Assembly: GCA_905478325.1 (NCBI GenBank)
Contig: CAJQIB010000011.1
Span: forward strand, 1 to 37,986
Source of the DNA: an uncultured Flavobacteriales bacterium
GTDB lineage: Bacteria; Bacteroidota; Bacteroidia; Flavobacteriales_D; Sanyastnellaceae
Length of the DNA stretch: 37,986 nucleotides
Reading direction: 5' to 3'
Shown here: positions 1-37,986 of the stretch, piece after piece
How the letters are laid out: each line of letters opens with the position of its first letter
How positions within the stretch are numbered: position 1 is the stretch's first letter
Notes under the pieces: model-generated
Told to the model about the DNA's origin: nothing
Seen by the model: the letters and a program-made list of their open reading frames with translations, nothing else
Database searches by the model: none
Program-made: the position numbers and the translations under genes

Positions 1-780
1 ATTTGTGAGCTGACGGAAAGGGGCTAGCTCAATCTTGTTGAGCCTAACGGTGTCATGCAGAATGGAAGGTAGGGTCAAGTGAGAATCCGAATCGGAGTCC
101 CCGTGACCGGGGAAGTGTTTGGCTGTTGCCAATACACCAACATCCTGCATGCCCAATGCATAAGCTGTTCCAAGTCGCCCAACCCACTCGGGGTCTTCTC
201 CAAATGATCGGCTGCCAATTACAGGGTTTTTGGCATTGCTATTGACATCGACAACGGGTGCGAAATTCACATGCACCCCTGCTGATCGCAACATGGCGCC
301 TACTTCCTGTCCGAAACTTCGCGTTAAATCCAAGTCGCGTGATCCTCCGAGGGTCAATGCACGTGGCCAAGATCGCGTAGAGTCCAAGCGCATTCCCAAC
401 CCCCATTCTCCATCTGTAGAAACCAATAAAGGCACGGCAGAACGCTCCTGCAATCGACGCAATCGTTGGATTTGACCTGCAGGCGTTCCTTGCATGCAAA
501 TGACACCGCCAATTCCAAATTCAGTCACCCATTTTTCGGCTTCAGACCAACCCGTTGTATCGGCATGGGAGTACACGGGGGGCATCAGCAATTGTGCCAT
601 TTGCGCCCTCAGACTCATCTGTTCCATTACAGAGTCAGCCCACGCCTCATGCACTTCCGTTAGAAAAGGGGGGAGTTTAGCCGAAGATTCAAGATTCTCC
701 TGTTGCCCATGGACACCGGTCAAGACCAAAAACGCCCAAAGCAAGCTCCAGATTCTTAACATCACGAAGGGGGCCTTCAT
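1..780 (-). CDS. Glycoside hydrolase family 3 (NagZ-like beta-N-acetylhexosaminidase), partial
   Basis: The first 260 codons are present and the frame runs off the left edge. Residues 1-25 form a signal peptide (basic/hydrophobic, ending near VHGQQ), so the enzyme is exported. A GH3 N-terminal TIM barrel follows: GGVICMQG, then STDGEWGLGMRLDS, FAPVVDVNSN, and the diagnostic KHFPGHGDSDSDSH segment, whose Asp-His pair acts as general acid/base in NagZ-type enzymes. Known members cleave beta-N-acetylglucosamine from peptidoglycan or chitin fragments. In Bacteroidota such proteins often continue into a C-terminal beta-lactamase-like domain; that cannot be judged here. The ATG overlaps the stop of cmk in an ATGA (777-780), so translation is probably coupled. 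Family is secure; exact substrate is inference. Confidence 0.9.
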   Translation of the reverse strand, partial: MKAPFVMLRIWSLLWAFLVLTGVHGQQENLESSAKLPPFLTEVHEAWADSVMEQMSLRAQMAQLLMPPVYSHADTTGWSEAEKWVTEFGIGGVICMQGTPAGQIQRLRRLQERSAVPLLVSTDGEWGLGMRLDSTRSWPRALTLGGSRDLDLTRSFGQEVGAMLRSAGVHVNFAPVVDVNSNAKNPVIGSRSFGEDPEWVGRLGTAYALGMQDVGVLATAKHFPGHGDSDSDSHLTLPSILHDTVRLNKIELAPFRQLTN

Positions 781-1478
781 TGCTTGCTCGAAATGGTTTT
801 TTTCGCGTGGGAAAGCAAGAACTGGAATTGTTCTTCAATCGTGAGGTTGCTGTTATCTAAAACAATAGAATCTTCCGCTTGACGCAATGGCGCCACTGCC
901 CGACTGGAGTCAATTCGGTCTCGTTCGATGATGTTGTTTCGCACCTCATCAAAAGAACTTGCAATGCCTTCACGCTGCAATTCATCCAATCTACGCTGGG
1001 CGCGGATATCAGGGTCAGAGGTGATGAAGAACTTCAGTTCCGCTTTCGGGAGAACAACCGTTCCAATGTCTCGTCCATCCATGACAACACCGCCTTTATC
1101 GGCCATACGTTGCTGAAGACGAACCAGTTTGTGACGGACAGCAGGAATCGCGGCAATCAAGCTCACCTTCCGCGCTACATCCATAGAACGAATCTCTTTT
1201 TCCACGTTAACGCCCCCTAAATGGACATCTGACGTTTCGCTTTTGTCATTGTACTTGAAGCTAATGAACATCCGATCCATGGATTGTTCAACGCGCGACT
1301 CCTCAATTTCATTTCCTTGTATCAGGCGCTCTCGCATGCAAAAAAGTGCAGCAGCTCGATACATGGCACCGGTATCGACATAAACAAAGCTCAATTCCTT
1401 AGCCAAGGATTTGGCCATGGTGCTTTTTCCAGCGGAAGAATGGCCATCAATGGCTATGTTAATACGGCTCGCACTCAT
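777..1478 (-). CDS. cmk: (d)CMP kinase
   Basis: Cytidylate kinase phosphorylates CMP and dCMP to the diphosphates using ATP in pyrimidine nucleotide salvage and supply. The 233-residue product is of normal length for the family. The P-loop GHSSAGKST is at residues 12-20, followed by the nucleotide-binding VDTGAMYRA segment and the MDGRDIGTVVLP motif near residue 135; the LID region RRLDELQ and the Arg-rich ERDRIDSSRAVAPL segment follow. The gene lies 29 bp downstream of porQ and overlaps the GH3 gene by 4 bp, so lon-porQ-cmk-GH3 looks like one transcription unit. A porQ-cmk neighbourhood is, to my knowledge, common in Bacteroidota. Confidence 0.97.
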   Translation of the reverse strand: MSASRINIAIDGHSSAGKSTMAKSLAKELSFVYVDTGAMYRAAALFCMRERLIQGNEIEESRVEQSMDRMFISFKYNDKSETSDVHLGGVNVEKEIRSMDVARKVSLIAAIPAVRHKLVRLQQRMADKGGVVMDGRDIGTVVLPKAELKFFITSDPDIRAQRRLDELQREGIASSFDEVRNNIIERDRIDSSRAVAPLRQAEDSIVLDNSNLTIEEQFQFLLSHAKKTISSKQ

Positions 1479-1507
1479 TGTACTGCAAGATATAGCGAAC
1501 GGAGGAT

Positions 1508-2563
1508 TTATTGTGCCCTAAATATGCTCGGGTTGAAAGCAATTCCAAAATGGGTTGTCGAGCCAGCAAAATGATAGGTGTTCCGGGTGATTCTGAAGCG
1601 AAAGCGTTGAACAGAAAGGTCAAGCCCTAAGGCCAAACCATTGGTGCCCAATCGGCCCGCCGCTTGCATTTCTTTGCGTCTTCTGTAATCAAAACCGGTC
1701 ATCAAGGTCAGTGCAGGACCGAGGCTGATAGCAGCACCGATTCCGACATGCCGCATCAACTGGTCCCCCAATTTAAACGTCGGGTTTTTAATGAGGTCGC
1801 CTGTCAAAAGATTCACGCTGTCGTCATAGGTTCCTGGAGGTGCCAAATCCCATGTCTCCAAATGACCGGCACGCAGATAGAGGGTGAAGGGAGCATTTCG
1901 AAACCCTTTGGTTATTCCTATCTGCACGTCTTTGGGCAGCGCGCCGCTGGGTTGTGTGCCTTCCAACCCGAATTGGTGGCCCAGACTTGTAACGCCTGCG
2001 CCAACGGCAATGTTTTTTTCTGGCCAAACCCCATGAATTGTGAGGTCTGCACCAAACATACCAGCGACTTCTCGATCCAGAGTGCGCATGCCGAAAAAGC
2101 CTTGTGCCCCAATAGACCACGTTGAATCAATGCGGTAGGACCAACCGGAATACAGGAGGTAGTCACCTCCATTGAACGTGCCCAAGGAGTTTCCTGCGGC
2201 ATCCATTTCTTGGAAGGTTCCCATGTTCTGGAATCGCGCTCCAACCTGTCCATTAAATTGGCCTCCGGGCTTCAATGCATAGTTCACCGTTGTGAGGCTC
2301 ATTCCTGCGAAATAGTCAACAAAATCGATGGTCAATTTGCGGTCCATCGAAGAATCAAGTAGTGCCACATTGTTGGCTGCGCCATGAGCATCAGGCTGCA
2401 AGTCGGCCATGATCCGTCCGCCAAGAGCCGCAGCCCGGGCGTCCGCTGGAATTTCAAAGACGAGTGATTCAGAGACCTGCGACCAACCTGTTGACTCCAT
2501 GAGCCCAAGGGTGATGATGAGACTTAAAAAGCGAATCAGGGAGCGATGATTGGTACAGGTCAT
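1508..2563 (-). CDS. porQ: Type IX secretion system protein PorQ
   Basis: The 351-residue product has an N-terminal signal peptide (hydrophobic stretch LIRFLSLIITLGLMES, cleavage near GWSQ) and then a glycine/aromatic-rich outer-membrane beta-barrel-like sequence. The start of the mature part (FEIPADARAAALGG...PDAHGAANNVALLD) resembles PorQ and the related PorV family. In Porphyromonas, PorQ belongs to the cell-surface attachment complex that processes T9SS cargo and links it to lipopolysaccharide. It sits between lon (14 bp upstream) and cmk (29 bp downstream), and this link to cmk supports the name. The window also carries a protein with a T9SS type B C-terminal domain at 7942 and another likely secreted protein at 36033, which could be clients. 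The main alternative is a generic PorV-like barrel. Confidence 0.85.
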   Translation of the reverse strand: MTCTNHRSLIRFLSLIITLGLMESTGWSQVSESLVFEIPADARAAALGGRIMADLQPDAHGAANNVALLDSSMDRKLTIDFVDYFAGMSLTTVNYALKPGGQFNGQVGARFQNMGTFQEMDAAGNSLGTFNGGDYLLYSGWSYRIDSTWSIGAQGFFGMRTLDREVAGMFGADLTIHGVWPEKNIAVGAGVTSLGHQFGLEGTQPSGALPKDVQIGITKGFRNAPFTLYLRAGHLETWDLAPPGTYDDSVNLLTGDLIKNPTFKLGDQLMRHVGIGAAISLGPALTLMTGFDYRRRKEMQAAGRLGTNGLALGLDLSVQRFRFRITRNTYHFAGSTTHFGIAFNPSIFRAQ

Positions 2564-2576
2564 GGTTCAAGAAACG

Positions 2577-5006
2577 TTACTTCACTGCTTTTTCGTGTAA
2601 CAAAGCGCGTTCAACAACTTCACGGATGTGCTTGACAAATGTAAAGGTGAGTCCTTTGATGTACCGGTCGTCAATTTCATCAATGTCTTGACGGTTCCGT
2701 TCACATAAAATGATCTCTTTAATGCCTGCTCTCTTTGCTGCCAAAATCTTCTCTTGGATTCCTCCGACAGGCAAAACTTGGCCTCGAAGGGTGATCTCCC
2801 CAGTCATGGCCAACGCTTTGCGAACCTTTTGTTGTGTAAATGCAGATACCATTGCTGTGATCATGGTGATGCCGGCACTGGGGCCATCCTTTGGAATGGC
2901 ACCTTGTGGAACATGCAAGTGGACGTTGCGTTCGTTCAATTCAGCGGCATTGAGTCCGATTGATTCAGCGTTTGATTTGATCCACTCCAAGGCAATGATG
3001 GCGCTTTCTTTCATGACGTCTCCGAGATTTCCCGTGAGGGTCAATTTGCCTTTTCCAACCGTCAAAGAGGTTTCGATAAATAGAATATCGCCTCCGTTGG
3101 GTGTCCATGCCAATCCCGTCACGACCCCAGCGACGTCGTTGCCTTGGTACTGGTCCTTCTCTCGCGATGGGCCGAGTATTTTAGGTAAATCTTTCGCTTT
3201 AACTTCAGCTTCGAAAGCTTCATCCAGTGCAATTTCTTTCGCTCGATTTCGAATGATTTTGGTGATGCGTTTGTCCAAACCACGCACGCCACTTTCATTG
3301 GTGTACTGCTCCACAATTGCCTCTAGAGTAGCGACTGGAATTTTAATTTGCTCCCGGGTCAGACCGGTTTCCTTGATGTGCTTTGGAGCTAAATGACGTT
3401 TCCCGATTTGCACTTTTTCCTCGACGGTGTATCCCGTGACCTCAATGATTTCCATGCGGTCTCGCAAAGCGGGTTGAACCGAAGCAAGGTTGTTACACGT
3501 TGCGATGAACATGACCCGACTGAGGTCATAATCTAAATCGAGGTAGTTGTCGTGGAATGTGCTGTTTTGTTCAGGGTCCAAGACTTCCAACATGGCACTG
3601 GAAGGATCGCCATGATGATCGCGCCCCAACTTGTCAATTTCATCCAAGACGAACAATGGGTTTGAGGTCCCCGCTTTCTTCAAATTCTGAAGAATACGAC
3701 CGGGCATAGCGCCGATGTATGTTTTGCGATGTCCGCGAATTTCGGCTTCATCGCGCATGCCTCCCAAACTCATTCGGACGTATTCTCGGTCGAGTGCTTT
3801 GGCGATGCTTTTTCCTAACGAAGTCTTTCCAACCCCAGGAGGGCCATAGAGACAGATAATAGGCGCTTTTAAGTCTCCCTTTATTTTAAGAACTGCAAGA
3901 TGCTCGATGATGCGTTCTTTGACTTTTTCCAGGCCATAGTGATCCTCATCCAGCGTCTTTTGGGCATGATGGAGATCAAAATTATCTTGTGAATTGGCGT
4001 CCCACGGAAGGTCCAACATCAAATCAACATAATTGGCTTGAACACTGTACTCGGCTGACTGCGAGTTCATGCGCTCCAACTTCAAGATCTCTTTACCAAA
4101 GGCTTCTTTGGCGTGGTCAGGCCATTGCATGCTTTCAGCGCGCAACTTCCGTTCGGCAACTTCTTGTGCCTGCGGGTTGTTGCCCAATTCTTCTTGAATT
4201 TGCTTCAGTTGCTGGTTCAAGAAGTATTCGCGTTGCTGTTGGTCCAATTCGCCTTTGACCTTGGTTTGAATGTCTCGCTTCAAGGAAAGCATTTGCTTTT
4301 CTTTGTGCAGCAATTCCAGTACCCGACTTGCGCGCGCTCGAATGCCGGCAACCTCTAAAAGCGCTTGTTTTTCCTCTACAGGCGCGTTCATATTTGATCC
4401 GATGAAGTTGACCAAAAATGTCAGGCTTTCGATGCTTTTGATGGCAAACCCTGCTTCAGAAGGAATGTTGGGGCTGAGTTGAATGATTTCTAACGCAAGC
4501 TCTTTCAGGCTGTCCATAAGGGCCTTGTGCTGGTCGTCTTTTGGCGGGAGATTTTCGGCGTCGTATTCAACGACACGCGCCTTCATGTAGGGCTCTTCTT
4601 GAACGATTTCCGTCCATTTAAATCGTTTTTGACCTTGAAGAATCACCGTGTTTGAACCGTCGGGCATGCGAAGCATCTTGATCACTTTGGCGACCGTGCC
4701 GACTTCATTGAGGTCTGTTCCCACAGGGATTTCAATGTCGTCGTTCTTTTGACTGACAACACCAATGCGCTGCTCGTTTTTATGCGCTTCCTTAATGAGG
4801 CGGATTGACCGGTCTCTCCCTACAGTGATGGGAATGACAACTCCCGGAAAAAGAACAGTGTTGCGCAGGGAAAGCAGAGGCAAGGCCTCAGGCACTTCCT
4901 CCTTTTGCATGGCTTCTTCATCTTCTGGTGAAATCAGGGGTATGAATTCGTGGTCTGGGGATTCTGACAACATCCAGGTCTCATCTTCTTGCGCTTCTTC
5001 AAACAT
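2577..5006 (-). CDS. lon: ATP-dependent protease Lon
   Basis: Lon is a cytosolic AAA+ serine protease that degrades misfolded and regulatory proteins. The 809 residues contain an N-terminal substrate-binding LON domain (from about residue 43, LPLLSLRNTVLFPG), a coiled-coil middle part (QREYFLNQQLKQIQEELG), the Walker A motif GPPGVGKTS at about 388-396, the Walker B segment PLFVLDEIDK, and the C-terminal peptidase domain with catalytic Ser in PKDGPSAG (about residue 710) and the partner Lys in the EKILAA segment about 43 residues later. All catalytic elements are intact. A run of acidic residues (first 40 amino acids) precedes the LON domain, as in many Bacteroidota Lons. The gene is 77 bp downstream of the GlmU-like gene and 13 bp upstream of porQ. 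No clear -7 box was found in the 77-bp gap. Confidence 0.98.
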   Translation of the reverse strand: MFEEAQEDETWMLSESPDHEFIPLISPEDEEAMQKEEVPEALPLLSLRNTVLFPGVVIPITVGRDRSIRLIKEAHKNEQRIGVVSQKNDDIEIPVGTDLNEVGTVAKVIKMLRMPDGSNTVILQGQKRFKWTEIVQEEPYMKARVVEYDAENLPPKDDQHKALMDSLKELALEIIQLSPNIPSEAGFAIKSIESLTFLVNFIGSNMNAPVEEKQALLEVAGIRARASRVLELLHKEKQMLSLKRDIQTKVKGELDQQQREYFLNQQLKQIQEELGNNPQAQEVAERKLRAESMQWPDHAKEAFGKEILKLERMNSQSAEYSVQANYVDLMLDLPWDANSQDNFDLHHAQKTLDEDHYGLEKVKERIIEHLAVLKIKGDLKAPIICLYGPPGVGKTSLGKSIAKALDREYVRMSLGGMRDEAEIRGHRKTYIGAMPGRILQNLKKAGTSNPLFVLDEIDKLGRDHHGDPSSAMLEVLDPEQNSTFHDNYLDLDYDLSRVMFIATCNNLASVQPALRDRMEIIEVTGYTVEEKVQIGKRHLAPKHIKETGLTREQIKIPVATLEAIVEQYTNESGVRGLDKRITKIIRNRAKEIALDEAFEAEVKAKDLPKILGPSREKDQYQGNDVAGVVTGLAWTPNGGDILFIETSLTVGKGKLTLTGNLGDVMKESAIIALEWIKSNAESIGLNAAELNERNVHLHVPQGAIPKDGPSAGITMITAMVSAFTQQKVRKALAMTGEITLRGQVLPVGGIQEKILAAKRAGIKEIILCERNRQDIDEIDDRYIKGLTFTFVKHIREVVERALLHEKAVK

Positions 5007-5083
5007 CTTCTAATCGTTTCAGTACTCCCGTTCAGTCAAACCCCGTGCCACTCGCATTTCAGACAATGTGTCAGGCAATCGTG

Positions 5084-6256
5084 TCACTTGAACTCCTTTC
5101 GCAAAAAACTGGAATTTTGAAATTCGAGCAGCCAGCGTTTTGCATCCTCATCCTTCCACGTATGTTGTCGGCGCTCCATGACCATGATCGCTGTCTCAAC
5201 GAATCGTTCAAATTGATGTTCCGACCAACTTTCATCTCCGCCCCATGAGAAAGAAGGCACGTGTTTTGGGACGAACGAATGGCCGACAAGAACGCACCCA
5301 TTGCCCACGATGGTTCCCGTATTGAACATGGTGTTGATGGCGCACTTGCTGTGATCGCCCATGATCAAACCGCAAAACTGAAGGCCGGTCGGCTGCATGG
5401 ATGAGCTAGCGGCATCCCAAAGACGCACATCACTGTAGTTATTCTTAAGATTGCTGGTGTTGGAGTCGGCTCCCAAATTGCACCAATGTCCGATAACAGA
5501 ATTCCCCAGAAACCCATCGTGCCCCTTGTTGCTATAGCCCAAAAGAACACTGTTTGAAACTTCACCTCCGATCCGACAATGCGGGCCGATTGCAGTAGCA
5601 CCGTAAACCCGGCTCCCCATTTTAATGACGCTCTTCTCATCGAGAAGAAACGGGCCTCGAATATGCGAGCCTTCTTGAATTTCTGCATTTGGGCCGATGA
5701 AAATGGGGCCGTCTTCCGTATTCAAAGTGCTCGCGATAACCCGTGCCCCAGGTGCCATAAAGACCTGCGCGGTATCGCCAATAACGGTTGTGTGTGTCCC
5801 GTGCAAAGCGGCATTCCAAGATTCCGTCTTCCAATGCGTTTGAATCAAGGATGCCTGGGACTTCAAGGTCTTTCCGCAGTCAATGAAAAAGTCAGTAGGA
5901 CGTGCAATCAAATGTGCCTCGCTAAACTCCATTGAATCCATTCGGCCGTCGGGTTCAAGCGGCTGGAAAAGCACAACTTCACCGCAGGTGAGCGACTGGC
6001 CAGATTTCAATTTGGACAAAATGGTCCATGCAGCCAAGTCCGGCACCCAGCGATCATTGACCGCTCCATGTGCCACTATTTGTTGAACATATTGTGCGTT
6101 CTCTTGTTCCATTGAGGACGAAGCGCTCGAAGCGATTTCTTTCCACAGGTGTTCAAGTGTGAAAGCTCCCCATCGCATGTGTCCTTTTTGATGAGGAAAT
6201 GTAAAAGGGTACAATTGGTTCCAATGCGTGTCAGAGAAAAAGGTACATTGAATCAT
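5084..6256 (-). CDS. GlmU-like putative sugar nucleotidyltransferase
   Basis: This 390-residue protein matches the Bacteroidota-specific GlmU-like family (UDP-GlcNAc diphosphorylase/glucosamine-1-phosphate N-acetyltransferase-like). The N-terminal part (1-150) is a diverged nucleotidyltransferase-like region. The C-terminal half (about 155-330) is a left-handed beta-helix built of hexapeptide repeats: VFMAPGARVIA, GPIFIGPNAEIQEGSHIRGPFLL, IGPHCRIGGEVSNSVLLGYSNKGHDGFLGNSVIGHWCNLGADSNTS. A nucleotide-sugar activation role in cell-envelope precursor synthesis is the family inference; catalytic activity is not proven by the sequence. The ATG at 6254-6256 is chosen because a perfect -7 box (TACTTTTG, 6268 to 6261) ends four bases before it, which implies a leaderless mRNA. 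It is divergent from the MerR gene. Confidence 0.85.
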   Translation of the reverse strand: MIQCTFFSDTHWNQLYPFTFPHQKGHMRWGAFTLEHLWKEIASSASSSMEQENAQYVQQIVAHGAVNDRWVPDLAAWTILSKLKSGQSLTCGEVVLFQPLEPDGRMDSMEFSEAHLIARPTDFFIDCGKTLKSQASLIQTHWKTESWNAALHGTHTTVIGDTAQVFMAPGARVIASTLNTEDGPIFIGPNAEIQEGSHIRGPFLLDEKSVIKMGSRVYGATAIGPHCRIGGEVSNSVLLGYSNKGHDGFLGNSVIGHWCNLGADSNTSNLKNNYSDVRLWDAASSSMQPTGLQFCGLIMGDHSKCAINTMFNTGTIVGNGCVLVGHSFVPKHVPSFSWGGDESWSEHQFERFVETAIMVMERRQHTWKDEDAKRWLLEFQNSSFLRKEFK

Positions 6257-6260
6257 ACCT

Positions 6261-6268
6261 CAAAAGTA
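6261..6268 (-). promoter_or_regulatory. -7 promoter box TACTTTTG for the GlmU-like gene (leaderless)
   Basis: Read on the minus strand this is TACTTTTG, a full match to the Bacteroidota consensus TAnnTTTG, followed by AGGT and then the ATG. The predicted transcription start coincides with the start codon. No strong -33 TTG is evident. Confidence 0.6.
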
Positions 6269-6317
6269 TGAAGCAAAAGAATGTTGATTTGACTGAAGAA
6301 CCCACAATTGCGAACGC

Positions 6318-7214
6318 ATGAAGAACGGAGGTGCGGCCCAACAATTTTCCATTAAAGATTTGGAGCACTTCACGGGAGTGAAAGCCCATACCATTAGGAT
6401 GTGGGAACAGCGGTATGAGCTGCTCGATCCGAAACGAACGTCCACCAACATTCGACATTACTCTGGCGAGGACCTGAAGAAGTTGTTGAATGTGAGGTTT
6501 TTGATGGAAAACGGGTTCAAAATATCCAAGATAGCTGAGATGAAAGGGGCTGATCTCATCAGTCAAGTGGACCGGACGCAAGAGAGTCAAGGGCTTCAGT
6601 CCTCTATTTTTCATTCGCTGAAGCTGAGCATGCTTCATTACGATGAAGCCTTGTATCGTTCTGTCGTAGACGCATACACGGAGGAGCATGGTTTGGACCG
6701 TACCGTTTTGGATGTTTTTCTTCCATTTCTAGCACAAATAGGTGTGCTGTGGTTGACCAATTCCATTTGTCCGGCCCAGGAGCACTTCATTAGTAATTTA
6801 ATGCGGCAATCGCTGCAAGCCGGTGTGGATCGCTTGTCCGTTCAATCGGACGAAGATCAAGCTGTTGTTGTGTTGTTTTTGCCTGAGCGAGAAACCCATG
6901 ATATTTCTCTGCTCTTCGTTCACTACTTGTGTACCTTGAACGGGTACCAATCGATTTTTCTTGGTGCGAATGTGCCGTTTGAGGATTTGCTCAACGTAGC
7001 TGCTCAATTTCCCGAAGCCAAATTTGTCAGCTATTGTACGACGCATCCCTCTCCGTCGAATGCCCAAGATTATGTGCAAAAAGTGGAACGTCAATTTGTA
7101 GGCTCGTCGAACGAGTTTTACTTAGGAGGCAGGATGTTTGATGGCATAAAACCCACAACCAACGTGAAACTAGCGAAAGACGGTGGCTCTTTGGTCGGAT
7201 TACTTTTCTCCTGA
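6318..7214 (+). CDS. MerR-family regulator with CarH-like cobalamin-binding domain
   Basis: The 298 residues split into a MerR winged helix (about 9-80; FSIKDLEHFTGVKAHTIRMW, RTSTNIRHYSGEDL) and a CarH/LitR-like B12-binding half. The helical bundle carries the Wx9EH signature (W145, E155, H156 in WLTNSICPAQEH), and the Rossmann-like domain carries ETHDIS (H194), which matches the ExHxxG/S motif whose His ligates cobalamin. Known CarH proteins repress carotenoid genes in the dark with adenosylcobalamin and release DNA in light. The residue after W145 is Leu, whereas Thermus CarH has the second axial His there, so the photochemistry may differ. The downstream neighbour, 120 bp away, is an ECF sigma gene, as in flavobacterial carotenoid clusters, but no crt genes are present in this window. 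It is divergent from the GlmU-like gene; 61 bp separate the two. Confidence 0.88.
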   Translation: MKNGGAAQQFSIKDLEHFTGVKAHTIRMWEQRYELLDPKRTSTNIRHYSGEDLKKLLNVRFLMENGFKISKIAEMKGADLISQVDRTQESQGLQSSIFHSLKLSMLHYDEALYRSVVDAYTEEHGLDRTVLDVFLPFLAQIGVLWLTNSICPAQEHFISNLMRQSLQAGVDRLSVQSDEDQAVVVLFLPERETHDISLLFVHYLCTLNGYQSIFLGANVPFEDLLNVAAQFPEAKFVSYCTTHPSPSNAQDYVQKVERQFVGSSNEFYLGGRMFDGIKPTTNVKLAKDGGSLVGLLFS

Positions 7215-7244
7215 ACTCCCCGCCTAGAGCGAGATCAGCGTAAA

Positions 7245-7274
7245 TGTTTAATGATTTTATTAAAAAGTTAAACA
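7245..7274. promoter_or_regulatory. Inverted repeat 1, TGTTTAA-N16-TTAAACA (candidate MerR/B12 operator)
   Basis: Arms at 7245-7251 and 7268-7274 are perfect 7-bp inverted complements with a 16-bp AT-rich spacer and 23-bp centre-to-centre spacing. The site lies 30-60 bp upstream of the sigma-gene -7 box and has a twin of the same geometry at 7298. Assignment to the neighbouring MerR protein is inference. Confidence 0.55.
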
Positions 7275-7297
7275 ATTTTTAGGTTGCAGGGATATTT

Positions 7298-7327
7298 TGT
7301 TTAATCTTTGCCTCAGAACGCTAAACA
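7298..7327. promoter_or_regulatory. Inverted repeat 2, TGTTTAA-N16-CTAAACA, overlapping the sigma-gene promoter
   Basis: Arms at 7298-7304 and 7321-7327 match the arms of repeat 1 with one mismatch, and the 16-bp spacer is identical in length. The left arm runs into the -7-like sequence TAATCTTTG, so a bound regulator would cover the promoter and the predicted transcription start. This placement suits a repressor. Confidence 0.55.
7302..7310 (+). promoter_or_regulatory. -7-like box TAATCTTTG for the ECF sigma gene
   Basis: The sequence is TA, three bases, TTTG, one base longer than the TAnnTTTG consensus. The predicted start near 7315 gives a leader of about 20 nt before the ATG at 7335. It lies inside inverted repeat 2. 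Confidence 0.45.
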
Positions 7328-7334
7328 AAACGTC

Positions 7335-7841
7335 ATGAGCTCAATCGAATTTAACTCGCTTCTAGTCGGAAATCGCGACTTCTTAAAAGGTTTTGCACTC
7401 GGGTTTACGCGTGACATGCAAGATGCTGAAGATTTGATTCAGGATACGATGGTGAAGGCATTGCGTTACAAAAACAACTTCAAGGAGGGTACCAACATCA
7501 AAGGCTGGTTGTACACCATCATGCGCAATATCTTCATCAACAATTACAAGCGCAAGAAATTTCAGAATACCATTGTTGATACGACGGAAAATCAGTTCTT
7601 CATCAATTCGAGCACACAAATGCAAGCGGATACAGTGACAACTGTCATCAACGAGCAAGACATTCGTGATTCAATTGACGGTCTCAAAGATGAATTCCGG
7701 GTCCCTTTCAACATGTTCGTGGAAGGCTACCATTATGATGAAATTGCGAAGGAATTGGGTATTCCGATGGGCACTGTGAAGAGTCGCATTTTCCATGCGC
7801 GCAAAAAGCTAGGCGCACAACTTTCGGAATTTAGAGACTAA
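7335..7841 (+). CDS. RNA polymerase sigma factor, sigma-70/ECF family
   Basis: The 168-residue protein contains sigma region 2 (about 12-80: FALGFTRDMQDAEDLIQD, GWLYTIMRNIFIN) and sigma region 4 (about 110-160: FNMFVEGYHYDEIAKELGIP, GTVKSRIFHARKKL), the normal length and order for an ECF sigma factor. The frame is open upstream from a TTG at 7308, but that TTG is part of the promoter box; the ATG at 7335 (MSSIEFN) starts the conserved sequence. No anti-sigma gene follows. Close homologues in Flavobacteriia sit between a MerR-B12 regulator and crtI/crtB carotenoid genes; here the next gene is a cell-surface protein. Two inverted repeats upstream suggest control by the preceding regulator. Confidence 0.93.
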   Translation: MSSIEFNSLLVGNRDFLKGFALGFTRDMQDAEDLIQDTMVKALRYKNNFKEGTNIKGWLYTIMRNIFINNYKRKKFQNTIVDTTENQFFINSSTQMQADTVTTVINEQDIRDSIDGLKDEFRVPFNMFVEGYHYDEIAKELGIPMGTVKSRIFHARKKLGAQLSEFRD

Positions 7842-7941
7842 GAACAAACAGCATGAGAAGAATGCAACCCTTTGGAGGGTGAGGATGTTGTAGAATTGTG
7901 TTATTATCGCATACTGCAGGTCTTCTTTTAATGCTCATTTC

Positions 7942-10900
7942 ATGAATCCATCTTTTGGTCGTTCATTTTTAGTGCTAGTGTCAGTTGTGTTTCTTTCGCT
8001 CGGAGCAAATGCTCAGGTGCAGGTAGAATCGGGCTTGACACTGGAGCAGTATGTCAATGATATCCTATTAGGCAATGGCATTCAAGCGTTTAATATTACT
8101 TACACAGGGGGGTCAAACCAGCTTGGTTATCTGACGAACGGCGAAGATTCATTTTCCATCAATTCTGGTCTAGTCCTCAGTTGTGATGTTGCTGACAACT
8201 TGGGGTGTCCTGAAGACTTTGTAGCCTGCGACGGTTGCCTCGGGAATGGGTTCAACGACCCCGATTTGCTTGAAATTGCCAATTCAGTCCCGGGAATGAT
8301 CGGAGAAAACTTCAGTGTCTCATCAGTGAATGACGGTTGCGTTTTGGAGTTCGACTTCGTTGCCGCCGGCGACACCGTAAGTTTTGACTACGTGTTTGGT
8401 TCGGACGAGTACGAGACTTGGATCAACACCCAATACAACGATGTGTTTGCGTTTTTCTTGAGTGGTCCGGGCATTACGGGATCGTATGACAGCCCTGCGG
8501 GTTTTCCGGACGGTTCAGTGAACATCGCGGGGGTTCCGGATACAGACCCCATTTTGCCGATTACCATTTCCTCGGTGAATTCAGGAACGAACCCAGAATA
8601 CTATATTGACAATCAAGGAGGTGAGGATGTGTGTATCAATGGGTACACTGTGCCCTTCACGGCCATGCACGTTGTTGAATGCGGTGAGACGTATCACATC
8701 AAATTGGCGATTGCTGATGGAAGCGATACGGCCTTGGAGTCAGTGGTCGTTCTGGCAGAGGGATCCTTCCAATCCAATGCAGTCGTGCAGATTGATTTGT
8801 CCATCGATGTGGGCGGTCCGGATGCCAATATCATTTATGAGGATTGTGGCCAAGCGATTTTGACTTTTGAACGTCCTGTTGAAACGATCTTGGAAGTGCA
8901 AGAGATGGTTTACATCAACTACGGTAACAGCGAGGCGACCAATGGAGTTGATTACGGCCAGCCTCAATTGGATGGTTCGCTCTTGCCATTGCCGGATTCT
9001 GTTGTTTTTGAACCTTTCGTGAGCATTGTCTCCTTCATCTTGACAGCTGACATTGACATGATCGATGAAGGTCCAGAGCTGGTGGAAATGCAGATCGAAA
9101 ATGTTGCGGCATGCAACGGGGGGGGCTTGACTACGTATTTTTCCTTTTATGTGGCGGAGAATCCACCGCCTTTTCTTGTGGAGGGGTATGAAACTGAAAT
9201 GTGCATTGGGGATTTCTTAGAGATTGCTCCGATTGTAGAAGGGGGGTATGGAAATTACACGTACGAATGGCTTTGCAGTGGAGAAACGTATTCGCCATTG
9301 ACCATCTCTCCAACGGAAGATTACAGTTGTGAAATCATTGTTGGTGATACATGTGGAATGCCCTCCCAAAGCGTCGTGATTGACGTGACGGTGTTGGATT
9401 TCCCCCCCTTGATTGCGTCGATTGATCAGGACTTAATTACGTTGGAGTGCAATGACACCCAAGATGTGACGAGTTCCGTTGAAGGAGGGGATTCTTTTTA
9501 CACGTATGATTGGGAAGATGAAGATGGCAACAACTTGTTCCCCTCGTGGTGGGACCCGAGTATTTTGAGTTTGAGCACGTGGTCAGGTGCAGAAGAAGTC
9601 TTTCTGACTGTGTCGGATGGATGTGGATTCGAATCAACGGATAGTGTAGACGTTGAATATAACATTCCTGAGATAGTGGTGGATGTCCCGTCGACTTTAG
9701 ATGTCTTGTGCAACGATCCTTTCTCAATAACCGCCTCAGCAACTGGAAGCGGGCCGTTCAACTACAATTGGCTGAATGGAAATACGTGGTTGAACTGGGG
9801 GCAGACGTTGAATTGGACGACCAGCAATGATCTGAATCTCACGTTGGAAGTGTCTGACGGCTGCGGACAAATTGAAGATGTTGAAATCGCGGTTATAGTG
9901 GAGGCTCCTGATGTAGAATTCACTTTGCCCCAAGGACTCATTGGGCCGTGTACAGAAGTGTTTGATATCGATTCTGATGTGACCAGCGGCTCAGGAGGCT
10001 ATGTCTACAATTGGAGTCAGGATGGCGTGGCTTTGTCGGATAACGGCAGCACCATTGATGTACAATCATTTGACACAACCACCATTTCACTGACCGTCAA
10101 TGATGGGTGTGGTCAAAGTGCCTCAGCGAGTACCGTTGTGGTGATTGACAACCCTCCTTTGGTCATTGAATTGGGAGTGGATCTGTATGCCAGTTGCATC
10201 GACAACACCAACATTCCTGTCGAGATAATCAGTGGAGCGGGAGCATATGATTATGCTTGGTTTGTGAGCGGAGAACCGTATGACTTGGGTTCAAACATCG
10301 TGTTGCAATCGTTCGGCACGGTGCCTGTGTTTGTCAATGTAGAAGACGGTTGTGGCGGTAGTGCCTCCGATTCACTCACGTATCACATCCCGGACATTCC
10401 TTTGGACATTGAAGTGACCCCTTCAACCGTCATTTGTGCGGGAGATGGAATCTCGTTGGAGGCTTTGGGTTTAGGAGGAGAAGATGGTTTTGTTTATTAC
10501 TGGCCAACGTTGGATTCATATGGTCCAACCCAGTATGTCACGCCCACTCAGGCGGCTACATATCCTGTGGTTGCTACAGATATTTGTGGAGATATGATTG
10601 ATACGTATTCAACGATTGAGGTCCAGTACTTGTTCAGCGATTTCGTCGTCAGTGCCATAGAGACTGATGAGAATGCATACCAATTTCGAGCAACACCAAG
10701 CCCTGCTGAGCCATACGAAGGCGCCTATTCCTATGACTGGGATTTCGGAGATGGAGTGCATTCTGATGAAGCGATTACGGAGCACACTTTTGACGGGTTA
10801 AGCGATTATACCGTCTCATTGGAAATCATGAGTTTTGCAGGATGTGTGGACAAATCCTTTACGGTTGTTCGCGGTCCAGTATTGCTCTATGTTCCAACTG

Positions 10901-11157
10901 CTTTCACACCGAATAACGATGGAATCAATGACGCCTTTCAGGTCATTGGTAGTCAAATCATGAACTACGAGATATGGATCATGAACCGATGGGGGGAAAT
11001 GGTTTTTCATAGTGAATCATTGGATGAGGTGTGGTTGGGAGACATGCAGGGAGGCACCCATTTTGCGGAAAATGGTATCTACAATTGGGTCATTCGACTG
11101 AAGGGATTCAATACCGACGCTGAAGAATTTTCTGGCACATTGCAATTGATGCGCTGA
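7942..11157 (+). CDS. Large secreted protein: choice-of-anchor L, Ig-like repeats, PKD, T9SS type B C-terminal domain
   Basis: The 1,071-residue protein begins with a signal peptide (cleavage near GANAQ). Residues about 27-285 match the choice-of-anchor L domain (FDYVFGSDEYETW, DVFAFFLSGPGI). A Calx-beta-like stretch follows at about 290-400 (ATNGVDY, IDEGPELVEMQI). Next come four Ig-like units of about 80 residues, each ending in a V(S/N/E)DGCG signature near residues 557, 637, 719 and 800. A PKD domain (YDWDFGDGVHSD) is near 930, and the C-terminus from about 984 (PTAFTPNNDGINDAF...NRWGEMVF...GIYNW) is a CHU_C gliding-motility-type domain that directs T9SS export. Adhesion or motility is a family-based guess. 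No recognisable -7 box lies just upstream of the ATG. Confidence 0.93.
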   Translation: MNPSFGRSFLVLVSVVFLSLGANAQVQVESGLTLEQYVNDILLGNGIQAFNITYTGGSNQLGYLTNGEDSFSINSGLVLSCDVADNLGCPEDFVACDGCLGNGFNDPDLLEIANSVPGMIGENFSVSSVNDGCVLEFDFVAAGDTVSFDYVFGSDEYETWINTQYNDVFAFFLSGPGITGSYDSPAGFPDGSVNIAGVPDTDPILPITISSVNSGTNPEYYIDNQGGEDVCINGYTVPFTAMHVVECGETYHIKLAIADGSDTALESVVVLAEGSFQSNAVVQIDLSIDVGGPDANIIYEDCGQAILTFERPVETILEVQEMVYINYGNSEATNGVDYGQPQLDGSLLPLPDSVVFEPFVSIVSFILTADIDMIDEGPELVEMQIENVAACNGGGLTTYFSFYVAENPPPFLVEGYETEMCIGDFLEIAPIVEGGYGNYTYEWLCSGETYSPLTISPTEDYSCEIIVGDTCGMPSQSVVIDVTVLDFPPLIASIDQDLITLECNDTQDVTSSVEGGDSFYTYDWEDEDGNNLFPSWWDPSILSLSTWSGAEEVFLTVSDGCGFESTDSVDVEYNIPEIVVDVPSTLDVLCNDPFSITASATGSGPFNYNWLNGNTWLNWGQTLNWTTSNDLNLTLEVSDGCGQIEDVEIAVIVEAPDVEFTLPQGLIGPCTEVFDIDSDVTSGSGGYVYNWSQDGVALSDNGSTIDVQSFDTTTISLTVNDGCGQSASASTVVVIDNPPLVIELGVDLYASCIDNTNIPVEIISGAGAYDYAWFVSGEPYDLGSNIVLQSFGTVPVFVNVEDGCGGSASDSLTYHIPDIPLDIEVTPSTVICAGDGISLEALGLGGEDGFVYYWPTLDSYGPTQYVTPTQAATYPVVATDICGDMIDTYSTIEVQYLFSDFVVSAIETDENAYQFRATPSPAEPYEGAYSYDWDFGDGVHSDEAITEHTFDGLSDYTVSLEIMSFAGCVDKSFTVVRGPVLLYVPTAFTPNNDGINDAFQVIGSQIMNYEIWIMNRWGEMVFHSESLDEVWLGDMQGGTHFAENGIYNWVIRLKGFNTDAEEFSGTLQLMR

Positions 11158-11251
11158 ACTGAAGACCCTTTTTGCAGTTTGGGAGCGGAAACCAAAGTCG
11201 ATTGAGAGGAATTTGACAGCGCTTGCTTAGCGATTGAAGCGTTCTTAAGTG

Positions 11252-11258
11252 TATTTTG
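11252..11258 (+). promoter_or_regulatory. -7-like box TATTTTG for the sugar transporter gene
   Basis: TATTTTG is one base shorter than TAnnTTTG. Its G lies five bases before the ATG at 11264, so the mRNA would be nearly or fully leaderless. It also argues against the in-frame GTG at 11249. Confidence 0.4.
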
Positions 11259-11263
11259 CACAC

Positions 11264-12589
11264 ATGAATACACAGACCAAAGAATCGGGAGGGATTTCCT
11301 TGCGAGCTCCGTTTATTATTGTAACCAGTTTGTTTTTTATGTGGGGATTCATCACCGTCATGGTGGATGCATTGATTCCCAGATTAAAAGATGTTTTTGA
11401 ACTGACATTTCTTCAAGCAGGATTGGTTCAGTTTGCATGGTTTGCAGCCTATGGCCTTATCAGTATTCCAGGAGGAAACCTCATCGAACGCATTGGCTAC
11501 AAACGCGGAATTTTAACCGGTTTGGGGCTTGCTTCTCTGGGCTGTTTGCTTTTTTACCCCGCCGCTGCTACGCGAATGTATCCTTTGTTCCTGTTGGCGC
11601 TGTTCGTAGTAGCCGGAGGGATTACCATATTACAAGTTGCCGCCAATCCTTACATCTCTGTATTGGGCTCCCCTGAAAAGGCGTCAAGTCGGTTGAATTT
11701 AGCGCAGGCATTCAATTCGTTGGGTACCACCATTGCTCCGATTGTAGCAGCGAGTTTCTTGTTGAGTGACAAGATTCTCAATTCAGACGAACAGAGTGCG
11801 CTAACGGAGTCAGCCTTGGATGCTTACCGTGCTGCTGAGGCTTCTGCTGTGCAAGGTCCATTCGTGGCTTTGGCAGTCGCTTTTGGGGTGCTGGCATTGC
11901 TGATGGGAATGAGCAAACTGCCCCGTATTCTCGGAGGTTCTTCTCGAGGGGGATATGGAAAGGTTTTGCAGAACAAGCGCTTGGTTTACGGAGCGATTGG
12001 AATCTTTGTTTATGTGGGAGCTGAGGTCGCTATCGGTTCGTACATGGTCAATTATGGTTTGGAGTTGGGAGTGGATCAAATCATCCGCGACAGTGCCGTG
12101 TTGTCATCCATGGCATCACTTGCTGCGAGTATTGGAGGGAAGTCTTTGGCAGGAATGGACACCAAGGGGCTCATTGGAGCTTTGTTGACCTTCTATTGGG
12201 GAGGAGCCATGATTGGTCGATTCATCGGTTCAGCGGTCATGAACCGGATGGCGCCACAAAGGCTGCTTGGATTTTTCGCCCTGTGTGCAGCAGCGATGAC
12301 CATTCTCAGTGTCTCTAGCACGGGGGTAACAGCCCTGCTCGCACTTCTAAGTGTAGGGTTATTCAACAGCATTATGTTTCCGACCATTTTCACGTTGGGA
12401 ATTAGTGAATTGGGAGATTTGAAGCCGCTTGGAAGTGGGGTTCTGTGCACAGCAATCGTCGGAGGCGCCATCATTCCTCCAGCGGTGGGTGGTTTGGCTG
12501 ATCAATTTGGCTTTTCGCTCGCTTTGATTTTACCCGTTTTATGCTATTTCTACATCCAGTATTACGCCATGCGCGTCGCACGGGACTGA
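11264..12589 (+). CDS. Sugar MFS transporter, FucP/GluP-like
   Basis: This is an inner-membrane major facilitator of 441 residues with about 12 hydrophobic segments. Family marks of the FHS (fucose/glucose/galactose:H+ symporter) group are visible: FFMWGFITVMVDALIPRLK in helix 1, the IERIGYKRGI loop between helices 2 and 3, and LQVAANPYISVLG in helix 4, the conserved FucP NPYI element. The protein probably imports a hexose or 6-deoxyhexose by proton symport; the actual sugar cannot be read from the sequence. The start at 11264 (MNTQTKESG) is preferred to the GTG at 11249, which lies in the promoter region. A good intrinsic terminator follows at 12610, so the gene appears monocistronic. Confidence 0.9.
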   Translation: MNTQTKESGGISLRAPFIIVTSLFFMWGFITVMVDALIPRLKDVFELTFLQAGLVQFAWFAAYGLISIPGGNLIERIGYKRGILTGLGLASLGCLLFYPAAATRMYPLFLLALFVVAGGITILQVAANPYISVLGSPEKASSRLNLAQAFNSLGTTIAPIVAASFLLSDKILNSDEQSALTESALDAYRAAEASAVQGPFVALAVAFGVLALLMGMSKLPRILGGSSRGGYGKVLQNKRLVYGAIGIFVYVGAEVAIGSYMVNYGLELGVDQIIRDSAVLSSMASLAASIGGKSLAGMDTKGLIGALLTFYWGGAMIGRFIGSAVMNRMAPQRLLGFFALCAAAMTILSVSSTGVTALLALLSVGLFNSIMFPTIFTLGISELGDLKPLGSGVLCTAIVGGAIIPPAVGGLADQFGFSLALILPVLCYFYIQYYAMRVARD

Positions 12590-12609
12590 ATTTTGAGTAG
12601 ATGTGCACA

Positions 12610-12638
12610 AATTTCCTTAAGAAAAGGAAATTCTTTTT
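12610..12638 (+). terminator. Intrinsic terminator after the sugar transporter
   Basis: A 9-bp perfect stem (AATTTCCTT at 12610-12618 with AAGGAAATT at 12624-12632), loop AAGAA, then C and five T. It is AT-rich but otherwise canonical and is 20 bp past the stop codon. Confidence 0.75.
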
Positions 12639-12726
12639 GCACTTAGTCAACAAATTAAACTGTTTTGGTGTTCTTTAGCCGAAGCAACTGAGTCGAATCC
12701 TCGATTCACGGAGAATATAGATTGTT

Positions 12727-12870
12727 ATGGCTCGAAAAAAGCGAGAGAAAGAATTGCAACCCAATATTAAAGTTCGTCTTGACCGACGAACGGTGATCAC
12801 TGTGCGTGACCACGATAAATTGGCGTTCTGGAAAGAGAAGTATCCTTTGATGGAAATTATTGAAGAATAA
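12727..12870 (+). CDS. Small basic protein of unknown function (47 aa)
   Basis: The frame encodes 47 residues: an N-terminal cluster MARKKREKE, a central beta-like stretch IKVRLDRRTVITVRD, and a C-terminal FWKEKYPLMEIIEE. It is highly charged, with no signal peptide and no membrane segment. The ATG has GGAG 13 bases upstream, one of the few Shine-Dalgarno-like sequences here, though spacing is long. The gene is enclosed by a terminator at 12610 and a strong bidirectional one at 12914, so it forms a small independent unit, which supports it being real. A nucleic-acid or ribosome-associated role would fit the basic composition but is only inference; I do not recognise a named family. Confidence 0.7.
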   Translation: MARKKREKELQPNIKVRLDRRTVITVRDHDKLAFWKEKYPLMEIIEE

Positions 12871-12913
12871 TGAAAGCGCACTGTAGCAACTGATTTGCTA
12901 TACGAATCCGCAT

Positions 12914-12945
12914 AAAAAAGCCGGCCTATATGGGCCGGCTTTTTT
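12914..12945. terminator. Bidirectional intrinsic terminator
   Basis: Six A, stem GCCGGCC (12920-12926), loop TATATG, stem GGCCGGC (12933-12939), six T. It works in both directions and separates the converging 47-aa gene and the winged-helix gene. Confidence 0.93.
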
Positions 12946-12962
12946 GATGCCTTGTGTTTTGG

Positions 12963-13232
12963 TTAGGCAACTTCCTCCTTTTTCCATGGTGCAAAAGCAA
13001 GTTGCTCGCGTCCTTTCTTCGTCAAGGCGTAGCCGTTCTTGTTTTGAACCATTCCATCGAGGTACAAATTTGTAATGCGCTCACCAATTCGAGCTTGGCC
13101 AACGCTGAGGTCAGTGTCGGCTTCAATGCGCTTCCAAAAATTGCGTTCGAGCACGGCCAATCGGATGTGGGCTTGCTGCTCTTGCTTGTATGTATGGACA
13201 ATGTCCAAAACCATATAATCGTATTTATCCAT
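12963..13232 (-). CDS. Small winged-helix-like protein, hypothetical
   Basis: The 89-residue product starts MDKYDYMVLDIV. It looks like a compact winged-helix fold: helices around VLDIVHTYK, an RLAVLERNFWKRIE helix, a recognition-like helix SVGQARIGERITNLYLDG, and a wing with MVQNKNGYALTKKGREQL, where the last part resembles the C-terminal wing of MarR/PadR-like regulators. No ligand domain is present. The reading frame is open to an ATG at 13406, but the extra 58 residues are low-complexity and a -7-like TACTTTG box (13276 to 13270) lies inside them, so the shorter start is preferred. A regulatory role is inference from the fold guess. Confidence 0.72.
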   Translation of the reverse strand: MDKYDYMVLDIVHTYKQEQQAHIRLAVLERNFWKRIEADTDLSVGQARIGERITNLYLDGMVQNKNGYALTKKGREQLAFAPWKKEEVA

Positions 13233-13492
13233 CTGAAAGGCTTGTAGGGTGATAGTTGATTGTCGTGTGTGCAAAGTACCCGACGGTTTCGACTTCTGGG
13301 CTACAAATGTTAAATGAAATATGAACGAATTGTTAACGAGTGAACGGCCTTTGTTGGAAACTTGTGAATTGCTATTTCCTGAGGAGTTTATGGGGATTGC
13401 AACCATCTTTAAACCAACGAGGTAGCTGACTTTTAGTTTGCGTAGTCATTGCCACTTGGATTCGATCGATCTCCGATATGAAGGGGCGATAC
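13233..13492. other. Intergenic spacer between aat and the winged-helix gene
   Basis: About 260 bp. The only supported signal is TACTTTG (minus strand, 13276 to 13270), a one-base-short -7 box giving a leader of roughly 35 nt for the downstream gene. A TAACATTTG at about 13306 on the same strand is a second weak candidate. No hairpin terminator after aat and no tRNA were found. Confidence 0.4.
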
Positions 13493-14206
13493 CTATCCGA
13501 TTGGATCGATTTCAGGACTCCAGGTGCCCTTGATGGTCGCATGCTTCTTCAAGTAAGCATCCAAAATTTCCATGTAATGTGCCCGTTCAATCTCCCGAGC
13601 TCCGAGTGTCGCCAAATGTGGGTTCTGAACTTGACAATCTATTGGGCCAAAACCGCGTTTTTTCGCCCACTGTACCAAATGAATGAATGCGACCTTAGAG
13701 GCGTTGTTCATGAGAGAAAACATACTTTCTCCGAAAAACATGCGGCCAATCGAAATGCCATAAAGTCCGCCGACAAGCTCGCCGTTGTGCCATGTTTCCA
13801 CTGAATGTGCCAGGCCGAGTCGATGAAGCGCCACATAGGCTTCTGTAATTTCCTCTGAAATCCAGGTGCCTTCGCCTTCTCTGCGGATGTCTCCGCACGC
13901 GCGTACGACCTGTTCGAAGCAGGTATCCATGCGGATTTCAAAAAGCCCTCGATTCAGGATGTTCCGCATGCTTTTTGAAACATTCAGTTCTTCCAAATGA
14001 AGTATGGACCGTTTCTCTGGGGCCCACCAAAGGATGGGGTCTTCTTCGCCGTACCAAGGGAATACGCCTGCTTCGTACGCTGCAATCAGACGTGCTTCGG
14101 ACAAATCCCCTCCGACAGCCAGAAGTCCTTCCCACGACTCGTGAAGCGGGGGGAAGGAGAGGTCATCGGTCAAGAGAGCGATGCGAGGTTGGTTGGATTC
14201 AGTCAC
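13493..14206 (-). CDS. aat: Leucyl/phenylalanyl-tRNA--protein transferase
   Basis: Aat transfers Leu or Phe from tRNA to proteins with N-terminal Arg or Lys, marking them for ClpAP degradation by the N-degron pathway. Conserved blocks are LTDDLSFPP, EGLLAVGGDLS, LIAAYEAGVFPWY, PILWWAPEKRSIL, GTWISEEITEAY, LAHSVETW and the GGLYGISIGRMFFGESMFS signature, ending with FIDCQ-like PIDCQVQNPHL. With a GTG start at 14206 the protein has 237 residues, as expected for the family. The frame continues upstream to an ATG at 14362, but that part overlaps the divergent Nudix gene and is not conserved-looking. The start is therefore inferred, and the exact codon is uncertain. Confidence 0.93.
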   Translation of the reverse strand: MTESNQPRIALLTDDLSFPPLHESWEGLLAVGGDLSEARLIAAYEAGVFPWYGEEDPILWWAPEKRSILHLEELNVSKSMRNILNRGLFEIRMDTCFEQVVRACGDIRREGEGTWISEEITEAYVALHRLGLAHSVETWHNGELVGGLYGISIGRMFFGESMFSLMNNASKVAFIHLVQWAKKRGFGPIDCQVQNPHLATLGAREIERAHYMEILDAYLKKHATIKGTWSPEIDPIG

Positions 14207-14253
14207 GCTGTACAAATTCAAAATCGAAGGTACCGCTAACAAGGGAATTGTGT

Positions 14254-14261
14254 GACCTTTG
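14254..14261 (+). promoter_or_regulatory. -7-like box GACCTTTG for the Nudix gene
   Basis: GACCTTTG has one mismatch to TAnnTTTG. Its G is exactly four bases before the ATG at 14266, the same spacing as at six other genes here. Confidence 0.45.
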
Positions 14262-14265
14262 TTGC

Positions 14266-14931
14266 ATGAAGGAGCTTGGGCATGTTTTGCGGATCGCACT
14301 GCTTGAAAGTATAGGGGCGAATGGCCTGTTGGCGGCATCCAATGCCGAGCATGCCATGCCATTTACGAGACCCTCGCGTGCCATGGCTGAGCAAAAGGGG
14401 GTTGAAATACGGTTTGCTGCGGTGCTTTTGGCTATTTACCCCATGCAGGGGTCGTGGCATGCTTTGCTGATGCAGCGGACAAAATACCCCGGAGTGCACA
14501 GCGGTCAAGTTTCCATTCCTGGTGGAGAACGAGAGGCGGTGGACGCAAACTTGATGGAGACGGCCAGAAGAGAATTCGAAGAGGAGGTGGGAGTAGACGT
14601 CCCTTCAGAAATCATATTTGGCCCATTATCTGAACGCTTCATTCCTCCCAGTCGTTTTGCCGTATCTCCTTATCTAGCCATTCTTCCACAACGTCCACAG
14701 TGGAACATCGACCCCATAGAAGTCGACTCAATTATTGAGTTTAAAGTGGATAGCTTATTGACTGATCGGGCCATGCGTCCCGTTAAAATGGAGGTGTCTC
14801 CAGGGCTGTTTCATCCCATGCCGGCTTATCCCATTCAAGGAAATGAAGTCTGGGGTGCGACGGCTTTGATTTTAACGGAATTCATGGAACATTGGAAACA
14901 ACTACCAGAAGCGATGCGCACCATGCAGTGA
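14266..14931 (+). CDS. Nudix hydrolase, CoA pyrophosphatase type (NUDT7/YeaB-like)
   Basis: The 221-residue protein carries the CoA-pyrophosphatase signature preceding the Nudix box, LLMQRTKYPGVHSGQVSIPGG, and a Nudix box of the CoA type with REFEEEVGV at its end. In this subgroup the canonical spacing around the box differs slightly, with Asp before the helix, as seen here (VDANLMETARREF). The family hydrolyses CoA or acyl-CoA to 3',5'-ADP and phosphopantetheine, with Mg or Mn bound by the REFEEE glutamates. The open frame extends 97 codons upstream to 13975, but that part is antisense to aat; the ATG at 14266 follows a -7-like box by four bases. It is divergent from aat and followed 28 bp later by a HEAT gene. 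Confidence 0.9.
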   Translation: MKELGHVLRIALLESIGANGLLAASNAEHAMPFTRPSRAMAEQKGVEIRFAAVLLAIYPMQGSWHALLMQRTKYPGVHSGQVSIPGGEREAVDANLMETARREFEEEVGVDVPSEIIFGPLSERFIPPSRFAVSPYLAILPQRPQWNIDPIEVDSIIEFKVDSLLTDRAMRPVKMEVSPGLFHPMPAYPIQGNEVWGATALILTEFMEHWKQLPEAMRTMQ

Positions 14932-14947
14932 GCGTTATTCTCTACCT

Positions 14948-14955
14948 TAAATTTG
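14948..14955 (+). promoter_or_regulatory. -7 box TAAATTTG for the HEAT gene (leaderless)
   Basis: Full match to TAnnTTTG, followed by CGGC and the ATG at 14960. The box lies just past the Nudix stop, so the HEAT gene can be transcribed on its own. Confidence 0.55.
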
Positions 14956-14959
14956 CGGC

Positions 14960-15466
14960 ATGAATGGCATTTCAGCACTTTTCTCAGCAAAGGAGTCAGA
15001 GGTTCTCACAGCGCTTGAGGAAGCAAAAGAATCAGGGGATATCCAATGGGTGCGCCCATTGATGGAAGTATTTCGGGACCATCCAGCAGACGCTGTTCGA
15101 ACCGAAGTGGCATCGATGTTAAGTGCCTTGAAAGTCTCTGCGGCGTCCGATGTCTTTGCAGATGCGTTGGAAGACCCCGAATTTGAAACGGTTTACGCAG
15201 ACATTCTCGGGTTCATGTGGAGCTCTGGGTTTGTTCCCGAAGAGTCCTTGCGAAGGGTTGCAAACTGCGCTGTAGAGGGTGACTTTCGCACAGTTGTTGA
15301 AGCGCTCACATGGATTGAAGAATTGGAAAATGTGCACGATGAGAACCAATTGATGGACGCCATCCTGCTGATTCGAGGAGCACTCGAAGAAGGCAAAAAC
15401 GCCGATGCGAAAGGACTCTATGAAGTCATACTGTCGACGCTGTTGTCGTTAGAACGAGAGCAGTAG
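14960..15466 (+). CDS. HEAT-repeat-like protein of unknown function
   Basis: The 168-residue soluble protein is almost entirely alpha-helical by composition, with paired helices typical of HEAT repeats: WVRPLMEVFRDHPADAVRTEVASMLSALK, AASDVFADALEDPEF, and further helices DFRTVVEALTWIEELE and LMDAILLIRGALEEG. It is acidic, with no signal peptide or membrane span. HEAT solenoids usually bind proteins; no enzyme motif is present. It is 28 bp after the Nudix gene with its own -7 box. Its stop is one base from the stop of the converging carboxylase gene, with no terminator between them. Confidence 0.8.
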   Translation: MNGISALFSAKESEVLTALEEAKESGDIQWVRPLMEVFRDHPADAVRTEVASMLSALKVSAASDVFADALEDPEFETVYADILGFMWSSGFVPEESLRRVANCAVEGDFRTVVEALTWIEELENVHDENQLMDAILLIRGALEEGKNADAKGLYEVILSTLLSLEREQ

Positions 15467-15467
15467 T

Positions 15468-17114
15468 TCACGTTTGCATCACCCCGACGGTGAAAGGCGT
15501 GTCTAAAGGCGCATGGTTGGCCGCTTCAATGCCTTGAGCAATCCATTCACGGGTCGTATTGGGGTCAATGACCGCATCGACCCAGAGTCGAGAAGCGGCA
15601 TAGACCGGTGATGTCTGTTCTGTATATCCTCTAGCGATCCGATCGTATAACTCCTTTTGTGCATTTTCATCCGGGGTTTCCCCTGTTTTTTTCAGTCGCG
15701 CTACTTCGATTTGTTGCAGCACTTTGGCCGCCTGTGTTCCACCCATAACGGCAATTTGAGCCGAGGGCCAAGCAACAATAAGTCTCGGGTCATAGGCTTT
15801 CCCGCACATCGCGTAGTTTCCAGCACCATAGCTGTTTCCAACCACCACAGTAAACTTCGGAACGATGGAATTGGCGACGGCGTTGACCATTTTCGCTCCG
15901 TCTTTGATGATGCCTCCATGCTCGCTGCGCGATCCGACCATGAAACCAGAGACGTCCTGGAGAAAAACCAATGGTACCCCTTTTTGATTGCAATTCATGA
16001 TGAAACGAGCCGCCTTGTCGGCACTGTCAGAATAAATGACGCCGCCAAACTGCATGCCATTCTTTTTGGATTTGACCAAATTGCGTTGGTTGGCTACAAT
16101 GCCGACGCTCCACCCATTGATTCGAGCGTATCCGGTGATCAGAGTTCTTCCGTACTCTTTCTTGTATTCTGTGAAGCTGCCGGCATCCACCAAGCCATCG
16201 ATGAGATCTCGCCCTTCATACGGCTGTGATCTCTCCGACGGAAGAATGGAACAAAGATTTCGTCCTGCGGGCTCTTCACTTTTCTCGCGACTGAATCCAG
16301 CAGTTACGCTGGGTGTTTTCAAATGAGAAACCAATTGTCGAATCGTCTCCAAGGCCTCTTCATCGTTTTCACATTGGTAATCTGTAACACCGCTGATGGA
16401 GCTGTGCGTTTCGGAACCACCTAGTGTCTCATTGTCCACGTCCTCACCGATCGCGGCTTTTACCAGATAGCTTCCTGCTAAAAATATGGACCCTGTTCCT
16501 TTGACTATAAGCGACTCATCGCTCATAATTGGCAGATAAGCCCCGCCTGCAACACACGACCCCATGACTGCCGCAATTTGCGGAATCCCCATGGCGCTCA
16601 AGCGAGCGTTGTTCCGAAACATCCTTCCGAAATGTTCTTTATCTGGGAAGATTTCATTTTGCATCGGCAAGAAAACGCCCGCACTATCCACCAAGTAGAT
16701 GATGGGAATCCGATTTTCCATGGCAATTTCTTGCGCTCTCAGGTTCTTCTTTCCGGTAATGGGAAACCAGGCGCCGGCTTTGACAGTCGCATCATTGGCC
16801 ACGGCGATCACGAGCCTTTTGTGTATCCGCCCAATTTGCACGACCACTCCTCCTGCAGGGCACCCTCCATGCTCTTCATACATGCCTTCTCCCGCCAAGG
16901 CCCCAATTTCCAAGGGCGTGGTGTTTGGATCAAAAAGCTTGCTCAGACGTTCCCTCGCGGTCAACTTTCCTTTGGCGTGCTCTTTTTCAATGCGTTTGAT
17001 TCCACCGCCTTGGGCGGCCGTATCTGCTTTCTTTGAAATCTGAGCCCACAAGAGACGCATTGCGTCTTCATTCTGATTGTGCTCAACGGATTGGAGGTTG
17101 TCCGATTTTGCCAT
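15468..17114 (-). CDS. Acyl-CoA carboxylase, beta (carboxyltransferase) subunit
   Basis: The 548-residue protein has the two crotonase-fold carboxyltransferase halves. The N-terminal half shows KGKLTARERLSKLFD and LVDSAGVFLPMQNEIFPDKEHFGRMFRNNARLS; the C-terminal half shows FLQDVSGFMVGSRSEHGGIIKDGAKMV, VVGNSYGAGNYAM and WPSAQIAVMGGTQAAKVL. The PMQNEIFPDKEHFGR block is like methylcrotonyl-CoA carboxylase beta (MccB/AtuC), so leucine or terpenoid breakdown is the first guess, with propionyl-CoA as alternative. It transfers CO2 from carboxybiotin to acyl-CoA. The biotin-carrying alpha subunit is not nearby. A perfect -7 box ends four bases before the ATG, and this promoter overlaps that of the divergent ABC operon. 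Confidence 0.93.
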   Translation of the reverse strand: MAKSDNLQSVEHNQNEDAMRLLWAQISKKADTAAQGGGIKRIEKEHAKGKLTARERLSKLFDPNTTPLEIGALAGEGMYEEHGGCPAGGVVVQIGRIHKRLVIAVANDATVKAGAWFPITGKKNLRAQEIAMENRIPIIYLVDSAGVFLPMQNEIFPDKEHFGRMFRNNARLSAMGIPQIAAVMGSCVAGGAYLPIMSDESLIVKGTGSIFLAGSYLVKAAIGEDVDNETLGGSETHSSISGVTDYQCENDEEALETIRQLVSHLKTPSVTAGFSREKSEEPAGRNLCSILPSERSQPYEGRDLIDGLVDAGSFTEYKKEYGRTLITGYARINGWSVGIVANQRNLVKSKKNGMQFGGVIYSDSADKAARFIMNCNQKGVPLVFLQDVSGFMVGSRSEHGGIIKDGAKMVNAVANSIVPKFTVVVGNSYGAGNYAMCGKAYDPRLIVAWPSAQIAVMGGTQAAKVLQQIEVARLKKTGETPDENAQKELYDRIARGYTEQTSPVYAASRLWVDAVIDPNTTREWIAQGIEAANHAPLDTPFTVGVMQT

Positions 17115-17118
17115 GTGT

Positions 17119-17126
17119 CAAAGGTA
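17119..17126 (-). promoter_or_regulatory. -7 box TACCTTTG for the acyl-CoA carboxylase (leaderless)
   Basis: On the minus strand TACCTTTG is followed by ACAC and the ATG at 17114. Only 10 bp separate it from the opposite -7 box at 17137, and the two boxes are identical in sequence. Confidence 0.6.
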
Positions 17127-17136
17127 CGCTGAGAGG

Positions 17137-17144
17137 TACCTTTG
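17137..17144 (+). promoter_or_regulatory. -7 box TACCTTTG for the ABC importer operon (leaderless)
   Basis: TACCTTTG is followed by TTGA and the ATG at 17149. The -33 region of this promoter would fall on the start codon of the divergent carboxylase gene. Confidence 0.6.
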
Positions 17145-17148
17145 TTGA

Positions 17149-18318
17149 ATGAAGCCGAAGCTCCGAATCATTTCAGCAGCTGGAATCTTAGTCTGGATCA
17201 GCGCCTTGTTCCTATTGGCAGGATGTGTTCGTCCAGTAAAATCAGCCATGACGGGTGCGTTTGAAGTGGTAAAAGCTTCCTATGCTGAGGGGTTTTATTG
17301 GAGAAGCTGGGAAGATGGGGATGTCAAACGAACCTGTTTGGAAATTGTCTCACCGGGTGATTCCGTGATTGTAGCGACGGTCTATCGAGACTCCATATCG
17401 TGGATGTCTGATGCAATGCGGGGTGTGACCGCAGTTGTCATTGGACCTGTTGAACGGGGGGTAGCCACCTTGAGTACCACACATGTCGCCTTGATTTCTT
17501 CGTGGGACTCGGCCTGTGTTCATTGGTCTGGTGGAGCGTATGTTGATTTCATCCGTTGGCAGCCTGCGCTCGATAAATTGGCTCGAGGAGCAGCACATGA
17601 TATTGGAGGAGAACCTGAAGTCGACCGTGAGAAACTGGTGTCCTTGGCTCCGGCTGTTTTGACAATCTATCCCTTTGGCGATCCACTGCAAGGAGTCAAC
17701 TTAAGGCAGCGCGTACCGGTCGTTCCGATCATGGAGTACTTGGAATCACAACCGCTAGGAAGGGCTGAGTGGATGCGGGCTATGGGGTGGATGATGGGGG
17801 ATTCTGCGGCGAGACAATCGGATTTGAAGTTTTTGGAAATTGCGGAGACGTATGAGCGCTTGCGTCATGCAGTGGCTCAGAAGGCAGGAAAACCGCGAGT
17901 CTTTACAGGAAGTGTGCAACAAGGGACATGGCATGCTCCTGGAAGCACGAGTTTCATAGCGACGTTGTTAGAAGATGCAGGGTTGACCTATATCTTGGAT
18001 TCTGATTCTGGCCGGGAGAATGTCGAGGTTGCCTTGGAGGAAATGGTGGTTCTGAGTCAAACCGCTGATGCGTGGGGGATGGTAACGCATCACCCCGGTC
18101 AACTCAGCCGTTCGGCATTTTTAGAGGCTGATGAGCGCCATGCCATGCTTTTGCCTCCTACCCAACAGGTGTTTGTGGCCAATACCGCCAACTGTGATTA
18201 TTTTGGAATGTGGGTGGCCCGACCTGATGCCATGCTCGAAAACTTAGTGGCTTTGTTTAATGAAGACTACACCTGGTCGCACGATTTTCAACCTTGCTTT
18301 GAATGGATTCCAGAATGA
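17149..18318 (+). CDS. ABC transporter substrate-binding lipoprotein, siderophore/cobalamin type
   Basis: The 389-residue protein has a lipoprotein signal (LFLLAGC, Cys at about 26) and a class III periplasmic-binding fold with a long helix-like linker. Recognisable segments are GGAYVDFIRW, the EVDREKLVSLAPAVLTIYPFGDP segment typical of BtuF/FhuD-like proteins, VPVVPIMEYLES, and the C-terminal lobe with GSTSFIATLLEDAGLTYI. The likely substrate is an iron chelate or a corrinoid; the sequence does not decide. It heads a three-gene operon, with the permease and ATPase linked by ATGA overlaps. A perfect -7 box four bases before the ATG implies leaderless translation. Because these proteins vary, the gene has no secure symbol. 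Confidence 0.88.
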   Translation: MKPKLRIISAAGILVWISALFLLAGCVRPVKSAMTGAFEVVKASYAEGFYWRSWEDGDVKRTCLEIVSPGDSVIVATVYRDSISWMSDAMRGVTAVVIGPVERGVATLSTTHVALISSWDSACVHWSGGAYVDFIRWQPALDKLARGAAHDIGGEPEVDREKLVSLAPAVLTIYPFGDPLQGVNLRQRVPVVPIMEYLESQPLGRAEWMRAMGWMMGDSAARQSDLKFLEIAETYERLRHAVAQKAGKPRVFTGSVQQGTWHAPGSTSFIATLLEDAGLTYILDSDSGRENVEVALEEMVVLSQTADAWGMVTHHPGQLSRSAFLEADERHAMLLPPTQQVFVANTANCDYFGMWVARPDAMLENLVALFNEDYTWSHDFQPCFEWIPE

Positions 18319-19298
18319 CGGCGAAGCAACTTTGCATGGCAATTGGGGTGGGCATTTTGATTCAAGGTGCGCTGCACCTCGCATGGGGCCCCATTTCGAT
18401 TCAATGGCTGAATGCCTTGAGTACTTGGAGCAACCCGTCCACGACTGATTCTTTGGTTTTCTTTCATGTACGCTTGCCCAGAGTGTTGACTGCAATGGCT
18501 GCTGGAAGCGGTTTGGCATTGTCGGGACTGCTGCTGCAAACGTGGTTTCACAATCCTTTAGCGGGGCCTTCTGTTCTTGGCATTAGCGCTGGGTCAAGCT
18601 TGGGAGTTGCCGTGATCATATTGACAGGATTGACGTGGGGCTGGTGGGGAGTGACCACTGCCGCAGTAGGAGGAGGCATGCTCACGTTGTTGCTGATATT
18701 AGCGGTTTCGCGCAGATTTCACGGATCGGCTACATTGCTCATATTCGGCTTGATGTTGAGCTATGTTGTTGGTGCCGTGGTGACCGTGTTGCAGGCGGAG
18801 GCCGCTCAAGATGCTTTGCAACAGTTTGTATTTTGGGGAATGGGAACATTTGGTCAGGCCCCGTTGCGTATATCAGGACTGATGCTGTTGATGGTGGCCA
18901 TTGCTGGAAGAATGATATTCTTGAGATCAAGAGACTTGGATGCTTGGACATTGGGCTCCATTACGGCGCAGAGCATGGGGGTTGATGCAAAGAAACTCAA
19001 GTATTCCGTCATTGGAATCACAGGCGTTTTAGCCGGAATCATCACGGCTGTTTGTGGGCCGGTGGCTTTTTTAGGATTGGCCACGCCCCATTTGGTTCGT
19101 TTGGTCAGCGACGAACGCAGCCACCGACGCCTGATTCCTTTGACCATTTTAATGGGGGCGTTTATCGCACTTCTGGCCGATTGGGGTGTTCGCGCTCCTG
19201 GCATTGACGGTGGGGGGTGGCCTCTCAACGCAGTACTGTCGCTATTGGGTGGTCCCATGGTGGTGTGGGTTTTGCTCAGAAAAACATGGAACGCATGA
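18315..19298 (+). CDS. FecCD/BtuC-family ABC transporter permease
   Basis: The 327-residue inner-membrane protein has about nine to ten hydrophobic spans. FecCD marks are RLPRVLTAMAAGSGLALSGLLLQTWFHNPLAGPSVLGISAG near the N-terminus, GPVAFLGLATPHLVRLV in the cytoplasmic coupling region, and the C-terminal PLNAVLSLLGGPMVVWVLLRK. This family forms homodimers that carry iron-siderophore, haem or vitamin B12 across the inner membrane. The ATG at 18315 overlaps the upstream stop in ATGA; an in-frame ATG at 18303 is also possible but would lengthen the overlap. Coupling to both neighbours supports a single complex. Confidence 0.95.
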   Translation: MTAKQLCMAIGVGILIQGALHLAWGPISIQWLNALSTWSNPSTTDSLVFFHVRLPRVLTAMAAGSGLALSGLLLQTWFHNPLAGPSVLGISAGSSLGVAVIILTGLTWGWWGVTTAAVGGGMLTLLLILAVSRRFHGSATLLIFGLMLSYVVGAVVTVLQAEAAQDALQQFVFWGMGTFGQAPLRISGLMLLMVAIAGRMIFLRSRDLDAWTLGSITAQSMGVDAKKLKYSVIGITGVLAGIITAVCGPVAFLGLATPHLVRLVSDERSHRRLIPLTILMGAFIALLADWGVRAPGIDGGGWPLNAVLSLLGGPMVVWVLLRKTWNA

Positions 19299-19987
19299 GT
19301 TTGAATGCAACGCCTTTTTCCATTGAAATGGAGGAACTGGTCATTGGTTACCGCAATGCGCCTCCTTTAAATAGTCCGTTTTCAGGACGATTTGAAGGTG
19401 CGGGAATTCATCTTGTGGCGGGGCGTAACGGCTCAGGTAAAAGTACCCTGATCCGAACATTGGCCGGCTTGCAGCCTCCGGTATCTGGCAGCATTCTCTG
19501 GGGAGAGGATGACCTGTCTCAGATAGCGTCGAATGAACGGGGGGAAGGCATGGCTTTTATGGCGAGTACACCTCCTCGGACATCGGGATTGCGTGTGGAG
19601 GAAGTGTTGGAGTTGATGCAGCCATCGCTTGAATTTCGGGATAGAACACTTCAGCAAGTGGGTGCACAAGAATGGCTCGATCGTCGGCTCTCGTCACTCA
19701 GTGATGGCCAAGCCCAACGGGTGATGCTTGCCCGCGCTCTGCTTCAAAATACACCGTGGATTGCGCTTGACGAACCCACAGCATTTTTAGATGCTCCTTC
19801 GCGCACTGCGATGTGGAAAACATTGCTTCAGTTGAGCGAATCAGGAGTTGGCCTCATCTTGGCAAGTCATGATTTTCGTTTTCTCGAAGGCAAAACGGCT
19901 TTGAGCTCCGTTCACGCCATTGCTTCTTCGGGGTGGCTTTCGCTTGATCGATTAGGACAGGCCTCAGATTGGGAATCGTGTTTTTGA
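19295..19987 (+). CDS. ABC transporter ATP-binding protein of the siderophore/cobalamin importer
   Basis: The 230-residue ATPase contains Walker A GRNGSGKST (43-51), a signature LSDGQAQR (135-142; the usual LSGGQ has Gly where this has Asp), Walker B WIALDEP (155-161) and the switch His in LASHDFR. The Q-loop position, expected in the FMASTPPRTSG stretch near 88-98, shows no Gln. In most importers that Gln couples ATP binding to the permease, so the change deserves attention, though it may be a subfamily trait. The start is the ATG at 19295 overlapping the permease stop in ATGA; the frame is open upstream to 19217 but that part lies in the permease. No intrinsic terminator is clear after it. 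Confidence 0.93.
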   Translation: MSLNATPFSIEMEELVIGYRNAPPLNSPFSGRFEGAGIHLVAGRNGSGKSTLIRTLAGLQPPVSGSILWGEDDLSQIASNERGEGMAFMASTPPRTSGLRVEEVLELMQPSLEFRDRTLQQVGAQEWLDRRLSSLSDGQAQRVMLARALLQNTPWIALDEPTAFLDAPSRTAMWKTLLQLSESGVGLILASHDFRFLEGKTALSSVHAIASSGWLSLDRLGQASDWESCF

Positions 19988-20042
19988 TTTCTTTTTCTCA
20001 ATGATTGGCGCCCCATTATGTTTTGAGGTTTGCTGGGTGTCT

Positions 20043-20050
20043 TAATTTTG
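20043..20050 (+). promoter_or_regulatory. -7 box TAATTTTG for the metallophosphoesterase gene
   Basis: Full match to TAnnTTTG, with TTTTG about 17 bases upstream as a plausible -33 element. The leader would be about 12 nt to the ATG at 20067. Confidence 0.65.
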
Positions 20051-20066
20051 CGCTCAAATTATAGCT

Positions 20067-21323
20067 ATGCCCCCGTTGTCTAGAGTCCTTATTACGCTAT
20101 TCTTTCTATCCTCCATTTTGGGTGCAGTAGAATGGATGGCTTTTCGATTATTGAAACGAAAGTTTGAGTTGAATCACAATTGGGAGGCTTGGAGTCGTTT
20201 CTGGCTGGTGGCGATCGGGTTGATCTGGATTGCTTTTATGGTCAACGCCTTTATGTGGCCCACATGGAGAGCGACCCACCCGCGTTTGTTGTCATTTCTA
20301 TCGGTTCTGTTTTTTGTTGTCTTCATTCCCAAGCTGGTCATGGCCTTTTTTCAGCTTGTTGATGACCTGCGTTATCTGGTGCAATGGGGCGTGGTTCAAA
20401 CCGGAACGAGCGATCGGCCCATTCCAAGATCTTCTTTCATTGCGACTTTGGGTCTGGGGGCTGCTGGAATCACGTTTTCATCGTTTCTGTATGGAGTTGT
20501 TTGGGGGAAATATGCCTACCGTACAGAACGATTGAAAGTGGCCATTCCTGGATTGCACAAGGCTTTTCAAGGTTTGCGTGTGGTTCAAATTTCAGATGCG
20601 CATTTGGGCAGTTTTGCGGATACGCCGGCACCCGTTTTGGAGGCGTTGGAGAGCATTGCATCGCTTAAGCCAGACTTGATTTTGTTCACGGGGGACCTGG
20701 TCAATACGGATGCCTCTGAAGCGGAAAAGTGGATTGGACCCTTTGCAGAACTAGCGGCTCCCATGGGCAAATTCTCGATTATGGGAAACCATGATTATGC
20801 TGACTATGGTCCGTTTACGGACGAAGAGCGAGAAGCAAGTCGCCAGCGTTTGTATGAAATTCATGAGGAGATGGGTTTCAACCTGTTGCTCAATGAGCAC
20901 GTTCATTTGGAGCGTGAAGGCCAGCAACTGGTTTTGTTGGGCGTAGAGAATTGGGGGAAGGGATTTCGAACGAGTGGAGATTTGAAAAAAACCATGGCCG
21001 GGAGCAACTGTGAGGAGCTCCCCACCATCCTGATGAGCCATGATCCCACCCACTGGGCTGAAGAAGTCAGGGATGGCAAAGCACCTGTTGAATTGACATT
21101 GAGCGGACACACGCACGGAATGCAATTCGGTATTGAAATCCCGTGGTTGGGTATCCAATGGTCTCCGAGTAAATGGCGGTATGAACACTGGGCGGGATTG
21201 TATGAAGCAGCCGGGCAACAGCTATATGTGAATCGAGGATTTGGCGTTTTGGGTTTTCACGGACGCGTGGGCATGCCGCCTGAAATCACCTTGATTGAAT
21301 TGGAATCTGCTGAACGGGCGTGA
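20067..21323 (+). CDS. Membrane-anchored metallophosphoesterase (YaeI-like)
   Basis: The 418-residue protein has about four hydrophobic spans in residues 1-150 (LITLFFLSSILGAVEW, FWLVAIGLIWIAFMVNAF, LLSFLSVLFFVVFIPKLVMAFF, FIATLGLGAAGITFSSF), followed by a calcineurin-like phosphoesterase domain. All metal-binding motifs are present: ISDAHLGS (about 174-181), GDLVNTD (about 208), MGNHDY (about 238) and SGHTHGM (about 345). YaeI relatives are dinuclear metal enzymes acting on phosphoesters or lipid-linked substrates at the membrane; the substrate here is unknown. It stands alone, with its own promoter after the ABC operon and an 85-bp gap before ettA. Confidence 0.9.
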   Translation: MPPLSRVLITLFFLSSILGAVEWMAFRLLKRKFELNHNWEAWSRFWLVAIGLIWIAFMVNAFMWPTWRATHPRLLSFLSVLFFVVFIPKLVMAFFQLVDDLRYLVQWGVVQTGTSDRPIPRSSFIATLGLGAAGITFSSFLYGVVWGKYAYRTERLKVAIPGLHKAFQGLRVVQISDAHLGSFADTPAPVLEALESIASLKPDLILFTGDLVNTDASEAEKWIGPFAELAAPMGKFSIMGNHDYADYGPFTDEEREASRQRLYEIHEEMGFNLLLNEHVHLEREGQQLVLLGVENWGKGFRTSGDLKKTMAGSNCEELPTILMSHDPTHWAEEVRDGKAPVELTLSGHTHGMQFGIEIPWLGIQWSPSKWRYEHWAGLYEAAGQQLYVNRGFGVLGFHGRVGMPPEITLIELESAERA

Positions 21324-21408
21324 CGCAGTATCTTCGCGTTCTGTAAGACGGGTTTAAAGATGAATCCGACCTTTCACTGCAGTCTTTATCTCTAGAATCC
21401 TCGCTCCC

Positions 21409-23097
21409 ATGTCAGACGACAAAAAAGTAATTTTTAGCATGCACAAAGTCAACAAGGTGACCCCGACAGGGAAGCACATCTTGCGTGACGTGACTTTGGG
21501 CTTTTATCATGGTGCGAAGATTGGAATTCTCGGCGCCAACGGTTCGGGAAAATCCACGGTCATGCGGATCATTGCCGGTTTGGATGATGCTTACACGGGT
21601 GATGTGACCTGGTCTCCGGGTATTACGTTGGGGTACTTATCTCAAGAACCGGATTTAGACGAGGAAAAAACCGTTCGTGAAATCGTCGAAGAAGGCACCC
21701 AAGAAATTGTGGATGTTCTCAAAGAATATGAGGAGATCAATGCCCGGTTCATGGATGAGGAAATCTTGAATGATCCTGAAAAGATGGACGCATTGATCAA
21801 CCGTCAAGCGGAAGTTCAAGATCAAATCGATGCATTGAATGCGTGGGAGCTGGACACCAAATTGAACATCGCCATGGACGCTTTGCGCTGTCCTCCTGAC
21901 GATGCCAAGATCGGATCCCTCTCAGGTGGTGAACGTCGTCGCGTCGCGTTGTGTCGCCTTCTTTTGCAACAACCAGACGTGCTTCTATTGGACGAGCCGA
22001 CCAACCACTTGGATGCAGAGTCCATTGATTGGTTAGAGCAGCATTTGGAGCAGTACACAGGCACCGTATTGTCCGTAACGCACGATCGGTATTTCTTGGA
22101 CAATGTGGCCAAGTGGATTTTAGAATTGGATCGAGGAGAAGGCATTCCATACGAAGGAAACTACCAGTCTTGGCTGGAGCAGAAAACCAAGCGTTTGGCG
22201 CAGGAAGAGAAGCACGAGTCGAAGCGCCGAAAGGAATTGGAACGGGAATTGGAGTGGGTGCGTCAGTCGCCAAAAGGCCGACGTGTCAAGAACAAGGCCC
22301 GTGTCAACAACTACGAGGAAATGCTTGCTGATGGGACGAATGAGAAGGACGCGCGTCTATCTCTTCCCATCCCCAATGGTCCGCGATTGGGCAACTTGGT
22401 GATTGAAGCCAACAAACTTCAAAAGGGCTTTGGCGATCGCTTGCTCATCGATAATTTGAGCTTTTCACTCCCTCCAGCAGGAATTGTGGGTGTGATTGGG
22501 CCAAACGGAGCGGGTAAAACAACGTTGTTCCGCATGATCATGGGTGAAGAAAAGCCAGATTCTGGTTCATTTAAAATCGGTGACAGCGTAGTGACCGGTT
22601 ATGTCGATCAGCGGCACGCGGCAATCGATGAAAATAAAACGGTGTGGCAAGTGATCAGCGGAGGCCATGACCAGCTTGAAATTGGCGGTAAGCTGTTCAA
22701 TAGCCGGGCGTATGTTTCCAAGTTCAACTTCAACGGTACGGACCAACAGAAAAAATGTGGAGTGCTGTCTGGTGGTGAGCGCAACCGAATGCATTTGGCC
22801 ATGACGCTGAAAACGGAAGCCAACGTATTGCTGTTGGACGAGCCGACCAACGACATTGACGTCGACACGTTGAGAGCGCTTGAGGAAGGCATTGAGTCAT
22901 TCGCTGGCTGTGCGGTGGTGATTTCACACGATCGATATTTCTTGGATCGTATTTGTACGCACATTTTGGCTTTTGAAGGTGATTCTCAGCTGTACTGGTT
23001 CGAGGGGACTTACGAGGAGTATGAAGAAAATCGCAAAAAGCGATTGGGCAATTCAGGCCCGCAGCGATTGAAATACCGCAAGCTTGTCCGCGGATAA
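21409..23097 (+). CDS. ettA: ABC-F protein EttA, energy-dependent translational throttle
   Basis: The 562-residue cytosolic protein has two ABC domains and no membrane domain. Walker A motifs are GANGSGKST (about 42) and GPNGAGKTT (about 364); signatures are LSGGERRRVAL (about 171) and LSGGERNRMHL (about 454); Walker B segments are VLLLDEPTNHLD and VLLLDEPTNDID. The EttA-type arm in the first domain (long acidic helix ILNDPEKMDALINRQAEVQDQ) and the linker with KGRRVKNKARVNNYEEM support EttA among ABC-F paralogues. EttA binds the ribosomal E site and senses the ATP/ADP ratio. The last 14 bases overlap the downstream gluQ gene. A TATCTTCG at 21329 could be a one-mismatch -7 box with a leader of about 68 nt. 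Confidence 0.95.
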   Translation: MSDDKKVIFSMHKVNKVTPTGKHILRDVTLGFYHGAKIGILGANGSGKSTVMRIIAGLDDAYTGDVTWSPGITLGYLSQEPDLDEEKTVREIVEEGTQEIVDVLKEYEEINARFMDEEILNDPEKMDALINRQAEVQDQIDALNAWELDTKLNIAMDALRCPPDDAKIGSLSGGERRRVALCRLLLQQPDVLLLDEPTNHLDAESIDWLEQHLEQYTGTVLSVTHDRYFLDNVAKWILELDRGEGIPYEGNYQSWLEQKTKRLAQEEKHESKRRKELERELEWVRQSPKGRRVKNKARVNNYEEMLADGTNEKDARLSLPIPNGPRLGNLVIEANKLQKGFGDRLLIDNLSFSLPPAGIVGVIGPNGAGKTTLFRMIMGEEKPDSGSFKIGDSVVTGYVDQRHAAIDENKTVWQVISGGHDQLEIGGKLFNSRAYVSKFNFNGTDQQKKCGVLSGGERNRMHLAMTLKTEANVLLLDEPTNDIDVDTLRALEEGIESFAGCAVVISHDRYFLDRICTHILAFEGDSQLYWFEGTYEEYEENRKKRLGNSGPQRLKYRKLVRG

Positions 23098-23941
23098 AGG
23101 CATCGGACGTTTTGCGCCCACTCCCTCGGGAAGGCTGCATTTTGGCTCCATGGTCGCGGCGATTGGGTCATGGCTTGATGCACGGAGTCGGCAAAGTCAA
23201 TGGATGGTGCGCATCGACGACTTGGACCCACCGCGGGTGGTGTCTGGAGCAGCGGATGACATCTTGCGGACGTTGGAGGGATTTGGGTTGACGTGGGACG
23301 GACCGGTTATTTACCAAAGTCAACGGAATCATCGTTACCAAGAGGCGTTAGAGACCTTGATCGAAAATGACGATGTGTTCCCTTGTTTTTGCAGCCGCAA
23401 GAACCTCGAAGGAGCGCGGGTATATCCGGGTACATGCCGCAATCGTAAGGACCAAAATGGAAGAACCTGGCGCTTCAGAGTAGGAGAGGGATCTGTGGAG
23501 TGGTCGGATCAATATGCGGGCCAGCAGCAAGTACAGCATGCAACGGAATTGGGTGATTTTTTGGTTCGAGGGGTGGAAGACGTCTTTAGCTACCACCTAG
23601 CGAACGTTGTGGATGACGCCGATTTTGGCATTACCCATGTCATCCGAGGCGCTGATTTGATTGAATCAACGGGTTGTCATATCCTGTTGCAGCGCGCCTT
23701 GAGTTTCAGGCCGATCCAATACGGTCATCTGCCTTTAGCGCGGTCACAAGACGGGGTCAAATTGTCGAAGCAAACCCATGCTTTGCCCATAGAAGTGGCG
23801 GAAGCATCTGATTGCATTCAACGCGTGCTAGAGCATTTGGGCGTTGTAGCCGTAGAATTGGATGATCCAGCGATCATGTTGGCTGCTGCGTTGAGTCGGT
23901 GGCGCCAATCCGGGACATTCAATCTAGGAGCGCTTCGATGA
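23084..23941 (+). CDS. gluQ: Glutamyl-Q tRNA(Asp) synthetase (GluQRS)
   Basis: This truncated GluRS paralogue glutamylates queuosine in the anticodon of tRNA-Asp. The 285 residues contain FAPTPSGRLHFGS (HIGH-like), the zinc site CFC...YPGTC (two Cys, Tyr, Cys as in E. coli YadB), and the KLSKQ variant of KMSKS. It lacks an anticodon-binding domain, as expected. The start must be the TTG at 23084: an in-frame TGA lies five codons upstream and the first ATG is Met23, beyond the HFGS motif. The frame overlaps the end of ettA by 14 bp, so it is likely translated by coupling. Its last 23 bp overlap the convergent thioredoxin gene. Confidence 0.95.
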   Translation: MSADKGIGRFAPTPSGRLHFGSMVAAIGSWLDARSRQSQWMVRIDDLDPPRVVSGAADDILRTLEGFGLTWDGPVIYQSQRNHRYQEALETLIENDDVFPCFCSRKNLEGARVYPGTCRNRKDQNGRTWRFRVGEGSVEWSDQYAGQQQVQHATELGDFLVRGVEDVFSYHLANVVDDADFGITHVIRGADLIESTGCHILLQRALSFRPIQYGHLPLARSQDGVKLSKQTHALPIEVAEASDCIQRVLEHLGVVAVELDDPAIMLAAALSRWRQSGTFNLGALR

Positions 23942-24458
23942 CGTCCACCATGGCTTCAAACTCCTCCGTTTCGAACAGGCGTGTCAAGAAAGCAATCTGG
24001 CCTTCCTGATCGACAACAACGTTGCGCGTTACGCCCGATTTGGGCGCGGCAATGGAATAAAACACCTGTCCATCAGGGTCCGGAGCTATGGGATAGGTGA
24101 TCTCCATCAATTGAGCGAAATCCGCTACCTTCTCTCTTGGTTCATCCAGGTCAACACCCAAGAGAACAAAGTCATCGTCCTTAAAACGTTGCCAAACAGC
24201 CGTTTCCAAATGCGGCATTTCCTTGCGGCAGACGCCACACCATGAGGCCGTGAACTGGAGCACATAGGTCGTGCCCAACAGGGAAACGTCGGTGTGTTCT
24301 GTGCCATTCAAATCCGTCAGGCTGAACGCGGGTACGGGGTCTCCGACTTGGACAATGTAACCGCGGTCATCGAGCGCACTCGGAAGCACCTCCTGGGCTG
24401 TACTGAAAGCGAAAACAAAAGAGCAGCACAGCAAGAAACAAAGTGATTTTATTGACAT
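23919..24458 (-). CDS. TlpA/ResA-like thioredoxin-fold protein, secreted
   Basis: The 179-residue protein has a signal peptide (LCFLLCCSFVFAFSTAQ) and a TlpA-type thioredoxin fold: VGDPVPAFSLTDLNG, LQFTASWCGVCRKEMPHLE with the redox-active CGVC (about 74-77), and a cis-Pro-like PKSGVTRNVVVD. Such proteins reduce or shuttle disulfides in the periplasm. The two Cys residues inside the hydrophobic part (LLCC) could suggest a lipoprotein, but no clean lipobox is present. It starts inside the end of the upstream esterase gene (10-bp overlap), so the two are likely co-translated. Confidence 0.9.
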   Translation of the reverse strand: MSIKSLCFLLCCSFVFAFSTAQEVLPSALDDRGYIVQVGDPVPAFSLTDLNGTEHTDVSLLGTTYVLQFTASWCGVCRKEMPHLETAVWQRFKDDDFVLLGVDLDEPREKVADFAQLMEITYPIAPDPDGQVFYSIAAPKSGVTRNVVVDQEGQIAFLTRLFETEEFEAMVDVIEALLD

Positions 24459-25342
24459 GGTCCTAGATTTCGAGGCGATGGACAGGGGGAATCCGATTCA
24501 GAACGTACACGCGTGCGCTGAGCAATGGGGGAGTCGGAGCGAATATCGGCAATGAACACGTCGATCGCGTTGAGAACTTCGGCGTCTGAGAGCAATTCCG
24601 TAGAGAGTTCGTGTCCCTTATTTTCATAGCTCACCAATCGTGTTTGCGAAGAGCAATGCCCCAATGCACCACCTCCCTGCAAGAGCAGCGCCCCCGGGCT
24701 TTCTTCGGAACAGAAATGATGAATCGCCTCTCCGTAAGGCACCAATTGATCGCATTCGCCATGGAACGCCAAAAGTGGAATGGTCGCTGCATCCGATGGT
24801 GCTGGTTCCATCGCACCCGCAATGCTAATAACTCCTTCAACGCCTTCTGATCCGATGTGATAAGCCGCGTACAAGGCCGCTTCTGCTCCCGCAGATGAGC
24901 CCGATAGAATGACGTTTTTATACCCCGATTTGTGCAAATGGACCCATGCAGAAAGGAGGTCTTCGGCCGCCCAAGCGATGGCTTCTCGTTTTTCTTCAAT
25001 GGGAACATCGCAATGAAATCCATCCTGTTTTTGTCGAAGTCGGTAATCGATGGAGGCGACGTCGATTCCTTTTTGACTCAAAGCGTTACAAAACGCAACG
25101 TTTTTAACCTGCAAGCGAGACCCCCCACTAAATCCCCCACCGTGTGCAAACAAGATTAAAGTTTCTGAAGGCTGTGAATCTGATCGAAACAGGCTCAATT
25201 CAAGTAAGGAGTCACCACGTACAATGTAGCTATGGTTTTCTTGGGCTTGTGAGTGAAAGACGCTTGATAATGAAAGCATCAACAGACCTAAAAATCCCAT
25301 TTGATAATTTATTGTCGATGTTTGTTGATGTTGAGATAGCAT
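24449..25342 (-). CDS. Alpha/beta hydrolase (esterase-like), secreted
   Basis: The 297-residue protein has an export signal (MGFLGLLMLSLSSVFHSQAQ), with ATGs at 25342 and 25300 both possible starts. It follows the carboxylesterase pattern: oxyanion-hole HGGGFSGGS, nucleophile elbow SGSSAGAEAAL (Ser in GSSAG), and later Asp and His candidates in FHGECDQLVPYGEA and YENKGHELS. Family members hydrolyse short acyl esters. The C-terminal 25 residues are Ser/Arg/Pro rich and overlap the start of the thioredoxin gene. A -7 box at 25362-25369 supports the 25342 start with a short leader. Confidence 0.87.
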   Translation of the reverse strand: MLSQHQQTSTINYQMGFLGLLMLSLSSVFHSQAQENHSYIVRGDSLLELSLFRSDSQPSETLILFAHGGGFSGGSRLQVKNVAFCNALSQKGIDVASIDYRLRQKQDGFHCDVPIEEKREAIAWAAEDLLSAWVHLHKSGYKNVILSGSSAGAEAALYAAYHIGSEGVEGVISIAGAMEPAPSDAATIPLLAFHGECDQLVPYGEAIHHFCSEESPGALLLQGGGALGHCSSQTRLVSYENKGHELSTELLSDAEVLNAIDVFIADIRSDSPIAQRTRVRSESDSPCPSPRNLGPCQ

Positions 25343-25361
25343 GGCCCGCGCGGTAACATAC

Positions 25362-25369
25362 CAAAACTA
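25362..25369 (-). promoter_or_regulatory. -7 box TAGTTTTG for the esterase-thioredoxin unit
   Basis: Read on the minus strand this fully matches TAnnTTTG. The predicted start near 25357 gives a leader of about 15 nt to the ATG at 25342. It is 7 bp from the divergent TonB-receptor ATG. Confidence 0.5.
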
Positions 25370-25375
25370 GTTCCT

Positions 25376-27796
25376 ATGAAGCGATTTACATATTTGATTA
25401 TTACCGTGTTTGTTCTGGCATCGTTTCAGCCCTTATTGGCTCAGACTTCTACCATTAGCGGGACAGTGCTCGATGCCGAAGCGCATTATCCGCTGATCAA
25501 TGCCACGGTGCAGCTTAAGACCCTGGAGGGAGCTGTTGTCGCCACTGACCTCGATGGACGTTTTGAGTTTCAAGATGTTCCTGTAGGTCGGCATTTGGTG
25601 GTGGCGTCTTTCATGGGATACGAGTCGCGTGTATTGGATGGGATAGTCGTGAACAGCGGACGTCCGGTCATTTTGGAGGTGAAGATGCAGGAATCCGTAA
25701 TTGCCATTGAAGCGGCCGAGGTGACGGCTACGCAGCAAGGAGAGGTCATGAATGAAATGGCTACGGTCAGTGCACGTGCCTTTACCGTAGAGGAAACAGA
25801 TCGGTATGCCGGGTCTCGAGGAGATCCCGCTCGTATGGCGAGCAATTTTGCCGGGGTACAGGGGGCTGATGACAGTCGGAATGACATCGTTGTCCGTGGA
25901 AATAGCCCAAGTGGTGTGCTTTGGCGATTGGAAGGGGTGGATATCCCAAACCCGAATCACTTCAGCATACCAGGGTCTGGTGGTGGTCCTGTTGCTATCT
26001 TGAACAACAAGGTTTTGGCCAACTCTGATTTTTTCACGGCTGCGTTTCCTGCTGAGTTTGGCAACAGTACTTCTGCCGTGTTTGATTTGCGCATGAGAAA
26101 TGGTTCACAAGACCGACCTGTTCGGAGTGTTCAATTTGGTTTCTTAGGAGCTGAACTGATGTTTGAGGGAGCGCTCAATCGCGAAAAGCGATCAAGTTAC
26201 TTGGTGAATTATCGCTATAGCAGTGCCGCCATATTTTCGACGCTGGGCATTGACATTGGAACCAGTGCTGTTCCAAAATATCAGGATGGAAGCTTCCGTC
26301 TGTTTTTTCCTCAATCCAATGGGGGAGCGTTAGCGCTTTGGGGAATCGGCGGAGTGAGTGACGTTGATATTCTGATTTCAGAGCAAGAGGTACCTGAACG
26401 AAACCTCTATGGTGACAATGATCGCGATCAATACTTTGGATCGGGAATGGGAATTCTCGGCGCGACGTATACCCGTCCGATCAATGAACAGACCTACATG
26501 AAGGCGACGATTGCTGCCAGCCGCTCCTATCAGGATAGCGAGCACGATTTGGTTTACCGCCAACTGACGGCGGACAGCTTGTATCAGTTGGACAGCATCG
26601 TGGATTACATGGGCTACCGGTTTGTAAATGACCGTTTAAGTGCCGCTGTGCATGTCAATCGGAAATTGAGTCGCAAAGCGAGCCTTCGGTTTGGTTTGAA
26701 CATCGACGGGATGTTTTGGAACTTCCAAGACAGTGTTCGAGTGGATGTTGATTCATCGGCAGCGTTGGGAAATTGGACCCAGCGTTGGGATGCTGAATTG
26801 CAGACAGCATTGGTTCAACCTTTTGTTCAGTGGAAGTACCGGCCCAATGAGAAAGTGACGGTAACGGCCGGTTGGCACGCTGCGTACCATTCGCTTTCTG
26901 GCGATGTATCGATGTTCGAACCGCGTTTAGGCGCGCAATACAAGGCCAATGATCGCACTGTTTTCAGCGCCGGAGCAGGACTTCATAGCCAAACCCAAGC
27001 GTCTTATTTGTATGCGAGTACAACAGGACAGGACGCCGCAGGAAATTTGATTATGCCGAACCAAAAGATGGAGATGACACGAAGTCTGCACACCGTGTTG
27101 GGCATGTCACGGCAGTTGAGTCCGGATTGGTCACTCAAAATGGAGGCCTACTATCAAGAGCTGAGCAATATCCCTGTTGAGATGCAGGCAAGTAGCTTCT
27201 CTTTGATCAATACAGGAGCAGGGTTTAGTCGCTTCTTTCCTGACTCCCTGAAGAATGATGGCACAGGCCGGAACTATGGCGTCGAGGCAACCGTGTCTCG
27301 CGCTTTCAGAGACGGCTGGTTCATGATGCTTACCGGCTCTCTTTTTGATTCGAAGTACACAGGCAGTGACGGAATTGAGCGCAATACAGACTTCAATGGC
27401 CAGTATGCCTGGAACGCTTTGGCTAGCCGAGACTGGAAGTTCAATGAGCAATGGAGTCTTGTGACTGGAATTAAATACACGATGGCCGGAGGAAGGAGGT
27501 ATGGTAACGTCGATCCTGAGGCGAGCGCTGCGGCGCGTGAAGTGGTGTTCTATGACGACAACTTCAATTCGTTGCAGTTCGATCCTTACATGCGTTTGGA
27601 TATAAAGGCCAATGTCACGTGGAATCGCCCTGAAAGCACGCATGAATTGGGCATTGACTTTGTCAACGTAACGGGCCGCGAGAATGTTTTGAAATTGACG
27701 TATGCACCGGATGAATCAAACAATCCAGATGAGAGCGTTCGCGAAGAATATCAGCTAGGATTCCTTCCAATCTTTTTCTACCGTGTGGACTTCTAA
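25376..27796 (+). CDS. TonB-dependent outer-membrane receptor
   Basis: The 806-residue protein has a signal peptide (cleaved near LLAQT), a CNA-B/carboxypeptidase-regulatory-like domain at about 25-105 (ISGTVLDAEAHYPLINATVQL, TDLDGRFEFQDVPVG, ASFMGYES), a plug domain at about 125-240 (GDPARMASNFAGVQGADDSRNDIVVRGNSPSGVLWRLEGVDIPNP), and a beta-barrel to the C-terminus ending in FFYRVDF, with a terminal Phe typical of outer-membrane barrels. It is not a SusC: no SusD gene follows. The cargo is unknown; a metal chelate or vitamin is plausible, and the ABC importer at 17149 is only 7 kb away. Its stop overlaps that of the convergent recombinase gene in CTAA. Confidence 0.95.
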   Translation: MKRFTYLIITVFVLASFQPLLAQTSTISGTVLDAEAHYPLINATVQLKTLEGAVVATDLDGRFEFQDVPVGRHLVVASFMGYESRVLDGIVVNSGRPVILEVKMQESVIAIEAAEVTATQQGEVMNEMATVSARAFTVEETDRYAGSRGDPARMASNFAGVQGADDSRNDIVVRGNSPSGVLWRLEGVDIPNPNHFSIPGSGGGPVAILNNKVLANSDFFTAAFPAEFGNSTSAVFDLRMRNGSQDRPVRSVQFGFLGAELMFEGALNREKRSSYLVNYRYSSAAIFSTLGIDIGTSAVPKYQDGSFRLFFPQSNGGALALWGIGGVSDVDILISEQEVPERNLYGDNDRDQYFGSGMGILGATYTRPINEQTYMKATIAASRSYQDSEHDLVYRQLTADSLYQLDSIVDYMGYRFVNDRLSAAVHVNRKLSRKASLRFGLNIDGMFWNFQDSVRVDVDSSAALGNWTQRWDAELQTALVQPFVQWKYRPNEKVTVTAGWHAAYHSLSGDVSMFEPRLGAQYKANDRTVFSAGAGLHSQTQASYLYASTTGQDAAGNLIMPNQKMEMTRSLHTVLGMSRQLSPDWSLKMEAYYQELSNIPVEMQASSFSLINTGAGFSRFFPDSLKNDGTGRNYGVEATVSRAFRDGWFMMLTGSLFDSKYTGSDGIERNTDFNGQYAWNALASRDWKFNEQWSLVTGIKYTMAGGRRYGNVDPEASAAAREVVFYDDNFNSLQFDPYMRLDIKANVTWNRPESTHELGIDFVNVTGRENVLKLTYAPDESNNPDESVREEYQLGFLPIFFYRVDF

Positions 27797-28758
27797 GCCT
27801 CTCGTATGGAGGTAGAAGTCGTTTTTACAGGAGTGGACTCTCCGCTTCTCGGATGAAACTGTATGATTTGCTCGCGCAAGAATCGACGATCGAGGTGGGT
27901 GTAGATTTCGGTCGTTGCAATTTGTGCATGACCGAGCATTTGTTGAACAGCGCGTAAATCGGCTCCTGCTTCGACCAAATGGGTCGCGAAACTGTGACGG
28001 AACGTATGCGGGCTGATGGTCTTTCGTACTCCTGAATTGATGGCTGCACGGCGTAGCATCGTAAAGGCCATTTGACGGCTTAAACCACGACCTTGTCTCC
28101 CGAGAAAGAGGACGTCATCGTTGCCTTTCATCGGGATGATCTGAGAGCGATATTCCGACAAGTAATCGTCGATGGCGTTCAACGCACTGATTCCAATCGG
28201 AACGACGCGCTCCTTGTCGCCTTTGCCGATGACCTGGATGACCCGGTCAATGACATCAACTTGAGAAAGGCGCAATTCACACAACTCAGTTACGCGTAAT
28301 CCACAGCTGTATAAAACTTCCAGCATGGCTTTATTGCGAACACCTTCTCTTCGAGACAAGTCGACCCCGGAGATGATTTGACCAATTTCGGTGACGCTCA
28401 ATACATCGGGAAGTTTCCTTTGTGGCCGAGGTGATTCAACCAGCTCCACGGGGTCTCCCGTTAACATGCCTTCCATTCGCAGGTATTTGCAATAACTCCG
28501 AATACCAGACAGCATGCGGGCTTGACTGTTTCTAGCCAAGTCACGATCAAATAAGGAACCCATGAAATCTTCGATACAAGCCATGGTGATTAAACCGGGG
28601 CGACTAATCGCTTTCTCAGATTCGATGTACTCTACGAATTGGTGGATATCACGCGTGTATGCAGCAATGGAGTTCTTGCTTAAGCCACGCTCTAATTCAA
28701 GGTAATTGCGGTAGCCCGCAATCGAGGACTTCCAGTCTGAAGAGTTTTTGCTGGTCAT
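27793..28758 (-). CDS. xerD: Tyrosine recombinase XerC/XerD
   Basis: The 321-residue tyrosine recombinase has an N-terminal SAM-like core-binding domain (YRNYLELERGLSKNSIAAYTRDIHQF) and a catalytic domain with R155 (SCGLRVTEL), K179 (GKGDKER), H251 and R254 (PHTFRHSF), H277 (MLGH) and nucleophile Y286. Such proteins resolve chromosome dimers at dif; XerD is the likely paralogue, and no mobile element is nearby. The ATG at 28758 overlaps the upstream stop in ATGA; an upstream in-frame TTG at 28767 is less likely. Confidence 0.93.
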   Translation of the reverse strand: MTSKNSSDWKSSIAGYRNYLELERGLSKNSIAAYTRDIHQFVEYIESEKAISRPGLITMACIEDFMGSLFDRDLARNSQARMLSGIRSYCKYLRMEGMLTGDPVELVESPRPQRKLPDVLSVTEIGQIISGVDLSRREGVRNKAMLEVLYSCGLRVTELCELRLSQVDVIDRVIQVIGKGDKERVVPIGISALNAIDDYLSEYRSQIIPMKGNDDVLFLGRQGRGLSRQMAFTMLRRAAINSGVRKTISPHTFRHSFATHLVEAGADLRAVQQMLGHAQIATTEIYTHLDRRFLREQIIQFHPRSGESTPVKTTSTSIREA

Positions 28759-29969
28759 GGCATCCAATTTTGTTTGGAGAGTAAGAGCGCTTCCTGAACC
28801 GTTATCCGATCATTCCTTAAATAGGCAGTCACAAAGGGGCCTGGCAGAGCATGTGCTCTCGCAATGCGTTCCCTTTGATCTCGTGCGTGACGGTAATGTG
28901 CGTGGCTTCCCGTTGTGTACTTGATCCAATTGTTGTGCCGTTCAGCATCGACTTGTTCTCGGAAGGCATAATGGTCTTCAAACCAGAGCTGGTCGACATC
29001 CCGATGGCACGCCATGATTTGCACGCGGTAAGCAATTCCGTCATCCGGTTCAGGAACAGAGAAGTCCGGCCGAGTTGTCGCCTGAACCTCTGGTGTTGTC
29101 GTTGCTTTTGTTTGATCGGTCAGCTCCTGAAGAGCGACGTCATCTGGTGAGGGCGCACGCTGTTCCAACGGACTTGATGGAATGACCACGGAATGCGGTT
29201 GGTTATTGAGAATAGTATGCCACGTCCCGTGCACGTTGGCAGCGCAAGCGGTCATATTTCCAGATAACCGATAGGAAAGCTGAATGGAAGGGGTGGCAGG
29301 CGCGTGCTGCCAGACCAATAACAGCGTGTCGCCAAACCGGTCGATGATACTTGGATTGCCGTTTGATTCCCATTCAAAGGTGCAGTCTTTGGGAATGATT
29401 TCTTCCCATTTCATAAAGGACCCTGGCTCGAAGCCTGAGAATGCGAGCTCCATGTAGCCGATGTCTTCGTTTTCAAGAGTCAAAGAGCGCGTTGCTTGCG
29501 GATTCCATGTATTCTCGGTTTGCATGGCAGTGGCTGGAGTTCTGTCCAATGAAATCACATGCGGTTCGAACTCGACGTCTCTCCGAGAACCTTCTTCAAT
29601 GAATGAAAACCACTGCTTGACTTCGCCTCCGATGAAGTTAGCGCGTGTACTAAGTCGCACTGAAATGTGGATAGAGGGTGTCGTTGGGATGTCCATCCAA
29701 ATGAACTTGGCCTTTTGATCCTCGTACGTGAAAGAAGCTCCGTCTGTTTTCAATGGCTCGATGATGATACCAGGAGGGAAGCTCAGTTGAAACCGAGCGA
29801 ACCCCGCTGTCTGTCCTTTATCGATGGTCCAAGAAGCGATGGTGCTGGATCCCACGGCCATGGAATCAGGGAGTGTGTGCTCTTCTACAAGTCCCAAACC
29901 AATAAATAGCAAGAATGCATTGATCAGTGGGTGGTACAAAATGGAGGAAGCGAATGCGAAAAGAGCCAT
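28755..29969 (-). CDS. Hypothetical membrane-anchored protein with C-terminal SPOR-like domain
   Basis: The 404-residue protein begins with an N-terminal hydrophobic segment (ALFAFASSILYHPLINAFLLFIGLGL), probably a signal anchor. The middle (30-280) is beta-rich with two similar halves: FARFQLSFPPGIIIEPLK...FIWMDIPTTPSIHISVRL and YMELAFSGFEPGSFMKWEEII...LLVWQHAPATPSIQLSYRL, suggesting an internal duplication. After a Thr/Pro-rich linker, the end (about 315-390) is SPOR-like: IAYRVQIMACHRDVD, NNWIKYTTGSHAHYRHARDQRERI. SPOR domains bind denuded peptidoglycan at division sites. The start is the ATG at 29969, six bases after a one-mismatch -7 box TACCGTTG (29983 to 29976). It is co-transcribed with xerD. 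Confidence 0.8.
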   Translation of the reverse strand: MALFAFASSILYHPLINAFLLFIGLGLVEEHTLPDSMAVGSSTIASWTIDKGQTAGFARFQLSFPPGIIIEPLKTDGASFTYEDQKAKFIWMDIPTTPSIHISVRLSTRANFIGGEVKQWFSFIEEGSRRDVEFEPHVISLDRTPATAMQTENTWNPQATRSLTLENEDIGYMELAFSGFEPGSFMKWEEIIPKDCTFEWESNGNPSIIDRFGDTLLLVWQHAPATPSIQLSYRLSGNMTACAANVHGTWHTILNNQPHSVVIPSSPLEQRAPSPDDVALQELTDQTKATTTPEVQATTRPDFSVPEPDDGIAYRVQIMACHRDVDQLWFEDHYAFREQVDAERHNNWIKYTTGSHAHYRHARDQRERIARAHALPGPFVTAYLRNDRITVQEALLLSKQNWMP

Positions 29970-30087
29970 GTATGCCAACGGTATATGCTAATCTACCGGT
30001 CAAGCTGTCGCATTGTAGTGCCATCGAATAGACTTGCGAACACCTATATGTGGGCTGATTCGTGTTTGGCTACTGTGATGTTGGTAC

Positions 30088-30124
30088 AAAAAAATAGTCC
30101 TGTCCCGGCGTTCCGGAACAGGAC
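30088..30124 (-). terminator. Intrinsic terminator of the candidate RNA
   Basis: Minus strand: stem GTCCTGT/ACAGGAC with an inner U-G pair and CCGG/CCGG, loop AACG, then TA and seven T (30094-30088). The plus strand has no T-tract after the stem. Confidence 0.85.
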
Positions 30125-30179
30125 CAACTTAACCAAATTATCACTTGATGCTTAGCTTGCGCTAAACTCACTTAAAACC
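30088..30179 (-). ncRNA. Candidate structured small RNA or leader RNA
   Basis: On the minus strand a TAACTTTG box predicts a start near 30179. Two hairpins follow. The first has stem GTTTAGC (30167-30161) and GCTAAGC (30156-30150) closed by a GCAA GNRA tetraloop. The second is an intrinsic terminator ending at 30088. Each stem contains one G-U pair that would be a C-A mismatch if the plus strand were transcribed, so the fold favours the minus strand. The RNA would be about 92 nt. It could be a free small RNA, or a leader with an attenuator for the SPOR gene, which begins 119 bases further on. I do not recognise a named family. Confidence 0.5.
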
Positions 30180-30183
30180 GAAT

Positions 30184-30191
30184 CAAAGTTA
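30184..30191 (-). promoter_or_regulatory. -7 box TAACTTTG for the candidate RNA
   Basis: Full TAnnTTTG match on the minus strand, about 60 bp upstream of the terminator stem. No strong -33 element is seen. Confidence 0.45.
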
Positions 30192-30285
30192 GGTTTCGGT
30201 ATAGCTGATAAACGGAGGGGGCGAATAGGTTATTGACATCCACTCGTTAAAAAACCTTACCCTTTGGATTTCATGGATTGTCCGC

Positions 30286-30293
30286 TATCTTTG
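30286..30293 (+). promoter_or_regulatory. -7 box TATCTTTG for rpmE2 with -33 TTTG
   Basis: Full TAnnTTTG match, with TTTG 19 bases upstream, which is typical Bacteroidota spacing. The leader is about 14 nt. This is the best complete promoter in the window. Confidence 0.8.
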
Positions 30294-30311
30294 CGCCCCA
30301 ATTAAGGAAAG

Positions 30312-30653
30312 ATGAAGTCAGGAATTCACCCCGAAAATTACCGCTTGGTTGTCTTCAAAGACATGTCCAACGAATACTCGTTTTTGAGCCGTTCAACTGC
30401 GAATACAAAGGAAAATATTGTCTGGGAGGATGGGAACGAATACCCCTTGATCAAAATCGAGGTCAGCCACAAGTCCCATCCATTCTACACGGGTAAGGCC
30501 CAATTCGTAGATACAGCAGGACGTATCGATAAGTTCCGTAAGAAATACGGTGAGTTTGGAGGTAAGGCAAGTATGGCGATGCAAGCCGATGCGGCCGAAG
30601 AGACTCCAGAAGCTCCAGAAGCACCGGAAGCTTCAGCAGCGTCAGAGGAATAA
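30312..30653 (+). CDS. rpmE2: Ribosomal protein bL31, type B
   Basis: The 113-residue product has the type B L31 core (about 1-85): [64 protein letters not shown]. No zinc-binding CxxC motif is present, which marks the zinc-free type B form. The C-terminal tail ([18 protein letters not shown]) is a Pro/Ala/Glu extension, common in Bacteroidota ribosomal proteins. AAGGAAAG just before the ATG may act as a ribosome binding site. It is a monocistronic unit with its own promoter and a strong terminator. Confidence 0.97.
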
Positions 30654-30670
30654 TCTGATTGGTTGCAAAG

Positions 30671-30702
30671 AAAAAAGCCACTGGTTGTCCAGTGGCTTTT
30701 TT
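30671..30702. terminator. Bidirectional intrinsic terminator after rpmE2
   Basis: Six A (30671-30676), stem GCCACTGG (30677-30684), loop TTGT, stem CCAGTGGC (30689-30696), six T. It also ends ribB transcripts, which approach from the right. Confidence 0.93.
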
Positions 30703-30748
30703 CGTGCAAAGTATTTTGATTCAACGCGTCTTATTGTTCCTGTCGACC

Positions 30749-31867
30749 TCAGACAGACAAGGGGGTGGTCCCCGTTATTTCCAAGCCATAGCCAATGATG
30801 CCCTTTTTTCTTGGGTGGTCAGATAGGATATGCAGTTTGCGAATTCCCAAGTCTCGGATGATTTGTGCGCCAATGCCATAATCTTTGGAGTCCATGGTGT
30901 TGGATTCCTTCGTGTTGGGTGCGGCTTGTTTCTCCTTGTAGATTTTCAACTCATCGGTCACGCTTTGCCCTTCACGCAATTTATTGATGTAGACGACAGC
31001 TCCCTTTCCTTGCTTTTGAATTTGCTTCATTGCGGCATGCAATTCAGGCCCTTTCCCAAAGTTGGTCATTTGAAACACATCCCCCAACATACTTGTGCTG
31101 TGGACGCGAACGGGTACATCATCATCTTCAGTCCATTCACCGAGCGTTAAGGCGAGGTGCTCTGTGTCGTTGGTCAATTGACGGTAGGTGATGGCCTTAA
31201 ATTGACCAAAGGCCGTCTGAATGTCCAACTCAAGTGTGCGCTCAATGAGTGTTTCATTGGCCAACCGGTATTGGATCAAGTCCTCGATTGACACCAGTTT
31301 GAGTCCATGTTCATTGGCTAATTTTCGGCATTCTGGCAGTCGGGCCATGGTGCCGTCTTCGTTCATGATCTCCACGATGACTCCAGCGGGTTCAAATCCA
31401 GCGAGTCGGGAGAAGTCAATCGCAGCTTCTGTGTGGCCTGCTCTTCGCAGTACACCTCCGGCCCGTGCCCGAAGCGGAAAGATGTGTCCTGGGCGCCCCA
31501 GTTCATTGGGGTCCGTCTTGGGGTCAATCAATGCTTGAATCGTTTTTGAGCGATCCTGTGCTGAAATGCCCGTCGTGCAGCCATGGCCCATGAGGTCAAC
31601 AGATACGGTGAAGGGTGTTTCGAATGCGGCGTTGTTGGTCTGCACCATGAGTGCGAGATCAAGGTCGTCACAGCGCTTCTCAACCAGTGGTGCGCAAATG
31701 AGGCCTCGTCCGTGTGTGGCCATGAAGTTGACCACTTCTGGGGTCGCATGACGGGCTGCGATCAGGAAGTCGCCCTCATTTTCACGGTCCTCATCGTCAA
31801 CGACAATGATCACTTCTCCTCTTCGAATGGCTTCAATTGCCTCTGGAATGGTGTCCAACATACTCAT
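30749..31867 (-). CDS. ribB: 3,4-Dihydroxy-2-butanone 4-phosphate synthase with degenerate GTP cyclohydrolase II-like domain
   Basis: The 372-residue protein makes the four-carbon precursor of riboflavin from ribulose 5-phosphate. The RibB domain (about 1-205) is intact: DDEDRENEGDF, THGRGLICAPL, GISAQDRS, HIFPLRARAGGVLRRAGHTEAA. The second half (about 210-372) aligns with RibA, but the VRVHS block (253-257) continues STSMLGDVFQMTNFGKGPEL where GTP cyclohydrolase II has three zinc Cys, and all three are absent; the RxEGRG motif is also lost. It is therefore probably monofunctional, with RibA elsewhere. The frame is open from 31906, but a perfect -7 box four bases before the ATG at 31867 sets the start. 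Confidence 0.93.
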   Translation of the reverse strand: MSMLDTIPEAIEAIRRGEVIIVVDDEDRENEGDFLIAARHATPEVVNFMATHGRGLICAPLVEKRCDDLDLALMVQTNNAAFETPFTVSVDLMGHGCTTGISAQDRSKTIQALIDPKTDPNELGRPGHIFPLRARAGGVLRRAGHTEAAIDFSRLAGFEPAGVIVEIMNEDGTMARLPECRKLANEHGLKLVSIEDLIQYRLANETLIERTLELDIQTAFGQFKAITYRQLTNDTEHLALTLGEWTEDDDVPVRVHSTSMLGDVFQMTNFGKGPELHAAMKQIQKQGKGAVVYINKLREGQSVTDELKIYKEKQAAPNTKESNTMDSKDYGIGAQIIRDLGIRKLHILSDHPRKKGIIGYGLEITGTTPLSV

Positions 31868-31871
31868 GGCG

Positions 31872-31879
31872 CAAAAGTA
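31872..31879 (-). promoter_or_regulatory. -7 box TACTTTTG for ribB (leaderless)
   Basis: Minus strand TACTTTTG followed by CGCC and the ATG at 31867. It is 26 bp from the opposite def box. Confidence 0.6.
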
Positions 31880-31905
31880 CATCGGAGAATGGGCTCGTCC
31901 CTCCA

Positions 31906-31913
31906 TAACTTTG
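31906..31913 (+). promoter_or_regulatory. -7 box TAACTTTG for def (leaderless)
   Basis: Full TAnnTTTG match followed by CACC and the ATG at 31918. Confidence 0.6.
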
Positions 31914-31917
31914 CACC

Positions 31918-32490
31918 ATGATTTTACCCATTGTTGCGTACGGTGATCCGGTTCTGAAGTCAGAAGCTTCAGAGTTGGAAAAGAACCATCCTAATTTGAC
32001 CGAGTTGATAAAGAATATGTGGGAAACCATGGACGCTGCGGAAGGTGTCGGTTTGGCTGCTCCACAAATTGGACAAAGCATTCGCTTATTTGTTGCTGAT
32101 GGTTCTCCTTTTGGTGAAGGGGAATCGGGTGATCCAGATTGCATCGGTTTTCGCCGTGTGATGATCAACCCGGTCATCTTTGACGAGTCCGACGAGATGT
32201 CTGAGATGGAAGAGGGCTGTCTTTCCATTCCGGGGATTCGAGAACCCGTTGAGAGACCTGTTTCCATTTCGGTTGAATATTTTGATGAGTCTTGGAATTT
32301 GGTTGAAGAAAAACTCAAGGGACTGCCTGCGCGCATCGTGCAGCATGAATATGACCACTTGGACGGTACGTTGATTACTGATCACTTGAATCCGATGCGT
32401 CGACGTTTGCTTCATGGGAAGTTGCGGGACATCGGATTGGGAAAAGTATCCTCTGATTACCGCATGCGGTATCCTCAATCCCGGAAATGA
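31918..32490 (+). CDS. def: Peptide deformylase
   Basis: The enzyme removes the formyl group from the N-terminal Met of new proteins. All three motifs of the 190-residue metalloenzyme are intact: GVGLAAPQ (43-50), EGCLS (99-103; Cys metal ligand) and HEYDH (143-147; two His ligands and catalytic Glu). A perfect -7 box four bases before the ATG suggests a leaderless mRNA. It is divergent from ribB. Its stop overlaps the next gene in ATGA. Confidence 0.97.
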   Translation: MILPIVAYGDPVLKSEASELEKNHPNLTELIKNMWETMDAAEGVGLAAPQIGQSIRLFVADGSPFGEGESGDPDCIGFRRVMINPVIFDESDEMSEMEEGCLSIPGIREPVERPVSISVEYFDESWNLVEEKLKGLPARIVQHEYDHLDGTLITDHLNPMRRRLLHGKLRDIGLGKVSSDYRMRYPQSRK

Positions 32491-33032
32491 TGGGCATTCG
32501 ATTGCATGGAACCCTCATTGCGCTTGTGGTAAGCTGCTTCGGTTGTCAGTCTGCAACAGATTCCAATGTAATGCTCGAAGTGGATTGCGGCGAATCAGCA
32601 GCACAAATCGAGCAACTTGAGCAGAAGCTGTTTGCGCTATCTGACGACCTGGTGCCGGATCAGGAGATCCGCAGCCAGCTGATGGGAGCGTATGCTGCGT
32701 TTGCGAATGCATGCCATGATGATGCGAGAACGGCTGAAATGCTTTTTCGTCGTTCTGATTTGTTGCGTTCTGCGGGGAAATTTCAAGAGGCCATGACCCA
32801 GCTTCGGGATGTTCATGATCATTTTCCGGAGTATGAAAAGCGAGCGCTCTGTGCTTTTTTGGTCGGCTTCATCGCTGAAGAAGAGTTGAATGACCGAGAA
32901 CAAGCCAAAAAGACATATGAGCAGGTCATTGCATTGCACGATAGCACCAATGTTGCGGATTGGGCACGTCAATCCCTCTTGAATTTGGAAGCAACTACAG
33001 ACCGACGTCATGTGTCAGGCAAAGCGAATTAG
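32487..33032 (+). CDS. TPR-like lipoprotein, hypothetical
   Basis: The 181-residue product has a lipoprotein signal (IALVVSCFGC, Cys at about 20), so it is likely a lipid-anchored periplasmic or outer-membrane protein. The rest is helical with two or three TPR-like helix pairs: AEMLFRRSDLLRSAGKFQEAMTQLRDVHDHFP and EKRALCAFLVGFIAEEELNDREQAKKTYEQVIALHD, where the A/G/F/Y/A pattern of TPRs shows. Such repeats bind partner proteins; none is implied by context. Two adjacent ATGs (32487 and 32490) can start it, overlapping the def stop, so it is co-translated with def. Confidence 0.8.
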   Translation: MMGIRLHGTLIALVVSCFGCQSATDSNVMLEVDCGESAAQIEQLEQKLFALSDDLVPDQEIRSQLMGAYAAFANACHDDARTAEMLFRRSDLLRSAGKFQEAMTQLRDVHDHFPEYEKRALCAFLVGFIAEEELNDREQAKKTYEQVIALHDSTNVADWARQSLLNLEATTDRRHVSGKAN

Positions 33033-33208
33033 CACATTGAACCCGAACCCGCTGTTGGATTCAGTGGGCAATGCACAGCAATAGCCCACGGGGTATTGAG
33101 GCGTGATGATCCTGTGTTTGATTCTGCCTTTGTTTTTGCTGTCATGAATCCCCGATTGGAACGCCTTCATTCTGAGCATTGAACCACGCTGAAGTCATTC
33201 GAAAGTGG

Positions 33209-33216
33209 TAATTTTG
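33209..33216 (+). promoter_or_regulatory. -7 box TAATTTTG for the fba-pgi operon
   Basis: Full TAnnTTTG match with a predicted start near 33221 and a leader of about 19 nt to the ATG at 33240. The rest of the 207-bp gap (33033-33208) holds no gene that I can support. Confidence 0.6.
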
Positions 33217-33239
33217 CTCTTTAAACAGAATCGATCAGG

Positions 33240-34310
33240 ATGAGTCAAAAATTTAGAGCGGGTGTATTGTGGGGGGATGAGGTGAAAGCGGTCTTTGCAG
33301 ACGCACATAAAAACGGATATGCCTTGCCTGCCGTCAACGTCATTGGTACCAATTCGGTGAATGCGGTGTTGGAAACGGCTCGAGATTTAAACTCTCCAGT
33401 CATCATTCAATTCTCTCATGGAGGCGGTAGCTTCTATGCGGGGAAAAGCTTGAAGATGGATGACCACCAAAATACTGTTTTGGGTTCCATCTCTGGAGCG
33501 CTGCATGTGCACACAATGGCGGAGGCTTATGGTGTTCCTGTCATTCTGCATACAGACCACTGTGCGCGCAAACTCCTTCCTTGGATTGACGGATTGTTGG
33601 ATGCGGGACGTGCTCATTTTGAACGAACTGGTCAGCCCTTGTTCAGCTCGCACATGATTGATTTGAGTGAGGAGCCGTTGGAGGACAACATCGGTACGTG
33701 CAAGACCTACCTTGAAAAGATGCATGACATGGGCATGTTTTTGGAAATCGAACTGGGTGTCACAGGGGGAGAGGAAGATGGAGTGGACAACTCGGACATC
33801 GATAGCAGCCGTTTGTATACCCAGCCAGAAGAAGTGGATTACGCGTATGAGCAATTGAAGTCCGTCAGCGACCAGTTCACGGTAGCCGCTGCGTTTGGCA
33901 ATGTGCACGGTGTTTACAAGCCGGGAAATGTTGAGCTCACTCCCAAGATTTTGGACAACAGCCAGCGGTACATCCAAGAGAAGCATGCGACTGGGACGAA
34001 TCCTGTGGATTTTGTGTTCCATGGCGGTAGCGGCTCTACAGTGGATGAGATTCGAGAAGCCATTGGTTACGGCGCCATCAAAATGAACATCGACACAGAC
34101 ATGCAATGGGCGTTCTTGTGTGGAGTGCGTGATTATGTCGATGCAGAGCATGCCTACTTGGAGTCTCAAATCGGCAATCCCGATGGAGCGGATCAGCCCA
34201 ACAAAAAGAAGTATGATCCACGCGTTTGGTTGCGCAGTGGTGAGACAGCATTTGTTGCGCGACTTAAAAAGGCGTTTGAAGATTTGAATTGCGTCAACCG
34301 CAACGCGTAA
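33240..34310 (+). CDS. fbaA: Fructose-bisphosphate aldolase, class II
   Basis: This cytosolic zinc enzyme cleaves fructose 1,6-bisphosphate reversibly in glycolysis and gluconeogenesis. The 356 residues match the FbaA (class IIA, E. coli type) length. Zinc and catalytic segments are visible: VPVILHTDHCARKLLPW (Asp-His pair), the loop EIELGVTGGEEDGVDN, FGNVHGVYKPGNVEL (His ligand), DFVFHGGSGS (His ligand and phosphate loop) and KMNIDTDMQWA. It is 12 bp upstream of pgi, making a two-gene glycolytic operon. Confidence 0.97.
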   Translation: MSQKFRAGVLWGDEVKAVFADAHKNGYALPAVNVIGTNSVNAVLETARDLNSPVIIQFSHGGGSFYAGKSLKMDDHQNTVLGSISGALHVHTMAEAYGVPVILHTDHCARKLLPWIDGLLDAGRAHFERTGQPLFSSHMIDLSEEPLEDNIGTCKTYLEKMHDMGMFLEIELGVTGGEEDGVDNSDIDSSRLYTQPEEVDYAYEQLKSVSDQFTVAAAFGNVHGVYKPGNVELTPKILDNSQRYIQEKHATGTNPVDFVFHGGSGSTVDEIREAIGYGAIKMNIDTDMQWAFLCGVRDYVDAEHAYLESQIGNPDGADQPNKKKYDPRVWLRSGETAFVARLKKAFEDLNCVNRNA

Positions 34311-34322
34311 ACTGATTCCCTC

Positions 34323-35942
34323 ATGCTGAAACCCTTTCACTTGCGATCCTCGCAGGCGCATTCGCGTTTGCTTGAATTGGCCCAAACGGATGGCCAACGT
34401 CATTTGGTTGATCTCTTTGCAGAGGATCCCAATCGCTTCGAATCCATGCATTGTGAAGTGCAGGGATTGCTGTATGATTGGTCCAAGCACCGGGTGACAG
34501 AGGACGTCATGGGGGCGCTGTTGGCTTTGGCGGAGGAAGCGGGTTGGAAGGCTGGACGTGATGCCATGTTCCGAGGAGACGCCATCAATCAAACTGAGGG
34601 GAGGGCTGTGCTGCACGTTGCTATGCGCGGGGAGTTGGAGGATGACTTTTCTGTGAATGGCCAGCAGGTCATGCCAGGAGTACTCGCCGTGCGTGATCGC
34701 ATGTTGGATTTTGCTGAAACAATACAGGCATCCAACGAAATCACCGATGTGGTGAACATTGGAATTGGAGGGTCGGATTTGGGTCCATTGATGGTCACCA
34801 AAGGATTGCGTAGCCATTCCGGTGGTCCAAAGACGCATTTCGTAAGCAATGTGGATGGAGCACATCTGGAGTCGGTGTTGTCCGGATTGAATCCTGAAAA
34901 CACCTTGTTCATCGTGGTCAGCAAAACGTTTACCACGCAGGAAACGATGGCCAATGCGATGGAGGCCAAGCACTGGCTCGTGGAGGCGCTTGGAGAAGAG
35001 TCCGTAGCCCAGCATTTTGCGGCAGTCTCAACCAACTTGAATTCGGCTCAAGCTTTTGGAATTCCGGAGGAGCGGATTTTCGGTTTTGATGACTGGGTGG
35101 GTGGACGATACAGTCTTTGGGGCCCGGTTGGTTTGTCCGTAGCGTGTTCCATAGGCGCAGAGAATTTTCGGGCCTTGTTGTCCGGCGCACGGTCCATGGA
35201 CCAGCACTTTCAGCAAGCAGATGGTCGATCCAATATGCCTCTCGTCGCCGCTCTTATTGGTTTGTGGTATGTGGAATACTTGAAGTTTCCCACCTACGCG
35301 GTTCTTCCATACGCTCAAGATTTGGATCGTTTCCCTGCGTATTTGCAACAAGCGGACATGGAGTCCAACGGCAAGTCGATGGGACGCGATGGAAAGCGAA
35401 TCGATCATGCCTCAGGTCCTGTGATCTGGGGAGAGGCAGGAACCAATGGTCAGCACGCCTTTTATCAATTGCTTCACCAAGGCACGACCGTCCATCCGGC
35501 GGATATCATTGCGTGCATCGAGCCGCACTCTCGATTTGATCAGCACCATGAGAAGTTGCTCGCCAATGCTGTGGCTCAAGCAGAGGCGATGATGATTGGC
35601 AAGTCCAAAGCGCAGGTTGAACAGGAAATGACGGTGAAGGGAGCAACCGCTGAAGAAATTGCAGCCATCGCACCGCACCGCGTTTTCGAAGGAAATCGTC
35701 CTACAGGGTTCATGCTGATGGACCGTTTGGATCCCCAATCGTTGGGCCAGCTCATCGCTTGGTACGAGCACCGCATCTTTTTGCAAGGATTGTTGTGGAA
35801 CGTATGTAGCTATGACCAATGGGGAGTGGAATTGGGCAAGCAGTTGGCAGGGCAGGTACTGTCCGAATGGAGTGGAGGCAGGACGGGAGAACATGATGCT
35901 TCGACGACTGCATTGATGCAGCGCATGCGCTGCAAAGAATAG
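34323..35942 (+). CDS. pgi: Glucose-6-phosphate isomerase
   Basis: The 539-residue enzyme interconverts glucose 6-phosphate and fructose 6-phosphate. PGI signatures are NIGIGGSDLGPLM (phosphate loop), FIVVSKTFTTQETM, GGRYSLWGPVGLSVA (signature 1) and GTNGQHAFYQLLHQG (Glu/His region), followed by QGLLWNVCSYDQWGVELGKQLA near the end. Length is typical of the E. coli-like long form. It is co-transcribed with fbaA (12-bp gap), so the two sequential central-carbon enzymes share control. A short hairpin follows at 36002. Confidence 0.98.
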   Translation: MLKPFHLRSSQAHSRLLELAQTDGQRHLVDLFAEDPNRFESMHCEVQGLLYDWSKHRVTEDVMGALLALAEEAGWKAGRDAMFRGDAINQTEGRAVLHVAMRGELEDDFSVNGQQVMPGVLAVRDRMLDFAETIQASNEITDVVNIGIGGSDLGPLMVTKGLRSHSGGPKTHFVSNVDGAHLESVLSGLNPENTLFIVVSKTFTTQETMANAMEAKHWLVEALGEESVAQHFAAVSTNLNSAQAFGIPEERIFGFDDWVGGRYSLWGPVGLSVACSIGAENFRALLSGARSMDQHFQQADGRSNMPLVAALIGLWYVEYLKFPTYAVLPYAQDLDRFPAYLQQADMESNGKSMGRDGKRIDHASGPVIWGEAGTNGQHAFYQLLHQGTTVHPADIIACIEPHSRFDQHHEKLLANAVAQAEAMMIGKSKAQVEQEMTVKGATAEEIAAIAPHRVFEGNRPTGFMLMDRLDPQSLGQLIAWYEHRIFLQGLLWNVCSYDQWGVELGKQLAGQVLSEWSGGRTGEHDASTTALMQRMRCKE

Positions 35943-36001
35943 GTTAAATTGATTCAGATAGTTGCGCGATTGGGCGCTTCATTGTAGATTGAGCGAGAAC
36001 A

Positions 36002-36019
36002 AAGTCCGGTAGCGGACTT
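36002..36019 (+). other. Short hairpin between pgi and the repeat-protein gene
   Basis: A 7-bp perfect stem (AAGTCCG with CGGACTT) and loop GTAG lie 14 bp before the next ATG. There is no T-tract, so it is not a good terminator; it would lie in the leader of the next gene. Confidence 0.3.
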
Positions 36020-36032
36020 CTCATGAACTGTT

Positions 36033-37986
36033 ATGAAAAACTATCTTTTGACTGCCTTGTGGCTCTTGTGCGTCACCCCGTTGTTTGCAACTGTATCGGG
36101 CATCGAAGCCGAGGTTCACGCAACCACAGAATTCGGAACAACGTATCGCGTCTACATCACCTTTGATGCCAATGACGATGAATTGGTCGCGATTTATGGA
36201 ACGGTTGGTGAGAATCAAAACGCTCCGTTGACGATTTCGTCTTCCACGTCGTTTTTTCAATCCGAATTTGGGGGGGATTTAGGAGAGAGTATTAATCCGG
36301 CTTTCGTTGCCATGTTTCCTGAGATTGCTGCGGACAGCTGGCTGACCATTGGGACAGAAGACACGAACGGAAGTGGAGGGGTTAGCTCAGTCGGTATGGA
36401 AGCGTATTGGGATGGTTTTAATAACGGGTCTGGATTCACTGTCGATACGTTTACCGGTGCATCATGGTTTATCATTCCCGGCTCATCCACGGATGCTATT
36501 TCGGGTGATGACCAACGTGTCCTCATTGCTCAATTGACCACGGATGGTATTCTTGACCTCGTTGTCAATGTACAATATGACGATGCCAATGGCACCACCT
36601 CAAATTTGGATGGATTGACGTTGGTGTATCCTGAACTGCCTGCTGGTTGCATGGATGAAAGTGCTTGCAACTATGACGCTACGGCAGAGATCAACGACGG
36701 CTCATGTGTGAATCCAGGTGACGCCTGTGACGACGGCGATGCAGGCACCATGAACGATGCGTACAGCGATGATTGCGTGTGTGCAGGCGAAGTGATTGTT
36801 GAAGGCTGCACGGATTCCAATGCATGCAACTACGAAGTGACTGCCAATGTCAATACAGGATGCATCAATCCGGGCGACGCCTGTGATGACGAAGACAGTG
36901 CCACTGCGGGTGATGTGTATACCGCGGACTGCAATTGCGAGGGTCAATTGGTATTGTATGGCTGCACGGATTCTGCGGCTTGTAACTACAACGCTGATGC
37001 CGACGAGAATGACGGCTCATGTGAGTTTCCTGGTGATGCGTGTGATGACGGTTTGAACAATACTGTTGACGATGTGTATACGAGCAATTGCGATTGCGAG
37101 GGCGAATTGCTTCCAACGGGACCTGCAGGCATTGAAGTGGAAGAATATGCGACATCGGAGTACGGCACGACTTACCGGGTGTATGCTACGTTTGATGCAC
37201 CGACCAATGAATTGATCGCGGTTTATGGTACGGTTGGTGAGAATCAAAACGCTCCTTTAACTGTGGAGACGACGACGACGTTTTATCAAACGGCCTTGGG
37301 GTCGAATTGGGGAGAGGGCATCAATCCGGCCTTCGTGGCCATGTTCCCTGAAATCGGTGCAGACAGTTGGTTCACGATTGGAACCGAGGATAGCGACGGC
37401 ACAGGAGGCGTAAGTTCAGTGGGGCTTGATGGTTACTTGGCCGATTTCAACAATGGCAATAGCTTTACGGTTGACACGTTCACAGGAGCATCTTGGTACA
37501 TCGTTCCGGGTTCTTCAGCGGATGCGATTGCCGGTGATGACATGCGCGTTTTGGTCGCTCAATTGACCACGGACGGGATCTTGCATTTGGTGATGAATTT
37601 CCAGTACGATGATGCGAATTCGGAGACCTATAACACGGACGGGCTGGAGATTACATTCCCTGAGCTTCAGGGCGGTTGTACGGACATGAATGCCTGCAAC
37701 TATGACGCTACGGCAGAGATCAACGACGGCTCATGTCTGAATCCAGGTGACGCCTGTGACGACGGCAATGCCGGCACCATTAACGATGCTTACAGTGATG
37801 ATTGCGTGTGTGAAGGCGATGTGATTGTCGAAGGCTGCACGGATTCCAATGCATGCAATTACGAAGTGACTGCCAATGTCAATACAGGATGCATCAATCC
37901 GGGCGACGCCTGTGATGACGAAGACAGTGCCACTGCGGGTGATGTGTATACCGCGGACTGCAATTGCGAGGGTCAATTGGTATTGT
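36033..37986 (+). CDS. Secreted Cys-rich repeat protein, partial at right edge
   Basis: At least 651 codons are present and the frame continues past the window. Residues 1-20 are a signal peptide (LLTALWLLCVTPLFA). The rest consists of a 343-residue unit repeated: a beta-rich domain of about 180 residues starting at 23 and again at 366 (EYGTTYRVY, IYGTVGENQNAPL, NPAFVAMFPEI, FTVDTFTGASW), followed by Cys-rich motifs of the form GCTDxxACNYxxxA...GSC at 205, 258, 310, then 548 and 601, each paired with GDACDDxxxxT...DCxCxG. Similar GCTD repeats occur in Bacteroidota surface proteins, many T9SS-exported; the sorting domain would be off the edge. The ATG at 36033 is the only one in frame with the signal peptide. 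Confidence 0.88.
   Translation, partial: MKNYLLTALWLLCVTPLFATVSGIEAEVHATTEFGTTYRVYITFDANDDELVAIYGTVGENQNAPLTISSSTSFFQSEFGGDLGESINPAFVAMFPEIAADSWLTIGTEDTNGSGGVSSVGMEAYWDGFNNGSGFTVDTFTGASWFIIPGSSTDAISGDDQRVLIAQLTTDGILDLVVNVQYDDANGTTSNLDGLTLVYPELPAGCMDESACNYDATAEINDGSCVNPGDACDDGDAGTMNDAYSDDCVCAGEVIVEGCTDSNACNYEVTANVNTGCINPGDACDDEDSATAGDVYTADCNCEGQLVLYGCTDSAACNYNADADENDGSCEFPGDACDDGLNNTVDDVYTSNCDCEGELLPTGPAGIEVEEYATSEYGTTYRVYATFDAPTNELIAVYGTVGENQNAPLTVETTTTFYQTALGSNWGEGINPAFVAMFPEIGADSWFTIGTEDSDGTGGVSSVGLDGYLADFNNGNSFTVDTFTGASWYIVPGSSADAIAGDDMRVLVAQLTTDGILHLVMNFQYDDANSETYNTDGLEITFPELQGGCTDMNACNYDATAEINDGSCLNPGDACDDGNAGTINDAYSDDCVCEGDVIVEGCTDSNACNYEVTANVNTGCINPGDACDDEDSATAGDVYTADCNCEGQLVL
36099..37986 (+). 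repeat. 1,029-bp tandem repeat within the secreted protein gene
   Basis: The register is constant at +1,029 bp (343 codons) from the first domain to the edge. The Cys-rich part is almost identical: 36801-36957 against 37830-37986 differs at one synonymous base in 157. The preceding beta-rich domain has diverged far more. The second unit is incomplete in the window. Confidence 0.92.

Follow-up and report, generated by a model that had tools for sequence, protein, structure and literature searches.

A conserved structured RNA gene next to rpmE in uncultured Flavobacteriales, a probable trans-acting small RNA with sigma-54-type relatives

The window analysed in this work is a stretch of 37,986 nucleotides from an uncultured Flavobacteriales bacterium of the family Sanyastnellaceae (GenBank assembly GCA_905478325.1, contig CAJQIB010000011.1). 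In it, rpmE lies divergently from an operon that includes an open reading frame (ORF) and xerD, and the spacer between them carries a conserved structured RNA gene on the minus strand (Table 1). An initial annotation, made from the letters of the DNA, had described in this spacer a -7 promoter box, a hairpin and an intrinsic terminator placed in that order on the minus strand, and direct reading confirmed them; as judged by these signals, the small RNA (sRNA) gene possesses its own promoter and its own terminator. The same annotation called the downstream ORF SPOR, a name that no Pfam or NCBIfam match backs, and it missed the weaker second hairpin which, together with the stretch that follows it, is the most conserved part of the element. 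The hexamer AAGUGA occurs twice within the RNA.

Table 1. Features of the RNA gene and of its surroundings, with positions in the window.
Feature	Position	Strand	Basis or remark
-7 promoter box TAACTTTG	30191-30184	-	Bacteroidota consensus TAnnTTTG; sequence read directly
First base of the RNA	5 nt past the TAACTTTG box	-	predicted position
CGTT, possible -33 element	30211-30214	-	putative label; aligned rows compared by eye
sRNA gene, 92 nt	30179-30088	-	full-length covariance model match; 5' end deduced from the promoter, 3' end from the terminator
Hairpin 1, 7 pairs, loop GCAA	30167-30150	-	GUUUAGC-GCAA-GCUAAGC; fold and covariation
Hairpin 2, AUCAAGU-GAUA-AUUUGGU	30149-30132	-	predicted fold
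AAUUUGGUUAAG, proposed pairing region (seed)	30128-30139	-	common to the sigma-54-type paralogue
Intrinsic terminator, AACG loop	30126-30088	-	direct reading; stem 30126-30095 of 14 pairs (8 G-C), seven T at 30094-30088
rpmE, ribosomal protein L31, divergent neighbour	30312-30653	+	Pfam PF01197
Downstream ORF (SPOR in the initial annotation)	28755-29978	-	no family match
xerD	27793-28767	-	TIGR02225

The 97-nt minus strand has a predicted folding energy of -38.1 kcal/mol, against a mean of -20.3 for shuffled sequences (z = -5.5; none of 200 shuffles was as good). Five window-type RNAs from other genomes that were folded singly (loci L053, L025, L024, L049 and L022) gave the same three hairpins, and one from genus g6 (L067) also has a good fold (z = -7.6) but a different 5' side. 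The first hairpin had been described as GNRA-capped, which holds for the window copy and its GCAA loop and does not extend to the relatives, where the loop varies (UUCG, UACG, CGCAGC and others). Each stem had also been said to contain one non-Watson-Crick position; the terminator stem has two, a basal G-U and an internal U-G. The asymmetry between G-U on one strand and C-A on the other, previously read as a signal of selection, is weak evidence when it comes from one sequence and is insufficient alone.

A search of Rfam 15 at the gathering cut-off gave no match in the window or in 20 loci with relatives, which included both kinds of RNA described in this work. Twelve sub-threshold matches obtained with permissive thresholds, the best of which by E-value reached 20.2 bits against a cut-off of 70, were taken as chance. 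In the literature searched, nothing was recognised as the window RNA.

At the DNA level, 27 of 60 relatives were matched, among them 21 of the 22 genomes of the genus, its own included; the only genus genome without a window-type RNA is G007, where locus L212 gave no model match. Within the genus, GGUUUUAAGUGAG, hairpin 1, GCAUCAAGUGAUAAUUUGGUUAAG and the terminator are conserved, GCAUCAAGUGAUAAUUUGGUUAAG being nearly invariant, and the flanking DNA diverges. A covariance model applied at an E-value of 0.001 with stricter filters matched 69 of 114 family genomes. By our own count of rows scoring at least 57 bits, 62 of the 114 have strong matches (genera g1, g9, g13, g3, g10 and g14), and the best matches of the remaining seven (g2, g5, g6 and g12) are of about 30-40 bits. 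The window-type RNA is single-copy in its own genome at the same E-value. Over the order, the model matched 74 of 299 genomes, with weak scores (29-36 bits) outside the family, where six places were found in five genomes (G039, G041, G046 twice, G158 and G240). Five outside-family places were read, and in four of them the core is absent and the sequence looks like a terminator; a similar hairpin is kept at L071 (G039). The exact 19-mer AAGTGATAATTTGGTTAAG is present in 64 stretches of species genomes, in records nearly all labelled as uncultured Flavobacteriales, Bacteroidetes or Crocinitomicaceae. Three labels are odd (Chryseobacterium, Euryarchaeota and Nesciobacter); two of these records have strong model matches and are probably mislabelled bins, and the Nesciobacter one has none. 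The one viral contig with the 19-mer gave no model match and looks like coding sequence, and the other three own-genome copies of the 11-mer WTTTGGTTAAG are not RNAs of this kind.

Covariation was scored on two sets of sequences. With 22 sequences (19 distinct) there are nine pairs with changes on both sides, and 40 cells compared with a shuffled mean of 12.6; the set of 43 sequences gave 14 such pairs and 126 cells, for which shuffling yielded a mean of 39.2. In both cases none of 500 shuffles did as well. Structures slid along the 43 sequences reached at most 31 cells. On four of five measures no shuffle out of 500 equalled the alignment, and the number of pair types was not above the shuffles in either set (146/500 and 294/500). 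These shuffles ignore the relatedness of the sequences, which the slid controls keep, but the structure was derived from these same sequences. Hairpin 1 of g10 is placed wrongly in the MAFFT alignment A4, and the pair counts come out lower as a result. Covariation is strongest in the terminator stem, of whose 14 pairs 11 show changes on both sides among the 43 sequences; in hairpin 1 such changes affect one pair (22 sequences) or three pairs (43 sequences). Hairpin 2 hardly varies and so offers no covariation, for which reason its pairing is a prediction from the fold. Loop lengths differ by one to several nucleotides among relatives, and the structure covaries. We conclude that the minus strand of 30088-30191 carries a real, conserved structured RNA gene; the covariation and the lack of a gathering-level match bear out the earlier proposal of a structured minus-strand RNA outside the Rfam families.

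The promoter box was followed in 43 aligned rows over seven genera, and TAnnTTTG was found in 21 of them (with other spacing in g6). Twelve of the 20 g1 rows have this sequence and the other eight a degenerate near form, nAnnTTTG; in g1 the box is always 4 nt ahead of GGTTTTAAG, and most of the 20, as judged by eye, share CGTT at a roughly constant position. The variant TAnnTTGC, which is present in both g9 rows and in six of eight g10 rows, resembles the motif SM5 (TAnnTTGY) of Flavobacterium psychrophilum (PMC9723704). In g3 the box is not clearly recognisable in four of five rows. Approximately 50 nt before the RNA start, TGTCAATAACC or a near form of it (30228-30238, minus strand) is retained in the g1 loci; it lies between the two divergent promoters and is possibly a regulator site or a part of the rpmE promoter.

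Several weak matches of the covariance model carry UUUGGUUAAG ahead of a terminator with an AACG-type loop, and several of these RNAs sit behind a sequence of the type TGGCAC-N5-TTGC, which we take to be the sigma-54 promoter consensus. The pattern TGGCAYRN4TTG-N(35-65)-TTTGGTTWAG was found in 55 of the 299 genomes of the order, all from the window's family, and the reversed pattern gave one match. These sister RNAs have the same UUUGGUUWAG-terminator arrangement as the window RNA, mostly with an AACG-type loop. The own-genome copy is located at G000:C22:454-520 on the minus strand, and a copy of the L070 type is present in 20 of the 22 genus genomes. Scored with the model of the window RNA, the copy from G019 reaches 35.2 bits and that of the own genome 16.6; because the latter score is so low, the homology of the paralogues is drawn from the whole genus. 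Among the 30 sigma-54-type loci listed, the neighbour is thiolase-like in 15 and recQ-like in six (g7 and g8), names that were assigned by eye. In several genera the sigma-54-type promoter and its sRNA are divergent from the thiolase-like gene (L081, L082, L155, L156, L171 and L176-L184). Two g5 loci (L076 and L077) contain tandem arrays of four related RNAs each, placed 216 to 346 nt apart, with four model matches per array of 20.8 to 32.6 bits; both arrays adjoin a gene that by eye is BatE-like.

Candidate targets come from scanning the own genome for copies of AACCAAAT with an ATG at most 20 nt further on, and every place was examined. The scan gave 62 places with 58 distinct AACCAAAT sites, one of which is the RNA gene itself, and nearly all the places are inside a mechanical ORF. 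Three fall in a likely 5' untranslated region (UTR), ahead of the gene for protein A (L246), of that for protein B (L319) or of tsf (L310), where AACCAAAT lies directly at the gene start; a possible fourth has AACCAAAT 49 nt ahead of a bactofilin-like ORF (L317). The reversed pattern gave nine places, which is an unfair control because AAC and CAA are common codons. Judged by eye, both A and B resemble secreted proteins of large size that contain GC.D..A.NY.P....DDGSC repeats. A 501-aa stretch of protein A had no match in Pfam; its N-terminal part has 11 to 38 matches per genome in the genus, with 30 in the own genome, and belongs to a large family.

The complementary sites are conserved ahead of both genes. 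Of 21 orthologues of A, 20 have ACCAAAT and all have ACCAAA in the 25 nt that precede the ATG, with surroundings that vary between subclades; G013 was excluded, its best match reaching only 45% and starting from residue 33. For B, CCAAATTGTCT is present in 16 of 17 orthologues, together with one or two more CCAAA before the ATG, and five genomes without a match from residue 1 were excluded (G003, G005, G010, G012 and G021). In a sample of 392 kb of the own genome, CCAAA was found in the last 35 nt before nine of 177 ORFs with free upstream DNA compared with a permuted mean of 7.6 (rank 4/10), and it is therefore no general start signal; ACCAAAT is mildly common ahead of genes (3/177 vs a permuted mean of 0.59; rank 4/105). 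A search of the 22 genomes for the 18-mer complement with three mismatches gave 24 places outside the RNA, and the reversed control gave 23. In the own genome, a recQ-like ORF (L361, 14360-16558, minus strand) also has CACCAAATGTCTGATTG just before its ATG, as target B does, and a recQ-like gene is likewise the one that adjoins the sigma-54-type sRNA in g7 and g8. The 5' UTR of B (L326-L342) contains, before the CCAAA sites, a hairpin that by eye has an AAACG-like loop in most species and a changing stem. In the 392-kb sample, AACG is absent from 25 other terminator-like hairpins with four-base loops.

Pairing was predicted for both RNAs and both mRNAs, and since A and B were picked by the seed-complement scan the energies are partly selected. 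For the own genome, the predicted energy between A and the 27-nt core taken from the window RNA is -23.1 kcal/mol, a value that none of 177 other UTRs and none of 500 shuffled cores equalled; between B and this core it is -14.1 kcal/mol, which 25/177 UTRs and 39/500 shuffled cores equalled or bettered. With the sigma-54 core, B gave -27.2 kcal/mol (0/177 and 0/500) and A a weak pairing (24/177 other UTRs). When the first 55 nt of the window RNA are used with A the specificity is lost (13/177 UTRs and 48/500 shuffled sRNAs as good), and the seed is partly inside hairpin 2, which would need to be opened for pairing. Across the genus, 40-nt sigma-54 cores and 200 shuffled targets were used. The window core with A gave at most 1/200 in seven of 21 genomes (G000, G005, G008, G010, G012, G018 and G020) and 3-43/200 in the other 14, which include the RNA-less G007; with B the values ran from 0 to 55/200 over 17 genomes, with at most 1/200 only in G002 and G009. 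For the sigma-54 RNA, 0/200 was obtained with A in seven of 20 genomes (G001, G004, G006, G007, G014, G017 and G021), and 0-1/200 with B in seven of 16 (G000, G008, G009, G011, G015, G018 and G020). We read these predictions as a single regulon whose pairings would have been re-matched between subclades; chance variation around a shared seed would be another explanation.

Several explanations were weighed for the function of this RNA. The initial annotation had offered two, a trans-acting sRNA and an attenuator or riboswitch-like leader of the SPOR-xerD operon. As a cis-acting leader, the element would have its terminator switched by a ligand, by translation or by a protein, and it does consist of a promoter, a folded RNA and a terminator that precede an operon on the same strand; moreover, 43 of the 45 loci whose downstream DNA is long enough carry a xerD motif there. 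Nearby, 48 of the 50 window-type loci have a divergent rpmE motif. Nevertheless, the two loci that lack xerD, both from g6, hold the RNA and rpmE with another gene downstream (glycosyltransferase-like by eye), and in four of six testable g14 loci xerD comes directly next and the intervening ORF is absent (the exceptions are L049, where an ORF of about 390 aa intervenes, and L064, with an equal gap). Therefore, the RNA usually stands ahead of the operon but can occur apart from it. Where ORFs do not overlap, the distance to the next mechanical ORF ranges from some 16 to 222 nt, the spacer between terminator and gene lacks conservation, and the related RNAs adjoin the thiolase-, recQ- or BatE-like genes (named by eye). 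Considering these points a leader is quite improbable, and the trans-acting sRNA is the favoured one of the two options. An RNA that binds a protein, e.g. one with an RRM domain, through the AAGUGA repeat, hairpin 2 or the AACG loop, with mRNA pairing being secondary or absent, seems unlikely as well. It would agree with the two copies of AAGUGA, with the invariance of hairpin 2, as expected of a protein site, with an AACG loop that stands out from the 25 sampled hairpins and has an AAACG-like counterpart in the 5' UTR of B, and with an own genome that has two RRM_1 matches and no Hfq match. Hfq was detected in none of 36 relatives, compared with five of 14 control genomes. RRM_1 proteins, however, are present in only 19 of the 36 relatives and were not found in G022, which has a sigma-54-type sRNA, and conserved seed-complementary sites in two mRNAs are also at odds with protein binding as the main function.

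It is also conceivable that the RNA acts in trans and that the ACCAAAU sites of A and B are due to chance or to another cause, the true targets being elsewhere, an explanation that partly overlaps with the favoured one. It draws on the selective scan from which the sites came, on the weak pairing in 14 of 21 genomes and on the mild excess of ACCAAAT ahead of genes. Against it, CCAAA has no general enrichment, and the strong predicted partner of the sigma-54-type RNA is A in one subclade and B in a second one. We see in it a serious possibility, albeit one that falls clearly short of being probable.

On the evidence computed for the conserved structure, the terminator, the promoter box, the paralogue family and the complementary sites, we consider it probable that the window RNA is a trans-acting, base-pairing sRNA of about 92 nt, with its own promoter and terminator, which pairs with mRNAs of secreted proteins. 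We infer that it would be transcribed from a housekeeping-type promoter, divergently from rpmE, and would end at its own terminator. The stretch around AAUUUGGUUAAG would then pair with (A)ACCAAAU sites located in the roughly 25 nt that precede the start codon, in mRNAs that encode large secreted repeat proteins, and in this manner it would probably block the initiation of translation, i.e. the presumed sign of regulation is negative. The sigma-54-type paralogue, having the same seed, may pair with the same mRNAs, and two promoters would therefore feed one post-transcriptional control of secreted proteins. In its widest form this proposal is tentative and rather doubtful: a two-promoter sRNA system in Bacteroidota where Hfq was not detected, with a common seed, a common AACG loop and common mRNAs, whose partners would be re-matched between subclades; the AAACG-like hairpin in the 5' UTR of B hints at a common RNA-binding protein as a putative partner.

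This RNA is absent from Rfam 15 and has been kept in several genera of Flavobacteriales, most of them uncultured; its covariance model can serve to annotate uncultured genomes. If the proposed function is true, the uncultured Flavobacteriales gain a family of sRNAs that has a seed, a sigma-54 branch and targets that can be tested, its carriers would be bacteria without detected Hfq, in which post-transcriptional control is little known, and sigma-54 activity would be linked to the control of secreted proteins.

The Qrr sRNAs of Vibrio are driven by sigma-54, exist in several copies and have a common pairing region; they use Hfq and serve quorum sensing. The likeness to them is limited to the sigma-54-type sister RNAs, since the promoter of the window RNA is of the housekeeping type. 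Within the Flavobacteriales, Rfp18 of F. psychrophilum is described as a structured sRNA conserved in Flavobacterium, with mRNAs of secreted proteins among its predicted targets, two of which fall in a deletion mutant (PMC9723704). Compared by description alone, both are structured, conserved Flavobacteriales sRNAs with secreted-protein mRNAs as predicted targets; they differ in that two target mRNAs of Rfp18 fall upon its deletion, whereas repression is presumed for the window RNA. FopS and GibS of Bacteroides thetaiotaomicron are reported to be paralogous sRNAs that carry an intrinsic terminator and have a common, single-stranded seed, from a member of the Bacteroidota without classical chaperones; GibS acts at translation initiation regions, and FopS is found in Bacteroidaceae with 12-15 copies per genome (PMC11697453). 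Paralogues, a common seed and an intrinsic terminator are what they have in common with the RNAs described here, again by description alone. Unlike the multi-copy FopS in that account, the present family comprises one housekeeping-type gene, whose RNA has three predicted hairpins, and its sigma-54-type relatives.
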